NCBI RefSeq assembly: GCF_021025955.1
Contig: NZ_JAJNCL010000001.1
Span: forward strand, 372,001-436,000
Source: Rhodococcus qingshengii
GTDB lineage: Bacteria; Actinomycetota; Actinomycetes; Mycobacteriales; Mycobacteriaceae
DNA: 64,000 bases
Direction of reading: 5' to 3'
Below, piece by piece: positions 1-64,000 of the stretch. Numbering within the stretch: the first letter of the stretch is position 1; the number at the start of each line of letters is the position of its first letter. The position numbers and the translations under genes were made by a program. Below the pieces are notes generated by a model. That model was not told the origin of the DNA. It ran no database searches and saw nothing but the letters and a program-made list of their open reading frames with translations.

Positions 1-532
1 GAATGTGGTTCTTCGGATTGGCGATCGTTTCGCCGTAGAACGCCTTCGTGTTCGGGCGAATTGCTTCGCGCCACTGGCCGAGATCGTCAGGATCCTCGAC
101 GAACGTGACTTCGATGCCCAGCTTACGAAGGGTGTAATGCAGGAGGTTGTATGTGCCGCCGTACAGGTACGGGCTGGAGACGATGTGGTCGCCGGCCTCG
201 GCGATGTTGAGGATCGCGATGGTCTCGGCAGCCTGACCCGAGGAGAGGAGGAGTGCGGCGACTCCGCCTTCGAGGGCAGCGATGCGCTGCTCGACGGCGT
301 CCTGTGTGGGATTCATGATCCGCGTGTAGATGTTGCCCGGCTCGGCGAGGCCGAACAGTGCCGCAGCGTGATCGGTGCTGTCGAAGACGTAGCTGGTGGT
401 CTGGTAGATCGGCAGAGCGCGCGCATTGGTGGCGGTGTCCGCTGTTTGCCCGGCGTGCACCTGCTTGGTCTCGAACGACCAGTTCGCGGTCGGATCAGAA
501 GTTGCTGCGGCGTCGGCTGTGTTGTCGGTCAT
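1..532 (-). CDS. metY: O-acetylhomoserine sulfhydrylase (partial, C-terminus outside window)
   Basis: PLP enzyme that makes homocysteine from O-acetylhomoserine and sulfide in cytoplasmic methionine synthesis. Only about 177 N-terminal residues are present; the gene runs off the left edge. The reading begins [18 protein letters not shown] and then shows the Cys/Met-metabolism landmarks [28 protein letters not shown] and the phosphate-binding region [15 protein letters not shown], followed by [12 protein letters not shown]. The PLP lysine lies outside the window. The ATG at 530-532 has GGAG about ten bases upstream. A SAM-IV riboswitch lies in the leader, as expected for a methionine-pathway gene. 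MetY is favoured over cystathionine gamma-synthase because of the [10 protein letters not shown] segment; confidence in the broader family is very high. Confidence 0.93.
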
Positions 533-659
533 GATTTGTTCACTCCAGTGGTCTGACGGATAGATGTCGGACGGGGGCGAATGATCGCCGCCCCGTGCTG
601 GGGTCTATCTACAAGTGCGACACATACTGAAATACCTCCGTGGGGCTCGGCCCGGTCTG

Positions 660-680
660 GGGTCCGTCCCTGTCGGACCC
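660..680 (-). terminator. GC-rich hairpin between SAM-IV aptamer and metY
   Basis: Read on the minus strand, GGGTCCG and CGGACCC form a perfect 7-bp stem around a 7-base loop, about 55 bases 3' of the riboswitch aptamer. It could be the expression-platform terminator or an alternative fold. There is no U-tract after it, so intrinsic termination is uncertain. Confidence 0.4.
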
Positions 681-732
681 GCGCTTGTCACCCGAATTGC
701 GGTGGAACTGCGCGAGCAGATCCACGTCGGGA

Positions 733-818
733 AACCTGGTCATCACCCGGGGCACCCCACCGCGGTTGGAGGGTTGCCGTCCAGCGAGCCGGGGCTTGAC
801 GCTGGCACTCATGACCAC
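733..818 (-). ncRNA. SAM-IV riboswitch
   Basis: S-adenosylmethionine-sensing leader RNA of metY. On the minus strand the 5' element GGTCATGAGTGCCAGCG is followed by AGCCCCGGCTCGCTGG, CGGCAACCCTCC, GCGGTGGGGTGCC and GGGTGATGACCAGG, which is the SAM-IV family core as I know it. P1 is visible: GGTCAT (811-816) pairs with ATGACC (738-743). Binding of SAM is expected to lower metY expression; whether through termination or RBS occlusion is not clear from the sequence. Boundaries are approximate, and the downstream pseudoknot elements may extend to about 700. Confidence 0.93.
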
Positions 819-1121
819 GTCGGATTCTACCGGGAAGTGAGCGCAGTCCTGACGCGGGGCGAAATGTGAGCCGCAACCGCACGCGAGGCAGAGCGACGCA
901 GCCCACTAGCAGGCAAAAGTTACTCGCGAGTAGAGACCGATGGGTGGACCTGCCGGTTGCGGCCTCACGGGTTAGCAGTACGCTTGTCTTGTTTGGGACT
1001 CATCTCCCGAGATCAGTCCACACCGTCTAGGTTTGATAATCGAACCGTTCGCGGACCCACTCACAAAGTGTGACCGCAACCGTGTAACCAGGGAAACTTC
1101 CTAGGAGGACGCGAAGCACCC

Positions 1122-2345
1122 ATGTCCAAAATCAAGGTTGAGGGCACCGTCGTCGAACTCGACGGCGATGAGATGACGCGCATTATCTGGCAGTTCATCA
1201 AAGACAAGTTGATCCATCCGTATCTCGATGTGAACCTCGAGTACTACGACCTCGGTATCGAGTACCGCGACGAGACCGACGACCAGGTCACCATCGACGC
1301 AGCGCACGCGATCCAGAAGCACGGCGTCGGCGTCAAATGCGCCACGATCACGCCGGACGAGGCACGTGTCGAGGAATTCGGTCTCAAGAAGATGTGGCGT
1401 TCCCCGAACGGAACGATCCGCAACATTCTCGGCGGCACGATCTTCCGCGCACCGATCATCATCTCCAACGTTCCGCGACTCGTTCCAGGCTGGACCAAGC
1501 CGATCATCATCGGCCGTCACGCATTCGGCGACCAGTACCGCGCCACAGACTTCAAGGTCCCCGGCCCCGGCAAGGTGATGATCACCTACACGCCTGAGGA
1601 CGGCAGCGCACCGATCGAGCACGAACTGGTCAACTTCCCCGAAGAGGGCGGCGTCGTCCAGGGGCAGTACAACTTCACCACGTCCATCCGTGACTTCGCT
1701 CGCGCGTCGCTCACCTACGGACTGCAGCAGAACTACCCGGTGTACCTGTCCACCAAGAACACCATTCTCAAGGCGTACGACGGTGCCTTCAAGGACATCT
1801 TCCAGCACGTCTACGAGACCGAGTTCAAGGCTGAGTTCGATGCCGCAGGTCTGACCTATGAGCACCGCCTCATCGACGACATGGTCGCTTCCGCACTCAA
1901 GTGGGAGGGCGGCTACGTCTGGGCATGCAAGAACTACGACGGTGACGTCCAGTCCGACACCGTGGCCCAGGGTTTCGGCTCGCTCGGCCTCATGACGTCG
2001 GTTCTGCTCACACCGGACGGAAGGACCTGTGAGGCAGAGGCTGCTCACGGCACCGTGACGCGTCACTACCGTCAGCATCAGCAGGGCAAGCCCACCTCGA
2101 CCAACCCGATCGCGTCCATCTTCGCGTGGACCCGTGGGCTCGAGCACCGTGGCAAGCTCGACAGCACCCCTGAGGTCATCGGCTTCGCGCAGGCGCTCGA
2201 AGACGTTGTCATCAAGACCGTCGAAAGCGGCCAGATGACCAAGGACCTCTCGATGCTGGTCGGCGGCGATCAGGGCTACCTGACCACCGAGGAGTTCCTC
2301 GGCGCACTCGACGTGAACCTGCAGAAGGCTATGGCCGCGAAGTAG
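1122..2345 (+). CDS. icd: NADP-dependent isocitrate dehydrogenase
   Basis: TCA-cycle enzyme converting isocitrate to 2-oxoglutarate plus CO2 with NADP+. The 407-aa length and sequence fit the eukaryote-like homodimeric IDH subfamily, close to mycobacterial Icd1, not the E. coli type. Visible landmarks are [15 protein letters not shown] at the N-terminus, the substrate segment [32 protein letters not shown], and the cofactor-proximal [13 protein letters not shown]. The start follows AGGAGG at good spacing. It is monocistronic with its own hairpin downstream, and divergent from metY, the same arrangement as Rv3339c/Rv3340 in M. tuberculosis. Confidence 0.97.
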
Positions 2346-2366
2346 ATTCACCGCTTCACCTTTCGA

Positions 2367-2396
2367 ATGGGACGTCCGGGAAACCGGGCGTCCCAT
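2367..2396 (+). terminator. Hairpin terminator after icd
   Basis: ATGGGACG, a T-G wobble and CCGG pair with CCGG and CGTCCCAT around a GAAA loop, giving about 13 bp of stem 22 bases after the icd stop. No strong T-run follows. Confidence 0.7.
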
Positions 2397-2475
2397 CTGT
2401 GTTCGCGGTCTCACGTGAGTGAACTCACCCGCTCTCACTTGGAAGTTCAACCAGGTGTGAGATCACAATTGATCA

Positions 2476-3684
2476 GTGACTTCGTCTACCCTCTCCCGTT
2501 CTGACGCCTCGACACCCGGGGTTCGTTCCGCCAGAGGTCCGGCGATGCTCGCTCTCGCCCTCGGCGGTTTCGGTATCGGCACCACCGAGTTCGTCGCCAT
2601 GGGATTGCTCCCGGAAATGGCATCCGGGCTCGGCGTCTCGGAACCCATCGCAGGCCACGTGATCTCCGCGTACGCGCTCGGCGTTGTCGTCGGCGCTCCG
2701 CTGATCGCTGCTCTCACCGCACGGGTACCGCGCCGCACACTGTTGATCGCGCTCATGGTCGCCTTCACCGTCGGCAATGCCGCTTCGGTTTTCGCGCCCT
2801 CGTACACGACGCTGATGATGGCTCGCTTCGTCGCCGGATTGCCGCACGGCGCGTACTTCGGAGTCGCCGCGCTGGTCGCAGCGCACCTGGCCGAACCGGG
2901 CAAACGCGCGAAGGCCGTGGCGATGGTCATGATGGGTCTTTCCGTGGCCAACGTGATCGGGGTACCGGTCGCCGCCTGGATCGGTCAGGCGCTCGGCTGG
3001 CGCAGCGCCTTCGCCTTGGTTGCGGTAATCGGAGTGGCAACGGTTGCTTCGCTGTTCGTCTGGATACCGCCTTTGGACGGTATGCCGGTGACGAATCCGA
3101 TCACTGAACTCGGGGCACTGGGCCGTGTGCAGGTATGGATGACCTTGATCGTGGGCATGGTCGGATTCGGCGGCATGTTTGCCGTTTACACCTACATCAG
3201 TACGACTCTCACCGACGTGTCCGGGCTTGACGCTTCGTTCATTCCCCTCGCACTCATGCTGTACGGACTGGGCATGGTGGCCGGCAACTTCGTCGGCGGA
3301 TACCTCGCGGATCGCGCACTGATGAAGGGCTTGTTCCTGTCGATGGGATCCCTCGTGGTGATCCTTGCGGTCTTCGTGATCGCCGTGCGCAATCCGTACA
3401 CGGCACTGGTCTTCGTCTTCCTCATCGGTCTCGCGGGGTCCTCGATGGTTCCGGGTCTGCAGACACGGTTGATGGACGTCGCCGAGGACGCTCAGACCCT
3501 GGCTGCTTCTCTCAATCACGCCGCGCTGAACATCGCCAACGCTTTCGGAGCGTGGATCGGCGGCGTCGTCATCGCGGCCGGTTACGGGTACACGGCGCCG
3601 GCGGCGGTGGGGTCTTTGCTGGCCGTCGCGGGTCTAGTCGTGCTGGCGGTTGCGGTGATTCTGCAGCGTGGGGCCGTGCGCTGA
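2476..3684 (+). CDS. MFS transporter, DHA1 (AraJ/Cmx-like) drug or sugar efflux family
   Basis: Twelve-TM inner-membrane proton-coupled exporter of 402 aa. The first helix region FGIGTTEFVAMGLLPEMA is the signature of the AraJ/YdhP/chloramphenicol-exporter branch. The loop 2-3 motif is LTARVPRRTLL, and helix 4-5 shows the ARFVAGLPHGAYFGVAALVAA antiporter-type pattern. The start is GTG at 2476; an ATG at 2545, just before the first helix, is an alternative. The gene stands alone between icd and xth. Substrate cannot be assigned. Chloramphenicol-type export or arabinose/polyol efflux are both known within the family. Confidence 0.85.
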   Translation: MTSSTLSRSDASTPGVRSARGPAMLALALGGFGIGTTEFVAMGLLPEMASGLGVSEPIAGHVISAYALGVVVGAPLIAALTARVPRRTLLIALMVAFTVGNAASVFAPSYTTLMMARFVAGLPHGAYFGVAALVAAHLAEPGKRAKAVAMVMMGLSVANVIGVPVAAWIGQALGWRSAFALVAVIGVATVASLFVWIPPLDGMPVTNPITELGALGRVQVWMTLIVGMVGFGGMFAVYTYISTTLTDVSGLDASFIPLALMLYGLGMVAGNFVGGYLADRALMKGLFLSMGSLVVILAVFVIAVRNPYTALVFVFLIGLAGSSMVPGLQTRLMDVAEDAQTLAASLNHAALNIANAFGAWIGGVVIAAGYGYTAPAAVGSLLAVAGLVVLAVAVILQRGAVR

Positions 3685-3705
3685 CCTGGGAGCCCATCCG
3701 CGTCG

Positions 3706-4566
3706 GTGGAATCGGCTACGGTGCTTGCCGTGCCACAAACTGCTGACTCCCACATTCTTGCGCCCCACACCATCACGTCCGTGAACGTCAACGGCGTTCG
3801 AGCAGCGGCCCGTAAGGGCATGCTCGACTGGCTGGAGAAGACGTCGGCGGATTTCATCTGCCTTCAGGAAACGCGTGCGTCGGACGATCAGCTTCGCGAG
3901 ACTCTCGAACCGGCGCTCGGCAACGGATGGTTCCTGGTCTCCGCCGAGCCGTCCGCGAAGGGACGAAACGGAGTCGCGGTGCTCTCACGTACCGAGCCTG
4001 ACGCGGTGCGGATCGGTCACGGGGACGACGAGTTTTTCGACGCCGGTCGATACATCGAAGCGGACTTCGCCGATCTGACCGTCGCGAGCCTGTACCTGCC
4101 CTCCGGTGAGGCGCTCACGCCGAAGCAGGAAGAGAAGGAGCGGTTCATGGCATCCTTCGCAGTTCACCTCGCCTCCACCGCTGCGGCGGCCGAGGCTGCC
4201 GATCGCCACGTGGTGGTCAGTGGAGATTGGAACATCGCGCACACCGAACTCGACCTCAAGAACTGGAAGACCAACAAGAAGTCCTCGGGATTCCTCCCCG
4301 AGGAGCGCGCATGGATGGACCTTCTGTTCGCGCAGGACTCCGCGTGGGTGGACGTCTTCCGCACCCTCCATCCGGGTGTCGACGGTCCGTACTCGTGGTG
4401 GTCGTATCGAGGAAAAGCCTTCGACAACGATTCGGGGTGGCGCATCGACTACCAGGTTGCCACCCGCGGATACGCCGAGCGGGCCAAGGTTGCCCTCGTG
4501 GAACGCGCTGAGTCCTACGACCTTCGTTGGTCGGATCACGCACCTGTCACCGTCTCGTACCGGTAG
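3706..4566 (+). CDS. xth: Exodeoxyribonuclease III
   Basis: Cytoplasmic AP endonuclease and 3'-5' exonuclease acting in base-excision repair. The exonuclease/endonuclease/phosphatase fold is complete in 286 aa: SVNVNGVRAA, the metal-binding ICLQETRA, ASLYLPSGEA, GDWNIAHTELDLKNWK, WWSYRGKAFDNDSGWRIDY and the terminal SDHAPV catalytic histidine. The listed start is GTG 3706; in-frame GTG codons at 3721 and 3730 are equally plausible because there is no clear Shine-Dalgarno, and the conserved part begins only at SVNVNG. It is followed nine bases later by the RNase gene. Confidence 0.92.
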   Translation: MESATVLAVPQTADSHILAPHTITSVNVNGVRAAARKGMLDWLEKTSADFICLQETRASDDQLRETLEPALGNGWFLVSAEPSAKGRNGVAVLSRTEPDAVRIGHGDDEFFDAGRYIEADFADLTVASLYLPSGEALTPKQEEKERFMASFAVHLASTAAAAEAADRHVVVSGDWNIAHTELDLKNWKTNKKSSGFLPEERAWMDLLFAQDSAWVDVFRTLHPGVDGPYSWWSYRGKAFDNDSGWRIDYQVATRGYAERAKVALVERAESYDLRWSDHAPVTVSYR

Positions 4567-4574
4567 GGACGGGC

Positions 4575-5134
4575 ATGCCTGAAGGTCTGAAAATGCCGAG
4601 CGCAAAGACACGCAACGCCATCATCACCGTCGTCGTTGCCGTGGTGGCGCTTGTGCTGGCGGTGACGCTTTCTTCACGCGACTCCGACAGTTCGGCGTCT
4701 TCGGCGTCGTCGGTCACCAAGTCCTCGAGCATTCAGTCCTCGAGTGTTCAAGCCAAGCCTGGCGCCACCACCAAGGCTGCGCCGTCGAGTTCTGCGCCGT
4801 CGAGTTCCGCGCCGTCGAGTTCCGCTGCCAAGACAACGCAGCAGACGAACAGCGATGCGCCGGCGCGAGTTCTCGCCACGCTGGTGGAGATCGACGCCGG
4901 GAGGTGGCCGGATTCCGCCAACGCGCCGGGCACCAAGGGCGGCATCACCTTCCGCAACAGCGAAGGGCGTCTACCCGCTGTCGGTGCCGGTGGCGGGCGT
5001 GTCGTCTATCAGGAATGGGACGTGAACCCGAAGAAGAACGGCCAAGGCCGCGACGCCGAGCGAATCGTCACCGGAAACGACGGTTCGGCGTGGTACACCC
5101 TCGATCACTACGACACGTTTGTGAGGATTCGCTG

Positions 5135-5135
<1 letters not shown>
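4575..5135 (+). CDS. Membrane-anchored or secreted guanyl-specific ribonuclease (barnase/RNase Sa family)
   Basis: Extracytoplasmic RNase cleaving 3' of guanosine, 186 aa. After a short basic start comes one hydrophobic helix (AIITVVVAVVALVLAVTL, about residues 16-33) that may serve as signal or membrane anchor. A low-complexity Ser/Ala/Pro/Thr linker follows (to about residue 100), then a compact microbial RNase domain beginning ARVLATLVEIDAGRWP. Catalytic residues match barnase: Glu147 (YQEWDV), Arg159 and Arg163 (GRDAERI), His178 (LDHYDTF). ATG 4575 is preferred because upstream codons overlap xth. The stop overlaps the barstar start (TGATG), so toxin and inhibitor are translationally coupled. 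Confidence 0.9.
4779..4823 (+). repeat. Three 15-bp tandem repeats in the RNase linker
   Basis: The unit GCGCCGTCGAGTTCC occurs three times in a row (one base differs in the first copy). It encodes Ala-Pro-Ser-Ser-Ser repeated in the linker between the hydrophobic helix and the RNase domain. Copy number could vary by slippage without changing frame. Confidence 0.9.
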
Positions 5136-6690
<1,555 letters not shown>

Positions 6691-6741
6691 CCGACGCGAA
6701 TTCGGACTCACGGCGCCTGACCGAACATGAGGGGGACGGCA

Positions 6742-7776
6742 ATGGCTGACACGGACGACGACGCACCCAGTTTTCTCGAGAAGCAACGGGCAGCGCGACC
6801 CTGGCTCGATCATCTGGTTCGCGCCGCTGGGCGGTTCCAAGAGCAAAAAGGCGACTACTACGCTGCGGGAATCACGTACTTCAGCGTCCTGGCACTGATT
6901 CCGATCATGATGGTCGCGTTTGCGGTGGCCGGTTTCGTATTGGCCGGGCATCCCGAGTACCTGGAGTCGATTCAGGAGCAGATCACCAAGAGCATTCCGG
7001 GCAGCTTGGGTGACACCATCAACACACTGATCGATTCGGCTATCGATTCGCGCGCCAGCGTCGGAATCTTCGGTCTCCTGGGTGCCGCCTACGCGGGTCT
7101 CGGTTGGATGGCAAATGTTCGCGACGCGCTGACGGCCATGTGGGAGAGCAAGCGCGAGCCGAAGGGTTTCGTGCGAACCAAACTCGGTGACGCAGGGGCC
7201 CTTATCGGTCTGGCCCTCGCCATGGTCGTCTCGCTCGGAATGTCGGCGCTGAGCAGCGGGCCGGTAGCCACTCAGATCGTGAAGTGGCTCAACCTCGAGA
7301 ACATCACCGGTGTCGGTGTGGGGCTCAGAGTCGTTTCGCTGTTGCTGTCACTGCTGGCGACGTGGGCGGTCTTCCTGTGGGTGATCGCCCGGCTACCGCG
7401 CGAGCCCGTCACGCTGCGCAGCGCCGCGCAGGCAGCGCTCATCGCCGCGGTTGTGTTCGAGATCTTCAAGCAGGTGGGTGCGATCTACCTCGCTGCCGTC
7501 ACCGGTGGCCCGGCGGGCGTGGCATTCGGCCCGATCATCGGTTTGCTCGTGTTCGTGTTCACGGCGTCGAGGATGCTGCTGTTCTGCACGGCGTGGGCGG
7601 CGACGACAAAGGAAAGTATGGCTCTGGCCTTCGTTCCTCCGCCCGATCCCGCAGTGATCTCGCCGCGCGTGGTTGTCAGCGATAGTGCCTCGCCGTCGCG
7701 TGCCGTTGCATTGATCGCCACGGGTGCGGTTGCCGGCCTGGGTCTTTCGGGCTTCCTGCGTCGTCGGCCGCGCTAG
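6742..7776 (+). CDS. yhjD: YihY/BrkB family inner-membrane protein (YhjD-like)
   Basis: Polytopic membrane protein of about 344 aa with six hydrophobic segments, for example GITYFSVLALIPIMMVAFAVAGFVLA. The N-terminal FQEQKGDYYAAGITYFSVLALIP matches the YhjD branch. In E. coli YhjD has been linked to lipid A/KDO export suppression; the actinobacterial function is unknown. The start is ATG 6742, six bases after GAGGGGGA; an ATG at 6727 lies inside that ribosome-binding site and is less likely. Its stop codon shares the bases CTAG with the stop of the convergent dacB. Confidence 0.88.
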   Translation: MADTDDDAPSFLEKQRAARPWLDHLVRAAGRFQEQKGDYYAAGITYFSVLALIPIMMVAFAVAGFVLAGHPEYLESIQEQITKSIPGSLGDTINTLIDSAIDSRASVGIFGLLGAAYAGLGWMANVRDALTAMWESKREPKGFVRTKLGDAGALIGLALAMVVSLGMSALSSGPVATQIVKWLNLENITGVGVGLRVVSLLLSLLATWAVFLWVIARLPREPVTLRSAAQAALIAAVVFEIFKQVGAIYLAAVTGGPAGVAFGPIIGLLVFVFTASRMLLFCTAWAATTKESMALAFVPPPDPAVISPRVVVSDSASPSRAVALIATGAVAGLGLSGFLRRRPR

Positions 7777-9083
7777 CGCCGTCGACGGTTGAGGGCGACT
7801 GCTCCCGACACCAGCGCGATCACCACCACTCCACCGACCGCGCCGATGAGGACGCGGTCAGTGGTGTCCGACTCGCTGTCGGTGGCGGTTGGCGCTGCCG
7901 AGATCGAGCCAGGTGCAGCGGCAGACGGTGTGCGAGTGACGTCGGGCGTGGCGTCGTCGGTCGAACGGTCCGTCAACGAGCCGACGGTTGTGCTCGCTGG
8001 GAGTGCATATCCGTAGTCGAGTAGACGGGCAGCTTGCTCCCACGGACGGATCGGCTTGGCTTCGCCGCCCATCAATGTCACCAGTAGTTTCCGGCCGTTA
8101 CGCTCCGCAGCACCCACGTACGTGTGGCGGGCGTCGTCGGTGAAGCCGGTCTTGCCGCCCAACGCACCGTCGTAGTTGTAGAGCAACTGATTGTCGTTCG
8201 CGAGTGTGAATCCGGGCCGGTCCTGATCATCGGGAATTGTCGGGTCCTTGGGGAAGCCGGGGAACTCGACGGTCTCGGTATGGATCAGACCGGCGAATGT
8301 CGGATTCTGCAGTGCGGTATGGAAAATCACGGCCAGGTCGTACGGTGAGCTGCTCATCCCCGGGCCGTCGAGTCCGGACGGAGTTGCCGTGCGGGTGTCG
8401 AGGGCGCCGAGGTCGGCGGCGAGGGCATTCATCTTCGATACGGCCGCAGCGTCACCGCCGAGTTGGCGGGCAAGAGCATGCGCTGCATCGTTTCCCGACG
8501 CCATGACCAGGCCTTGCATCAGCTGCCGGTTGGTGTATTTACCGCCCTTGCCGATGCCGACGGCACTACCTTCGGCGTCCGCGTCTTCGGCAGTTGCAGT
8601 GATTTCGGTGTCGAGATCGAGTTCGTCGAGCGCGACGAGAGCCAACAGCATCTTGATGGTGCTGGCCGGTCGGTAGCGACCGTGCGGATCTTTGGCGGCG
8701 AGGACTTCACCGGTCTCGGCGTCCGCGAGTACCCATCCGGATGCCGCGATATCGGCCGGGAGCGGGGGAGCGCCGTCAGGAAGTACGACGCCGCACTCGC
8801 CGAGTTTGTCTCCACCGACGGGGCTTTCCGGAATCGGGACAGCGTTGGGGGCCGTGGATCCGGGCGCGGGTGCTTCGGAGAGATCGATCGCCGGCGCCGG
8901 GCTACTGGTGAACGGGCAGCTGTCGGTGTTGGGTGTGGTGAACGGAGCCTCGGTGGTGGTGGGCGGCGGCGGGGCCGGTTGGGCGCCGGCGATTCCCGAG
9001 GTCCCTACGACACCGGAAAACGCAATGCTCCCAGAGAGCACTGTTCCGGCAACTGCCATTGCACACTTTCGACGCCACATCAT
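7773..9083 (-). CDS. dacB: D-alanyl-D-alanine carboxypeptidase (PBP5/DacB type)
   Basis: Serine peptidase trimming the terminal D-Ala of peptidoglycan stem peptides outside the cytoplasmic membrane. A signal peptide (MMWRRKCAMAVAGTVLSGSI..., cleavage near AGAQP) is followed by a Pro/Thr-rich stretch and the S11 catalytic domain: SxxK at Ser141-Lys144 (STIK), SGN at 197-199, KTG at 311-313. A C-terminal helix (VLIGAVGGVVVIALVSGAVAL) and RRRR tail anchor it. Length (436 aa) and architecture match mycobacterial DacB1. Two adjacent ATGs (9083, 9080) are possible starts. No lytic partner is adjacent. Confidence 0.93.
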   Translation of the reverse strand: MMWRRKCAMAVAGTVLSGSIAFSGVVGTSGIAGAQPAPPPPTTTEAPFTTPNTDSCPFTSSPAPAIDLSEAPAPGSTAPNAVPIPESPVGGDKLGECGVVLPDGAPPLPADIAASGWVLADAETGEVLAAKDPHGRYRPASTIKMLLALVALDELDLDTEITATAEDADAEGSAVGIGKGGKYTNRQLMQGLVMASGNDAAHALARQLGGDAAAVSKMNALAADLGALDTRTATPSGLDGPGMSSSPYDLAVIFHTALQNPTFAGLIHTETVEFPGFPKDPTIPDDQDRPGFTLANDNQLLYNYDGALGGKTGFTDDARHTYVGAAERNGRKLLVTLMGGEAKPIRPWEQAARLLDYGYALPASTTVGSLTDRSTDDATPDVTRTPSAAAPGSISAAPTATDSESDTTDRVLIGAVGGVVVIALVSGAVALNRRRR

Positions 9084-9186
9084 CGATATACGAGGGTATG
9101 CGAACCGGAGGGAACGTCCGAATCGCCACGCGTGCGCGGAGGTCGAAAACAGACGATTTGGTTTGCACTTCGGTCATAGTGGACGG

Positions 9187-9579
9187 TTGAACCTCGCAGG
9201 TATACGCCGGACGCTCGCGGCAATGACACTCTTCGGAGCGTTGGCCGCTGCGGTGGGGTGTTCCGGCGAGTCGGAACCGTCGGCCGAGAGCCAAATTTCG
9301 GCAGTCGTCGGTAAGAGTTTCGAATTCATGGCGGCAAGGGACTGGGAGGGAGTGGACAGCACTCAGTGCAGTTCGATGCGCAGCGAGAGTCCGCGGGTCG
9401 ACGAGTCGCCATTCGTCGATACACTTGCCAGTCTGAGGCTGGACGGTGTGGAGAACATCGTGGTGAACGGCGATTCGGCGACGGCTAACACTCGCCATTA
9501 CAGCACCGAGGATCCGTCCCGGATGATGCGCGAGGACATCACGTTGATCAAAGAGAACGGCGCCTGGGTTGTGTGCTGA
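9187..9579 (+). CDS. Small lipoprotein with NTF2-like/DUF4878-like fold (predicted)
   Basis: About 130 aa, probably exported and lipid-anchored. A TTG start at 9187 gives a proper signal peptide (NLAGIRRTLAAMTLFGALAAAVGC) ending in the lipobox AVGC; the internal ATG at 9223 would remove the basic n-region. The mature part has EPSAESQISAVVGKSFEFMAARDWEGVDSTQC and a terminal ITLIKENGAWVVC, the pattern of small actinobacterial NTF2-like lipoproteins. Function is unknown. It is divergent from dacB with about 100 bases between them. Confidence 0.75.
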   Translation: MNLAGIRRTLAAMTLFGALAAAVGCSGESEPSAESQISAVVGKSFEFMAARDWEGVDSTQCSSMRSESPRVDESPFVDTLASLRLDGVENIVVNGDSATANTRHYSTEDPSRMMREDITLIKENGAWVVC

Positions 9580-9649
9580 TTCTTCGGGTGCTGACGCTGC
9601 CGATTGCCGTCGATGAGTTCCCCGACCAACCAGAGTCTGTAACAGTGGG

Positions 9650-9661
9650 GTAGTCGACTAC
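9650..9661. promoter_or_regulatory. 12-bp perfect palindrome upstream of the DHFR-like gene
   Basis: GTAGTCGACTAC is a perfect 12-bp palindrome 38 bases before the ATG of the RibD/DHFR-like gene. It could be an operator. No regulator is adjacent and the site is single, so this is only a candidate. Confidence 0.3.
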
Positions 9662-9698
9662 TCGCACGGTGCAGGAACACTGACGACAGGGGATCGGT

Positions 9699-10271
9699 AT
9701 GGGCAAGATCGTGGTGACGGAATTCGTGTCTTTGGACATGGTCATGGAAGCGCCCGGTGGTGAACCGGGCTATGCGCACTCTGGATGGGTCTTTCCGTAC
9801 CAGGAGGGCGATCAGATGAAGTTCAAACTCGACGAAACCCTCGCCGCGGACGTGCTTCTACTCGGTCGACGGACCTACGAGAGCTTTGCCGGTGCCTGGC
9901 CTGACCGCGAGGACGATCAAGGCTTTGCGGACAAGATGAACGAGATGCCCAAGTACGTCGTCACGAGTTCGACGGAGCCGCTCGAATGGAACAACTCGAC
10001 GGCGCTCACCGGTCCCATCGAGCAGTCCGTCCCGAAGCTCAAGGATCAGGTCGACGGTGAGATTCTGGTGGCGGGAAGTCGGACGCTCGTCCACGCGTTG
10101 TTGCTGGCCGGTCTGGTCGACGAGCTGCGCCTGATGGTCTTCCCGGTCATTCTCGGGTCAGGCGGGAGGGTGTTCCCCGAATCGGCCGACAAGATCGTCC
10201 TCGAGTTGAAGGACGATCGTCGGTACGAATCCGGAGTTCAGGTGCTCACGTACCACCCCACGGTCGCGTAG
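9699..10271 (+). CDS. Dihydrofolate reductase family protein (RibD C-terminal-like)
   Basis: Cytoplasmic reductase-fold protein, 190 aa, of the DHFR/RibD-C superfamily. Landmarks are KIVVTEFVSLDMVMEAPGG at the N-terminus, DVLLLGRRTYESFAGAWP (NADPH-site helix), MPKYVVTSS, GEILVAGSRTLVHALL and LRLMVFPVILGSGGRVFPE. These proteins are common in actinobacteria and mostly uncharacterised; some sit near stress or antifolate genes. RBS AGGGGATC precedes the ATG. It converges on iolA with a strong hairpin between. Confidence 0.88.
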   Translation: MGKIVVTEFVSLDMVMEAPGGEPGYAHSGWVFPYQEGDQMKFKLDETLAADVLLLGRRTYESFAGAWPDREDDQGFADKMNEMPKYVVTSSTEPLEWNNSTALTGPIEQSVPKLKDQVDGEILVAGSRTLVHALLLAGLVDELRLMVFPVILGSGGRVFPESADKIVLELKDDRRYESGVQVLTYHPTVA

Positions 10272-10286
10272 ACCTGTCGAAAACAT

Positions 10287-10321
10287 CTGTGGCCGAGCCT
10301 CTTCGAGAGTCTCGGCCACAG
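10287..10321. terminator. Bidirectional terminator between DHFR-like gene and iolA
   Basis: CTGTGGCCGAG pairs perfectly with CTCGGCCACAG, and inside it CTCT pairs with AGAG around TCG. The hairpin sits between two convergent genes and can serve both. Confidence 0.85.
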
Positions 10322-10333
10322 TTGTCTTGTCGG

Positions 10334-11839
10334 CTAACTGTTCTCGGGGAAGCCGAGGTTGATCCCGCCGTGGCTGGGGTCGAGCCAGCGACTGGTGACG
10401 GCCTTACCTCGCGTGAAGAAATGAACACCTTCGGTCCCGTGAGCGTGAGTGTCACCGAAGAGGCTGTTCTTCCAGCCGCCGAAGCTGTAGTAGGCCATAG
10501 GAACCGGGATGGGGACGTTGATGCCGATCATGCCGACCTCCACCTCGTTCTGGAAGCGTCGGGCAGCGCCGCCGTCGTTGGTGAATATGGCGGTGCCGTT
10601 TCCGTACGGGTTGTTGTTGATCAGTTCGAGGGCTTGGTCGTAGGTATCGACGCGCACGACGGAGAGGACGGGCCCGAATATTTCGTCGGTGTAGATCGAC
10701 ATGTCGGTGGTGACGTGGTCGATGAGGGTGGGCCCGAGCCAGAAGCCGTCCGGTCCACCATCGGCCTGAACTGTGCGTCCGTCGACCACGATGGTGGCGC
10801 CGTCCTTCTCTCCTGCATCGACGTAGGAGGCGACCTTGTCGCGGTGGGCCTCGGTGACAAGCGGACCCATGTCGGAGTTCTTGGTGCCGTCGCCGGTGAC
10901 GAGGGGAGTGGTGCGTTCGACGATCTTGGCCACGAGTTCATCTGCAATGTCGCCGACTGCTACGAGGGCGGAGATTGCCATGCAGCGTTCGCCGGCAGAA
11001 CCGAATCCCGCGTTGACCATTGCGTCGGCTGCAAGGTCGAGGTCGGCGTCCGGCAGAACGATGGCGTGATTCTTGGCGCCGCCGAGTGCTTGCACTCGTT
11101 TGCCGTTGGCGGTGCCGGTGGCATAGACGTACTGGGCGATGGGGGTGGACCCGACAAACGAAATCGCCTTGACTGCTTTGTTTTCCAGGAGTTCGTCGAC
11201 GGCGAGCTTGTCACCTTGGAGGACGTTGAAGACGCCGGGAGGCAGACCGGCTTCGGCCCAGAGTTCGGCGAGCCAGATCGCCGCAGTGGGGTCCTTCTCC
11301 GAGGGCTTGAGAATCACGGTGTTCCCGGCAGCGATGGCGAGCGGGAAGAACCACATCGGGACCATCGCGGGAAAGTTGAAGGGCGAGATGATGCCGACGG
11401 GGCCGAGGGGTTGGCGGATGGAGTAGACGTCGACCTTGGTCGATGCATTCTCGGTGTATCCGCCCTTGAGGAGATGCGGTATTCCGCAGGCGAATTCGAC
11501 TACTTCTTGTCCGCGGCTGATTTCGCCGAGAGCGTCGGAGAGGACCTTGCCGTGCTCGGCTGTGATGATCTCGGCGAGTTCGCCTTTGCGAGCGTTGAGG
11601 AGTTCGCGAAAGTTGAACAGGATCTGTGTGCGCCGGGCCAGGGAGGTGTCACGCCAGGCGGGGTAGGCCGCCGCAGCAGCGTCGATGGCGGCGCGGGCGT
11701 CCTCGAGGTTCGCCAGAGCGAGTCGGCCGGTGATCTGTCCGGTGGCGGGGTTGGTGACGGGGGCGGTGTTCTCGGATGTTCCGGCGAACGACTTGCCGTC
11801 CAGCCAGTGCGCGATGACACGAGTATCAGTGCTGGTCAT
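10334..11839 (-). CDS. iolA: Methylmalonate/malonate-semialdehyde dehydrogenase (CoA-acylating)
   Basis: Last step of inositol catabolism: malonic semialdehyde + CoA + NAD+ to acetyl-CoA + CO2; also acts on methylmalonate semialdehyde from valine. Aldehyde-dehydrogenase fold, 501 aa. Landmarks are PLGPVGIISPFNFPAMVPMW, ILKPSEKDP, VGSTPIAQYVY, the nucleophile Cys in GSAGERCMAIS, and EIFGPVLSVVRV. The absence of the usual general-base Glu region and the ERCMA context are typical of the CoA-dependent MmsA/IolA branch. It is the distal gene of the iol operon, 24 bases after iolH. Confidence 0.95.
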   Translation of the reverse strand: MTSTDTRVIAHWLDGKSFAGTSENTAPVTNPATGQITGRLALANLEDARAAIDAAAAAYPAWRDTSLARRTQILFNFRELLNARKGELAEIITAEHGKVLSDALGEISRGQEVVEFACGIPHLLKGGYTENASTKVDVYSIRQPLGPVGIISPFNFPAMVPMWFFPLAIAAGNTVILKPSEKDPTAAIWLAELWAEAGLPPGVFNVLQGDKLAVDELLENKAVKAISFVGSTPIAQYVYATGTANGKRVQALGGAKNHAIVLPDADLDLAADAMVNAGFGSAGERCMAISALVAVGDIADELVAKIVERTTPLVTGDGTKNSDMGPLVTEAHRDKVASYVDAGEKDGATIVVDGRTVQADGGPDGFWLGPTLIDHVTTDMSIYTDEIFGPVLSVVRVDTYDQALELINNNPYGNGTAIFTNDGGAARRFQNEVEVGMIGINVPIPVPMAYYSFGGWKNSLFGDTHAHGTEGVHFFTRGKAVTSRWLDPSHGGINLGFPENS

Positions 11840-11863
11840 GGTATTTCCTAGTGGTCTGGTGGC

Positions 11864-12748
11864 TCAGGAGTTCGGGGAGGTGTACTTGGCGACGTAGTCG
11901 TTCATCGTCTCGCGCTGGTGCCGGGAAACCTCGTGCGCGTTTTCGTTCTCGGCGAAGACGCTCGACACCATCACGGTGTTCTCACGTTCGTAGAAGCCGA
12001 GTTTGCCGAGACCGCCGAAGAATTCGTCCCAGTTGACGTCTCCGTCACCGATCTTGAGATGCTGATGCACTCGAACGGCATTGCCTGGCGGATTGGTGAT
12101 GTAGCGCAGTCCGTGGGAACGGTGATGATCCATGGTGTCCGCCACGTGCACGAGACGAATCATGTCGCCGGCGGCCTCCATGATGGCGGGAAGGTCACCG
12201 CCCATGTGGAATTGGTGGCACGCCACGATCACCATTCCGAGGTTCTTGGAATTCACACCACGGATCGTGCGGATCGCGGCAAGTCCGTCTTCGACAAAAT
12301 CGTCCGGGTGCGGATCGATCAGGACGTCGATTCCCTCGCGTTCGATGATCGGAACCAGTTCCTCCATCGAACGATAGAACGCACGCTCGGACTCTTCGGC
12401 CTTTTCGGGGCAGCCGGAGAATTCGGTGTTCATGACGTTGACGCCGAGGTCGACGGTGATCTGGATTGCCCGCTTCCAGTACCGCACTGCTGCTTCGCGG
12501 GCGTCCTCGTCCGGGCCGGACCAGCGAAGGACCGGGAGCACCGAAGCGATACCGACTCCCACACTCGCGCAAGCCTTCCGAAATTTGGCGACGAGCGCGT
12601 CGTCAGCTTTCGGGTGATTGAAGAACGGGATCATGTCGACGTGTGGTGTGAGCTGCAGGTACTCGTACCCGAGATCGGCAACAACTCGGGGAAGCTCCAG
12701 CAGCGAGTAATCGTGATGGAAAGGTGTGGGATCGAGTGCGACCTTCAT
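11864..12748 (-). CDS. iolH: IolH-like sugar phosphate isomerase/epimerase (TIM barrel)
   Basis: Xylose-isomerase-like TIM-barrel protein of 294 aa, cytoplasmic. It begins MKVALDPTPFHHDYSLLELPRVVADLGYEYLQLTPH and shows metal-ligand candidates in MNTEFSGCPE, DVLIDPHPDDF, MVIVACHQFHMGG and MIRLVHVADTMDHHRSHGLRY. The position between iolG and iolA matches IolH in the Corynebacterium glutamicum iol1 cluster. Its reaction is not established; isomerisation of an inosose or a later keto-acid is plausible. The start is ATG at 12746-12748, two bases after the iolG stop. The longer frame upstream runs into iolG and is rejected. Confidence 0.82.
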   Translation of the reverse strand: MKVALDPTPFHHDYSLLELPRVVADLGYEYLQLTPHVDMIPFFNHPKADDALVAKFRKACASVGVGIASVLPVLRWSGPDEDAREAAVRYWKRAIQITVDLGVNVMNTEFSGCPEKAEESERAFYRSMEELVPIIEREGIDVLIDPHPDDFVEDGLAAIRTIRGVNSKNLGMVIVACHQFHMGGDLPAIMEAAGDMIRLVHVADTMDHHRSHGLRYITNPPGNAVRVHQHLKIGDGDVNWDEFFGGLGKLGFYERENTVMVSSVFAENENAHEVSRHQRETMNDYVAKYTSPNS

Positions 12749-12750
12749 CG

Positions 12751-13791
12751 CTAAGCTCCGGCCACAGAGTCGCGCGCAACCATGTCCACGACGACGCGCT
12801 GACCCGTCTCCAGAGACTTCACACCAGCGGCGCAGACAGCGGCCGCGGCGTACCCGTCCCAGGCACCAGGTCCGTCGATGTAGTTGCCCGTGCCGGCGCC
12901 GGTCTTCACCGCCTTGATCCACCGGGCGAACTCGGTGTCGTAGGCCTGCCCGAAGCGTTCGCGGAATCCGGGGGTGATCTGCCCACCCCAGTTGCCGGGC
13001 TTGGTCTTTCGGATCAGCCCCACGTCGAGTCCGATCATCGCGCTGCCGAGTTCGCCCACAACTTCGGTGCGCACCTCGTAGGCAACTCCGGTGGTGACAA
13101 ACACCTCGGCGTCGACGTGCCTACCGGATTCGGTCTCGAAGATCGCGATCTGGGGGTCTTGAATGCCCTCGGGAGCCAGCGAATTCGCGGACGGCCGAAT
13201 GATTTGCACCGAGGTGATCTCTTCGTTGAGCAGGAATCGCGTCACGTCGACCTCGTGGACGAGTGAGTCCTTGACGATCATCGCGCTGTCGAAGCCGTTC
13301 GGAACTGCAGGATTGCGGTGCGCGCAGTGCACAACGAGAGGGCGACCGAGATCGCCGCTGTCGATCAAATCTTTGAGCTGGGTGTATTCGTGGTCGAACC
13401 GCCGCATGAAGCCGACCTGAATCAGCTTCTTGCCGAGCGCTGCTTCGGCTTTGACGATCACCAGCGAACTGTCCGCGTCGGTGGTCAGCGGCTTTTCGCA
13501 GAGAACAGGCTTGCCCGCTTCGAGGCAAGCAAGAACCTGCTTCTCATGGGTCGGGCCCGGGGTTGCGAGAACAACGGCGTCGACGTCTTCGGCTGCGATG
13601 GCATCGAACGGGTCGACGACGACGCGCGCCCCTGGAGTCAGCGCTGCGATTTCCTCTGCGCGGGCCACCGAGTAGTCGTTGACGACGGTGACGCGGGCAC
13701 CGCCGATCTTGTTGGTGATGCGGTCGACGTGATCGGCCCCCATGATGCCGACGCCGAGCACTGCGATCCGGAGATCCTGGTTGTCAGACAT
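12751..13791 (-). CDS. iolG: Inositol 2-dehydrogenase (Gfo/Idh/MocA family)
   Basis: NAD-dependent oxidation of myo-inositol to 2-keto-myo-inositol (scyllo-inosose), the first pathway step. Rossmann motif GVGIMGADH near residue 13, cofactor-site CEKPLTTDAD, then substrate-side VGFMRRFDHEYTQL, KDSLVHEVDVTRFLL with the catalytic Lys/Asp/His pattern, and GPGAWDGYAAAAVCAAG at the C-terminus. 346 aa is standard. It lies inside the operon in the order iolE-iolG-iolH, identical to that recalled for C. glutamicum, so this is the primary IolG among five family members in the window. Confidence 0.93.
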   Translation of the reverse strand: MSDNQDLRIAVLGVGIMGADHVDRITNKIGGARVTVVNDYSVARAEEIAALTPGARVVVDPFDAIAAEDVDAVVLATPGPTHEKQVLACLEAGKPVLCEKPLTTDADSSLVIVKAEAALGKKLIQVGFMRRFDHEYTQLKDLIDSGDLGRPLVVHCAHRNPAVPNGFDSAMIVKDSLVHEVDVTRFLLNEEITSVQIIRPSANSLAPEGIQDPQIAIFETESGRHVDAEVFVTTGVAYEVRTEVVGELGSAMIGLDVGLIRKTKPGNWGGQITPGFRERFGQAYDTEFARWIKAVKTGAGTGNYIDGPGAWDGYAAAAVCAAGVKSLETGQRVVVDMVARDSVAGA

Positions 13792-13817
13792 GCGGTGGTA
13801 CTCCTCGATTATGTTGC

Positions 13818-14723
13818 TCAGCTGAAACGGACGGCGGGGACGCCACAGGTGGACAGGTATTTCTGGGTGCGCTGTGCGATGGGCAGCGGAGTGTCGGGAT
13901 GGCAGGGATACATGTCCTGCTCGACGATCGCGAACACGTCGATGCCGAGCTTCTCGATGGCCTCCAGAAGCGGTGGCATGTCGGGGATTCCGCGCGGCGG
14001 TTCGATCATGGCACCGAGTTTGACGGCCTCACCGAACGGCAGGTCCTCCGCCTCCACCTTGGCGACGATCGCCGGATCCACCTGCTTGAGGTGTAGGTAC
14101 CCGATGCGCTCCGGATGTTTGTTGATGATGGCGAGATTGTCGCCGCCGCAGTAGCTGATGTGGCCGGTGTCGAGACACAGATTGACGAAACGCTCGTCGG
14201 TACCTTCGAGGAACTTGTAGACGTTGTCCTCGATGTCGACGTGGCTGTCGGCATGAGGGTGGTACTGCGCCATGATGCCGTACTCCTCGAGCATTGCCTT
14301 GCCGAGAGCGTTCATGCCGTCGGTCTTCTTGCGCCACTGCTCGGGAGTCAGATTTCGATCTTCGAGTACCGCTCCGGTGGAAGGATCGCGCCACATCTCG
14401 GGGATGACCACTACTTGCTTGCCGCCGACGGCTGCGGTCAACTTGGCGACGTCCTTGATCTGATTCCAGACGGCATCCCAGGAATCGTCCCGGTGCAGGT
14501 GTTCGAAGACGGTACCGGCCGAGAGCTTCAGGCCGCGTGCTCCGAGTTCATCTGCCAGCTTGGCTGGATCGGTCGGAAGGTATCCGAAGGGACCGAGTTC
14601 GATCCATTCGTATCCCGACGCGGAGACCTCGTCGAGGAATCGCGTGTAAGGGGTCTGCTGAGGGTCGTCCGGAAACCACACGCCCCAGGAGTCGGGGGCT
14701 GATCCGACGCGAATCGCGCTCAT
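13818..14723 (-). CDS. iolE: Inosose dehydratase-type TIM-barrel protein (IolE)
   Basis: Predicted to dehydrate 2-keto-myo-inositol to 3D-(3,5/4)-trihydroxycyclohexane-1,2-dione, the substrate of IolD encoded upstream. Xylose-isomerase-like barrel of 301 aa. N-terminus SAIRVGSAPDSWGVWFPDD, then YEWIELGPFGYLPTDP, QYHPHADSHVDIEDNV, NLCLDTGHISYCGGD and GYLHLKQVDP carry the probable metal and proton-transfer ligands (Glu, Asp, His). Start ATG 14723 has GAGAGGA upstream; the longer frame to 14882 overlaps iolD. A second IolE-like gene occurs at 33723-34589. Operon position makes this the pathway enzyme. Confidence 0.85.
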   Translation of the reverse strand: MSAIRVGSAPDSWGVWFPDDPQQTPYTRFLDEVSASGYEWIELGPFGYLPTDPAKLADELGARGLKLSAGTVFEHLHRDDSWDAVWNQIKDVAKLTAAVGGKQVVVIPEMWRDPSTGAVLEDRNLTPEQWRKKTDGMNALGKAMLEEYGIMAQYHPHADSHVDIEDNVYKFLEGTDERFVNLCLDTGHISYCGGDNLAIINKHPERIGYLHLKQVDPAIVAKVEAEDLPFGEAVKLGAMIEPPRGIPDMPPLLEAIEKLGIDVFAIVEQDMYPCHPDTPLPIAQRTQKYLSTCGVPAVRFS

Positions 14724-14775
14724 GTCTAGATTCCTCTCGCGGGCAAGCTTTTTGGGGTGTGGTTGTGCGGAATTT

Positions 14776-16740
14776 TCATTCGGATGGACGGAGGTACGGT
14801 CGCTGGATCTTCTTCCAGGACTCGTAGGTTGTCCGGGCGTTCTTGGTCGATTCCAGTTCGGAGGTGGCCGATACCGGTACATCCCACCAGGATTCGCTGT
14901 CGGGGGCGCCGATCAGCGGATCGGTTTCGACGTGGATGACAGTGCTGGTTTCACTGGCTTTCGCGACCTTGATCGCATCGGCAAACTCGGTAGCGGTGTT
15001 GGCGCGGATGACGTCGACGCCGAGGCTGGCGGCGTTCGCGGCCAGATCGACCGGGAGGACCCCCCCGTCGAGCCGTCCGTCATTCGAGCGGTAGCGATAC
15101 TGCGTGCCGAAGCGCTGGGAACCGAGCGACTCGGACAGTGAACCGATGGAGGCAAATCCGTGATTCTGCACCAGGACGACGATGACCTTGAGGCGTTCCT
15201 GCACGGCGGTGACCAATTCGGTGGCCATCATCAGATAGGAACCGTCGCCGACCATCACGAATACGTCGCGATCGGGGCAGGCCATCCGGACGCCCAGACC
15301 TCCCGCAATTTCGTATCCCATGCAGGAGTATCCGTATTCGACGTGATAGCCCTTCGAATCGCGAGTACGCCACAGCTTGTGGAGGTCGCCTGGCATGGAC
15401 CCGGCAGCGCACACCACGACGTCACGTGGATCGGACAGAGTGTTGACCAGGCCGATCACCTGATTCTGATTCAGCGACCCGTCGGCTGCAGGTTCGGCCG
15501 GGTTGTAGACGAATTCGACGACAGCATCCCAATCACGAGCGAGTTCACCGATCCTGGACGCGTACTCGTCGTTCACCCGGTAGTCGCTCAGTGCGAGGGC
15601 CAGGGCGTCGAGAGCCTCACGTGCGTCGGCGACAACACTGACACCACCCTGCTTCACGGAGTCCAGTGAAGCGACGTTGATGTTGACGAAGCGAACATCG
15701 GGATCGGTGAACGCGGTGCGCGATGCGCTCGTGAAATCGCTGTACCGCGTGCCGATTCCGATGACGACGTCAGCCTCGGTGGCTAGCGCGTTTGCAGCCG
15801 TAGTGCCAGTGGACCCTACTGCTCCGACGGATTGTGGATGGTTGTAGACCAGTGAACCCTTGCCGGCCTGGCTCTGCCCCACGGGGATTCCGGTCTGCGC
15901 GCAGAACGCTGCCAGAGAGTCCGTGGCCTGGCTGTAGATCACGCCGCCGCCCGCGACGATCATCGGCTTGCGAGCCGAACGGATGATTGCGACTGCGCGT
16001 TCGATCACTGATCGCTCGGGGAGCGGGCGGGCCACGTGCCAGACTCGTTCGGCGAAGAACGACTCGGGCCAGTCGAAAGCCTCGGCCTGTACGTCCTGCG
16101 GGATGGCGATGGTGACTGCGCCGGTCTCGACGGGGTCGGTGAGAACTCTCATGCCCGCCAGTAGAGCGCTTGGCAACTGCTCGGGGCGCCATACCCGATC
16201 GAAGTATCGCGAGACTGGTTTGAAAGCGTCGTTGACTGTGACGTCGCCGCTCGACGGGAGCTCGAGTTCCTGCAAGACCGGGGCACTGGCTCGGGTCGCG
16301 AAAGTATCTGCGGGCAGAAGTAGTACAGGTAGACGGTTGATGGTGGCCAGTGCCGCGCCGGTGATCATGTTGGTGGCACCCGGGCCGACGCTGGACGAGA
16401 CTGCCCACGTCTGCAGGCGGTCCTTCATGCGGGCGTGGGCGACTGCCGAGTGCACCATCGCCTGTTCGTTGCGGCCGAGCACGTAGGGGAGTGTCGGCTC
16501 GCGGCCGGCGTCGAGGTCCTGGATCTCGGCCTGTAAGAGTGCCTGCCCCAACCCGGCGACGTTCCCGTGCCCGAAGATTCCGAAGCAGCCGGCAAACAGC
16601 TTGGTGCGCTGGCCGTCGCGTTCGGTGTACTGGTTGGCGAGGAAGCGGACGACAGCTTGAGAAACGGTGAGGTGAACGGTCGGCTCGTCGCGAGGCAGAC
16701 GATTGCCGGTTGCGTTGTTGGTGGGTGCCACAGCTTTCAC
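14776..16740 (-). CDS. iolD: 3D-(3,5/4)-trihydroxycyclohexane-1,2-dione hydrolase (ThDP-dependent)
   Basis: Ring-opening step of inositol catabolism, giving 5-deoxy-D-glucuronate. Full-length ThDP enzyme (654 aa) with the three acetolactate-synthase-like domains: N-terminal PYR region (FLANQYTERDGQ, GHGNVAGLGQAL, GPGATNMITGAAL), central NAD-binding-like region (RSARKPMIVAGGGVIYSQA), and C-terminal PP region with the ThDP/Mg motif VMVGDGSYLMMATELVTAVQE followed by QNHGFASI. The start is GTG at 16740, five bases after the iolB stop, so the genes are closely coupled. Confidence 0.96.
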   Translation of the reverse strand: MKAVAPTNNATGNRLPRDEPTVHLTVSQAVVRFLANQYTERDGQRTKLFAGCFGIFGHGNVAGLGQALLQAEIQDLDAGREPTLPYVLGRNEQAMVHSAVAHARMKDRLQTWAVSSSVGPGATNMITGAALATINRLPVLLLPADTFATRASAPVLQELELPSSGDVTVNDAFKPVSRYFDRVWRPEQLPSALLAGMRVLTDPVETGAVTIAIPQDVQAEAFDWPESFFAERVWHVARPLPERSVIERAVAIIRSARKPMIVAGGGVIYSQATDSLAAFCAQTGIPVGQSQAGKGSLVYNHPQSVGAVGSTGTTAANALATEADVVIGIGTRYSDFTSASRTAFTDPDVRFVNINVASLDSVKQGGVSVVADAREALDALALALSDYRVNDEYASRIGELARDWDAVVEFVYNPAEPAADGSLNQNQVIGLVNTLSDPRDVVVCAAGSMPGDLHKLWRTRDSKGYHVEYGYSCMGYEIAGGLGVRMACPDRDVFVMVGDGSYLMMATELVTAVQERLKVIVVLVQNHGFASIGSLSESLGSQRFGTQYRYRSNDGRLDGGVLPVDLAANAASLGVDVIRANTATEFADAIKVAKASETSTVIHVETDPLIGAPDSESWWDVPVSATSELESTKNARTTYESWKKIQRPYLRPSE

Positions 16741-16745
16741 TTCCG

Positions 16746-17618
16746 TCAGTTGTGGGACTGCAACGGCAGTCGAGGGTCGATGTCCTGGTGATCCCAGCTT
16801 CCGCGTAGCCAGGTGTGTTGCGGATCGTCACAGATGTTCCACGCTCGGATCTCGCCCGAACCCGCCATGACGTTGAGGTAGTACATGTGGTGCCCCGGAG
16901 CTGCGATGGACGGGCCGTGATAGCCGTGCGGCACCAGGACGACGTCGCCGGAGCGGACTTCCTCGAGCACCTCGATAGGTCTCTCGGCGGTTCCGTACAC
17001 GCGGTGGTAGCCGAATCCTTCGGTGCCGGTGGGGCTTCGGTCGATCTCGAAGTAGTAGATCTCTTCCAGAGCCGATTCGACGTCGCTGTTCTCGTCGTGC
17101 TTGTGGCTGGGATAGGACGACCAGTTCCCGCCGGGGGTGATGACCTCACACGCGATGATGGAGTCTGCCTCGAAAGTGTCTGCGGTGGCGAAGTTGTGAA
17201 CCTGTCGGCTGCAGTTTCCGGCGCCGCGGAGTTCGACCGCAACTCCTGATGCGGGACCGTAGCGATGGGGGAGCTTTGCGTCGGCGCGTGCTCCGCACAG
17301 CGCAAAGCGGCCTCCGTCCGCGCTGGCGACCGAGTAGTCGGCGTCGCGTCCTACGTACGCGAAATCGCTCGGACCGTCGAAAACCGATGCGCGGCCAGTC
17401 AGGGGAATCTCCATACCTTCGGCAACAACCACGGCCGAACCCGCCAGTGGAACGACGATTATCTCGTTCTCGCCGGACTGCAGGTGGACGTTCGCACCGG
17501 GGGCGAGTTCGAGTGTCCACAAGCTGGATTCGGTCCACCCGGCAGACTCCGGCGTGACCACTGTCGTGAAATCACCGTCGGCAGACGATCCGGCGGGGAC
17601 GTAGTACTTGCTGAACAT
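16746..17618 (-). CDS. iolB: 5-deoxy-glucuronate isomerase
   Basis: Cupin-type isomerase converting 5-deoxy-D-glucuronate to 5-dehydro-2-deoxy-D-gluconate. 290 aa with bicupin layout: first-half ANVHLQSGENEIIVVPLAG and FDGPSDFAYVGRD; second-half ITPGGNWSSYPSHKHDEN with metal-binding His residues, LEEIYYFEIDRSPTGTEGFGYHRVYG, and GDVVLVPHGYHGPSIAAPGHHMYYLNVMAG. These match KduI/IolB-family signatures. Lies between the aldolase gene (21 bases) and iolD (5 bases). Confidence 0.96.
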   Translation of the reverse strand: MFSKYYVPAGSSADGDFTTVVTPESAGWTESSLWTLELAPGANVHLQSGENEIIVVPLAGSAVVVAEGMEIPLTGRASVFDGPSDFAYVGRDADYSVASADGGRFALCGARADAKLPHRYGPASGVAVELRGAGNCSRQVHNFATADTFEADSIIACEVITPGGNWSSYPSHKHDENSDVESALEEIYYFEIDRSPTGTEGFGYHRVYGTAERPIEVLEEVRSGDVVLVPHGYHGPSIAAPGHHMYYLNVMAGSGEIRAWNICDDPQHTWLRGSWDHQDIDPRLPLQSHN

Positions 17619-17639
17619 CTTGCTCCTGCCAGGTCGGTC

Positions 17640-18539
17640 TTAGTGGACGAGCTTGACTGCGGTGTCGACGGCCGCGGTCACGTCGCCGTCGGGTGGGTAG
17701 AGCAGCGCGCGCCCGACTATCAATCCGCGCACGGACGGCAGCTGAAGGGCAGCGTCCCACTTTGCGTACGTCTCTTCCGGCGCGATCTGCGGATCGCCGC
17801 CCAAGAGGAGCGTCGGGAGGGTGGTCGCATCCATGACCCGTTCCATCTCGTCGACGACCGGCAGTTTCATCCACGTGTACGCCGAGGTGGAGCCGAGGCC
17901 CTGGGAGATATGGATGGACTTGATGACGGCGTCGGGGCTGAGATCGTTGACCACCTTGCCTTTGACGCGACTGGAGATAAACGGCTCGAGCATCGCGATC
18001 AGTCCGGCCGCGGCCAGTTCGTCCACGGCTTCGGCACATGCCGTCAGGGTGGGTAGAGTGCCCGCGTCGTCGAGTGCGATGCGCAGCAGCATCTTTCCGC
18101 CGTTCATGCCGAACTTTGCGGTACCGGCCGCTGTGTAACCTGTCATGCGGTCGTCGAGTTCGAAGCTCGCGCCTGCCAGGCCGCCGCGGTTCATCGACGA
18201 GAAGACGACCTTGTCGTCGAGGGCACCGAGGAGGAGCAGATCGTCGAGAATGTCCGCGGTACCGAGGACGCCGTCGACTCCGGGATTGTCGAGCGCAGTG
18301 CGTAATCTGTCGAGCAGATCGGTACGACTGTTCATCGCTGTCGGCTTGCCGCCGACAGACAGTGCCCCACGCGCTGGGTGATCGGCAGCGACGATCATCA
18401 GTCGACCATTGCCTCGAACAGTGGCGCGAGGAGTTCGTGCAGCCCAGGACTTTTCGATGATCTGCGGATCATTCGCACGCAGCTCCGTCACGTCGGCGTA
18501 GGTGGTGGCGAGGGGGCGGGCGGCGAGCTTGTCAGACAT
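17640..18539 (-). CDS. Cgl0158-family (beta/alpha)8 aldolase-like protein; probable 2-deoxy-5-keto-gluconate-6-phosphate aldolase
   Basis: DeoC/LacD-like barrel protein of 299 aa. Visible: LMIVAADHPARGALSVGG, VDGVLGTADILDDLLLLGALDDKVVFSSMNRGGLAGASFELDDR, KMLLRIALDD, a candidate Schiff-base Lys region SSRVKGKVVNDLSPDAVIKSIHISQGLGS, and VRGLIVGRALLYP. The family sits in actinobacterial inositol clusters next to iolC. No other aldolase (IolJ) is present in this operon, so it most likely splits the IolC product into malonic semialdehyde and dihydroxyacetone phosphate. That is inference from position and fold. The gene starts inside the end of iolC (8-base overlap). Confidence 0.8.
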   Translation of the reverse strand: MSDKLAARPLATTYADVTELRANDPQIIEKSWAARTPRATVRGNGRLMIVAADHPARGALSVGGKPTAMNSRTDLLDRLRTALDNPGVDGVLGTADILDDLLLLGALDDKVVFSSMNRGGLAGASFELDDRMTGYTAAGTAKFGMNGGKMLLRIALDDAGTLPTLTACAEAVDELAAAGLIAMLEPFISSRVKGKVVNDLSPDAVIKSIHISQGLGSTSAYTWMKLPVVDEMERVMDATTLPTLLLGGDPQIAPEETYAKWDAALQLPSVRGLIVGRALLYPPDGDVTAAVDTAVKLVH

Positions 18540-19536
18540 TGACTGCCTCCGTTGCTGTGGCTTCGGCGAGATCGTGGACTTCTTCAGCGGTCGGCATCGC
18601 AGTGGAGCATTCGAGCCGAGATGCGACTATCGCACCGGCCGCGTTGGCATAGCGCAGTACCTTCTCGAGCGGCCACCCGGCCAACAGTCCGTGGCACAGT
18701 GATCCGCCGAAGCTGTCGCCTGCTCCCAGCCCGTTGACCACGTCGACGGTGTTGGGCGGCACGGTGATCGACTGCTTTCGCGTTTTTCCGAGAACGCCCT
18801 TCGGGCCCTGCTTCACGATGGCCAGTTCGACGCCGAGGTCGAGAAGTGCGTCGGCCGCCTTGTTCGGGTTGGTCTCACCGACCGCGATTTCGCACTCTTC
18901 ACGGTTTCCCACCGCCACGGTCACGTGTGCGAGGGCGCGCTGCACCTGAGTGGTCGCTTCCTGGGGCGTCGACCAGAACATCGGGCGGTAGTCCAGATCG
19001 AGAACTGTCAGCGGGCGGCGTTCGCGGGCTTCCCAGGCGGCGAAGTGTGCGCTGCGGCTCGGTTCTTCGGACAGCCCCGTCACAGTCGACCAGTACAGCG
19101 AGGCTGTTCGAACGGCGTCGAGGTCGATGTCTTGCGGGGTGATCCGAAGATCAGGCGCATGCGGCTTGCGGTAGAAGTACAACGGGAAGTCGTCAGGGGG
19201 AAATATCTCGCAGAACGTCACGGGTGTCGGGTACTCGGAATTGGTGACGACAAACCTGTTGTCGACACCGAGACGCGCCAACTCACGTGTGACGAACTTT
19301 CCGAAGGGATCGTCCCCGACACCGGAGATCAATGCTGCTCGCCGACCGAGGCGGGCGGCCGCTACCGAGACATTGGCTGCGCTGCCGCCGAGGAACTTGC
19401 CGAACGTCTCGACGTCTTCGAGTCCGACGCCCGTCTGAAGTGGGTAAATGTCGACCCCCGATCGGCCGATGGCAAGCACGTCGAAGGGTGCGTCAGGGAT
19501 GTGTGACCCGCTCTGGTGAGTGTTGATGCTTGTCAA
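18532..19536 (-). CDS. iolC: 5-dehydro-2-deoxygluconokinase (PfkB family)
   Basis: Ribokinase-family enzyme phosphorylating 5-dehydro-2-deoxy-D-gluconate. N-terminus APFDVLAIGRSGVDIYPLQTG, then FGKFLGGSAANVSVAAARLG (substrate-lid di-Gly), and the C-terminal PfkB signature NGLGAGDSFGGSLCHGLLAGW with the catalytic Asp. 334 aa. First gene of the iol operon; TTG start at 19536 preceded by GGGAG. The promoter about 80 bases upstream carries the shared -35/operator element. Divergent from iolR. Confidence 0.95.
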   Translation of the reverse strand: MTSINTHQSGSHIPDAPFDVLAIGRSGVDIYPLQTGVGLEDVETFGKFLGGSAANVSVAAARLGRRAALISGVGDDPFGKFVTRELARLGVDNRFVVTNSEYPTPVTFCEIFPPDDFPLYFYRKPHAPDLRITPQDIDLDAVRTASLYWSTVTGLSEEPSRSAHFAAWEARERRPLTVLDLDYRPMFWSTPQEATTQVQRALAHVTVAVGNREECEIAVGETNPNKAADALLDLGVELAIVKQGPKGVLGKTRKQSITVPPNTVDVVNGLGAGDSFGGSLCHGLLAGWPLEKVLRYANAAGAIVASRLECSTAMPTAEEVHDLAEATATEAVNV

Positions 19537-19616
19537 GACTGACTCCCGAGAGTTCGTGGTGGGCTGCCCGCGCAGGGCACCGATGTATGACTGAAACTGT
19601 GCGCCGCGACACAGCG

Positions 19617-19641
19617 ATTGTCAATAGTTTGTCTGGACATT
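19617..19641 (-). promoter_or_regulatory. iolC promoter -35 with candidate IolR operator
   Basis: On the minus strand AATGTC is followed by ACAAACTATTGACA; TTGACA (19619-19624) is a consensus -35 box. The 25-bp element matches 21 of 25 positions of the one before the ABC transporter operon (29617-29641). TGTCCAGACA within it fits 9 of 10 positions of the C. glutamicum IolR motif KGWCHTRACA as I recall it. Location over the -35 box suits a repressor. Confidence 0.75.
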
Positions 19642-19735
19642 ATGACTTGCGGTCAAGTGAATGTTAGTGTTCGCATACACTGCCGAGAGAAGTAGCGTCG
19701 ATACGGCGCCTTCCCAAGACAGATCGGAGTTGGCC

Positions 19736-20473
19736 GTGGTCGCAGCACTCGCCGTCGAGTTGGACCGCTCGAGCCCGGTGCCGCTGTATTTTCAGCTGGC
19801 CCAGGCAATCGAGGGCGCTATTCTCGGTGGCGAACTTGCCCCAGGTGATCGCTTCGAGAACGAACTGGCGTTGGCCAAACGGCTCAATCTCTCCCGTCCG
19901 ACCACGCGACGCGCGATCCAGGAACTGGTGGACAAGGGCCTACTTGTTCGCAAGCGGGGAGTCGGAACGCAGGTGGTGCAGAGTCCGGTGCACCGCCCGG
20001 TCGAGCTAACCAGCCTGTTCGACGACCTCGCTAGAGCCGGCCAGGCGCCGACGACCAAGCTGCTCGAGTTCACGGTGGGAGTTCCCGGCGAGGACGTTGC
20101 CGCGGAACTCAACCTCGAACCCGACGCTGAAGTGGCCACCATCAGGCGTTTGCGGAGCACCAACGGTGAACCGCTGGCAGTGATGACCAATTACATTCCG
20201 GTGGACATCGCACCCGATCCCGAGGAGTTGGAGACGCAGGGGCTATACCAGACCTTGCGAACTCGCGGCGTTCACATCCGTGTGGCGCGGCAGCGAATCG
20301 GCGCTCGGGCGGCGACTCGCGAAGAAGCAGGATTGCTCGACGAGAAAGTGGGTGCTGCCCTCTTGACCATGAGCCGCACTGCATTTGACGATTCAGGTAG
20401 CGCCGTCGAGTACGGCAGCCACTGCTACCGAGCGTCGCGTTACTACTTCGACACCACCGTGGTCGACCGCTAG
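19736..20473 (+). CDS. iolR: GntR family regulator with UTRA domain, probable iol repressor
   Basis: DNA-binding repressor, probably released by an inositol intermediate. Winged-helix domain at about residues 10-75: VPLYFQLAQAIEGAILGGELAPGDRFENELALAKRLNLSRPTTRRAIQELVDKGLLVRKRGVGTQVV. UTRA ligand-binding domain follows (KLLEFTVGVPGEDVAAEL ... YGSHCYRASRYYF). GTG 19736 is chosen because GGAG lies seven bases upstream and the conserved part starts at once; an ATG at 19661 would add 25 residues read through the promoter region. Divergent from iolC, the classical arrangement for a local regulator. Confidence 0.88.
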   Translation: MVAALAVELDRSSPVPLYFQLAQAIEGAILGGELAPGDRFENELALAKRLNLSRPTTRRAIQELVDKGLLVRKRGVGTQVVQSPVHRPVELTSLFDDLARAGQAPTTKLLEFTVGVPGEDVAAELNLEPDAEVATIRRLRSTNGEPLAVMTNYIPVDIAPDPEELETQGLYQTLRTRGVHIRVARQRIGARAATREEAGLLDEKVGAALLTMSRTAFDDSGSAVEYGSHCYRASRYYFDTTVVDR

Positions 20474-20579
20474 ATCTCGATCCCGGTGACACGAGTACCC
20501 GCCTGACCGAGTCAGTGGGGGTGATTCGTGATCCCAGCATTTCTGCGATCCTTCGATCATTTGACCCGAACGGAGCCTC

Positions 20580-21728
20580 ATGACAGGCATTTCAGTAGCA
20601 GTTGCCGGATTCGGATGGATGGGCCGCGTCCACACGCAGGCGTATCTGCGTCTGCGGCAGCACTATCCCCAGCTTCCCGTGATCCGCCTGGCCGCCGTCG
20701 CCGACGAAGTGCCGGGCCGTGGGGAGGAGGCAGCGGACCAATTCGGTTTCGACGCTTTCACCCAGGACTGGCGCGATATCGCAGCCGATCCGGCGATCGA
20801 CGCGGTGAGCATCACCGCCCCGAACTTCTTGCACCGTGAAATCGGCATCGCAATGGCAGAGGCCGGCAAACACATCTGGATCGAGAAGCCCGTCGGGTTG
20901 TCCACGGAAGACGCGAAAGCTGTTGCAGCAGCTGTCTCGAAGGCCGGTGTGCAGTCGAGCGTCGGCTTCAATTATCGAAACGCGCCGGCCGTGGCCCTGG
21001 CAAAGAGCCTGATCGACACGGGGGAGTTGGGCACGATCACTCATTCGCGTTTTCGCTTCCTCAGCGACTATGCGGCGCACCCCGAAGGCGCTTTGAGCTG
21101 GCGATACGAGCGTGAGCGCGGCGGCGCCGGAGTCCTGGGTGACTTGGCTTCGCACGGTATCGATCTGATCCGTCATCTCCTCGGCGACGTCGACGCTCTC
21201 GTTGCGGATACTGCGATCTTCATCCCGGAGCGTGCGCGTCCGTCCGCCGCGACCAGTGGACATGCACGGTCCAGTGGTGGGGAGATGGGGGCTGTCGAGA
21301 ACGAAGACTTCGTCAGCGCACTGCTGCGTCTCGGTTCGGGTGGCCGCTGCACCCTCGAAGCATGCCGCGTCGCCGTGGGAGAGCAGAACAACTACGGATT
21401 CGAGATTCACGGCACGAAAGGTGCCGTGTTCTGGGACTACCGCCGGATGGGTGAACTGGGCACCAGCCTAGGCTCGAAGTACCAGGACCAATCCGTCACG
21501 ACGGTTTTGGTCGGCCCCGAGTCGGGCGAGTTCGGCCGCTTCCAGCCTGGCGCGGCCAACGCGATGGGCTACGACGATCTGAAAGTAATCGAAGCTCGCA
21601 ATTTCATCGCCTCGATCATGGACGGAGCGCCGCAGGGCGCGACCATCGCTGATGCAGTCGCGTCGGCGCAGGCTCTGGACGCGATGGTCGCCTCGGTTTC
21701 CTCCGGCGGTTGGATCACTCTCGGCTGA
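20580..21728 (+). CDS. Gfo/Idh/MocA family oxidoreductase (inositol dehydrogenase-like)
   Basis: NAD(P)-dependent sugar/polyol dehydrogenase, 382 aa. Rossmann motif GFGWMGRVH near residue 11, cofactor motif WIEKPVGLS, then SVGFNYRNAPAVAL and GGAGVLGDLASHGIDLIRHLL carrying the probable catalytic Asp/His pair. Slightly longer than the other paralogues here because of an insertion around [22 protein letters not shown]. Transcribed in the same direction as iolR, 106 bases downstream, so it may be co-transcribed. Substrate probably another inositol isomer or an inosose; not provable from sequence. Confidence 0.87.
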   Translation: MTGISVAVAGFGWMGRVHTQAYLRLRQHYPQLPVIRLAAVADEVPGRGEEAADQFGFDAFTQDWRDIAADPAIDAVSITAPNFLHREIGIAMAEAGKHIWIEKPVGLSTEDAKAVAAAVSKAGVQSSVGFNYRNAPAVALAKSLIDTGELGTITHSRFRFLSDYAAHPEGALSWRYERERGGAGVLGDLASHGIDLIRHLLGDVDALVADTAIFIPERARPSAATSGHARSSGGEMGAVENEDFVSALLRLGSGGRCTLEACRVAVGEQNNYGFEIHGTKGAVFWDYRRMGELGTSLGSKYQDQSVTTVLVGPESGEFGRFQPGAANAMGYDDLKVIEARNFIASIMDGAPQGATIADAVASAQALDAMVASVSSGGWITLG

Positions 21729-21758
21729 TCGACAGCGCCTCCGAAAGGCTCTGGTGCA

Positions 21759-22834
21759 GTGACATTTCCCCGCGGGCTGGCGCTGCTCGTGGCAGCAGCG
21801 CTGTTCATGGAGATGCTCGACGCGACGATTCTCGCAACGGCACTGCCGTCGATAGCCCACTCCTTCGGAGTTGACGCCGTCGACGTCAATGTCGCCGTTT
21901 GTTCGTATCTCCTGGTGTTGGCTGTCCTGATCCCGGCGAGCGGATGGATGGCCGACAGATTCGGAACGCGACATGTTTTCATCTCTGCCATAGCCGTTTT
22001 CACGGTGGCGTCGGTGGGATGTGCACTGAGCACGTCCCTGCCGATGATGGTGGGAATGCGCGCACTTCAAAGGGTAGGCTGCGCCATGATGGTGCCGGTA
22101 GGGCGGCTCGCGGTATTGCGAGTGACGTCGAAGGCGGAACTCGTACGGGCTATCGCATACTTGACGTGGCCGGCGCTCACAGCGCCGGTCCTCGCGCCCG
22201 CTGTGGGTGGAGCCGTCGTGTCGATCGCTTCGTAGCGTTGGATCTTCCTGACCAACGTTCCGATCGGGATCTCGGGTTTCTGCTGGCGTTGCGCATGGTG
22301 CCCGATCTTCGGAAAGTGCAGAAACGAAGCCTCGACTGGTTGGGCCTCGTGGTAACCGGAGCGGGCAATATCGCGATCAAACCGCTCACCTCGCCGCTCA
22401 TGCGCAGGTTCGGGATCAGACGAGTTCTGGTGGGAAACGGAGTTCTGTCGGTGGTGTGCTTCGGTGCACTGGCTCTGATCTCGTCGACGACACCGGACGT
22501 CGTCATAGCCGTCGCACTGTTTGTCAGTGGCGCGCTGCGATCCATCGGGTTCACCGCGTACAACAGCTTGGCGTTCGCCGAAGTCGACTCGGGGGAACTG
22601 ACCGATGCCAACACCCTTCATGCAACTCTGCAAGAGTTGGCGTCCGGTCTGGGTATTGCGCTGTCCGCGTTGGTGATCACGCTCTGCACACCGTTGGCGG
22701 AGTCGGGCGATCTCGGCGGCGGAGCGCCGTTTTCGCTGACTCTGGGTGTTCTCGGAATCATGCTGGCGCCGACGGTGATCGAAAGTTGGCGGCTCCCAAG
22801 CGATACAGGTGCTGTGGTGTTGGCGCGCCGATGA
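21759..22834 (+). pseudogene. Degenerate MFS drug transporter (EmrB/QacA, DHA2-like)
   Basis: Remnant of a 14-TM exporter. The first part (21759-22235) reads VAAALFMEMLDATILATALPSIAHSFG and WMADRFGTRHVF, good DHA2 signatures, but ends at TAG 22233. The same frame continues homologously (RWIFLTNVPIG) past the stop, then a frameshift near 22270 moves the match into another frame (FLLALRMVPDLRK). Near 22360 the sequence jumps from the helix-5/6 region to a late segment (KPLTSPLMRRFGIRRVL), so about 100 residues of the middle are missing. Three lesions make function unlikely. GTG start with GAAAGG upstream is intact. Confidence 0.9.
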
Positions 22835-22873
22835 AGAGGGGCTTCCCGCCACCTTCATCATAACGCGGGACAC

Positions 22874-22892
22874 GGGGCTTGCGGCAAGGCCC
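22874..22892 (+). promoter_or_regulatory. Rifamycin-associated element (RAE)
   Basis: GGGGCTTGCGGCAAGGCCC, as I know it the exact 19-bp rifamycin-associated element found upstream of rifamycin-inactivating genes in actinomycetes and needed for their induction by rifamycins. It lies 63 bases before the ATG of the rox/iri-type gene, with the correct neighbour. Confidence 0.93.
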
Positions 22893-22898
22893 GGGTGA

Positions 22899-24392
<1,494 letters not shown>

Positions 24393-24450
24393 CCCTTCGA
24401 TTTCGGTAACCGAGCACCGTGACACCTCGGGTGCACTACCGTTGCCGTTT

Positions 24451-24876
24451 ATGGGACAAGGATTGGGGCAGATCGCGCCCGCGGCCTTGATCGCCGTCGG
24501 AGTGCTGATACTCACGGGCTGCACGACCAATGTCGATGTGCCGAAAACATTTGCTGCCACATTGACGGTGACCGGTCAGGCAGAGCAAGTCGAGGCCGGC
24601 TCTGGAGAGTGCGTGATCGACTCGATCCGTGTGGCTCCGAACGACCAGATTCAAATTTTCGGGGGCAGTGGCGCTGCGTCCGCCAGGTCGACACTCGAGG
24701 TCGAGGCAATCGATCAACTTCCTGACGGAATGAGCACGTGCTCCTACACCGCACATTTTGATGCCGTCCCCGCAAACCAGAGAAACTACGAGGTGAGCTT
24801 GGGCCGCTTTTCCCCGGAGTCCTTCAGCTCGGACGAGTTGGAAAACGGTGTCACCTATCAACTGCGCCGGTCCTGA
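24451..24876 (+). CDS. Putative lipoprotein, unknown function
   Basis: 141 aa. Signal peptide QIAPAALIAVGVLILTGC with lipobox LTGC, lipid attachment at Cys24. The mature part is about 117 residues, beta-rich in appearance: TFAATLTVTGQAEQVEAGSGECVIDSIRVAPNDQIQIFGG ... STCSYTAHFDAVPANQRNYEVSLGRFS. Two cysteines (ECVID and STCSY) could form a disulfide. I do not recognise the family. It follows rox after 58 bases with no clear ribosome-binding site at ATG 24451, so the start is the least certain part. Confidence 0.7.
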   Translation: MGQGLGQIAPAALIAVGVLILTGCTTNVDVPKTFAATLTVTGQAEQVEAGSGECVIDSIRVAPNDQIQIFGGSGAASARSTLEVEAIDQLPDGMSTCSYTAHFDAVPANQRNYEVSLGRFSPESFSSDELENGVTYQLRRS

Positions 24877-24915
24877 CCGAACCAGTTCTCCTTCAGTTTG
24901 TATCCGGTCCGACTG

Positions 24916-25230
24916 TCACTCGGCTCGCTTGGCGGTCCCTTCGCCTGCACGCGGTCGATCCTTACCGGGGTTGATGTGGAGCCGAACACCCTCGTAGGTG
25001 ACTGTGTACGGCACGTCGTCGTCGTCCGGGTCGCCGGAGTCCGCAGGATCCGGTAGTTCCGCGATCTGTTCGATGACGGTCAGGGCTCGCGCAGCACCGG
25101 GATCGAACATCTCCTGAAACGGCCCGACGAACGAGCCACCGAGTCCGCGGCGCTTCGCCCGAACAGCCGCCCACCCGAACACCGCCAACGGTCCGATCAT
25201 GGCGAACAGCACCAACAAGTCCCACCCCAT
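24916..25230 (-). CDS. Small membrane protein, unknown function
   Basis: 104 aa. One N-terminal helix (MGWDLLVLFAMIGPLAVFGWAAV) followed by positively charged RAKRRGLGG, then a soluble tail with an acidic patch (DPADSGDPDDDDVP) and YTVTYEGVRLHINPGKDRPRAGE. Topology predicts a short outside end and a cytoplasmic tail. ATG 25230 is chosen because the helix starts immediately; frame-open codons to 25269 add a basic stretch. Similar short proteins are common in Rhodococcus; I know no function. Convergent with the upstream lipoprotein gene. Confidence 0.65.
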   Translation of the reverse strand: MGWDLLVLFAMIGPLAVFGWAAVRAKRRGLGGSFVGPFQEMFDPGAARALTVIEQIAELPDPADSGDPDDDDVPYTVTYEGVRLHINPGKDRPRAGEGTAKRAE

Positions 25231-25291
25231 GCCACGAGCGTACCGACTGACCGGCATTAAGCGACCCAAGTCTCTTCAGCGCTGCCATCCG

Positions 25292-26476
25292 TCAGCTCAT
25301 TCGCCTTTCGGACTGTGCCTTCAGCAACTCTGCAAGATGGTCAGGCGAGATCCGATCGCGAACCGCATCCGTCACTAGTTCGGCCTGCGTCTGAGGCGCG
25401 AGGCCGTCGATCGGTTGGTCTCGGTCCAGATTGGTCGGGAAGGCGTAGCCCTCGGCCGAGGCGGCGACGGCGCACCGAACTGCCTCGTCGGACCCCGCCT
25501 CGCTGAGAGCGAGCAGTGCCGGATAGATCGCGTTGACGAGTGCCTCCCGGTCGATGGTTCCGAGGGCTCGACCGAAGGCCGACGACACCTGGAGAAGATT
25601 TGCCATACGCAGGACGTCCGTGGACTTGTTGTGGCCTGCCGCGTGGAACAGTGCTGGGTTGAAGAAGACGGCATCTCCCTTCTTCAAAGGTAATTGGACG
25701 TAGTTGGCTTCGAAGAACTCCTTGAACTCGGGACGCTCGAACGCGAGGTATCCGGATTCGAATTGCTGAGAGTACGGCAGATACTTCGTCGGCCCCGTCC
25801 CGACCGGCATATCCATGTGGGCGACTGCACCTTGCAAGGTGAGGGCAGGGGTCAAGCGGTGAACATGCGCCCGAAACTTCGCGGCTACGTCGCTCGACAT
25901 GAAACCGAGGTGGTAGTCGCGATGTGGATTCTGTGCGGCGCCACCGGGATTGACGACGTTGACGTCCGACGTCACCTGATACATGGGGCCGAGCCACGCT
26001 TCCGAAGCCAAAGCGACAATGCTGTTTGCGTAGTAGTCGACGTAAGCCTTGGGATCTTCGAGCGCCAACTTCATCTGTGCGCCCCAGATTCGGTCATTGG
26101 ATCCGGGTTTGGCGAAGTGATCCCCGGACGTCGCGCCGGATTCGTGTTGGCGCGCAATGATTTCACGAAAGACCGCACTGGCGCGATCCAATACCTCCGC
26201 GTCGAACGCGCCCTGGAAGACTGTGATGCCTGGACCGGTGAGCAACGCCCGGGCGATCTCGTCCTGAATCTCGGCGCGGATTTCAGGATCCGACGATGGG
26301 CCGACCAGCGCATCCGAGCGGTAGAGAAGAACGCCGTCGGCCACCGAGTGGGCGTACGGGTAATCGGCAAGGTCTGTGCGGTGCGTGACCAAAGCGGCGA
26401 AGTCGTCGATGTTGAAGTCTTCTCGGTGCAACCTACCCGCGGACGGCACGGTGTGGTCGGTCAGTGCTGGAGTCAT
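25292..26476 (-). CDS. Phytanoyl-CoA dioxygenase (PhyH) family Fe(II)/2-oxoglutarate oxygenase
   Basis: Non-haem iron oxygenase of 394 aa. The facial triad is visible: His185 and Asp187 in NPHRDYH, His278 in NPALFHAAGHNKS, with Arg290 (VLRMANLLQ) placed to bind 2-oxoglutarate. PhyH relatives hydroxylate unactivated carbons, including O-methyl groups, which would give demethylation. It follows the Hyi-like and Gfo/Idh genes on the same strand after 174 bases, so it is probably part of the second polyol module but may have its own promoter. Substrate unknown; an O-methylated or otherwise modified inositol is a guess from context. Confidence 0.85.
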   Translation of the reverse strand: MTPALTDHTVPSAGRLHREDFNIDDFAALVTHRTDLADYPYAHSVADGVLLYRSDALVGPSSDPEIRAEIQDEIARALLTGPGITVFQGAFDAEVLDRASAVFREIIARQHESGATSGDHFAKPGSNDRIWGAQMKLALEDPKAYVDYYANSIVALASEAWLGPMYQVTSDVNVVNPGGAAQNPHRDYHLGFMSSDVAAKFRAHVHRLTPALTLQGAVAHMDMPVGTGPTKYLPYSQQFESGYLAFERPEFKEFFEANYVQLPLKKGDAVFFNPALFHAAGHNKSTDVLRMANLLQVSSAFGRALGTIDREALVNAIYPALLALSEAGSDEAVRCAVAASAEGYAFPTNLDRDQPIDGLAPQTQAELVTDAVRDRISPDHLAELLKAQSERRMS

Positions 26477-26650
26477 TCGGGGGCCTTTCCTGCGGGATTC
26501 AAGATGCGCTGTGCCTCAAAGACTGCCAAGGAAAAGCCATCGAAACTACCCCTGAAATCCATCAAAAGAACCTCAGTGAGCGCTCCCCGTGGACTCGACC
26601 GGTGACGGAAGATCCGCGCGCTGCGACGGGATCACGTTCCCGGGGGAGGC

Positions 26651-27427
26651 CTAGAGCGTGAAGGCTTTTCGGAAGGCAGCGACTGCGGCGTCACTGTCTC
26701 CGGACGCCCAACCCTCCAAACCGATTGTGCCGGTGTATCCCTGGTCGGCGAGAACGCGAGCGATGGCGGGGTAATTGATCTCGCCAGTGCCGGGTTCGCA
26801 GCGTCCAGGTACGTCGGCTACCTGAATCTCTCCGATGTTCTCACCGCAACGCCGCACGAGTTCGATGAGGTTCCCTTCGCCGATCTGCGCGTGGTAGAGG
26901 TCGAGCATCATCTTGAGGTTCGGGTGTGAGACGGATTCCACCAGTGCCAGAGTGTCTTTGGCTCGGGCCATAGGTACGCCAGGGTGGTCGACGATCGTAT
27001 TGAGGTTCTCGAGGCAGAAGACAACTCCGGCGTCTTCGCCGAGGCGCGCGATCTTCTCGAGTGCGCGGCCGGCGGTCAGCCACATCGCCCCGGTGGTTCG
27101 ATACTGCGGGCGCGCAGCCTGCCCGTCGATCAGCTCACCGGTATGGAAGTTCAGCCGTGGAACGCCGAGTTTCGCTGCCGGAGCGAGGCACAGCTGCGCC
27201 GTGCGTACGAGTTCGGCGCTGCCCGCCTCGTCGAACAAATCGCCGTGCAGGTAGCCGGTCATCGAGGAGAACCGAGCTCCGGTGGCGACAAGAGCGTCGA
27301 GGTCCTTGTCCTGCCAACTCCAGATCTCTGCCGCAAAACCCGCATCCGAGATCCGCCGAACACGCTCGACGAAGGGGAGCTCGGTGAACGTCATTTCGGC
27401 GGAGACCGCCAAGTCGAGGGGGTTCAT
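26651..27427 (-). CDS. Hydroxypyruvate isomerase-like TIM-barrel protein
   Basis: 258 aa, xylose-isomerase-like barrel of the Hyi branch. Landmarks: LAVSAEMTFTELPFVERVRRISDAGFAAEIWSWQDKDLDAL, LNFHTGELIDGQ, VVFCLENLNTIVDHPGVPM (metal-binding Glu), MMLDLYHAQIGEGNLIELV (Asp/His), IGEIQVADVPGRCEPGTGEINY, and GTIGLEGWASGD. Function may be hydroxypyruvate/tartronate-semialdehyde interconversion or epimerisation of a keto-inositol. It overlaps the upstream dehydrogenase gene by four bases, so they are co-translated. Confidence 0.85.
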   Translation of the reverse strand: MNPLDLAVSAEMTFTELPFVERVRRISDAGFAAEIWSWQDKDLDALVATGARFSSMTGYLHGDLFDEAGSAELVRTAQLCLAPAAKLGVPRLNFHTGELIDGQAARPQYRTTGAMWLTAGRALEKIARLGEDAGVVFCLENLNTIVDHPGVPMARAKDTLALVESVSHPNLKMMLDLYHAQIGEGNLIELVRRCGENIGEIQVADVPGRCEPGTGEINYPAIARVLADQGYTGTIGLEGWASGDSDAAVAAFRKAFTL

Positions 27428-28449
27428 CGCGGCACCGACAGCAGCGACACCGGCAGCCCGGTTTCCACGGATTCTTTTGCAGCCAAGGCAATTTCCAGGG
27501 CGTTGCGAGCATCGAGACCGTCGACCGACGGCGCACTGCCGGAGCGGATGCAGTCTGCGAAGTGCGCCAGCTGGGCAACATATGCGTCGTGAAACAGTTC
27601 GATGTTAACCCGAGGTGTGTCGGCCAGAACGCCCGGTGAGCTGTAATGACGCATCGCGGACCGTGTGACCTCGCCTGCACTCACCATTCCACCGGAACCG
27701 AAAACTTCGCCGCGCACGTCGTAACCGTAGGTGGATTGGAAGTTGGCCTCGGCCGACGCGAGGGCGCCGTTGTCGAAGCGCAACTGAACCATCGACGTAT
27801 CGAGGTACCCCTGCTCCTTGTACTGCGGATGGATGAGAGCATCGGCCTGCGCGAACACCTCGACGACGCGTGCGCCGGGGTTGAACCAGAGCAGAGCGTC
27901 GAAGTCGTGAATCAGCGTCTCGTTGAAGATGGTCCACGGCTTGACCCGAGCAGCGACGTCGGCGGTGATGCCCGGATCGCGGGTCAGAGAACGCAGTAGC
28001 TGTGGGGTCCCGATCCCGCCGGTGGTGATCACGTCGTGGGCCGCCGCGAAATCAGCGGCGAAGCGCCGATTGAAACCGACCTGCAGCGCAATGTTGTTCG
28101 CAGCGCATGCGCCGATTGCGCGATCGGCGTCTTCGAGCGTCAAGGCCATCGGCTTTTCACAGAAGACATGTTTGCCGGCCTCCGCTGCTGCTACCACGAG
28201 ATCGGTGTGAGTTGATGCGGGCGTACTGATGAGCACCGCTTCGACGTTCGGATCGGCAATCAGCGCGAGCGCATCGGTGTACGGGCGAGCGTCGGGACTG
28301 ACACGCTCGATCAAGGACGCCGCAGCGCCGGGCGCGGGGTCGGCTACGGCGACCAGACGGGTGCCGGGGATGCGCAGCGCGACGGACTCGCCGTGGAAAC
28401 GGCCGATCCATCCGGCGCCGATGAGACCGACTGCAACTGAGGCAGACAT
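27424..28449 (-). CDS. Inositol 2-dehydrogenase-like Gfo/Idh/MocA oxidoreductase
   Basis: 341 aa. Rossmann motif GAGWIGRFH near residue 11, CEKPMALTLEDAD, LQVGFNRRFAADFAAAH, and NETLIHDFDALLWFNPG with the Lys/Asp/His-type active-site pattern of IolG enzymes. Closest by eye to myo-inositol 2-dehydrogenases, so it may oxidise a different isomer (D-chiro or scyllo) from the operon IolG. First gene of its operon, divergent from a LacI-type regulator, with two operator-like sites between them. Confidence 0.88.
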   Translation of the reverse strand: MSASVAVGLIGAGWIGRFHGESVALRIPGTRLVAVADPAPGAAASLIERVSPDARPYTDALALIADPNVEAVLISTPASTHTDLVVAAAEAGKHVFCEKPMALTLEDADRAIGACAANNIALQVGFNRRFAADFAAAHDVITTGGIGTPQLLRSLTRDPGITADVAARVKPWTIFNETLIHDFDALLWFNPGARVVEVFAQADALIHPQYKEQGYLDTSMVQLRFDNGALASAEANFQSTYGYDVRGEVFGSGGMVSAGEVTRSAMRHYSSPGVLADTPRVNIELFHDAYVAQLAHFADCIRSGSAPSVDGLDARNALEIALAAKESVETGLPVSLLSVPR

Positions 28450-28478
28450 GGGGGCTCCGTTCGGAGTGAGAATGAGGA

Positions 28479-28494
28479 ACTAGATCGTTCTAGT
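28479..28494. promoter_or_regulatory. LacI-type operator, copy 1
   Basis: ACTAGATCGTTCTAGT is a near-palindrome with a central CG, typical of LacI-family sites. Its reverse complement carries GAACGATCTAGT, which recurs at 28551-28562 in the opposite orientation. It lies about 30 bases upstream of the minus-strand dehydrogenase start. Confidence 0.7.
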
Positions 28495-28548
28495 CGTGCC
28501 AGTAAAGCGCCGGTTGCGGCGCGCGTCAACGTTTGCGTACGTATTTGC

Positions 28549-28563
28549 TGGAACGATCTAGTC
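28549..28563. promoter_or_regulatory. LacI-type operator, copy 2
   Basis: TGGAACGATCTAGT repeats the core of the site at 28479-28494 in inverted orientation, ending only eight bases before the GTG start of the LacI gene. Two sites about 70 bp apart could support looping and autoregulation. Confidence 0.65.
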
Positions 28564-28570
28564 TGTTGGG

Positions 28571-29566
28571 GTGAACAGTCGACGCCCCACCTTGCAGGAT
28601 GTTGCCGATCTAGCGGGAGTGTCACGCGCACTGGTGTCCATCGTCATTCGTGATGTCCCGGGTGCCAGCGATGCGACGCGTGTGCGAGTCAAGGCGGCCG
28701 CGGACCAACTCGGCTATCGACCCGACAACGCCGCGCGACTGCTGCGTCGACATCGCAGCCGCTTGATCGGTGTCAGTTACGTTGCGGCGCAAACTTTTCA
28801 CGCGGAGCTGCTCGACGAGATCTACGACGCAGCGGAAAGGTTGCGCTACGACGTCGTCCTCAGTGCCGTCTCGGATCGCAGGCCTGGCTCGCGCGCCGTG
28901 CGTACCCTTCTCGACGACCGATGCGAGGCGATCTTGCTGTTGGGTTCGCAGGCACCGGAATCGGAGATCGTCGACCTGGCCGGCAAGGTTCCCGTCGTCG
29001 TGCTCGCGCGGAAGATGCCCTCAGCGGATGTGGACGTTGTCCGCACGGACGACGAGGCGGGCGCCGTGATGGCCGTGAATCATCTCGTCGAACTCGGGCA
29101 CCGCTCGATCGTCCACGTCGACGGCGGACGTGGTCCGGGCGCCCAGGAGAGGCGGCAGGGCTACCGGAAGGCCATGCGGGGGGCCGGCCTGGAATCGCGG
29201 ATCCTTCCCGGCGGCCTCACGGAGGAGTTCGGCGCAGACGCCGCGCGGTCGATGGTCGAACAAGGGCTTCCCAATGCGGTCTTCGCTTTCAACGATCGTT
29301 GCGCGCTCGGAGTCCTGGACGTCTTCTTGCGTGCCGGAGTCTCGGTGCCCGGCGACGTCTCCGTGATCGGATTCGACAACAGTGCATTGGCGGGTTTGGC
29401 GCACATCGATCTGACCAGTGTCGGGCAGGACACAGCGTTTCTGGGCGGCGCCGCGGTGGAGCGGATCTCCGAACGCCTCGACGGCGGAAGTGGGCCATTG
29501 GGCAAGGACATTGTCGCGCAGCCACAACTGGTGGTTCGAGGTTCAACTGGACCCGCAGGGCATTGA
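28571..29566 (+). CDS. LacI family transcriptional regulator
   Basis: 331 aa. N-terminal helix-turn-helix with hinge (TLQDVADLAGVSRALVSIVIRDVPGASDATRVRVKAAADQLGYRPDNAARLLR, residues 6-60), then a periplasmic-binding-protein-like sensor domain (LIGVSYVAAQTFHAELLDEIYDAAERL ... VFAFNDRCALGVLDVFLRAGVSVPGDVSVIGFDNSALAG). GTG start at 28571. It probably controls the divergent dehydrogenase/isomerase operon through the two matching operators in the intergenic region. Ligand unknown, likely a polyol or sugar. Confidence 0.92.
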   Translation: MNSRRPTLQDVADLAGVSRALVSIVIRDVPGASDATRVRVKAAADQLGYRPDNAARLLRRHRSRLIGVSYVAAQTFHAELLDEIYDAAERLRYDVVLSAVSDRRPGSRAVRTLLDDRCEAILLLGSQAPESEIVDLAGKVPVVVLARKMPSADVDVVRTDDEAGAVMAVNHLVELGHRSIVHVDGGRGPGAQERRQGYRKAMRGAGLESRILPGGLTEEFGADAARSMVEQGLPNAVFAFNDRCALGVLDVFLRAGVSVPGDVSVIGFDNSALAGLAHIDLTSVGQDTAFLGGAAVERISERLDGGSGPLGKDIVAQPQLVVRGSTGPAGH

Positions 29567-29616
29567 CCTGGCATTTTCACTGCATTCGGGTGGCCCTGTC
29601 TTTGATAAGCAGTCCT

Positions 29617-29641
29617 AATGTCAGAACAAACTATTGACATT
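29617..29641 (+). promoter_or_regulatory. ABC-transporter promoter -35 with candidate IolR operator
   Basis: AATGTCA and TGACATT form a 7-bp inverted repeat with 11 bases between, enclosing ACAAACTATTGACA. TTGACA (29634-29639) is a consensus -35. The element is 21/25 identical to the one before iolC (19617-19641, other strand). It lies 85 bases before the start of the solute-binding protein gene. Confidence 0.75.
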
Positions 29642-29726
29642 CGACTGTGACGGGTATTACATCTTTCACATACAACCGAGCACCATCCGTTCGCGGGCCG
29701 TTGGTTGATGTCGAGAGGGAGTTCAC

Positions 29727-30728
29727 ATGTCGTTTCTCACGGGGCGCAAGAGCGTTGCCGTACTGGCCGGAGCCTCAGTCGTGGTCCTGGGTCTGGCCGC
29801 CTGTTCCAGCACCGGTGGTAAGCCGGATTCTTCCGGATCCGGGATGGGCGCGGGTACGGCGGACACGCCCCGCGCCACCATTGCGATGATCACCCACGAA
29901 GTTCCCGGTGACACGTTCTGGGATCTGGTGCGCAAGGGTGCCGAAACCGCAGCGGCCAAGGACAACATCGAACTTCGGTACTCCGCCGATCCCGAGGCGC
30001 CGAACCAGGCAAACTTGGTTCAGAGTGCGATCGACAGCAAGGTCGACGGGATCGCCGTCACCCTCGCGAAGCCCGACGCCATGGTTGCCGCGGTCCAAAG
30101 TGCCACCGCCGCGGGCATTCCGGTGGTCGCCCTCAACTCGGGCCTCGAAACCTGGAAGGACATGGGCGTCAAGGAGTACTTCGGTCAGGACGAGTCGATT
30201 GCCGGTGAAGCTGCCGGCGAGCGACTCAACACCGAAGGTGCCACCAAGGTGCTGTGCGTGATTCAGGAGCAGGGCAACGTGAGCCTCGAATCGCGTTGTG
30301 CCGGTGTGAAGAAGTCGTTCAAGGGAACGACGGAGATTCTCAACGTCAACGGCAAGGACATGCCGTCGGTGGAGTCGACCATCACCGCGAAACTTCAACA
30401 GGACCCGGCAATCGATCGAGTTCTCGCGCTCGGTGCGCCGTTTGCCTTGACGTCCGTGACGTCGGTCGGCAATGCGGGCAGCAAGGCGAAGGTCGTCACC
30501 TTCGACACGAACGCGGCTCTCGTCGACGCCATCAAATCCGGTGACGTGCAGTGGGCAGTGGACCAGCAACCCTTCCTGCAGGGCTACCTCGCCGTCGATT
30601 CGCTGTGGCTCTACCTCAACAACGGCAACGTGATCGGCGGCGGCTTGCCGACCCTGACCGGACCCGCGTTCATCGACAACGCCAACATCGACTCGGTCGC
30701 CGAGTACGCCAAGAACGGAACTCGCTGA
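29727..30728 (+). CDS. Sugar/polyol ABC transporter substrate-binding lipoprotein, probable inositol
   Basis: 333 aa, type I periplasmic binding protein anchored to the outer face of the membrane. Signal peptide with lipobox (SVAVLAGASVVVLGLAAC, lipid attachment in LAACSST). Binding fold: PRATIAMITHEVPGDTFWDLVRKGAETAAAKDNIELRYSADPEAPNQANLVQSAIDSKVDGIAVTLAKPD, a ribose/inositol-class pattern. First gene of a three-gene operon; ATG with GAGGGAG upstream. The shared promoter element with iolC and its position suggest inositol or a relative as ligand. Confidence 0.9.
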   Translation: MSFLTGRKSVAVLAGASVVVLGLAACSSTGGKPDSSGSGMGAGTADTPRATIAMITHEVPGDTFWDLVRKGAETAAAKDNIELRYSADPEAPNQANLVQSAIDSKVDGIAVTLAKPDAMVAAVQSATAAGIPVVALNSGLETWKDMGVKEYFGQDESIAGEAAGERLNTEGATKVLCVIQEQGNVSLESRCAGVKKSFKGTTEILNVNGKDMPSVESTITAKLQQDPAIDRVLALGAPFALTSVTSVGNAGSKAKVVTFDTNAALVDAIKSGDVQWAVDQQPFLQGYLAVDSLWLYLNNGNVIGGGLPTLTGPAFIDNANIDSVAEYAKNGTR

Positions 30729-30791
30729 TCCGGGCGCACGGAGGGCTGAGAATCCGCCCGCCGTGCGTCTGTCCAGCACGGAAGGGAAATC

Positions 30792-31850
30792 ATGTCCACT
30801 CAGGCAGATCTCGACCTTGCCGCCCACAAAGTCGTGACCGATGAACGGGTGAAGGAGCAAAAACGCATTCAGCGTCTGCTGCTCCGCCCCGAGATGGGTT
30901 CACTTGTCGGCGCCATCGCCATCTTCATCTTCTTCTGTATCGTCGCGGCACCGTTCCGAACTCCGGAAGCGCTTGCGACAGTGCTCTACTCCAGCTCCAC
31001 GATCGGCATCATGGCTTGCGCGGTCGCCCTGCTCATGATCGGCGGCGAGTTCGACCTCTCCGCCGGCGTCGCAGTCACCACGTCCTCGCTCGCCGCGTCG
31101 ATGATCGCCTACAACCTGCACCTCAATCTGTGGGTGGGCGCGATTCTGGCGCTGGTCGTCTCGCTCGCTGTCGGATTCTTCAACGGCTACCTCGTCATGA
31201 AGACGAAGATTCCCAGCTTCCTCATCACCTTGAGTTCGTTCCTGATGCTGACCGGTATCAACCTGGCCGTCACCAAGCTCGTGAGTGGTCAGGTGGCCAC
31301 ATCCAGCGTCTCCGACATGGCCGGATTCGATTCCGCGAAAAAGGTATTCGCGTCGTCGTTCTCGGTCTTCGGGGTGTCCGTCAAGATCACGGTCGTGTGG
31401 TGGCTGCTGTTCACCGCGATTGCCACGTTTGTTTTGTTCAAGACCAAGATCGGCAACTGGATCTTCGCGGTCGGGGGCAATCAGGACAGTGCCCGCGCGA
31501 TCGGTGTGCCGGTGACGGCAGTCAAGATCGGTCTGTTCATGACCGTCGGCTTTGCTGCCTGGTTCGTGGGCATGCATCTGCTGTTCTCGTTCAACACCGT
31601 TCAGTCCGGCCAGGGAGTCGGTAACGAGTTCCTGTACATCATCGCCGCAGTCATCGGCGGTTGCCTGCTCACCGGTGGTTACGGAACCGCGATCGGCGCT
31701 GCGATCGGTGCATTCATCTTCGGTATGACCAACCAGGGCATCGTCTACGCAGGCTGGAACCCGGACTGGTTCAAGTTCTTCCTCGGCGCCATGCTGCTGT
31801 TCGCGGTCATCGCCAACAACGCATTCCGCAACTACGCTGCGAAAAGGTGA
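30792..31850 (+). CDS. ABC transporter permease (RbsC/FrcC-like)
   Basis: 352 aa, CUT2-family permease with about 8-10 helices. The conserved cytoplasmic loop lies near VGGNQDSARAIGVPVTAVKIGLF, equivalent to the GGN.AA..sGi.v motif of RbsC that contacts the ATPase. Other landmarks are ALLMIGGEFDLSAGVAVTTSSL and GGCLLTGGYGTAIGAAIGAFIFGMTNQGI. Lies 63 bases after the binding-protein gene and three before the ATPase gene. Confidence 0.93.
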   Translation: MSTQADLDLAAHKVVTDERVKEQKRIQRLLLRPEMGSLVGAIAIFIFFCIVAAPFRTPEALATVLYSSSTIGIMACAVALLMIGGEFDLSAGVAVTTSSLAASMIAYNLHLNLWVGAILALVVSLAVGFFNGYLVMKTKIPSFLITLSSFLMLTGINLAVTKLVSGQVATSSVSDMAGFDSAKKVFASSFSVFGVSVKITVVWWLLFTAIATFVLFKTKIGNWIFAVGGNQDSARAIGVPVTAVKIGLFMTVGFAAWFVGMHLLFSFNTVQSGQGVGNEFLYIIAAVIGGCLLTGGYGTAIGAAIGAFIFGMTNQGIVYAGWNPDWFKFFLGAMLLFAVIANNAFRNYAAKR

Positions 31851-31853
31851 CAC

Positions 31854-32666
31854 ATGAGTACCACAGCTGAAGTTCCCGCTCTCTCGAACTCGGGCGGCAA
31901 CGTGCCACTGATCGAGCTCAAGGACGTCGGTAAGCAATACGGAAACATCATCGCGCTCAAGGGAATCAACCTGCGCGTCGGCGCGGGTGAAGTGACCGGC
32001 GTGCTCGGTGACAACGGCGCAGGCAAGTCCACGCTGATCAAGATCATCGCGGGTCTACACCAGCAGAGCGAAGGTGAACTGCTCGTCGACGGCAAACCCA
32101 CGACGTTCCACTCTCCGAAAGAAGCGCTCGGCAAAGGCATCGCGACGGTCTACCAGGACCTCGCGGTCGTTGCGCTGATGCCGGTGTGGCGCAACTTCTT
32201 CCTCGGGCAGGAACTGCGCAAGGGCGGCCTGATCAAGTCGCTCGACGCCAACGCCATGCGCGCGACGACTCTTTCGGAACTGTCGAAGATGGGCATCGAA
32301 CTGCCTGACGTCGACGCACCGATCGGCAGCCTCTCCGGCGGTCAGCGTCAGTGTGTTGCCATCGCCCGCGCCATCTTCTTCGGCGCCCGCGTGCTGATTC
32401 TCGACGAGCCGACAGCAGCGCTCGGCGTCAAGCAATCGGGAATGGTGTTGCGCTACATCACCGCCGCCAAGGAGCAGGGTTTCGGCGTCATCTTCATCAC
32501 GCACAACCCGCACCACGCGTACATGGTCGGCGATCACTTCGTACTCCTCAACCGAGGACGTCAGAAGCTCGACGCCAAGTACGACGACATCTCGCTCGAA
32601 GAACTGACCAAGGAGATGGCAGGCGGTGACGAGCTCGAGACACTGACCCACGAGCTTCGCCGCTAG
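31854..32666 (+). CDS. ABC transporter ATP-binding protein (single nucleotide-binding domain)
   Basis: 270 aa. Walker A at residues 52-60 (GDNGAGKST), Q-loop in VYQDLAVV, signature LSGGQ at 160-164, Walker B LILDEP with Asp184/Glu185, H-loop in IFITHNP. Most CUT2 ATPases (RbsA, MglA, XylG) fuse two such domains in about 500 aa; this one has a single domain like FrcA, so it probably works as a homodimer. Last gene of the importer operon, followed by a perfect hairpin. Confidence 0.93.
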   Translation: MSTTAEVPALSNSGGNVPLIELKDVGKQYGNIIALKGINLRVGAGEVTGVLGDNGAGKSTLIKIIAGLHQQSEGELLVDGKPTTFHSPKEALGKGIATVYQDLAVVALMPVWRNFFLGQELRKGGLIKSLDANAMRATTLSELSKMGIELPDVDAPIGSLSGGQRQCVAIARAIFFGARVLILDEPTAALGVKQSGMVLRYITAAKEQGFGVIFITHNPHHAYMVGDHFVLLNRGRQKLDAKYDDISLEELTKEMAGGDELETLTHELRR

Positions 32667-32683
32667 ATCAGAACGTCACAACT

Positions 32684-32714
32684 ACTGCCTCGGTTCGAAT
32701 CGAACCGAGGCAGT
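32684..32714. terminator. Bidirectional terminator after the ABC operon
   Basis: ACTGCCTCGGTTCG and CGAACCGAGGCAGT form a perfect 14-bp stem with loop AAT, between the convergent ATPase and Gfo/Idh genes. Confidence 0.9.
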
Positions 32715-32724
32715 GGTCGTTTCG

Positions 32725-33726
32725 TCAGAGGGTGGTAGTCGGCCGAACCCCGAGGCCGGAATGCATGTACGCCTCGTCGATCATCGTCATGTTGGCGAGC
32801 GCATCGGCCGGGCCGATGGGAAGTGTCGAGTCCCCGGCCAGATGATCGGCCAGGGCCTCGAGTTGGTAGGTGTACGACGACTTGGTGCCCAGATGCTCGA
32901 CGCTCGTGCGCCCACCGACCGTGACGGAGACGCGGTCGTCCACGTCCGGCTGCAGGAAGTTGTGCACCAGGACGTCTCCTTCCGTCCCGCAGACTCGGAA
33001 GGTGAAGTGATACCGCTCGTCCAACATCGTGGTCACCACGGATGCCGTGGCACCGCTGGGATATTCGAGTTCGATGTCAAACCACGAATCGACTCCCGGA
33101 ACGTATTCCTCGTGACGGGTCGCGGTCACCACCGGCGCCCCACCACACACGTCACTCAGCATCCGGGAAGCATGTAATCCGTAGCAGCCCAGGTCCATCA
33201 GCGACCCACCCGCCAAGGCAAGTTCCCACCGCGGATCGTTCGCGGCGGGGGTCGGCATCCGCAGTACCGTTTCCACCCGAGTTGATTCGCCGACGGCGCC
33301 GTTCCGAACCAGATCCAGCAGGCGCCGGTTCACTGGATGAAAGAGGTAGTGGAAACCCTCGAGTAGTGTCACTCCGCTCACGCGTGCTGCCTCGACTACC
33401 GCCTGTGCTTCCACCGCATTGCTCGAAAACGGTTTCTCCGTCAGCACGTGCTTGCCGGCCTGAATGGCGGCGAGATTCCACGGGCCGTGCAGGCTGTTGG
33501 GCAGCGCGTTGTAGACGACGTCCACCTCCGGATCCGAAATCAGCTCCGGGTACGAACCGACCACCCTTTCGATCCCATGCTGTGCCGCATACGCTCTGGC
33601 ACGCTCGGGGTTGCGTGCGGCAACGGCCACCAGGCGGTGCCGGGTGGCCGTTGCAGGTTTGATCATCGCGTTCTCGGCGATTCGTGAGGCTCCCAGAATG
33701 CCTATTCGCAACGGGGTAGGTGTCAC
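32725..33726 (-). CDS. Gfo/Idh/MocA oxidoreductase, dihydrodiol-dehydrogenase-like subgroup
   Basis: 333 aa. The nucleotide-binding motif is altered (GILGASRIAENAMIKPA) as in the glucose-fructose oxidoreductase and trans-dihydrodiol dehydrogenase subgroup; other landmarks are LTEKPFSSNAVEAQAVVEAA, TLLEGFHYLFHPVNRRLLDLV and GGSLMDLGCYGLHASRML (catalytic Asp/Tyr region). Start GTG at 33726 overlaps the stop of the iolE-like gene (GTGA). A longer frame exists upstream but would run through that gene. Last gene of a four-gene operon; substrate unknown. Confidence 0.87.
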   Translation of the reverse strand: MTPTPLRIGILGASRIAENAMIKPATATRHRLVAVAARNPERARAYAAQHGIERVVGSYPELISDPEVDVVYNALPNSLHGPWNLAAIQAGKHVLTEKPFSSNAVEAQAVVEAARVSGVTLLEGFHYLFHPVNRRLLDLVRNGAVGESTRVETVLRMPTPAANDPRWELALAGGSLMDLGCYGLHASRMLSDVCGGAPVVTATRHEEYVPGVDSWFDIELEYPSGATASVVTTMLDERYHFTFRVCGTEGDVLVHNFLQPDVDDRVSVTVGGRTSVEHLGTKSSYTYQLEALADHLAGDSTLPIGPADALANMTMIDEAYMHSGLGVRPTTTL

Positions 33727-34589
33727 AGAACCGACCGCAGATACTCGACGCTGGCTCGCACGTCGCGTACCGGTCCCTCGTCCGATGGCGCCTCGGTCAG
33801 AATTGTGTCCTGCTCGAGCACGTACCACCCGTCGAAACCGTGTCGCTGCAAGATGGCCGTGACACCGGCGATGTCGACGTCTCCACCGCCGAGCGGACGG
33901 TACATTCCCGCCTTGACGCCGTCGGTGTAGGTGAGCTCGCCACTGCGAACGCGTGATGCGAGGGCATCGTCGACGTCCTTGAGATGTACGTGAGTAATGC
34001 GCTCGGGAGCTTGACGCGCCAGGTCGACCGGATCGGTCCCGCCGATCAACAGATGGCCGGTGTCGAGACACAGTGGGATGGCCGAGCCTTCGAGCACGCG
34101 CAGGACCTCGTCGCGCTGCTCGATCATCGTTCCGACGTGAGGGTGGACGACTGCTCGAATGCCGCGCTCGGCGGCAGCGTCGGTGAGCCGATCGAGATTG
34201 TGCAGCAGGGTTTTCCAACTCTGCTCGTCCAATTCCGGACGCGAATCGTAGCCATCGGAACCCGTCGCGGCAGCGAGAACCAAAACCTCGGCACCCGAGG
34301 CGACAAAACCGTCGAGGATCGGGGAGATGCCTGGCACCGGATCATGATCGTGATCGTGCAGCAGAACCGGTGCGAACCCGCCGACTGCGCTCAGGTCGTG
34401 ATCCGCGAGCACCCTGGCCATCTCGGCGGGTGCTGTCGGCAGAAACCCCTCCGGACCGATTTCCGTTGCTGCAAGACCGACTTCGCGCATTTCACGGAGA
34501 ACCTGCGCGGGGTCGAGCTGGTAGCCCCAACCCGGGACTTCACACACACCCCAGGAGATCGGTGCGCCGGCGATGCGGGGAGTGCTCAT
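33723..34589 (-). CDS. Second IolE-like inosose dehydratase (TIM barrel)
   Basis: 288 aa. N-terminal RIAGAPISWGVCEVPGWGYQL is a strong IolE-family opening, followed by AATEIGPEGFLPTAP, AVVHPHVGTMIEQRDEVLRVL, PLCLDTGHLLIGGTDP (metal Asp/His), THVHLKDVDDALASRVR and GWYVLEQDT. Likely dehydrates a keto-inositol. It is distinct from the operon IolE at 13818-14723 and is flanked by two Gfo/Idh genes, with four-base overlaps on both sides, so these three proteins should be made together. Confidence 0.87.
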   Translation of the reverse strand: MSTPRIAGAPISWGVCEVPGWGYQLDPAQVLREMREVGLAATEIGPEGFLPTAPAEMARVLADHDLSAVGGFAPVLLHDHDHDPVPGISPILDGFVASGAEVLVLAAATGSDGYDSRPELDEQSWKTLLHNLDRLTDAAAERGIRAVVHPHVGTMIEQRDEVLRVLEGSAIPLCLDTGHLLIGGTDPVDLARQAPERITHVHLKDVDDALASRVRSGELTYTDGVKAGMYRPLGGGDVDIAGVTAILQRHGFDGWYVLEQDTILTEAPSDEGPVRDVRASVEYLRSVL

Positions 34590-35626
34590 GTGTGTGCCTC
34601 ATTCTTGTTGTGAAGGAACAGATCTTTGACTTCGGCGATCGCCACGGGCCTACCCTGGCGCAGTGAGTACGTTGCAACTTCGGAAATCCAGGCCGACTCG
34701 ACCGCATCTGCCGGCGTACACGGTGATTCCCGCCGCCCGGCGATTACGCCCAGGAATGCTTCGAGTTCCGCACGGTAGGCGGACGTGAAACGGTCCATGA
34801 AAAACGTGTACGGCTCCTTCGAGGGAAACGAGATTCCGGGGTCGAGCGAGCGGAGCGGCAAACGATCGTCGAGTCCCGCAGCGACGGAGTCTCTCGAGCC
34901 GAGTACCTCGAGCCGGCAGTCGTGGCCGCGGCCGTTGTAGCGGGTGTTCGACACGACCGCGATGGTCCCGCCATCGAAAGTGAGAACCGTAGCAGCGGTG
35001 TCGATGTCACCGGCATTCGCAATCGCACGATCACCTTGATTCGAACCAGTGGCATAAACCGTGGTGACTTCGCGGCCGCTGACCCACCTGACGATGTCGA
35101 AATCGTGGATCGAGCAGTCGCGGAAGATACCGCCGGAGTGCTCGATGTACGAGATCGGTGGGGGAGCGGGATCGAGGGTGGTCGATCGGAGAGTGTGGAT
35201 CCAACCGAGCTGTCCGGATCGAACTGCTTCGTACGCCGCCACAAATGACGGATCGAAGCGGCGCTGAAATCCGATCTGGACCGGTACCGAGGTCTGCTCG
35301 ACAGCCTCGAGTACACGAACGGAGGATTCGATGGAGTCGGCGACCGGCTTTTCGCAGAACGTCGGGATACCCCGGCGGACAGAGGCTTCGATCAAATCGG
35401 CATGTGAACTCGACGACGCGGCGATCAGAACGCCGTCGACTCCTGAAGCGAACAGCGCGTCGGGATCGGCAGCGAACTCCACGTCGAGTTCGGTTGCCAC
35501 GTCCGAGGTTCGACGCGCGTCGGCGTCGTTCACGACCAGCGAGTCGACGCCATCCATCGCGAGCAGGTTTCGGGCGTGACAGCTGCCGATTCTTCCGAGC
35601 CCGATGACTCCGATGCGAGCGCCCAT
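34586..35626 (-). CDS. Inositol 2-dehydrogenase-like Gfo/Idh/MocA oxidoreductase
   Basis: 346 aa. GLGRIGSCHARNLL Rossmann motif near residue 9, CEKPVADSIESSV, VQIGFQRRFDPSFVAAYEAVRSG, and FRDCSIHDFDIVRWVSGREV with the IolG-type active-site pattern. The start is the ATG at 35624-35626, one base overlapping the SDR stop; the longer frame would extend into the SDR gene. It may feed the IolE-like protein encoded downstream with a keto-inositol. Confidence 0.88.
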   Translation of the reverse strand: MGARIGVIGLGRIGSCHARNLLAMDGVDSLVVNDADARRTSDVATELDVEFAADPDALFASGVDGVLIAASSSSHADLIEASVRRGIPTFCEKPVADSIESSVRVLEAVEQTSVPVQIGFQRRFDPSFVAAYEAVRSGQLGWIHTLRSTTLDPAPPPISYIEHSGGIFRDCSIHDFDIVRWVSGREVTTVYATGSNQGDRAIANAGDIDTAATVLTFDGGTIAVVSNTRYNGRGHDCRLEVLGSRDSVAAGLDDRLPLRSLDPGISFPSKEPYTFFMDRFTSAYRAELEAFLGVIAGRRESPCTPADAVESAWISEVATYSLRQGRPVAIAEVKDLFLHNKNEAHT

Positions 35627-36417
35627 CAGTCCAGCCCTCCGAAGACGTTCTGGTCCCAGTCGATGATCGAACCCGTCACGACTCCGCTGCGATCGGAGAG
35701 CAGGAAGACGACGAAGTCGGCGATTTCGTCGACCTGGCCGAGCTTGCCCATGGGGAGGGTGCTGCCCGCACGTTCCTGCCAATCGTCACCAGCGTCGTGA
35801 AAAGCTCTCTGCGTGAGGTCTTCTCGCCGGGTCTGTGTCCACCCGATGTCGAGACCGTTGATCCGGATACCATCCCAGCGATGCGCATGGGCGGCGTTGC
35901 GGGTCAGACCCGCCAGCCCGGCCTTCGCTGCCACGTACGGCGCGAGATACGGCTGCCCACCGAGTTCGGACGTGGAGATGATGTTGACTATGGACCCGGG
36001 GACCGCACGCTCGCGCATGTCTTTGACTGCTGCCTGCATCGTGAAGAACGGACCGCGAAGGTTCACCGCGATGTGCTGGTCGAAGAGTTCCTCAGTGGTG
36101 TCGAGCAGAGTTCCGCGGGAGGTGAGCCCGGCGGAATTGACCAGAGCATCCACACGGCCGAAGTGAGAGATCGTCTCGGCCACGCTAGCGAGTGCGGAAT
36201 CCGTTTGCGCCACATCGGCTTCGATGAAGTGGGTTCCCGGAAGTTCTGCCTCGAGAGCCTTTCCGACGTCACGGCGTCGGCCGGTGAAAGCCACCTGAGC
36301 GCCCTCACTGACAGCGGCACGTACGACGCCGGCGCCGACGCCTTGCGAGCCACCACTGACCAGTACGACAGTGTCGGCTAGGAGTGCGGGCCTGATTACG
36401 CCCGGCGGAGAAGTCAT
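35626..36417 (-). CDS. Short-chain dehydrogenase/reductase
   Basis: 263 aa classical SDR. Cofactor motif VSGGSQGVGAG near residue 20, DVAQTD, NSAGLTS (NAG-type), catalytic Ser in IISTSELGG, YxxxK in YVAAKAG, and C-terminal GSIIDWDQNVFGGLD. Oxidises or reduces a secondary alcohol with NAD(P)H. First gene of the operon SDR-Gfo/Idh-IolE-like-Gfo/Idh, divergent from a LacI regulator. In such clusters SDRs often act on keto-inositols or sugar acids; the substrate is not determined here. Confidence 0.9.
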   Translation of the reverse strand: MTSPPGVIRPALLADTVVLVSGGSQGVGAGVVRAAVSEGAQVAFTGRRRDVGKALEAELPGTHFIEADVAQTDSALASVAETISHFGRVDALVNSAGLTSRGTLLDTTEELFDQHIAVNLRGPFFTMQAAVKDMRERAVPGSIVNIISTSELGGQPYLAPYVAAKAGLAGLTRNAAHAHRWDGIRINGLDIGWTQTRREDLTQRAFHDAGDDWQERAGSTLPMGKLGQVDEIADFVVFLLSDRSGVVTGSIIDWDQNVFGGLD

Positions 36418-36492
36418 GGGTTTAGTCTGGCTGTGACGAAGACCTCGAGCAACAGCGAAAAACCATCAAATATCCATCATTGTGAGGTAGTT

Positions 36493-37515
36493 GTGGCGCA
36501 TCGATTCAAAGTGCGGGAGATCGCCCAGCAGTCGGGCCTGAGTGAGGCCACCGTCGACCGGGTGCTCAACGACCGTCCTGGAGTTCGCGAGGGCACACGA
36601 TCGGAGGTTCGCCAGGCGATCACGGACCTGGAACGTCAACGCTCGCAACTGAAACTGGTCGGTCGAACATTCATCGTCGACGTCGTGTTGCAAACTCCCG
36701 CAAGGTTTTCCGACGCCGTCCGCGACGCGCTCGAGGCCGAACTGCCGACCCTTGCGCCCGCTGTTGTTCGTTCCAGGTTTCACTTTCGTGAGACCGGTTC
36801 GGTAGAAGCGATGACATCGACGCTCGACAAGATTCGCCGACGCGGGTCCCACGGTGTCATCGTCAAGGCTCCCGACACTCCCGAAGTCGTGGCGGCGATC
36901 GATCGGCTCGTAGCGGCAAAGATTCCGGTCGTCACGTTGGTGACCGACGTTGCCGGCAGCATGCGAGCCGCCTACATCGGCATCGACAACCGAGCCGCCG
37001 GAGCCACCGCCGCGTACTTGATCGATCAGTGGCTGGGGGATCGGGACGGCAACGTGCTGGTCAGCATGAGCAGCGGATTCTTTCGCGGGGAGGAAGAACG
37101 GGAGATGGGATTTCGCTCCGCCATGCGCGTCTCGGCCCCGCATCGACGTTTGATCGACATTCCGAACAGCGACGGACTGGATCCGACGAGTAGGGAACTG
37201 GTGCGGGCGGCGCTCGAATCCGATCCGCAGATTTGTGCTGTGTACTCGATCGGTGGCGGCAACCTGGCCACGGTCGACGCGTTCGACGAAGCGAACCGGG
37301 AGTGCTCCGTCTTCGTCGCCCACGATCTCGACGGAGACAATCGAAAGTTGCTGGGGGAGAGGCGAATATCGGCGGTGCTTCACCACGATCTGCGGGCGGA
37401 TCTTCGCACTGCCTGTCAGGTGGTCATGAAAGAACACGGCGCCATGGGCGCTCACTTCGGCTTTACGACGTCACCGGTTCAGGTCGTGACACCGCTCAAT
37501 ATGCCCCCGATATAG
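36493..37515 (+). CDS. LacI family transcriptional regulator
   Basis: 340 aa from GTG 36493 (GAGG five bases upstream). Helix-turn-helix HRFKVREIAQQSGLSEATVDRVLNDRPGVREGTRSEVRQAI at residues 3-43, followed by a sugar-binding-type sensor (FIVDVVLQTPARFSDAVRDALEAELP ... SHGVIVKAPDTPEVVAAIDRLVAAKIPVVTL ... YIGIDNRAAGATAAYLIDQW). A GTG at 36433 would add 20 residues across the promoter. Probably regulates the divergent SDR operon. Confidence 0.9.
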   Translation: MAHRFKVREIAQQSGLSEATVDRVLNDRPGVREGTRSEVRQAITDLERQRSQLKLVGRTFIVDVVLQTPARFSDAVRDALEAELPTLAPAVVRSRFHFRETGSVEAMTSTLDKIRRRGSHGVIVKAPDTPEVVAAIDRLVAAKIPVVTLVTDVAGSMRAAYIGIDNRAAGATAAYLIDQWLGDRDGNVLVSMSSGFFRGEEEREMGFRSAMRVSAPHRRLIDIPNSDGLDPTSRELVRAALESDPQICAVYSIGGGNLATVDAFDEANRECSVFVAHDLDGDNRKLLGERRISAVLHHDLRADLRTACQVVMKEHGAMGAHFGFTTSPVQVVTPLNMPPI

Positions 37516-37559
37516 CTGTGCGCGGTTAGGGAGTCCGGAGACTCCCTAACCGCGCACAG
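37516..37559. terminator. Very strong bidirectional terminator (20-bp perfect stem)
   Basis: Bases 37516-37535 pair perfectly with 37540-37559 around the loop CGGA. The hairpin begins directly after the LacI stop and ends nine bases before the sdhB stop, so it serves both convergent units. Confidence 0.93.
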
Positions 37560-37568
37560 GCCGAAGGC

Positions 37569-38336
37569 CTAACGAGCGAAGAGCAGCGCTCGCTTGACTT
37601 CCTGAATTGCCTTTGTCACCTGGATGCCGCGAGGGCACGCATCGGTGCAGTTGAACGTGGTGCGGCAACGCCACACGCCGTCCTTGTCGTTCAGGATGTC
37701 GAGACGCTCGGAAGCGGCCTCGTCACGGCTGTCGAAGATGAACCGGTGTGCGTTCACGATGGCAGCGGGACCGAAGTAGCTGCCGTCGCTCCAGTACACG
37801 GGGCACGACGTGGTGCAGCATGCGCATAGGATGCACTTGGTGGTGTCGTCGAAACGAGCACGGTCGTGCTGGCTCTGGATGCGCTCACGAGTGGGCTCGT
37901 TGCCACTGGTGATGAGGAACGGCTTCACGGCGCGGAATGCGTCGAAGAAGGGCTCCATGTCGACAACCAGGTCCTTCTCGACGGGCAGGCCCCTGATGGG
38001 CTCAACCGTGATGGTGACAGGCTTGCCGTCCTTGGGGAGCATGTCCTTCATCAGCAGCTTGCAGGCCAGACGGTTCACACCGTTGATCCGCATGGCGTCC
38101 GATCCACAGACTCCGTGTGCGCAGCTGCGACGGAACGTGAGGGTGCCGTCGAGGTAGCCCTTCACGTACAGCAGCAGGTTGAGCAGACGGTCGGTGGGCA
38201 GTGCCGGAACCTGGAAACTGTCCCAGTGCTGGCCCTCGCCCGATTCAGGGTTCATCCGCGCGATCTTGAGGGTGACCATGACGGCCCCCTCAGGAACAGC
38301 GGGGAGTTTTGGTGCATCTACAGCAGGCGCAGACAT
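37569..38336 (-). CDS. sdhB: Succinate dehydrogenase iron-sulfur subunit
   Basis: Electron-transfer subunit of respiratory complex II, 255 aa. The [2Fe-2S] ligands are in CAHGVCGSDAM (plus a further Cys, RLACKLL), the [4Fe-4S] ligands in CILCACCTTSCPVYW, and the [3Fe-4S] ligands in CRTTFNCTDACPRGI. It binds SdhA and the inner face of the membrane anchors. Its start overlaps the sdhA stop by one base. Last gene of sdhCDAB; the order equals Rv3316-Rv3319. Confidence 0.96.
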   Translation of the reverse strand: MSAPAVDAPKLPAVPEGAVMVTLKIARMNPESGEGQHWDSFQVPALPTDRLLNLLLYVKGYLDGTLTFRRSCAHGVCGSDAMRINGVNRLACKLLMKDMLPKDGKPVTITVEPIRGLPVEKDLVVDMEPFFDAFRAVKPFLITSGNEPTRERIQSQHDRARFDDTTKCILCACCTTSCPVYWSDGSYFGPAAIVNAHRFIFDSRDEAASERLDILNDKDGVWRCRTTFNCTDACPRGIQVTKAIQEVKRALLFAR

Positions 38337-40087
38337 CAGTACTTACGCTCCATCGGCTCGTAGCGGGTCTGGATCACCGGCTTGTAGTCCAGACGGATGT
38401 CGGAGAGCAGGCCGTCACCCTCCTTGTACGCCATCGTGTGCTTCATGTACTCGGCGTCGTTGCGATCCGGGAAGTCCTCGCGAGCGTGGCCGCCACGCGA
38501 TTCCTTGCGGTTGAGGGCACCGACGACGGTGACCTCTGCCATTTCGAGGAGGAAGCCCAGCTCGATGGCCTCGAGCAGGTCGCTGTTGTAGCGCTTGCCC
38601 TTGTCCTGGACCGTGATGTGGTTGTAGCGCTCCTTGAGAGCACGCACATCCTTGAGTGCCTGGGTGAGGCGCTCTTCGGTGCGGAAGACGGAGGCGTTGT
38701 TGTCCATCGACTGCTGCAGCTCGGTGCGGATGTCCGCAACGCGCTCGTGGCCGTGATCGGACAGGATGACGCCGACCCAGTCTTCGACCATCGCGGCCGG
38801 GGTTTCCGGCAGGTCGACAAACTCGGTGGAGTTCGCGTACTCGGCTGCAGCGATGCCGGCGCGGCGGCCGAACACGTTGATGTCGAGGAGCGAGTTGGTG
38901 CCGAGGCGGTTTGCACCGTGCACGGAGACGCAGGCACATTCGCCGGCGGCGTACAGGCCCTTGACGACCTCGTCGTTGTTGCGCAGAACCTCACCGTTGA
39001 TCTTGGTGGGGATACCGCCCATGACGTAGTGGCACGTCGGGTAGACGGGCACGGGCTCCTTGACGGGGTCCACGCCGAGGTAGGTGCGCGAGAACTCCAT
39101 GATGTCGGGGAGCTTCTCGTCGAGAACTTCCTCGGGGATGTGCGTCACGTCGATGTAGACGTAGTCCTTGTTCGGGCCGGCGCCGCGGCCTTCGAGGACT
39201 TCGAGGACCATCGAACGAGCCACGATGTCACGCGGAGCGAGGTCCTTGATGGTGGGGGCGTAGCGCTCCATGAAGCGCTCACCGTCGGCATTTCGGAGAA
39301 TGCCACCTTCACCACGGACAGCTTCCGAGATCAGAATGCCGAGACCGGCGAGTCCTGTCGGGTGGAACTGGTGGAACTCCATGTCCTCGAGGGGCAGGCC
39401 CTTGCGGAAGATGATGCCCATGCCGTCACCGGTGAGGGTGTGCGCGTTGGACGTCGTCTTGTACATGCGTCCCGAGCCGCCGGTCGCGAAGATGATCGAC
39501 TTGGCGTGGAAGATGTGCAGCTCGCCGGTCGAGAGTTCGTAGCAGATGACACCGGTGGCAACCGGGCCGTCTTCGGTCTCGGTGATGGCGATGTCGAGCG
39601 CGTAGAACTCGTTGAAGAACTCGACGTCGTGCTTGACGCAGTTCTGGTAGAGCGTCTGCAGGATCATGTGACCGGTGCGGTCGGCTGCGTAACACGCACG
39701 GCGGACTGGTGCCTTGCCGTGGTCACGAGTGTGTCCACCGAATCGACGCTGGTCGATCTTGCCTTCGGGCGTGCGGTTGAACGGCAGACCCATCTTCTCG
39801 AGGTCGAGCACCGCGTCGATGGCCTCTTTGGCCATGATCTCGACGGCGTCCTGGTCGGCGAGGTAGTCGCCGCCCTTGACGGTGTCGAAGGTGTGCCACT
39901 CCCAGTTGTCTTCCTCCACGTTCGCCAGTGCGGCACACATGCCGCCCTGGGCCGCGCCGGTGTGGCTGCGGGTGGGGTAGAGCTTGGTCAGTACGGCCGT
40001 GCGGGCACGGGGGCCAGCTTCGATTGCCGCACGCATGCCTGCGCCGCCGGCGCCGACGATGACCACGTCATAACGATGTTCCTGCAT
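38336..40087 (-). CDS. sdhA: Succinate dehydrogenase flavoprotein subunit
   Basis: Catalytic subunit oxidising succinate to fumarate, 583 aa with covalent FAD. Dinucleotide motif VGAGGAGMRAAIEA, the FAD-attachment His in RSHTGAAQGGMCA, substrate-site FHPTGLAG and the Arg/His region RRFGGHTRDHGKAPVRRACY, and C-terminal HYVMGGIPT and GANRLGTNSLLD. Encoded between sdhD (15 bases) and sdhB (one-base overlap). Confidence 0.97.
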   Translation of the reverse strand: MQEHRYDVVIVGAGGAGMRAAIEAGPRARTAVLTKLYPTRSHTGAAQGGMCAALANVEEDNWEWHTFDTVKGGDYLADQDAVEIMAKEAIDAVLDLEKMGLPFNRTPEGKIDQRRFGGHTRDHGKAPVRRACYAADRTGHMILQTLYQNCVKHDVEFFNEFYALDIAITETEDGPVATGVICYELSTGELHIFHAKSIIFATGGSGRMYKTTSNAHTLTGDGMGIIFRKGLPLEDMEFHQFHPTGLAGLGILISEAVRGEGGILRNADGERFMERYAPTIKDLAPRDIVARSMVLEVLEGRGAGPNKDYVYIDVTHIPEEVLDEKLPDIMEFSRTYLGVDPVKEPVPVYPTCHYVMGGIPTKINGEVLRNNDEVVKGLYAAGECACVSVHGANRLGTNSLLDINVFGRRAGIAAAEYANSTEFVDLPETPAAMVEDWVGVILSDHGHERVADIRTELQQSMDNNASVFRTEERLTQALKDVRALKERYNHITVQDKGKRYNSDLLEAIELGFLLEMAEVTVVGALNRKESRGGHAREDFPDRNDAEYMKHTMAYKEGDGLLSDIRLDYKPVIQTRYEPMERKY

Positions 40088-40102
40088 GAAGTCTGTGCTC
40101 CC

Positions 40103-40558
40103 CTAGCTCGCCGAGATATTGGGGTCGAAGGTGAAGATGACGTACGTGCCCAGGCCCATGATCAGGATCATCGAGAGAACGAGGATCGTGGTCAGCCAGA
40201 AGCGCGTGGAGTCCTTGCGGGAGTAATCCGCGATGACCGTGCGCAGGCCGTTGCCGCCGTGCAGCTGTGCCAGCCACAGCATCGTCAGATCCCAGAACTG
40301 CCAGAACGGGCTGGACCAGCGACCTGCGACGAATGCGAAGTTCAGACGGTGAACGCCACCGTCGAGCATCAGCATGATGAACATGTGGCCCAGGACCAGA
40401 ACGATCAGGGCGACACCGGAGAAGCGCATGAACAGCCATGCGTACAACTCGAAGTTGTTCCGAGCTTTCGCACGCGGGGACCGCGGGTTGTCCAGGCTTG
40501 CGGGACGGTCGTATGAGGTGCCCAGGCTCTTGGCTTCGGGTCCGTGAGTAGTCGCCAT
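40103..40558 (-). CDS. sdhD: Succinate dehydrogenase membrane anchor subunit D
   Basis: 151-aa hydrophobic anchor, three helices (FSGVALIVLVLGHMFIMLML, FWQFWDLTMLWLAQLHGGNGLRTVI, LTTILVLSMILIMGLGTYVIFTF). The first helix carries the His that would ligate haem b with the partner in SdhC. The start is ATG 40558 (MATTHGPEAKS), one base after the sdhC stop; codons open to 40573 overlap sdhC. Confidence 0.92.
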   Translation of the reverse strand: MATTHGPEAKSLGTSYDRPASLDNPRSPRAKARNNFELYAWLFMRFSGVALIVLVLGHMFIMLMLDGGVHRLNFAFVAGRWSSPFWQFWDLTMLWLAQLHGGNGLRTVIADYSRKDSTRFWLTTILVLSMILIMGLGTYVIFTFDPNISAS

Positions 40559-40559
40559 G

Positions 40560-40964
40560 TCAGTGCTCCGCAAACATGTTGATGAGGATGCGTCCGGCGC
40601 CTGGGATCATCACCAGGAACCAGATCGTCAGAATGGTCCAGAGCATGACGCGCTGGTACTTCGGGCCCTTCGACCAGAAGTCCACCAACATCACGCGCAC
40701 GCCGTTGAGGGCGTGGTAGAGGACTACGCCGACGAGGCCGATCTCCATGAGGCCGACGAGGGGGTTCTTGTACGTGTCGATGACGGCGTCGTACGTGTCG
40801 GGATTGACCCGAACCAGTGCCGTATCGAGAACGTGTACGAATAGGAAGAAGAAAGTAGCGACGCCTGTGATCCGGTGTAGAACCCAGGACCACATTCCGG
40901 GGTCGCCCCGGTAAAGCGACCTCGTGCGCTCCTTCTGAGGAGCGGCTTCAGTCGTAGTACTCAT
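40560..40964 (-). CDS. sdhC: Succinate dehydrogenase cytochrome b556 subunit
   Basis: 134-aa anchor of complex II. Family signature GDPGMWSWVLHRITGVATFFFLFVHVLDTALV with the Ser/Arg-His quinone-site pattern, then IGLVGVVLYHALNGVRVMLVDFW (haem His) and a third helix. The start is ATG 40964, 11 bases after GGAGG; an ATG at 40988 overlaps that ribosome-binding site and is unlikely. First gene of the operon; divergent from cdd with a 250-base promoter region. Confidence 0.93.
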   Translation of the reverse strand: MSTTTEAAPQKERTRSLYRGDPGMWSWVLHRITGVATFFFLFVHVLDTALVRVNPDTYDAVIDTYKNPLVGLMEIGLVGVVLYHALNGVRVMLVDFWSKGPKYQRVMLWTILTIWFLVMIPGAGRILINMFAEH

Positions 40965-41217
40965 CGAGTGCTGTGCCTCCAACGTCATTGGTGGACGCGT
41001 CGAGCCTGCAGAGAGCTTCGATGTACCTCAGCCCGGGCTCGACGGGATCCTGAACCGACTTGACTCAGACTCTAAACCTATGTGAAACCGGGAACTAATC
41101 AGATGCGGGATTCGTACGCGTACCAAACTCTTTGTAAGGTTTGCCTTTCCAATCTCCGAGAGACGCTTACGGCGTGGTTTCTGCATCCATTCAGTCAGCG
41201 TGATTGGATAACCAACC

Positions 41218-41622
41218 ATGGGTGACATCGACTGGAAGTTGTTGCGGCACAACGCGCAAGTGGTCATGCGGCAGGCCTATGCGCCGTACTCGGGGTATGC
41301 GGTAGGTGCAGCGGCCCTGGTAGACGATGGTCGAATCGTCTCAGGATGCAATGTGGAAAATGTCTCATACGGTTTGAGTCTGTGTGCCGAATGTGGACTC
41401 GTCGGTAACTTGGCAGCCACCGGGGGTGGGCGGCTGGTGGCCTTCACGTGCTGTGACTCGAAGGGCTCGATTCTGATGCCCTGCGGCAGGTGTAGACAGC
41501 TTCTTCTCGAGCATGGCGGGGGTGAGATGCTTGTCGACACGAGCAGCGGCTTCAAGCCGCTGAGCGAGCTGTTGCCCGATGCTTTCGGGCCGGAACAAGC
41601 AGAGGGGCTCCGCCATGTTTGA
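41218..41622 (+). CDS. cdd: Cytidine deaminase
   Basis: Zinc enzyme deaminating cytidine and deoxycytidine to uridine and deoxyuridine in pyrimidine salvage. 134 aa, homotetrameric class. Substrate motif GCNVENVSYG, zinc/catalytic motif CAECG (Glu in AEC) and MPCGRCRQLL. Followed by deoA with an 8-base overlap. Confidence 0.96.
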   Translation: MGDIDWKLLRHNAQVVMRQAYAPYSGYAVGAAALVDDGRIVSGCNVENVSYGLSLCAECGLVGNLAATGGGRLVAFTCCDSKGSILMPCGRCRQLLLEHGGGEMLVDTSSGFKPLSELLPDAFGPEQAEGLRHV

Positions 41623-42910
41623 CGCAGTTTCCATCATCGGCGCCAAGCGTGACGGCCGCGAACTGTCGGGGACCGAGATCGACTGGATAGTTCAGGCGTT
41701 CACGCAGGGGGTCGTCGGCGACGAACAGATGTCGGCGCTCGCGATGGCGATCTATTTCCGCGGAATGTCGCGGGCGGAGACCGGTCGATGGACCGAGGCG
41801 ATGATCGAATCCGGCGGGAGGATGGACTTTTCGGACTTGCCGCTGCCCACCGTCGACAAACATTCGACCGGTGGAGTGGGGGACAAGATTACCCTTCCGC
41901 TCGCGCCCCTCGTCGCTGCGTGCGGACTTGCAGTCCCGCAGTTGTCGGGACGCGGACTGGGCCACACCGGTGGAACACTCGACAAGCTCGAGGCCATTGC
42001 GGGTTGGCGCGCCGACCTCACTGCGGCGGAGATGGTCGACATTCTCTCGGACCCGAAAATCGGCGCCGTGATCTGCGCTGCCGGAGCCAACCTGGCCCCG
42101 GCCGACAAGAAGCTCTACGCGCTGCGCGACGTGACCGGAACGGTGGAATCCATTCCGCTGATCGCAAGTTCGATCATGAGCAAGAAGATCGCCGAGGGGA
42201 CCGGCGCACTGGTGCTCGACGTCAAAGTCGGTTCCGGAGCGTTCATGAAGGACCTCGGCGACGCCCGCGAGTTGGCTCGCACGATGGTCGAATTGGGCAA
42301 CGACGCGGGTGTGCGCACAAGCGCCCTCATCACCGGGATGGACACTCCACTGGGATTGACGGCCGGCAACGCTCTCGAAGTACGAGAATCCGTCGAGGTG
42401 CTGGCCGGCGGTGGTCCGTCGGACGTCGTCGAGCTGACCCTGGTCCTGGCTCGGGAAATGCTGTCAGCGGCTGGGATCGACGGTATCGACCCCGCAGACA
42501 AACTGGCCGACGGCACAGCCATGGACCGGTGGCGCGCGATGATCGCCGCCCAAGGTGGGGACCCGCACGCAGCACTGCCGGTGGCCCGGCACAGCGACGT
42601 CGTCACCGCGGACCGAGACGGCGTACTGACCCGACTCGACGCCATGGCGGTCGGCATCGCAGCCTGGAAACTCGGGGCCGGACGCGAACGGCAGGGTGAA
42701 TCCGTGCAGGCCGGTGCCGGCATCGAGATGCACGCAAAGCCTGGCGAAGTGGTCCGCGCCGGGCAGAAGCTGATGACTTTGCACACGGATACTCCCGAGA
42801 GATTTGACGCAGCACGTCGAAGCCTCGGTGGTGGCTGGTCCATCGGGACCGAATCCGACACCGTTTCTCGGCCGCTGCTCATCGAGCGAATTGTGGGTGA
42901 TTCGCGTTAG
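41615..42910 (+). CDS. deoA: Thymidine phosphorylase
   Basis: Phosphorolysis of thymidine and deoxyuridine to base plus deoxyribose-1-phosphate. 431 aa, pyrimidine-nucleoside-phosphorylase fold with helical and alpha/beta domains. Signature LSGRGLGHTGGTLDKLEAI, phosphate-binding VDKHSTGGVGDKITL and KKIAEGTGALVLDVKVGSGAFMK. Start ATG 41615 follows AGAGGGG inside the end of cdd; codons open further upstream belong to cdd. Acts on the cdd product. Confidence 0.95.
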   Translation: MFDAVSIIGAKRDGRELSGTEIDWIVQAFTQGVVGDEQMSALAMAIYFRGMSRAETGRWTEAMIESGGRMDFSDLPLPTVDKHSTGGVGDKITLPLAPLVAACGLAVPQLSGRGLGHTGGTLDKLEAIAGWRADLTAAEMVDILSDPKIGAVICAAGANLAPADKKLYALRDVTGTVESIPLIASSIMSKKIAEGTGALVLDVKVGSGAFMKDLGDARELARTMVELGNDAGVRTSALITGMDTPLGLTAGNALEVRESVEVLAGGGPSDVVELTLVLAREMLSAAGIDGIDPADKLADGTAMDRWRAMIAAQGGDPHAALPVARHSDVVTADRDGVLTRLDAMAVGIAAWKLGAGRERQGESVQAGAGIEMHAKPGEVVRAGQKLMTLHTDTPERFDAARRSLGGGWSIGTESDTVSRPLLIERIVGDSR

Positions 42911-42919
42911 CGTTGGCGA

Positions 42920-44005
42920 ATGAACGCACCGGAGTTGACCACGATCCGCAGCGCACCCAAAGTTCTTCTCCACGACCATCTCGACGGAGGACTCCGACCC
43001 GAGACTGTTCTCGAACTGGCCGAGCAGTGTGGCTACGACGAGCTGCCGGCGAATTCGGCATCCGAACTGGCACAATGGTTCCGAACTGCCGCTGACAGTG
43101 GTTCACTCGAGCTCTACCTCGAAACGTTCGCGCACACAGTCGCCGTGATGCAGACCCCGGAAGGGCTTGCACGGGTGGCACGTGAGTGTGCCGAGGATCT
43201 GGCCGACGACAACGTCGTCTATGCCGAAATCCGTTTTGCGCCCGAGCAGCACCTGGAACAGGGCCTGAGTTTGGACGAGGTCGTCGAGCACGTGCTCGAG
43301 GGCTTCCGAGCCGGCGAATCCGCTGCCAGGGTCGCGGGACGGGAGATCCGAATCGGGTGTCTCCTGACGGCGATGAGGCATGCCGCCCGGTCGCGTGAGA
43401 TCGCCGAACTCGCGGTGCGATTCCGGGACCGCGGAGTGGTCGGGTTCGACATCGCCGGCGCCGAGGCCGGAAACCCACCGAGCCGGCATCTCGACGCTTT
43501 CGAATACATGCGTGATGCGAACGCTCACTTCACGATCCACGCGGGTGAGGCCTTCGGATTGCCGTCGATCCACGAAGCGATCGCGTTCTGCGGAGCGGAC
43601 CGGTTGGGGCACGGCGTGCGGATCGTCGACGACATCGACGTAGGCGGCCACGGTGGGGCAGAGCTGGGTCGGCTCGCAAACTACGTCCGTGACATGCGCA
43701 TCCCCCTGGAACTGTGCCCGAGTTCGAATGTACAGACCGGAGCCGTAGCCGCCCTGGCGGACCATCCGTTCGGACTGTTGGCGGACTTGCGTTTCCGCGT
43801 GACCGTCAACACCGACAACAGGCTGATGAGCGATACCAGCATGAGCCGGGAAATGGCGGCGTTGGTCGAGGCCTTCGGTTACGGCTGGACCGATCTGGAA
43901 CGCTTCACCATCAATGCGATGAAGTCGGCCTTCATTCCGTTCGACGAGCGCCTCGCGTTGATCGACGATGTCATCAAGCCGGGTTACGCCGTGCTCATCG
44001 GCTAG
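42920..44005 (+). CDS. add: Adenosine deaminase
   Basis: Zinc-dependent deamination of adenosine and deoxyadenosine to inosine in purine salvage. 361 aa. Zinc ligands His18 and His20 in LLHDHLDGG, then [10 protein letters not shown] (zinc His/catalytic Glu), GHGVRI, and [16 protein letters not shown] where TD/N is usually TDDP. The gene follows deoA by nine bases, a compact salvage operon cdd-deoA-add matching Rv3315c-Rv3313c. Confidence 0.94.
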
Positions 44006-44020
44006 ATGACGTGCACCCGA

Positions 44021-45259
44021 CTACTCAGGTCGCAACCGGGCCTCGAACTCACGCTCGAGTTCACGCCAGGCCTCGGATTCCTTGGTGAACGGCGCACTCG
44101 GGGCCATCCGGGACGGATCGGGGTTGAGAAGGTAGGAGACGTACCAACCCAGCTCGTTCGACGCGGACAGAACTTCCTCGGTGGAGTCGTCGTCGGCGAA
44201 ATCCGCTGCATCGGTGAACAATTCGACGGCAAGCTCCAACTGCTCGGCGTCCACCACGTCCGGGCCCTGTGCGAGGTCGTCGGCGATGCCGGGCAGAACG
44301 TAGACGTTCTCGTCCGTGACTTCGATTTCGAGTGAACCGTCGACGGCAGCATTCTGAATTTCGCCGTACGTGCTGACCTGCGAGAGATCGTGTTCGTGGT
44401 TGTCCGCGAGATAACGAGCGAGTGCGCGCTCGCTGCGGAAGACGGTGATCAGTCCGTCCTTGCCCAGGAAGATCGCCTGATCTCCCATGTAGCAGCGCAG
44501 AGTGTAGAACGTCTCGGCCGAGGTGATGATGCGGATCGGATCGACGCCGACCTCGCCCCAGAAGGTCTCGACTTCGTCTTCTTCCTCGTCGAGGTCGTCC
44601 TCGTCGAATTCCTCGTCCTCGCCCTCCTCGGCGACATCGTCGGCGTCGACGGTGTTCTCGGCAGCAGCGAGCAGTTCAGCTTCGGCGACCGCGACGGCGG
44701 CAGCGTCGACCTTCGGGGAGGTGACCACCTTGTCGATGGCGTCGAGAACGGCATCCCAGTCCTTGACGATTGCGGCACCGACCTGATCCCACAGCTCAAG
44801 TCCTTCGCGACCTTCGAAGGTGCCGGCGCCGGTGGCCAGCGCGCCGAGTACCGGATGGCCGCTGAAGAAGCGGATGACCGCGTCGAGTTCGCACACCTCA
44901 CCGATGTTGCGAGCCATGTTCAGGGTGTCTTCGAGTTCCGAGACCACCAGTGCCTCAGGGTCACCTGCGGCCAGCTCGGGCACGCCGACGAAGTCGAAGG
45001 TGAAGTTCTCTTCGGGCTCGAGCTCGGCTGCCGACAGTCCGGAGACGACGGCCCACGCCGGATGCTCGACCAGGTCGTTGTCCGAGTCGGTGCGGATGAA
45101 GGCCGCGAGTTCCGCGACGGAGGAGAACCCGTAGAGGTCTTCCTCATGGCCGAGAAACGCTTCCCACTCGTCGTCGCCCTCGCGCCAGCGGGGTGCCCAC
45201 AAAGTGACGAGGTCTCCGTCGGTGAGTCCGATTTCGATAGGGACGATGTCTCCAGCCAT
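44021..45259 (-). CDS. Rv3311-like conserved protein (often labelled primosomal protein), unknown function
   Basis: 412 aa, cytoplasmic, strongly acidic. N-terminus MAGDIVPIEIGLTDGDLVTLWAPRWREGDDEWEAFLGHEEDLYGF. A highly charged linker (AEEGEDEEFDEDDLDEEEDEVE) separates two halves, the second reading ITSAETFYTLRCYMGDQAIFLGKDGLITVFRSERALARYLADNHEHDLSQVSTYGEI. Position beside add corresponds to Rv3311 in M. tuberculosis. The label primosomal is not supported by any motif I can see. ATG 45259 is preferred; a GTG at 45310 overlaps the upstream gene as GTGA and would add 17 residues. Confidence 0.82.
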   Translation of the reverse strand: MAGDIVPIEIGLTDGDLVTLWAPRWREGDDEWEAFLGHEEDLYGFSSVAELAAFIRTDSDNDLVEHPAWAVVSGLSAAELEPEENFTFDFVGVPELAAGDPEALVVSELEDTLNMARNIGEVCELDAVIRFFSGHPVLGALATGAGTFEGREGLELWDQVGAAIVKDWDAVLDAIDKVVTSPKVDAAAVAVAEAELLAAAENTVDADDVAEEGEDEEFDEDDLDEEEDEVETFWGEVGVDPIRIITSAETFYTLRCYMGDQAIFLGKDGLITVFRSERALARYLADNHEHDLSQVSTYGEIQNAAVDGSLEIEVTDENVYVLPGIADDLAQGPDVVDAEQLELAVELFTDAADFADDDSTEEVLSASNELGWYVSYLLNPDPSRMAPSAPFTKESEAWRELEREFEARLRPE

Positions 45260-45306
45260 GGGCGGAAGCCTATCCACCGCAGAGCGAAAGGCATAGCGGG
45301 GGTTGG

Positions 45307-45606
45307 TCACGTTTGTTTCAGCGACACGCGGAGCTCACCCACCAGCCGTTCTCGTTCATCATTGGACTGCTGAACTGCCTGGTGAATGGTTCCCACCGTC
45401 AGTGCGGCTACCGTGCGCGAATCCATGGCGGTGATCGCATCGGTGATCCGCAAGTCGACCAGAGCACCCAGCCCGTCGACAGTCGCTGTGACTATCCCAC
45501 CTTCACTCGAGACGACTGCCCGCAGAGCGTTGACCCCGTCGACGGCGTCCTGCAACAGCCCGGTGCGGTGTTTCGCCAGCTCCATGATTCGATCCATCTC
45601 GTTCAT
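45307..45606 (-). CDS. YbaB/EbfC-family DNA-binding-like protein (EspL-like)
   Basis: 99 aa. N-terminal helix MNEMDRIMELAKHRTGLLQDAVDGVNALRAVVSSEGGIVTATVDGLGALVDLRITDAITAMDSRTVAAL resembles the YbaB/EbfC hairpin (G-V-T-A-T-V-D-G-x-G-x-L), a fold also used by EspL-type proteins beside ESX loci. It overlaps the previous gene by four bases. Last member of the four-gene cassette. Role unknown; DNA binding or chaperone-like action are both possible. Confidence 0.78.
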   Translation of the reverse strand: MNEMDRIMELAKHRTGLLQDAVDGVNALRAVVSSEGGIVTATVDGLGALVDLRITDAITAMDSRTVAALTVGTIHQAVQQSNDERERLVGELRVSLKQT

Positions 45607-45956
45607 ATCGAACGCATCCAGCTCGACGGCAGGTTCTGGTCCTCTGTGGCGTCGACATCAGCCAGTTCGTCTCGCGTCGCGAGACCGAGTCGATCGAGGA
45701 TGGCCGCAGGGACGCCGGTCTGCTCGAGCTCCACACGATGGCGGACACCGGCTTCGATTGCAGCCTTCGAGGACAGCGCGAGTATCTGCTGCGCCAACCG
45801 TGCGCCGCCGTACCGCAGTTCACCCTGGCTGATCCGCAGGTCCACAGGAACGGCGTGCTCCGTGGCGCGGACTGCGATGGTTCCGGCGCGGTTGACGGCG
45901 ACGGCGGTGATGATCGGCGGTGATTCCCGCAGGTTCTCGGACATGTTTCCTGTCAT
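45603..45956 (-). CDS. Hypothetical protein of the type VII-like cassette
   Basis: 117 aa with no signal peptide or membrane helix. Sequence PPIITAVAVNRAGTIAVRATEHAVPVDLRISQGELRYGGARLAQQILALSSKAAIEAGVRHRVELEQTGVPAAILDRLGLATRDELADVDATED suggests a small beta-rich N-terminal half (again a G-T-I-x-V-x-A pattern reminiscent of YbaB) and a helical C-terminal half. I do not recognise a named family. Four-base overlaps on both sides indicate obligate co-translation with the NlpC/P60 and YbaB-like genes. Confidence 0.75.
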   Translation of the reverse strand: MTGNMSENLRESPPIITAVAVNRAGTIAVRATEHAVPVDLRISQGELRYGGARLAQQILALSSKAAIEAGVRHRVELEQTGVPAAILDRLGLATRDELADVDATEDQNLPSSWMRSI

Positions 45957-46909
45957 TCTGTCGGACGGTAGAAGCCGTGAAAGCCCATGCCGCTGTTCGC
46001 GGTTCGGATGGAACTGACTTCGACTGGGTCACCGGCTTCCACCATCTGACCGTTGCCGATCACCATGGCGACGTGTCCGTCCCATACCGCGAGGTCGCCC
46101 GGCATCAGATTGTTCTGATCGACCTGGTTCCCGATTCCTTGTTCCTGGGCCAACCGCGGAATATCGACTCCGGCTTGGCCGTACGCCCATTGCGTCAACC
46201 CGCTGCAGTCCAGACCGACTCCGGGTGTCGTGCCTCCCCACGCGTACGGGACACCCTGCTGAGTGAGCGCGTTGCGTACGGCGGCAGCGGCCTCCGCGTT
46301 CGGTGCGGTGGCGATCGAGCCGTCGGGAAGTTCGACCTCTACACCGCCCGCGGAACCGGAACCACCCGCCGACTCGGAGACTCCAGGTGCGGGATCGGGT
46401 ATCGGGACGGGCGGGATCAGCGCGGACATCTTGTCGGTCGACCCGGCCAGCTCACTGCGTACCCGCTCGACCACCGAGACCGCCCGTCCGAGGTGCTCCA
46501 ACGCGGCCGACAGCAACATCAATTGCCCCATCGGCGTGGCGAGCGTCGGCCCGGCCTGGATTGCGAGGGCCAGAAAGGACTGAAGAATCTCACCGAGTTC
46601 GGTCACTCCCGCGGATACGTACGTTGTCGCTTCGTCCACGACGCCGGCGATGTCGCTTCCACGATCGGCGAGGTCTCGCGTCGACGTCTGCGTCTGCTCG
46701 GATTTCGTCACCGCTGCCGTGAGGCCAGTCGACGAGCCCTGAGCGGACGCCAGTTCGCTCAGAGCAGCGCTCCCCAATTGGTAGGCGATCTCGAGGACGT
46801 CCGAAGCGATTCGGATTCCGACGTCGGGTCCACCCGGGCTGGTGACACCGGTCCCGACAGTGTCGACCAGATCGATGATCGGTCGTGCGAGTGCGTCGAC
46901 GTCGATCAT
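45953..46909 (-). CDS. NlpC/P60 peptidoglycan hydrolase with WXG-like helical N-domain, probable type VII substrate
   Basis: 318 aa. Residues 1-165 are helical without a Sec or Tat signal (PIIDLVDTVGTGVTSPGG ... SALEHLGRAVSVVERVRSEL), then a Pro/Gly/Ser linker (PPVPIPDPAPGVSESAGGSGSAGG), then a C40 peptidase domain: Cys235 in GLDCSGLTQWAY, His279 in DGHVAMVIG, Glu291 in MVEAGDP, the same Cys-His-Glu triad and spacing as RipA. Cleavage of D-iGlu/meso-DAP bonds in peptidoglycan is expected. With an EspC-like partner immediately upstream, export through an ESX system is inferred. Confidence 0.87.
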   Translation of the reverse strand: MIDVDALARPIIDLVDTVGTGVTSPGGPDVGIRIASDVLEIAYQLGSAALSELASAQGSSTGLTAAVTKSEQTQTSTRDLADRGSDIAGVVDEATTYVSAGVTELGEILQSFLALAIQAGPTLATPMGQLMLLSAALEHLGRAVSVVERVRSELAGSTDKMSALIPPVPIPDPAPGVSESAGGSGSAGGVEVELPDGSIATAPNAEAAAAVRNALTQQGVPYAWGGTTPGVGLDCSGLTQWAYGQAGVDIPRLAQEQGIGNQVDQNNLMPGDLAVWDGHVAMVIGNGQMVEAGDPVEVSSIRTANSGMGFHGFYRPTE

Positions 46910-47220
46910 GAGCGTGCGGCTTCGGTGAGAGTCGTTCGTACCGATTCCTCGGAGTCAAGATAGACGGCATGAGCGTCAATGGCGGCTGACCGGACACTGG
47001 AAATCACAGTGGACAGTCGATCGATGTCGTCGATGTGCGCTTGTTGTGCCCGGCCCGCGACACCGACGAAGTCGCCGCCGATCAGCCCCAGCACAGCGGA
47101 CAGAGTCATGTGATCGCTACCGGCTGCGTCCTGTCGAGCTTGCGCGACGTTGTCGGCAACAGCGCCCAACCGCGTGGCGAACTCCGCGATGCTTTCGGTG
47201 TCTAGATCCAGATTGGTCAA
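46906..47220 (-). CDS. EspC-like (type VII secretion target / WXG100-like) protein
   Basis: 104 aa, all-helical in appearance. [93 protein letters not shown]; the pattern of two helices around a short turn, with a WXG-equivalent turn lacking Trp, matches the EspC family. TTG start at 47220 follows GGGGGGAAG at ideal spacing. First gene of the cassette, divergent from upp. Probably the export partner of the NlpC/P60 protein, with which it shares a four-base overlap. Confidence 0.82.
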
Positions 47221-47295
47221 CTTGTCTTCCCCCCGTTGCGCTTACTCCTTCTTGGACGCCGCGCGGGGTGCTTCGGTTCCCGAGGAACTATTCTG

Positions 47296-47925
47296 ATGGT
47301 CATGCAAACGCACGTAGTCGACCATCCGCTCGCGGCGGCCCTCTTGACGACAATGCGTGACGCACGCAGTGAGAACGCGACTTTTCGTTCCGCACTTCGC
47401 AGGCTCACGCACATGCTGGTCTACGAGGCCATGCGTGACGCGGAAGTCGAGGAGTTCCCGGTCGACACCCCGGTGGCAGCGACGACGGGCATCCGGCTCG
47501 CGAAGCCGCCATTGCTGGTGCCGGTGCTGCGCGCCGGTCTGGGCATGGTCGAACAAGCCAGTGCGCTGATCCCGTCGGCCGGCGTTGGCTTTGTCGGAAT
47601 GGCCCGGGACGAAGAGACACATCAGCCGGTTCCGTACCTCGAATCCCTGCCCGCGGATCTGTCCGGTATCCCGGTATTCGTGCTCGATCCGATGCTCGCG
47701 ACCGGTGGTTCGATGGTGCACACCATCGACTTGCTGGTTGCGCGTGGCGCGACCGATGTCACGGCAGTGTGCGTCGTAGCTGCTCCGGCCGGCGTCGATG
47801 CGCTGGCAGCCTCCGGACACCCGGTGCGTCTGGTCATCGCGAGCATCGACGACGGACTCGACGAGAACGCTTTCATCGTCCCCGGTCTCGGTGACGCCGG
47901 CGATCGGCAGTTCGGACCCCGCTAG
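47296..47925 (+). CDS. upp: Uracil phosphoribosyltransferase
   Basis: Converts uracil and PRPP to UMP. 209 aa. N-terminal [47 protein letters not shown]-binding [19 protein letters not shown], uracil site [27 protein letters not shown]. Start ATG 47296 has GAGGA nine bases upstream; ATG 47302 is an alternative. The stop shares CTAG with pmmB. Confidence 0.96.
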
Positions 47926-49514
47926 AGCGAGAGGGCGAAGGTTCGGAGTTCGTCCAGCCGAGCCTTCGCCTGCCCGCGCGCCCTCGCGAGATCGCTGCGG
48001 TCCGCCACCGGGACCACGACTTCGAGATAGCACTTGAGTTTGGGCTCAGTGCCGGACGGTCGCACAACCACGCGGATCGACGGTCCGTCGAATATCACTG
48101 CGTCGGTGCGCATACCGCCGCGAACCAGGGACAAGTCTTCGACGGTGACCGACTCTCCCGCGAGTTGACCGGGCGGATCGGCGCGTAACCGTTCCATCAT
48201 TTCGGTGATGTCGCTCGAATCCTCGACGCGGCGGGATACTTGGTCCCCACGGTGCAGTCCGAATTCGACGGCAAAGTCGTCGAGAAGGGCCAAGAGGGTT
48301 CTGTTGCTGCCCGCGAGGGTGGCAGCCAGATCGGCCACCAGTACGGCAGCCGAGATGCCGTCCTTGTCTCGCACCACCTCTGGATCGACGCAGTGCCCGA
48401 TCGCTTCCTCGTAGGCATAGACCAGACCGTCGCCCGCGCGTGTGAGCCACTTGAAGCCGGTGAGCGTCTGCGCAAACCTGGCTCCGCGGGCTCTCGCCAA
48501 CTTCGAGAGCAAAGTCGAGGAGACGATCGTCGTCGCCACCAACGAATCTTCGGGCGCCGTGCTCAGTACGTGGTCGGCCAGAAGCACCCCGGTTTCGTCG
48601 CCGCGCAACATGCGCCACTGATCACCGTCGCGAACTCCGACGGCGCAGCGGTCGGCATCCGGGTCGAGAGCGATCGCCAGATCCGCGTCGACACGTCGGG
48701 CGAGTGCGAGCAGGCGGTCTGCGGCGCCGGGCTCTTCGGGATTGGGGAACTCGACGGTCGGAAACGTGGGGTCGGGATCGAACTGCTCCGCCACGACGTG
48801 CAGGTCCTCGAATCCTGCTGCTCGCAGAGCCGCGGTCGCAGTCTCGCCGCCGACGCCGTGCATTGCCGTGAGCGCAATCCGGATCGAGCGGGCGTCGCCG
48901 TGCGGGAGGGTCGCGATGCGGGCGATGTACTCCTCGACCAGAGAATCGTCGGCCGGAATCACCGATGCTCGCGCGACGTCGGCGGCACCACCGATGCGGG
49001 CGATCTCGCTCTCGATTTCACGATCGGCGGGGGAGACGAGTTGCGCTCCGCCCGAGAGATACACCTTGTAACCGTTGTCGGCGGCAGGATTGTGGGAGGC
49101 GGTGATCTGGATACCTGCCGCTGCCCCGAGCCTGCGCACCGCAAACGCCACCAGCGGTGTCGGCAATGGACGGGGGAGCAGGGTCACCTCGAACCCGGCC
49201 GCTGCCATGACTTCAGCGGCGGCGAGAGCAAATTCCTCGGAACCGCGCCGGGCGTCGCGGCCGACGACAACGCGGGAGCCGCCCTGGCAGCGAGCTGTCA
49301 GCCAGGCCACCAGACCGGCCGTGGTCCGGATGACGACCGCGAGGTTCATGCCGTTGGGGCCGCCGCGCACCGGCCCGCGAAGCCCAGCGGTGCCGAACGC
49401 CAGTGGCGAGGAAAAGCGTTCGGCCAGTTCATGTTCCGAAAGAGTTGCCAATTCTGTGCGGGTGACTGGGTCCGGATCGGCGTCGATCCACTCGGTAACG
49501 TGGGTAGGTGTCAC
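47922..49514 (-). CDS. pmmB: Phosphomannomutase/phosphoglucomutase (PmmB-like)
   Basis: Alpha-D-phosphohexomutase or phosphopentomutase-like enzyme, 530 aa. Catalytic phosphoserine loop [15 protein letters not shown], metal-binding [10 protein letters not shown], sugar-binding [29 protein letters not shown] and phosphate-binding [18 protein letters not shown]-terminal [18 protein letters not shown]. The gene overlaps deoD (GTGA). In this neighbourhood it may act on ribose-1-phosphate from nucleoside phosphorolysis. Confidence 0.94.
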
Positions 49515-50308
49515 AGTTGCTCGACCAGTTGACGCAACAGCACTCCCATCCGGGCTGCCGACGCTTTGCCTGCCGCCAGCACCTCCTGATGGTCGAGCGG
49601 GGCACCAGTAATGCCGGCGGCCAGGTTGGTGACCATCGAGATGCCGAGAACGCGGGCGCCGAGCGCGCGGGCCGCGATTGTCTCGTGAACCGTCGACATG
49701 CCGACCAGATCGGCGCCCAGTGTGCGAAGCATTCGAATCTCGGCCGGAGTCTCGTAGTGCGGTCCGGGAAGTCCGGCGTAAACGCCCTCGGCAAGGTCCG
49801 GGTCGATCGAGCGAGCGAGCGAGCGCAGTTCCGGCGAGTAGGCGTCGACCAGGTCGACGAACTCCGCGCCGACGAGCGGGGACCGTGCCGTCAGGTTCAG
49901 GTGGTCACTGATCAGCACCGGTTGGCCGACGGCATAGTTTTCAGAAATTCCGCCGGCTGCGTTGGTGAGGATGACCGTGTCGGCGCCGGCGGCGATGGCC
50001 GTCCGGACCGGGTGGACGACGGTGCCGAGGTCGTGGCCTTCGTACGCGTGCGCGCGCCCGAGCAGCAGCAGGACTTCGGTGTTCCCGACGCGCACCGAAC
50101 GAATGGTGCCCGCATGGCCGAGGGCGGACGGTGGGGCGAAGCCAGGCAGATCGGCCATCGAGACTTCAGCTGTCACGTCCGCACCGGCGTCGCCGAAAAC
50201 GTCTGCGGCGTCGGTCCACCCCGACCCGAGCACGATGGCGACTGACGGTGACGAAGAACCAGTCATGGCGGACAGAGCAGCGGCGGCGGCCTCGGCGATC
50301 GTTCCCAT
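49511..50308 (-). CDS. deoD: Purine nucleoside phosphorylase
   Basis: Releases purine bases from inosine and guanosine. 265 aa, trimeric high-molecular-class PNP fold. Phosphate site VLGSGW, loop [38 protein letters not shown], active-site [38 protein letters not shown] 50308 (MGTIAEAAA) is the natural start; longer frames upstream have no homology. Co-transcribed with pmmB, as Rv3307-Rv3308. Confidence 0.95.
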
Positions 50309-50375
50309 GTGAGCAACCCTACTGAGGAGTCGGGTCGGTTCGCCGGGTGAGTTGGCGGGCGTTACTCTCCCATCC

Positions 50376-51074
50376 ATGCCTTATCTCGAACGCGACGGCG
50401 ACGTATTCATCCTGTACCTCGGCAACGAGGGCGAAACGGACAACGAGAACCGCTTCGGCCCCGAGTGGATCGACGCTGTTCACAGCAAGCTGGACGAGGT
50501 CGAAGCGCACGAGGGGCCGGCAGCCCTGGTGACCACGGCGACGGGCAAGTTCTACACGAACGGCCTGGACACGACGTGGATCTTCGGCAATCTCGACGGT
50601 CTTCCCGGCTACCTGGACAAGGTCCACACCATCTACAGCCGGCTGCTGACCTTCCCGATGGCCACGGTCGCGGCCGTGCAGGGGCACGCATTCGGCGCCG
50701 GCGCCATGCTCGCGTCCTCGCACGATTTCCAGATCATGCGCGCGGACCGCGGCTTCTACTGCCTTCCCGAGGTCGGACTGAACATGCCGTTCACAGTCGG
50801 GATGTCTGCATTGCTGAACAGTCGTCTGCCCAGGCAGACGGCAGTCGACGCGATGACGACGGGGCGTCGATTCGGCGGCGCCGACGCGCTTGCTGCCGGC
50901 ATCGTGCAGGAAACGGTCGACGGCGCCGGAGTGCTCGCGGCAGCAGTGGCCAAGGCGTCGGCATTGACGTCGACTCACGGCAAGAACTTGGCGGGAATCA
51001 AGGCAGGTATTCACCGCGATGCTCTTGCGGACCTCGCTCAGGTGACTGACAAGAGCAACTTCTCCTTCGGGTGA
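50376..51074 (+). CDS. Enoyl-CoA hydratase/isomerase family (ECI-like)
   Basis: 232 aa crotonase fold. [28 protein letters not shown], oxyanion-hole segment [40 protein letters not shown]. The single acidic residue in PEVGL and the ENRF start resemble delta3,delta2-enoyl-CoA isomerases rather than true hydratases with two catalytic Glu. ATG 50376 begins with [15 protein letters not shown]. No fatty-acid genes are adjacent. 13 bases from the downstream M20 peptidase gene, so possibly one transcript. Confidence 0.85.
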
Positions 51075-51086
51075 GACAATGATCGC

Positions 51087-52247
51087 GTGAATCAGAATGT
51101 CGACAGTGCAGTCAGGTCTGTAGAGGCCGATCTGATTGCGCTGTCGCATTCGATTCACAGCGATCCGGAACTCGCCTTCGAAGAGTTCCGCAGCGCTGCC
51201 AAAGCGTCGGACCTGCTGGCGCAGCACGGTTTCGCGGTCACTCGCGGGATCGTCGATCTGCCGACGGCTTTCGACGCCACCTACGGCAGCGGAGAGTTGG
51301 TCATCGCGATCTGCGCCGAGTACGACGCGCTGCCCGAGATCGGTCATGCCTGTGGGCACAACATCATTGCCGCCGCCGCGGTCGGGGCCGGCATCGCGTT
51401 GGCTACCGTGGCCGATGAATTGGGGATCACCGTCCGAGTGATCGGTACTCCGGCGGAGGAAACCGGTGGCGGCAAAGTTCTGATGCTCGAACGTGGTGCA
51501 TTCGACGGCGTCGGCGCGGCCATGATGGTTCATCCAGGACCGATCGACATCATCGGTGCCACCTCGCTGGCCCTCGCGGACATCGCGGTCAGCTATCACG
51601 GTCGCGAAGCGCACGCCTCTGCTGCGCCTGAATTCGGTCGTAATGCCGCCGATGCAGCGACGCTCGCGCAGGTGGCGGTCGGACTGTTGCGTCAGCACCT
51701 GCAGCCAGGCCAGCAGATTCACGGAATTGTCAGTGACGGCGGCACGGCTCCCAACATCGTTCCGGCCCGGTCCGAACTGCTCTACTACCTGCGTGCCGAG
51801 ACGGCCGCGTCGTTGGCCAATCTGTCCGAGCGTGCCGACGCCTGCTTCGCCTCGGGCGCACTCGGCACCGGATGCACCCACGAAATCCGCACGGTATCGC
51901 CCACTTACACCGAGTTGACCCCCGATCCGTGGCTGGCGTCGGCGTACCGTGAACAGATCGTCGATCTCGGGCGGGTGCCACTGGCGGTGGAATGGGAGCG
52001 CTCCCGTCCGCTGGGTAGTACGGATATGGGTAATGTGACCAATGTGATTCCGGGAATTCACCCGGTCATAGGCTTGGATTCATCGGGGGCAGTGACACAT
52101 CAGCCGGAGTTCGCTGCGGCGTGTATCACCGCCTCCGCAGATCGAGCGGTAGTCGACGGTGCAATTGCGTTGGCCCGCACTGCTGTCCGGGTAGCGTCCG
52201 ATCCAGAACAACGCGCCCGTCTGTTGGAAGGGGTAGATCGCCGGTGA
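51087..52247 (+). CDS. amiB: M20-family amidohydrolase (AmiB1-like)
   Basis: 386 aa metal-dependent amidohydrolase, equivalent by position to Rv3306c. Landmarks: SIHSDPELAFEEFRSA, CAEYDALPEIGHACGHNII, TPAEETGGGKVLMLE, GREAHASAAPEFG, and GSTDMGNVTNVIPGIHP; these carry the expected His, Asp, Glu metal ligands. Family members hydrolyse N-acyl amino acids or aminobenzoyl-glutamate-type amides; specific substrate unknown. GTG start at 51087; overlap of four bases with the next gene, a paralogue. Confidence 0.88.
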   Translation: MNQNVDSAVRSVEADLIALSHSIHSDPELAFEEFRSAAKASDLLAQHGFAVTRGIVDLPTAFDATYGSGELVIAICAEYDALPEIGHACGHNIIAAAAVGAGIALATVADELGITVRVIGTPAEETGGGKVLMLERGAFDGVGAAMMVHPGPIDIIGATSLALADIAVSYHGREAHASAAPEFGRNAADAATLAQVAVGLLRQHLQPGQQIHGIVSDGGTAPNIVPARSELLYYLRAETAASLANLSERADACFASGALGTGCTHEIRTVSPTYTELTPDPWLASAYREQIVDLGRVPLAVEWERSRPLGSTDMGNVTNVIPGIHPVIGLDSSGAVTHQPEFAAACITASADRAVVDGAIALARTAVRVASDPEQRARLLEGVDRR

Positions 52248-53392
52248 ACGCGGCAATCGATACGTGGATTCACGCGCACACCGACGACCTCGTCGCGTGG
52301 CGTCGACACATCCATGCCAACCCGGAGTTGGCTCGCCGCGAATACGCGACCACCGAATTCGTCGCGACCCGCCTCACTGCGGCTGGGCTGTCGCCGAAGA
52401 TCCTTCCCGGTGGCACCGGCCTCACGTGCGACATCGGACCGGAAGGTCCACGAATCGCACTTCGCGCCGACATGGACGCTTTGCCGATGCAGGAAGCGAC
52501 AGGGGCGACGTATTCGTCCACGGTCCCCGGTGTATCCCATGCATGCGGGCACGACGCCCACACCACCATCCTGCTCGGCGCCGGATTGGCTCTGGCCACG
52601 CTGCCCGAACTTCCCGTGGGGGTTCGGTTGATCTTCCAGCCCGCAGAGGAAGTCATGCCTGGTGGAGCACTCGACGTCATCGCGGCCGGCGCGCTCGACG
52701 GTGTGTCCAGAATCTTTGCTCTGCACTGCGATCCGCGACTCGAGGCAGGCCAGGTGGGCATGCGTCTGGGCGCGATCACCTCTGCTGCAGACACGATCGA
52801 GGTCGTCCTCGATTCTCCGGGTGGGCACACGTCGAGGCCGCACCTGACCACGGATCTGATCTACGCACTCGGCACAGTCGTGACCGGGCTGCCTGGAATG
52901 CTCAGCCGTCGTATCGATCCGCGTACCGGCACCGTCATGGTGTGGGGCGCGGTCAGTGCAGGTCAGGCGCCCAACGCGATTCCGCAGACCGGCATGATGA
53001 CGGGCACCGTACGTACCGGCGATCACGATACGTGGGAGTTGCTCGAACCGCTCGTGGAAGAAATCGTCCACGGATTGCTCGCACCCACCGGCGTTCGCTA
53101 CCAACTCAACTATCGTCGCGGAGTGCCACCGGTCGTCAACGACGAGGTGTCCACTCGGATGTTCGAGGACGCCATCGCGACCGTCGGACAAGATGCCTTG
53201 GCAGACACCCCGCAATCCGGTGGTGGCGAGGACTTTTCGTGGTACCTCGAAACCGTGCCGGGTGCCATGGCGCGGCTCGGCGTGTGGTCGGGTGAAGGCG
53301 ATCAGCTCGATATCCACCAACCCACTTTCGATCTCGACGAGCGTGCACTCGGCGTCGGTGTGAAGGTTCTCACGAGCCTGGTTCTGGGATAG
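52244..53392 (+). CDS. amiA: M20-family amidohydrolase (AmiA1-like)
   Basis: 382 aa, paralogous to the gene upstream and matching Rv3305c by position. RRHIHANPELARREYATTEF, ALRADMDALPMQEATG, SHACGHDAHTTILLGA (dinuclear metal ligands), IFQPAEEVMPGGALDVI (catalytic Glu), SPGGHTSRPH, QSGGGEDFSWYLETVPG. Domain order (catalytic, dimerisation lid, catalytic) is complete. GTG start at 52244 overlaps the amiB stop as GTGA, indicating coupled translation and perhaps a shared pathway. Confidence 0.9.
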   Translation: MNAAIDTWIHAHTDDLVAWRRHIHANPELARREYATTEFVATRLTAAGLSPKILPGGTGLTCDIGPEGPRIALRADMDALPMQEATGATYSSTVPGVSHACGHDAHTTILLGAGLALATLPELPVGVRLIFQPAEEVMPGGALDVIAAGALDGVSRIFALHCDPRLEAGQVGMRLGAITSAADTIEVVLDSPGGHTSRPHLTTDLIYALGTVVTGLPGMLSRRIDPRTGTVMVWGAVSAGQAPNAIPQTGMMTGTVRTGDHDTWELLEPLVEEIVHGLLAPTGVRYQLNYRRGVPPVVNDEVSTRMFEDAIATVGQDALADTPQSGGGEDFSWYLETVPGAMARLGVWSGEGDQLDIHQPTFDLDERALGVGVKVLTSLVLG

Positions 53393-53446
53393 TTCCGGTT
53401 CCCGTCGGGGGTACCGTTTTTCGTTCGTTCGAGTGAAGGTACGGGC

Positions 53447-54523
53447 ATGTCCATAGGTGTGGGAGTGCGAATCGGCACATTGGTGTCGACGGCTGTCGTT
53501 GCGTCGAACGATCCGGGTTCGGCCGATCCAGTGGTCTTGGTTCGGGACACGATCCTCAATCAACGCAAGGACGGAACGACGGTGCTCGGTGGCACCGAGC
53601 AACTGGGTGCCGGTCGTGAGTTCGCCGAGAGCTGGTCGGGTTTTGTCGGTCGCGTCGGGGACCCGAGTGGCGTCGCAGGAACGGCTGATACTCGTTACCG
53701 CGCCGAGGATTTGGTGGCAACTTCGATTCGCTGTCTGTTGCAGGAATGTGAGCCGCTGCCCGATCGCGGTGGTCGAAGCGGGGGAGCCCCCGACATCGTC
53801 GCTACGTACCCGTCGCGCTGGGACTCGTCCACTGCTGCCCTCATGCAGGATTCTCTGGTCTACGCGGGCCTCGAACGAGTCACGCTCGTCTCGGATGCCG
53901 AGGCCGTGTCGGCGTGGTTCGAGTCGGAAATCGCGGCACTCGCCGGCACGCTCATCGGCATCTATCACGTAGACGACACCGGAGCAGCGGTCACGCTGGT
54001 GCGTTCGGGTGTCGCCGCGGGCCGCGCATTCGGCTTTGCCGGCGACGGGAGTTCGCCGAGTTCACGCCTCGCGACGGCTTTGGGTGCGTTCGGTTGGATG
54101 CCGGAGAACCTGGACGCCGTAGTCGTCACCGGTGACGGAGAACCGGCGACGGACAAGGCAGCCATGATGTCCATAGCTGCCGGGATTGCCGAAAAGCTCG
54201 GTGTCAGATGTGAACTCGGCCCCGGACCCGAACAGTCGGCCGCGCTGGGAGCTGCGATCCTCGCTGCCGGGTTCACCTCGACGTCGCACACGATCGTGCC
54301 GATCGGGTTGCCGCCTTCACACGACGTGACCGAGGTGTTCGACACCCTGGGGCGCGAGAAGGTGGCGGCTGAAACCGCAGCCGGGGTGGCAACAGCCGAG
54401 CCGGAAACTGAGGTTGTCGCAGGCGAATCGGAGTCGCGCGGTTCGAAGCGCATTCTCGTCGGAGTCGCGATTGTGGTCGTGCTCGCGGCACTCGCAGTGC
54501 TCGCGTATTTCCTGCTGCTTTGA
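53447..54523 (+). CDS. Membrane-anchored Hsp70/actin-like (ASKHA) protein, unknown function
   Basis: 358 aa. N-terminus MSIGVGVRIGTLVSTAVVAS has the phosphate-1-loop look of the Hsp70/actin superfamily; later DIVATYPSRWDSSTAALMQDSLVYAGLERVTLVSDAEAVSAWF, GTLIGIYHVDDTGAAVTLVRSG, and LDAVVVTGDGEPATDKAAMM correspond to phosphate 2 and adenosine-loop positions, but are degenerate. Residues from about 300 are Ala/Glu-rich, ending in one helix (ILVGVAIVVVLAALAVLAYFLLL) at the extreme C-terminus, a tail-anchor topology. I infer a cytoplasmic sensor or chaperone-like domain on the membrane; ATPase activity is uncertain. Confidence 0.72.
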   Translation: MSIGVGVRIGTLVSTAVVASNDPGSADPVVLVRDTILNQRKDGTTVLGGTEQLGAGREFAESWSGFVGRVGDPSGVAGTADTRYRAEDLVATSIRCLLQECEPLPDRGGRSGGAPDIVATYPSRWDSSTAALMQDSLVYAGLERVTLVSDAEAVSAWFESEIAALAGTLIGIYHVDDTGAAVTLVRSGVAAGRAFGFAGDGSSPSSRLATALGAFGWMPENLDAVVVTGDGEPATDKAAMMSIAAGIAEKLGVRCELGPGPEQSAALGAAILAAGFTSTSHTIVPIGLPPSHDVTEVFDTLGREKVAAETAAGVATAEPETEVVAGESESRGSKRILVGVAIVVVLAALAVLAYFLLL

Positions 54524-54536
54524 GCAGGACAGCGAT

Positions 54537-55007
54537 CTAGTCCGTCACTCCGTTACCCGGACCCACATTGCGGCTGTTTCGCGTCCGCAGTTCACGCACG
54601 TACTCGGCCGGCGCTCCGGCAATTTCGGCGGCGTCGGCCATTACACCGATGTAGCGGGCGGACGGCAGTCCACCTTCGTACGCGTCCATGACGTAGAGCC
54701 ACGCGAGGACTGCATCGCCGGCTGTGTCGACCCGCACTCGGATCTTGCGGTGCAGACCCAGTTCGGCGCCTTCCCAGCGGTCCAGGCTTACTTCGTCCTC
54801 TTCCGGGACGTCGTAGAGAACCACGAAAACACTGGAGTCGGGATCTTCGACCACGGTGGCGAGAGCGCCCTCCCAGCCGATGTCCTCGCCGCTGAAGGTC
54901 AGGCGCCAGCCTCGCAGCCACCCTGTCCCGGACATGGGCGAGTGTGGGCAGCGCAACAACATCTGCTCGGGATGCATGTTGGAACCGTAAGCGGCATAAA
55001 TCGACAC
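54537..55007 (-). CDS. Gamma-glutamylcyclotransferase-like (AIG2 fold) protein
   Basis: 156 aa. The defining YAAYGSNMHPEQML motif at the N-terminus, followed by GTGWLRGWRLTFSGEDIGWEGALATVVEDPDSSVFVVLYDVPEEDEVSLDRWEG and a catalytic Glu candidate in that last segment. Equivalent to Rv3304 by position next to lpdA. Might remove gamma-glutamyl groups or act on a mycothiol-related amide; not shown. GTG at 55007 (VSIYAAYGS) is preferred because longer frames overlap the lpdA leader. Confidence 0.83.
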   Translation of the reverse strand: MSIYAAYGSNMHPEQMLLRCPHSPMSGTGWLRGWRLTFSGEDIGWEGALATVVEDPDSSVFVVLYDVPEEDEVSLDRWEGAELGLHRKIRVRVDTAGDAVLAWLYVMDAYEGGLPSARYIGVMADAAEIAGAPAEYVRELRTRNSRNVGPGNGVTD

Positions 55008-55161
55008 GGGCGCAAGCCTAAACCGTGGTCCGAGGGTGTGGCGAAGCGGACCACCGGACGCAAGTAATCTGGTACAAGCACTGCGCGACACGTGGTGCTC
55101 GAATAGCGTGACACTGGTCGACGGGAGACCCCTGCCGGCCACGCGAGGACTTGGAGGACAC

Positions 55162-56565
55162 ATGACCCGGATCGTGATCATCGGTGGCGGACCCGCCGGC
55201 TACGAGGCGGCACTGGTAGCCGCGCAGCACGGGGCCACGGTCACCCTGGTCGATTCGGACGGCGTCGGCGGTGCATGTGTGCTGTTCGACTGTGTTCCGT
55301 CGAAGACATTCATCGCGTCCACCGGAATCCGCACCGACATGCGTCGTGCATCCGATCTCGGCATCACCTTGGATCCGGAGCAGGCTTCGGTTTCATTGCC
55401 GAAGATCCACTCCCGAGTCAAGAGTCTCGCGTTGTCCCAGTCCTCGGACATTCGCGCACGGTTGCAGACGGTCGGCGTCGAGGTTCTCTCCGGTACCGCC
55501 GAACTGACCGATCCGCTCCTCGGAATGGCGGCGCACCAGGTTCGCGCGACGCTCGGAAGCGGTGAGCAGAAGACCATCGACGCAGACGTCGTGTTGATCG
55601 CCACCGGCGCCAGCCCCCGCATCATCCCGGGCGCCGAGCCCGACGGTGAGCGAATCATGACGTGGCGTCAGCTCTACGACTTGGACGAGCTGCCCGAGCA
55701 CCTGGTAGTGGTCGGTTCCGGTGTCACCGGTGCCGAGTTCGTCTCCGCGTACACCGAGATGGGTGTCAAGGTCACTCTCGTGTCCAGTCGTGACCGTGTT
55801 CTGCCCGGCGAGGATGCCGATGCGGCACTCGTACTCGAGGACGCCCTCGCCGAGCGCGGTGTCTCCCTCGTCAAGCACGCCCGCGCGGACGCCGTCGAGC
55901 GCACCGAGAAGGGCATCGTCGTCAAGCTCTCCGACGGCCGCACGGTCGAAGGGAGCCACGCTTTGATGACCGTCGGTTCCGTCCCCAACACCAACGGTCT
56001 CGGCCTGGAACGGGTCGGCATCGAGTTGGACAAGGGTGGATACCTGCGTGTCGACCGGGTTTCGCGCACCACGGTTTCCGGAATCTACGCTGCTGGTGAC
56101 TGCACCGGACTGCTTCCGCTCGCCTCGGTGGCTGCGATGCAGGGACGCATCGCGATGTACCACGCGCTCGGTGAAGGCGTCAGCCCGATCAAGTTGAAGA
56201 CTGTCGCGTCGGCCGTCTTCACGCGCCCCGAAATTGCAACGGTGGGTGTTTCGCAGGCGGCGATCGACAACGGAGAGGTGCCTGCTCGCACCGTCATGTT
56301 GCCGCTCAATACCAACCCGCGCGCCAAGATGTCCGGTTTGCGTCGCGGTTTCGTGAAGATCTTCTGCCGTCCGGCTACCGGCGTGGTCATCGGCGGTGTT
56401 GTGGTCGCACCCACTGCTTCGGAACTGATCCTGCCGATCGCGATCGCCGTGCAGAACAACTTGACGGTCAACGACCTGGCTCAGACGTTCTCGGTGTACC
56501 CGTCGTTGACCGGGTCGATCACCGAAGCTGCTCGTCAGCTCATGCGTCACGACGACCTGGACTGA
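55162..56565 (+). CDS. lpdA: Flavoprotein disulfide reductase / NAD(P)H quinone reductase LpdA
   Basis: 467 aa, cytoplasmic FAD enzyme of the pyridine nucleotide-disulfide oxidoreductase family, equivalent to Rv3303c. Start MTRIVIIGGGPAGYEAALVAAQHG (FAD), CVLFDCVPSK, IATGASPRIIPGAEPDGERIMTWRQLYDLDELP, VVVGSGVTGAEFVSAYTEMGVKVTLV (NAD(P)), GDCTGLLPLASVAAMQGRIAMYHALG, and dimerisation domain FTRPEIATVG. The redox pair is C39/C44 (CxxxxC), whereas I recall the first Cys replaced by Ala in M. tuberculosis LpdA. The usual C-terminal His-Glu dyad is absent (YPSLTGSITEAARQ). ATG follows GGAGGA. Confidence 0.92.
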   Translation: MTRIVIIGGGPAGYEAALVAAQHGATVTLVDSDGVGGACVLFDCVPSKTFIASTGIRTDMRRASDLGITLDPEQASVSLPKIHSRVKSLALSQSSDIRARLQTVGVEVLSGTAELTDPLLGMAAHQVRATLGSGEQKTIDADVVLIATGASPRIIPGAEPDGERIMTWRQLYDLDELPEHLVVVGSGVTGAEFVSAYTEMGVKVTLVSSRDRVLPGEDADAALVLEDALAERGVSLVKHARADAVERTEKGIVVKLSDGRTVEGSHALMTVGSVPNTNGLGLERVGIELDKGGYLRVDRVSRTTVSGIYAAGDCTGLLPLASVAAMQGRIAMYHALGEGVSPIKLKTVASAVFTRPEIATVGVSQAAIDNGEVPARTVMLPLNTNPRAKMSGLRRGFVKIFCRPATGVVIGGVVVAPTASELILPIAIAVQNNLTVNDLAQTFSVYPSLTGSITEAARQLMRHDDLD

Positions 56566-56632
56566 CAACGGACCAGAGTCTTCTTACAATGTGGGAACTC
56601 TGTTTCACATACTGAAGCGTTGGTGAGATAGT

Positions 56633-56666
56633 CGAGATACCGACCGAATCAAGGGTCGGTATCTCG
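56633..56666 (+). terminator. Terminator hairpin after lpdA
   Basis: CGAGATACCGACC (56633-56645) and GGTCGGTATCTCG (56654-56666) form a perfect 13-bp stem with loop GAATCAAG, 68 bases after the lpdA stop. Confidence 0.85.
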
Positions 56667-56746
56667 GCGCTCTCCCGCCCCGTTGACCCAGGACGGCTCA
56701 GGGTGTTTTTCCTCTGACCTTCATTCTGCGTGCCTGGGAGCTTCAC

Positions 56747-57928
56747 ATGACACACGCCGCGCTGTCCGCTCGTATGGACGGACTCCGTAGTTCTGCAATT
56801 CGCGATCTACTCACCCTGACTGCCCGACCCGACGTCATCAGTTTGGCCGGCGGGCTACCCGACCCCGATTTCATTCCGCGGGAACGAATCTCGAAGGCGG
56901 CACACGACTCGCTCGGTGACCCCTCGTCCGTCCAGTACAGCGAGACCTCCGGCCTGCGGCGCCTCCGTGAGGTGGTCGCCGAGCGCGAATCCACGAAAAT
57001 CGGGCGATCACTCGACGCGTCCGAAGTTGTGATCACACACGGTTCTCAGCAAGGTTTGAGCTTGCTCGCGCAGGTGCTCCTCGACGTCGGTGACGTTGTG
57101 GTCGTGGAGGAACCGGCGTATACCGGTGCGCTCCAGGTCTTTCGGACGGCGCAGGCCAGTCTCGTTCCGGTCCAGCTGGACGAGGACGGGATGGACACCG
57201 CCGCGCTCGAGGTGAAACTCGATGCCGGTCTTCGGCCCAAAGTTGTTCACACCGTGAGTAATTTTCACAACCCGCGCGGCGCGGTGCTCTCCGTGCAGCG
57301 CCGAACGCACCTGGCTGCACTGGCCGACCGATACGGATTCTGGGTTCTCGAGGACGACCCGTACGGCGAGCTGTACTTCGGCGACCAACCGCCCGCGCCA
57401 CTGGCTGCGCTGTCGGACAGGGTGATTCGGCTGTCCAGTGCCTCCAAGGTGTTGGCGCCGGCGCTACGCGTCGGCTGGCTGCACGGCGATCGGCGAGTCT
57501 GCGAGGCCGTCGAACTGATCAAGCAAGGCGCTGATCTGTGCGGTTCTTCGCTCACTCAGCAGATCGCCGCTGACCTCTTCTCCGACCGCGGGTGGTTCGA
57601 CGCGCATCTCGACAAGCTCCGGGCGGGGTACGGAGCCAGAGCGAAGGCAATGGTCACGGCCGCGGAGACTGAATTGGGTGGTCGTGCAAGCTTTTCCGAG
57701 GTCCGCGGCGGCATGTTCTGCTGGATGGATTTTCTCGACGACGTCGATACCACCGAACTCCTGGGGGTCGCACTGAAATACGGAGTCGCTTTTGTCCCAG
57801 GTTCGGCGTTCTCAGTCGAAGCGGACCTCAGCCGAAGCGCTCGACTGTGTTTCGCGACGTATCCTGAAGCCGTGCTGGTCGATGCCGTAGGCAGGCTCCG
57901 GGACAGTGTCAGCGTAGGTACAGCCTGA
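56747..57928 (+). CDS. PLP-dependent aminotransferase, class I/II (2-aminoadipate/MocR-like branch)
   Basis: 393 aa fold-type I aminotransferase. PDVISLAGGLPDPDFIPRERI, YSETSGLRRLREVVAERE, VITHGSQQGLSLLAQVLLDVGDVVVVEEPAYTGALQVF, NFHNPRGAVLSVQRR, WVLEDDPYGELYF, and Lys234 in SSASKVLAPALRVGWL as the Schiff-base residue. Resembles LysN/2-aminoadipate and valine-pyruvate type enzymes without an N-terminal HTH. Substrate not determined. Its 3' end overlaps the convergent CoA-transferase gene by 20 bases. Confidence 0.9.
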   Translation: MTHAALSARMDGLRSSAIRDLLTLTARPDVISLAGGLPDPDFIPRERISKAAHDSLGDPSSVQYSETSGLRRLREVVAERESTKIGRSLDASEVVITHGSQQGLSLLAQVLLDVGDVVVVEEPAYTGALQVFRTAQASLVPVQLDEDGMDTAALEVKLDAGLRPKVVHTVSNFHNPRGAVLSVQRRTHLAALADRYGFWVLEDDPYGELYFGDQPPAPLAALSDRVIRLSSASKVLAPALRVGWLHGDRRVCEAVELIKQGADLCGSSLTQQIAADLFSDRGWFDAHLDKLRAGYGARAKAMVTAAETELGGRASFSEVRGGMFCWMDFLDDVDTTELLGVALKYGVAFVPGSAFSVEADLSRSARLCFATYPEAVLVDAVGRLRDSVSVGTA

Positions 57929-58694
57929 CCTTGTCGATCGTGTTGCGGAGCAGATCGATCTCCGTGCCCGACGGTGGGGTGGTGACGGTGACATGGTCGG
58001 CGACGGCCAGGTCCCATCCCGTCGACTCCCGTACCTGATCGACAGAGATTCCCTCGTGGACGCTGGTCAACTCCAGTTCGCCGCCGGGGCCCTGGTGTGT
58101 CAGGACGCCGAGGTTGGTGAAAACCTTGGTCACTCCTGCACCTGCCGGCATGATGCCCTTTCCGCTGGCGAGGGCGCGGGCGGGGCTTGGTGAGGTGCAG
58201 AAGTCGAGCTCGGCAGGAAACGAACTGAGGTCGTGGCGACGCATTACGACGAAGATTTCGGCGGCGTTCGCGATGATCTCGACAGCCCCGCCCGCTCCGG
58301 GCAGTCTGACGGTCGGGTTCTTCCAGTCGCCGATGAAACTCGTGTTCAGGCTGCCCGTTCGATCGATTTGAGCGGCCCCCAGAAATCCGACGTCGACGTT
58401 GCCGCCTTGCAGGACATAGCCGAAGAGCGCGGCCATGCTCAGCACGGATTCGGCACCGGAGACAACCACGGAGTCGGCGATACCCTCGGCCATGGCTGAC
58501 GGGTGCGCGCCGCACACCCCGGACTCGTAGATCAGCTCGACATCCGGATTCGACGTGTGCCTCGCGAGATCGACTGCGAGCGTGGGTAGCCCAACTCCGG
58601 CAAAGACTCGGCGTTTACCCGCCAATTCGCGTGCCGCGACGGCGACGATGGTTTCGGTAGAGGTGGTCGGACCGATGTCGATCGTGGTGGTCAT
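57909..58694 (-). CDS. CoA-transferase beta subunit (CatJ/GctB-like)
   Basis: 261 aa, family I CoA-transferase. MTTTIDIGPTTSTETIVAVAARELAGKRRVFAGVGLPTLAVDLARHTSNPDVELIYESGVCGAHP shows the family ESG motif with the catalytic Glu, then SMAALFGYVLQGGNVDVGFLGAAQIDRTGSLNTSFIGDWKNPTVRLPGAGGA, and KVFTNLGVLTHQGPGGELEL. Size and motifs resemble the CatI/CatJ 3-oxoadipate and glutaconate branch more than short PcaIJ enzymes. The ATG overlaps the alpha-subunit stop by four bases. Confidence 0.88.
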   Translation of the reverse strand: MTTTIDIGPTTSTETIVAVAARELAGKRRVFAGVGLPTLAVDLARHTSNPDVELIYESGVCGAHPSAMAEGIADSVVVSGAESVLSMAALFGYVLQGGNVDVGFLGAAQIDRTGSLNTSFIGDWKNPTVRLPGAGGAVEIIANAAEIFVVMRRHDLSSFPAELDFCTSPSPARALASGKGIMPAGAGVTKVFTNLGVLTHQGPGGELELTSVHEGISVDQVRESTGWDLAVADHVTVTTPPSGTEIDLLRNTIDKVRLYLR

Positions 58695-59605
58695 AGTCTG
58701 CTCCCGTAGTCGACTGGTGTGGAGAGTTTTGATCCGACCTCGAGATCGGTCCAGTAGTCTGCTCCGAGTTTGGCGAGATACTCGCTGTGACTGTCGAGTG
58801 CGTACACCCAATCGTCGAGCCAATCTCTCAGCCGTGAAGGATCTTTGGAAATTTCGGTCCAGCGTCGGTAGAAGCCGCAATCGCGGTCGTAGTATCCCTG
58901 TGCGTACGACGGGTGCGCGCCGCGTGGGCAGACGACAACCGCGTCGACTGCGTGCGAGGGAATCAGAGTTCGGCTGGGGTCGGACCTGATGACCTCGTCG
59001 TCGACCAGTTCTTCGACAATGACGATCGCCTTCTTCGCGGCGTACACGGCTTCTTGCTGCACCCCGGCGATGCCCCAGATCTGTGCGTTCCCGGACGCGT
59101 CCGCTCGCTGTGCACCGATGATCGTCACATCCGGATTCAGTGGCGGCACAACGTAGACGCTCCCGCCGCCGTACGGGTCGTCGACGAGTCTCAGTTGTGG
59201 GTTGAGCGCGGGCAGATCACTCCCGGCGTACGACCGTAGCGGAAAGAAGGGAAGCCTGGCGGCTCCAGCCTGATACCGGCAGACCATGCCGTAGTGGCTG
59301 TATTCCTCGACTTCGAGGGGGAGTGGGTCCTGGTTCTCGATGCGTCTGCGTAACTCGTACAGAGAGCCCGCGGACCCGCTGGCGAAGAACGATGCAACCA
59401 GCTTTCGGACGCAGCCGGCGGCGACGAGCTGATCGGAAACGATGTCCGGCGTCATCCGGCACAGCGTGAGGTCCTTTCTGCCCTGCCGGATGATCTCGTG
59501 TGCCGCGGCAAACGGAATGAGATGCGAAAATCCTTCCAGCGCAACAGTCATACCGTCTCCGACGTATCGACCGATGGCCTCTTTCATCGAGAGGGTCTTG
59601 TCCAC
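58691..59605 (-). CDS. CoA-transferase alpha subunit (CatI/GctA-like)
   Basis: 304 aa. LSMKEAIGRYVGDGMTVALEGFSHLIPFAAAHEIIRQGRKDLTLCRMTPDIVSDQLVAAGCVRKLVASF, AGSDLPALNPQLRLVDDPYGGGSVYVVPPLNPDVTIIGAQRADASGNAQIWG, and a long C-terminal tail, all as in CatI-type subunits of 3-oxoadipate CoA-transferases. Forms an alpha-beta complex with the downstream gene product. GTG 59605 has AGAGG seven bases upstream. Divergent from a LysR gene that probably controls it. Substrate is a dicarboxylic acid, most plausibly 3-oxoadipate; not certain. Confidence 0.88.
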   Translation of the reverse strand: MDKTLSMKEAIGRYVGDGMTVALEGFSHLIPFAAAHEIIRQGRKDLTLCRMTPDIVSDQLVAAGCVRKLVASFFASGSAGSLYELRRRIENQDPLPLEVEEYSHYGMVCRYQAGAARLPFFPLRSYAGSDLPALNPQLRLVDDPYGGGSVYVVPPLNPDVTIIGAQRADASGNAQIWGIAGVQQEAVYAAKKAIVIVEELVDDEVIRSDPSRTLIPSHAVDAVVVCPRGAHPSYAQGYYDRDCGFYRRWTEISKDPSRLRDWLDDWVYALDSHSEYLAKLGADYWTDLEVGSKLSTPVDYGSRL

Positions 59606-59689
59606 GTGTGTACCTCTTCTTGCGTTCTCGCGCACTCGGTCGGTTTCGGAAACTTGACAGGGTCGGCCGGCATGGCGCAACAATGTCGG

Positions 59690-60586
59690 GTGGAAATTCA
59701 TCAGATCAACGCATTTCTCGCGGTGGCTGAGGAGCTACATTTCGGCCGTGCGGCGCAGAGGCTTCGGATTGCGCAGCCGCCACTGAGTCGAACGATCAGG
59801 CAATTCGAGAAACAGCTCGGTTCGCCGTTGTTCGATCGAAGTACTCGAACCGTGCGGTTGACTGCTGCCGGCGAAGCGCTGCTGCTGCCGGCGCGCGAGA
59901 TACTGGACGCGTGCCGGATGGCCGAGATCGCGGTGTCCGCGGCAGGCAAGGGAACGACAGGTCGCGTTCGTCTGGGTTTTGCGGGAACCTCGTCGCATCT
60001 GCTCGTCGGGCGGTGGGCGAAATTGGTGAGAAAGACGAATCCCGGTATCGAATTCGTCCTCGACAGTTCCGCTTTCGCGAACGAGGCGTTGTTGATGCTG
60101 CTCGATCGACGACTCGACATCGGGATGGTGCGGTGGACCGTTCCGCCGCTCGGGATCACGTCGAGGTTGATCGCCGAGGAGGACTTTCTGGTTGCCATGT
60201 CGAAAGACCACCCGTTGGCGTCGAGGGACTCGGTTCGGTTGATCGAATTGGAGTCCGAGAATTGGGTGACGCTTCCGGCGGAACCAGGGTCGATTCTGAG
60301 GGAATCTCTGCTCACTGCGTCGAAGAACGCAGGGTTCCTCGCCCGAATCGTGCAGACGGCACCGGATTCGATGTCGTTGATCGCGCTGGTGTCCGCGGAA
60401 ATCGGATGCTCGTTGACCATTTCCTCGGTAGCCCAGAGCATCGTGAACCCGGATGTGGTCTTTGTTCCCGTCATGGATCCACCTCCTCCTCTTCAACTTC
60501 GTATCGCCTGGCGAGAGGGAGACGACAGACCTGCTCTTCTCGAAGTGTTGAAATTGTCCGAGCAGGCTCTGCCGTCGCTGGCTTAG
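59690..60586 (+). CDS. LysR family transcriptional regulator
   Basis: 298 aa. Winged helix VEIHQINAFLAVAEELHFGRAAQRLRIAQPPLSRTIRQFEKQLGSPLFDRSTRTVRLTAAGEALL at residues 1-65, then an effector domain (RVRLGFAGTSSHLLVGRWAKLVR ... LDIGMVRW). GTG 59690 matches the usual LysR start (MEI-HQ); an ATG at 59672 adds six residues. Divergent from the CoA-transferase operon with an 84-base gap, so it likely regulates it with an aromatic or dicarboxylate inducer. Its stop overlaps that of the convergent transporter gene. Confidence 0.9.
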   Translation: MEIHQINAFLAVAEELHFGRAAQRLRIAQPPLSRTIRQFEKQLGSPLFDRSTRTVRLTAAGEALLLPAREILDACRMAEIAVSAAGKGTTGRVRLGFAGTSSHLLVGRWAKLVRKTNPGIEFVLDSSAFANEALLMLLDRRLDIGMVRWTVPPLGITSRLIAEEDFLVAMSKDHPLASRDSVRLIELESENWVTLPAEPGSILRESLLTASKNAGFLARIVQTAPDSMSLIALVSAEIGCSLTISSVAQSIVNPDVVFVPVMDPPPPLQLRIAWREGDDRPALLEVLKLSEQALPSLA

Positions 60587-61998
60587 ACGGTTGCCCGACC
60601 TGAAGTAATTTCACCGGCTTCGGACTTCGGCGAGTTAGCGCTTCCGGCAGGGGTGTTCTCGATTTCGAGTTCGTCGTAATCCGCCTGCTCGGCCGTCGAG
60701 AGTTCGCTTGCGTTGTAACCGGTTCGGCGGAGCAGGAGAAGGGTGCAGATCAGCGAGACAAGTGCGTACAGCCCCGACACGATCGCGACCCCGACGATGT
60801 TGCCGGACGTGTTGAGCATCCATTGCGCCAGTACCGGGGTTCCGCCGCCGACGATGAGGGAACACAGTTGGTACGCCGTCGACAGGCCGGTGTAACGGAT
60901 GTTGGCGGGGAAGGCCCGAGCGAGAACGCCGGCTATCGCGCCGTAGAACATCGAGTGCGGGATCGTGGCGAGACACATCGCGACTACTGCGATGGTGAAG
61001 TTCCCGGTTCTGATGGCGAAGAACATCGCGGGCATGAGAACGAATTCCGGTATCACCATCAGACACATGGCTTTTCGCATGTCGATCTTGGAGACCAGGA
61101 CGGCGCCGAACGGTTGGACGATGAACTGCACGACAAGCGCGATCGCGATGGCGGCGAGGAAGGTTCCTCGGTCGTATCCGAGTTCTTTCGTGGCCCAGGA
61201 CAATGCGAAGGTGTTCTTGAAGTAGGTGACCTGCGCGAGGGGGAGTGCGCCGGCGCCGAGGAGAACCAGTACCCAATGCTTGCGCAACACTTCGGCGAGC
61301 GGAAGTTTGACGATCTTCTTGCGGGCGAGAACGGCTTTCATCTCGTCGGACTCTTCGAGTTTGAGGCGAATGATCATCCCGAGAATGACCAGGCCTGCCG
61401 AAACGAGAAATGGGATTCGCCAGCCGTAGAGAAGGAATGACGGCGTCGGCATCGAGGACAGCAAGAAGAATGCGATGGTGGCCAACAGATTTCCGGCGGG
61501 TGAGCCCTGTTGAGCGAACGCGGAGTAGAGGATGCTCTTGCCCTTCGGCGCGTTCTCGCTGGCGATGAGCACTGCACCGCCCCACTCGCCACCGACCGCG
61601 ACTCCTTGGATGACGCGAAGGGTGACCAGGCCGATCGGCGCCCAGATCCCTACCTGTGCGTAGGTGGGGAGGAGTCCGATGCCGACGGTGGCGACGCCCA
61701 TCATCATCAAGGTGATGACCAGAGTGTTCTTGCGTCCGATCCGGTCGCCGAGGTGACCGAAGATGATCCCGCCGATCGGCCGGGCGAGGAAGCCCGCCCA
61801 CAGAGTGATGAAGGCGAGGAGCGTTCCGACTCCGCTCGGGAGAGTGTCGGAGAAGAAGATGTCGCCGAATACCAAGGCAGCCGCGGTGCCGTAGATGTAG
61901 AAGTCGTACCACTCGATAGTGGTTCCGATGAACGAAGCGATACCGGCTCTTCGTGCCTTGGCGTTGATCTCCTCGGAACTGCGAGTGGGTGAACTCAT
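60583..61998 (-). CDS. MHS-family MFS transporter (shikimate/dicarboxylate:H+ symporter-like)
   Basis: 471 aa, 12 TM. N-terminus ASFIGTTIEWYDFYIYGTAAALVFGDIFF is diagnostic of the metabolite:H+ symporter family (ShiA, KgtP, PcaT), followed by ARPIGGIIFGHLGDRIGRKNTLVITLMMMGVATVGIGLLPTY and RVIQGVAVGGEWGGAVLIASENAP. Imports an organic acid. Encoded on the far side of the LysR gene, with the CoA-transferase, it may bring in the acid that is then CoA-activated. Confidence 0.92.
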   Translation of the reverse strand: MSSPTRSSEEINAKARRAGIASFIGTTIEWYDFYIYGTAAALVFGDIFFSDTLPSGVGTLLAFITLWAGFLARPIGGIIFGHLGDRIGRKNTLVITLMMMGVATVGIGLLPTYAQVGIWAPIGLVTLRVIQGVAVGGEWGGAVLIASENAPKGKSILYSAFAQQGSPAGNLLATIAFFLLSSMPTPSFLLYGWRIPFLVSAGLVILGMIIRLKLEESDEMKAVLARKKIVKLPLAEVLRKHWVLVLLGAGALPLAQVTYFKNTFALSWATKELGYDRGTFLAAIAIALVVQFIVQPFGAVLVSKIDMRKAMCLMVIPEFVLMPAMFFAIRTGNFTIAVVAMCLATIPHSMFYGAIAGVLARAFPANIRYTGLSTAYQLCSLIVGGGTPVLAQWMLNTSGNIVGVAIVSGLYALVSLICTLLLLRRTGYNASELSTAEQADYDELEIENTPAGSANSPKSEAGEITSGRATV

Positions 61999-62094
61999 GC
62001 GTGGCGACCTTTCTCTGCATCATTCGTGGCGCCGAAACGTGGCGCGCCTGAATGAGATTCGCAGAGTGGTGTAGGTCACGTCCAATACCAAGTT

Positions 62095-62133
62095 GGTCGC
62101 CTATTGATACCTCTGGAGTATCAATAGGCGACC
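62095..62133. terminator. Strong hairpin downstream of glpK
   Basis: GGTCGCCTATTGATAC and GTATCAATAGGCGACC form a perfect 16-bp stem with a 7-base loop. It lies 99 bases after the glpK stop and about 97 bases upstream of the MHS transporter start. A second small palindrome (ATGGAC/GTCCAT, 62152-62167) lies nearer to glpK. Either can end glpK transcription; a role in the transporter leader is also possible. Confidence 0.75.
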
Positions 62134-62231
62134 TGTCGCAGCAGTTCCGGTATGGACAGCCGTCCATTCGGTATCGGTGCGGATTGGAAGCCACCCGTGA
62201 AGAGCGCCGCGATCGCGAAGGACGAAGGCTG

Positions 62232-63722
62232 CTACTCCGACCAGTTGTACGTCCTCTCGACGGCCTTGTTCCACTCCGCGTACAGCCGTGCTCGCTCGGA
62301 CTCGTTCATCGCCGGTTCCCAAGTCTGACCGACGGCCCAGTTGTTGCGGATGTCTTCGGTGTCCGCCCAGTAACCGATGGCGAGGCCCGCTGCATATGCA
62401 GCGCCGAGCGCTGTCGTTTCGTTGACCACCGGACGGATGACGGGAACTCCGAGGATGTCCGACTGGAACTGCATCAGGGTTTCGTTGACCACCATGCCGC
62501 CGTCGACCTTCAGCGCGGAGAGTTCGACGCCTGAATCCGCTCGCATGGCGTCGATGACCTCGCGGGTTTGGTATGCCGTTGCTTCGAGTGCCGCGCGGGC
62601 GAGGTGTCCCTTGTTGACGAAGCGCGTCAGGCCGACGATGACGCCGCGCGCGTCCGGTCGCCACCGGGGTGCGAAAAGTCCCGAGAACGCGGGTACGAAG
62701 TAGGCGCCGCCGTTGTCGTCGACACTTGCGGCGAGCGGCTCGATGTCCTTGGCGTTCTGAATGATTCCGAGATTGTCTCGAAGCCACTGGACCAAGGATC
62801 CCGTCACCGCGACGGAACCTTCGAGTGCATAGACGGCGGGGGCTTCGCCGAGTTTGTAGCAGACGGTGGTCAGCAGTCCGTGCTTGCTGTGAACCGGCTT
62901 CGTTCCCGTATTGAGAAGCATGAAATTGCCGGTGCCGTAGGTGTTCTTGGCTTCACCCTCGGAGAGGCAGGCCTGACCGAACGTCGCTGCCTGTTGGTCA
63001 CCCAGAATTCCGGCGACCGGTACTCCGGCGAGATTGCCGCGAGGGCGACCGGTGCCGTACACCTCGGAAGAACTACGGATTTCCGGGAGCATCGACATCG
63101 GGATTCCGAAGTCTGCACAGATCGATTCGTCCCACTGGAGGGTTCCCAGATCCATCAACATCGTGCGTGACGCATTGGTGACATCTGTCACGTGAACACC
63201 CTCGGTCAAGTTCCACACGATCCACGTGTCGACAGTGCCGAAGCACAGCTCCCCGGCCTCCGCTTTGGCTCTCGCTCCGTCCACGTTGTCGAGAATCCAG
63301 CGGATCTTCGGCCCGGCGAAGTAGGTCGAGAGCGGTAGTCCGGTCTTGTCTCGATACTTGTCCGGACCCTCGTCGCCGCCCAGTTCGACACACAGTTGAT
63401 CCGTGCGCGTGTCCTGCCACACGATCGCGTTGTAGATCGGCTCACCCGTCGAACGCTCCCAAACGACGGTCGTCTCACGCTGATTCGTGATTCCGACGGC
63501 CGCGATGTCGGCCCGCGTGAGATCGACCTTCGCGAGAGCGCCGGCCACCACCTCTCGAGTGTTGATCCACAGCGCCACCGGATCGTGCTCGACCCAACCG
63601 GCACGCGGGAAAATCTGCTCGTGTTCTTTCTGCGCAACGCTCACCACGGCGCCGCTGTGATCGAAGATCATGCAGCGGCTCGACGTCGTGCCTTGGTCGA
63701 TGGCGGCGATGTATTGATTCAC
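62232..63722 (-). CDS. glpK: Glycerol kinase
   Basis: Phosphorylates glycerol to sn-glycerol-3-phosphate in the cytoplasm. 496 aa FGGY-family kinase, ASKHA fold. [16 protein letters not shown] (phosphate 1), [30 protein letters not shown] (glycerol site Arg), [61 protein letters not shown] and [21 protein letters not shown] start at 63722 with GGAG upstream. Divergent from glpD, whose product oxidises the glycerol-3-phosphate formed. Confidence 0.97.
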
Positions 63723-63791
63723 TGTGCTCCTAGGTTCGGGCGCGTTCGCAGTAATCCGTGCGCTGTCGCAGTATGTGGATCAAGCTACTAG

Positions 63792-63822
63792 CCTGTAAAC
63801 GGATTCGTCGTCGACTTACAGG
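63792..63822. promoter_or_regulatory. Inverted repeat in the glpK-glpD intergenic region
   Basis: CCTGTAA (63792-63798) and TTACAGG (63816-63822) are perfect inverted arms with 17 bases between. The right arm partly covers the glpD ribosome-binding site (GGAG, 63821-63824), so it may be an operator or an RNA hairpin that limits glpD translation. Confidence 0.5.
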
Positions 63823-63830
63823 AGATCGGG

Positions 63831-64000
63831 TTGAGTAAGCAGCAAGGTGCGCAGTTTCTCGGCCCGCAGCAGCGTGAAGCTGCTTGGGAACAACTTCAGA
63901 CCGAGCAATTCGACGTCGTCGTGGTCGGTGGCGGTGTGGTCGGTGTCGGAGCTGCCCTCGATGCGGCAACCCGCGGACTCAAGGTTGCGTTGGTCGAGGC
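63831..64000 (+). CDS. glpD: Glycerol-3-phosphate dehydrogenase, FAD-dependent (partial, N-terminus only)
   Basis: About 56 residues are present. TTG start at 63831 with GGAG six bases upstream gives LSKQQGAQFLGPQQREAAWEQL, then EQFDVVVVGGGVVGVGAALDAATRGLKVALVE, an FAD-binding dinucleotide fold with two-Gly spacing as in GlpD. Identity rests on this motif and on divergence from glpK. The remainder lies past the right edge; by M. tuberculosis order it would be glpD2 (Rv3302c). Confidence 0.88.
   Translation, partial: MSKQQGAQFLGPQQREAAWEQLQTEQFDVVVVGGGVVGVGAALDAATRGLKVALVE

Follow-up and report, generated by a model that had tools for sequence, protein, structure and literature searches.

An EspC-like and NlpC/P60 gene pair upstream of satS in Rhodococcus: a candidate ESX-4-type substrate set with putative YbaB-fold chaperones

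We suggest that a chain of five overlapping genes in the window (the whole 64,000-nucleotide stretch of Rhodococcus qingshengii DNA analysed here) fairly probably encodes a substrate pair of ESX-4 type that includes a wall endopeptidase, together with YbaB-fold chaperones and perhaps SatS, a reading drawn from sequence. The five genes would be translationally coupled as a single operon devoted to the production and export of the endopeptidase. The EspC-like product of gene 1, bearing a YxxxE type VII signal, would pair with the NlpC protein through the PPE/WXG100-like N-domain of the latter, for which the pairings of PE with PPE and of EspC with EspA are precedents. The YbaB-fold proteins, and perhaps also SatS, would hold the pair ready in the cytosol, and the pair would be exported without a Sec signal; in this R. 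qingshengii genome, the most likely exporter is the single system of ESX-4 type. Outside the cell, the C40 domain would cut the stem peptides of peptidoglycan so as to open or remodel the wall at sites required by the ESX apparatus or by growth. To our knowledge, the field has yet to establish how ESX systems pass the peptidoglycan and which proteins ESX-4 exports, and a conserved hydrolase with type VII signal features is a direct candidate.

The overlapping gene chain and its products

The four end-overlapping genes of the original prediction (47220 down to 45307) are all present as open reading frames on the minus strand, joined by three 4-bp ATGA overlaps (Table 1). A fourth 4-bp overlap, GTGA, connects gene 4 to satS and extends the chain to five genes. 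Gene 1 keeps its TTG start in 8/8 loci (L040-L047). Among 76 homologous pairs, gene 1 and nlpC are joined by a 4-bp overlap in 38, and the gap between them is at most 20 bp in 72; since the gene order also recurs across genera, these counts argue that the arrangement is more than chance.

Table 1. Features of the cassette and its flanks (positions in the window)
Feature	Position	Strand	Description
Gene 1	46906..47220	-	EspC-like partner, 104 aa, TTG start
Gene 1 YxxxE motif	Tyr87 (46962-46960) to Glu91 (46950-46948)	-	Sequence YLDSE
Gene 2	45953..46909	-	NlpC/P60 (C40) protein, 318 aa
Gene 2 N-domain	~residues 1-175		PPE/WXG100-like, helical
Gene 2 C40 domain	~residues 205-318		
Gene 2 codon Cys235	46205..46207	-	Catalytic by homology
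Gene 2 codon His279	46073..46075	-	Catalytic by homology
Gene 2 codon Glu291	46037..46039	-	Third triad residue
Gene 3 (P3)	45603..45956	-	YbaB-fold protein, 117 aa, probable chaperone
Gene 4 (P4)	45307..45606	-	YbaB/EbfC-family protein, 99 aa, probable chaperone
Gene 5, satS	44021..45310	-	SatS homologue, 429 aa, GTG start
upp	47236..47925	+	Divergent flank; true start probably ~60 bp further in (by eye)
add (adenosine deaminase)	42920..44005	+	Convergent flank beyond satS

The gene 1 product scores just below the cut-off of the Pfam EspC family (PF10824; 21.8 bits, cut-off 23.5), which two of its relatives exceed (L120, 32.0 bits; L247, 30.6 bits). Of 81 EspC-like proteins, 74 carry a YxxxD/E motif near the C-terminus, where shuffled tails would give 9.6. 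Gene 1 itself carries the motif, in keeping with the original call of a protein resembling EspC.

Gene 2 matches Pfam NLPC_P60 with 69.4 bits (cut-off 23, E 3e-19), and Cys235, His279 and Glu291 are invariant among 40 aligned orthologues, bearing out the proposed C40 peptidase with this triad. The spacing said to be RipA-like holds for the His-to-Glu step (12 in both) but not for the Cys-to-His step, which is 44 here and 49 in RipA (C383, H432 and E444, numbering from PDB titles, giving 49 and 12). The closest Rip-type model for the C40 domain is that of RipC. A helical N-domain free of a signal had also been proposed and fits what we find: the domain is PPE/WXG100-like and helical, and hydropathy reveals no signal peptide. 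Pfam gives no PE or PPE family match for genes 1 and 2; among 40 scanned relatives of gene 2, WXG100 matches occur in 12 and EspA_EspE matches in 5. The WxG of the helical hairpin is present in 58/79 relatives; gene 2 of the window carries AQG at that place, and its clade lacks WxG.

The same genome holds a second pair of an EspC-like protein and a larger partner (G000:C6, L009 8601-8278 and 8281-6938, minus strand). The larger partner, of 447 aa, has an N-domain 37% identical to that of gene 2 and a Gly/Ser/Pro-rich tail with no enzyme domain. Many genomes of the family have two N-domain matches each.

The YbaB-like character assigned earlier to the last gene is confirmed by the Pfam YbaB match of gene 4, which is over the cut-off (E 3e-8). 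Going beyond that call, gene 3 is predicted to have the YbaB fold too, an assignment made via relatives, profile and a structure model; a Pfam scan of gene 3 gave no match and a search of solved structures with the P3 profile nothing credible. Genes 3 and 4 are probably chaperones. In the available text of PMC6107294, EspH is described as having a YbaB fold and is proposed as the EspE chaperone.

Spread of the cassette and the slot beside satS

The survey covered 116 satS-region loci from as many genomes, 115 of which hold satS (L044 does not); the sample is non-random, 36/116 having been chosen by best N-domain match and the rest to cover genera and exceptions. An NlpC gene lies upstream of satS, on the same strand and within 6 kb, at 94/115 loci (a script count of 92, plus L084, L113 and L118, where the satS frame overlaps NlpC, minus one 3' fragment in G131), and in at least one fetched genome of 26/31 genera. 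The sampled genera include Corynebacterium (g3), Dietzia (g4), Gordonia (g9), Williamsia (g11), Jongsikchunia (g13) and Mycolicibacterium (g29). Many genera have the set as EspC-NlpC-P3-P4-SatS and others as EspC-NlpC-SatS, and an N-domain orthologue was not found in five genomes of genera g8, g12 and g18 (G007, G037, G011, G017 and G043). The gene 1 profile has no match in the Corynebacterium loci; there, a same-strand open frame of at least 75 aa ends no more than 12 nt from an NlpC start codon at 19/19 loci, a count that has no chance control. These small frames were read by eye; they do not include the 406-aa frame at L141. The block extends into the Pseudonocardiales (Saccharothrix, Lentzea, Amycolatopsis and Actinokineospora), where SatS was recognised by profile in 5 of 6 fetched loci, the exception being the Amycolatopsis locus L205. 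Instead of the stand-alone four-gene cassette first proposed, we therefore see an old, widespread operon that ends in satS and recurs across genera, and the same recurrence rules out a recently inserted cassette.

Several relatives carry insertions at nlpC. An insert of ~9 kb encoding a resolvase/recombinase-domain protein lies in nlpC of a Dietzia genome (G034; L253, C2:109000-122000, with L129), and one of 41 kb interrupts nlpC of Williamsia soli (G131; L251, L252, C24). Both sit where nlpC encodes the conserved Val-Glu-Ala-Gly that surrounds the catalytic Glu; there the two ends of the G034 insert have 12 bp in common, and serine-recombinase elements may use the codons of the catalytic Glu for integration. 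In G215 (L254), G110 (L062), G118 (L073), G105 (L128) and G155 (L044, L250), nlpC is separated from P3 or satS by inserts of 1.3 to ~42 kb; in G215 and G110, another piece of the nlpC 3' end is present downstream. The nlpC 3' end may thus be a wider insertion spot. Exact repeats of it, as a sign of insertion, were sought at 13 loci; the longest were 20 bp at G215 and 14 bp at G105, with none of at least 14 bp at the other 11.

Gene 5 matches the SatS model NF050072 with 502 bits (E 1e-150; residues 18-429 on model positions 1-427), below the curated equivalog cut-off of 700 bits, hence our term SatS homologue. SatS was matched in 246/251 genomes of the family; the five genomes with no match are 82-88% complete. 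SecA2 exceeds its cut-off in 148/251 genomes, a count that depends on the cut-off, with three g14 genomes at 718-724.5 bits against 725, and in 0/21 genomes of the window's genus, the best SecA2 score in our genome being 472 bits. SatS is common in genomes where SecA2 is missing. SatS was described as an export chaperone of the SecA2 pathway that is co-transcribed with its client sapM, according to the available text of PMC6333443. The two distributions loosen this tie and suggest that chaperoning in the SecA2 pathway cannot be the sole role of SatS; the published role may be a later specialisation.

The position between upp and an Rv3311-like gene, as originally described, is correct, and the Rv3311-like gene is satS; the block is not, however, an addition to a salvage block but the old operon ending in satS. 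The further remark that M. tuberculosis has sapM in this place is right in sense, a SapM-like gene being an alternative tenant of the slot in some mycobacteria. Seventeen satS loci were fetched from g29, the genus that holds Mycolicibacterium xanthum, and EspC-NlpC lies upstream in 8. At L160, L161 and L163, a SapM-like phosphatase lies between upp and satS, with a Phosphoesterase family match over cut-off in both that were scanned (L160 and L163); the slot holds a DUF218-like protein at L105, L158 and L159 (L159 scanned) and PE-PPE-type proteins on the opposite strand at L162 and L164 (L162 scanned), and in G215 (L157) NlpC lies some 7 kb from satS. At another g29 locus (G197, L102 3265-6590), two GTPase-like genes on the opposite strand separate the EspC-NlpC pair from satS; they are IniA/IniC-like by eye, and the one scanned matches Dynamin_N.

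By its spread, the NlpC cassette is an older tenant of the slot than the SapM-like gene. A single slot for either of them links two export stories that have so far been told apart. We offer, tentatively and as a possibility on the weaker side of even, a broader reading: at root, SatS may not be a SecA2 accessory but may chaperone an ancient wall-hydrolase substrate set of ESX-4 type, with the hydrolase as an actinobacterial counterpart of EssH opening peptidoglycan for ESX-4; some mycobacteria would then have lost the set, a SapM-like gene would have replaced it, and SatS would have been redirected to Sec-type clients.

The link to ESX systems and competing explanations

Only one EccC was found in the R. 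qingshengii genome, at an ESX-4-type locus ~160 kb from the cassette on the same contig. This locus holds EccB, EccD and an Esx pair and adjoins rpoA, rplQ, truA, glmM and glmS (read by eye), surroundings that we take to be the ESX-4 place. ESX-4 orthologues occur in all mycolic-acid genera studied, Rhodococcus included, according to the available text of PMC4791881.

In five relatives, the cassette adjoins eccC itself. In G025, EspC-NlpC-P3-P4 directly follows eccC, and the surrounding region also holds eccD, eccB and genes for a PE-family protein and two WXG100 proteins; what remains at the G025 satS locus is an EspC-like gene and a frame for the N-domain that lacks C40. Four g14 genomes (G060, G041, G013 and G077) have eccC-EspC-NlpC-P3-P4-Esx-Esx on one strand, and the three g14 satS loci fetched are all without the cassette. 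In the NlpC tree, the five ESX-located proteins form one clade (support 0.988) among the satS-located ones, and the cassette therefore appears to have moved beside eccC once and to have been kept there since, in 5 genomes of 2 genera.

EccC is over cut-off in 241/251 genomes. Two genomes lacking a match (G234 and G241, 82 and 83% complete) were excluded from the ESX-less set. Four Corynebacterium genomes (G087, G126, G138 and G240) were considered as counter-examples and rejected: each has one long frame (1059-1197 aa) with tandem EccC matches below cut-off, likely a diverged EccC, and they were therefore not counted as ESX-less; EccD is also below cut-off in these four, a result obtained without an EccC-positive Corynebacterium as a positive control. 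Four well-assembled genomes (G222, G245, G034 and G105) have only FtsK-like EccC matches (38-43 bits) and no EccD. In G222 and G245, one lineage whose SatS proteins match at 403/414 positions, the cassette is reduced to remnants; G185, whose SatS matches that of G222 at 407/414, has both EccC and the cassette. In G034, nlpC is interrupted by the element with a serine recombinase. Within the window's genus, NlpC is kept in 19/19 genomes with EccC and in 0/2 without. The fourth genome, the complete-looking G105 (L128), has an intact cassette and satS with no EccC, EccD or SecA2 over cut-off and so speaks against a strict dependence on ESX. Of the proposal that a type VII substrate cassette with a wall hydrolase is served by an ESX system encoded elsewhere, the substrate-like pair and the sole EccC ~160 kb away are in agreement with our results, but the cassette does not stand alone, and, given G105, the pair would be only a candidate for ESX-dependent export.

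G105 would fit with another route, in which the NlpC protein, bearing no classical signal, leaves by a SatS-dependent Sec-type pathway (SecA2 if present, else SecA1), and the EspC-like protein and N-domain serve only as a holding or inhibitory pair. This would also account for satS as the steadiest neighbour of the EspC-NlpC pair, and agrees with the co-transcription of SatS and its client and with the SapM-like gene that takes the same slot in some mycobacteria. However, gene 2 has no signal peptide, YxxxD/E is conserved in the EspC-like proteins, SecA2 is below cut-off throughout the window's genus and in G105, and in five genomes the cassette has moved beside eccC without satS; we consider this route unlikely, although it deserves some weight. 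A cytosolic or recycling hydrolase co-transcribed by chance with unrelated small genes would be unsurprising in a compact region, short gaps being common in compact genomes, and the C40 domain does resemble the Rip family; yet the same partners recur in most sampled genera, and EspC-NlpC-P3-P4 stay together at the eccC locus too, making mere packing very improbable.

The original prediction had also allowed a role in competition. A wall hydrolase delivered against competitors by type VII secretion would explain the fusion of a secretion domain to an enzyme domain and the N-domain paralogue with a different C-terminus in the same genome. The C-terminal enzyme domain is nevertheless single and conserved, not variable, in 40 aligned members, none of the neighbours was recognised as an immunity gene, the two small neighbours are both YbaB-fold, and the place of the genes is nearly fixed across genera, a wide conservation that fits housekeeping. 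We give an interbacterial weapon the least credence of all, and the ESX-4-type substrate pair remains our preferred reading.

Comparison with known systems

No earlier description of the EspC-NlpC-P3-P4-SatS cassette was found in the literature searched, outside of which lay most subscription papers. Its nearest likeness is to the ESX-1 sets EspA-EspC-EspD and EspE-EspF-EspH (with EspL), which, in the available text of PMC6107294, also have an EspC-like partner, a larger helical partner and a YbaB-fold chaperone nearby. EspA_EspE matches in 5/40 relatives of gene 2 add to this, and the YbaB fold of P3 and P4 is shared with the ESX-1 chaperones EspH, EspD and EspL, a likeness of fold and position. 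In contrast to these sets, with the Esp proteins compared by description, the larger partner here has a C40 enzyme domain, there are two YbaB-fold proteins and the operon ends in satS. With the PE/PPE and WXG100 pairs, the cassette has in common a small partner bearing YxxxD/E, an N-domain with a helical hairpin and, in most relatives, WxG; it differs in the clade of the window, which lacks WxG, and in having no PE or PPE family match for genes 1 and 2.

The C40 domain of gene 2 is like those of RipA, RipB, RipC, RipD and Rv0024 (RipE), whereas RipA and RipB have signal peptides, as far as the available text of PMC12067865 describes them, and gene 2 has its PPE/WXG100-like N-domain. EssH of the S. 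aureus type VIIb system is a dedicated wall hydrolase tied to type VII secretion (PMC13059805, available text), and gene 2 would be comparable to it in purpose; EssH, however, is part of a different system and carries a CHAP domain, whereas gene 2 has a C40 domain, no signal peptide and a substrate-like N-domain with a partner. As in sapM-satS of M. tuberculosis (PMC6333443, available text), satS lies directly downstream of a gene for an exported or substrate-like protein, but NlpC with its EspC-like partner replaces the signal-bearing SapM, in a genome with no SecA2 over cut-off. Beside these systems, the cassette would be a substrate pair of the type VII kind that includes an enzyme domain and has chaperones dedicated to it, and its tie to SatS is the most surprising part.
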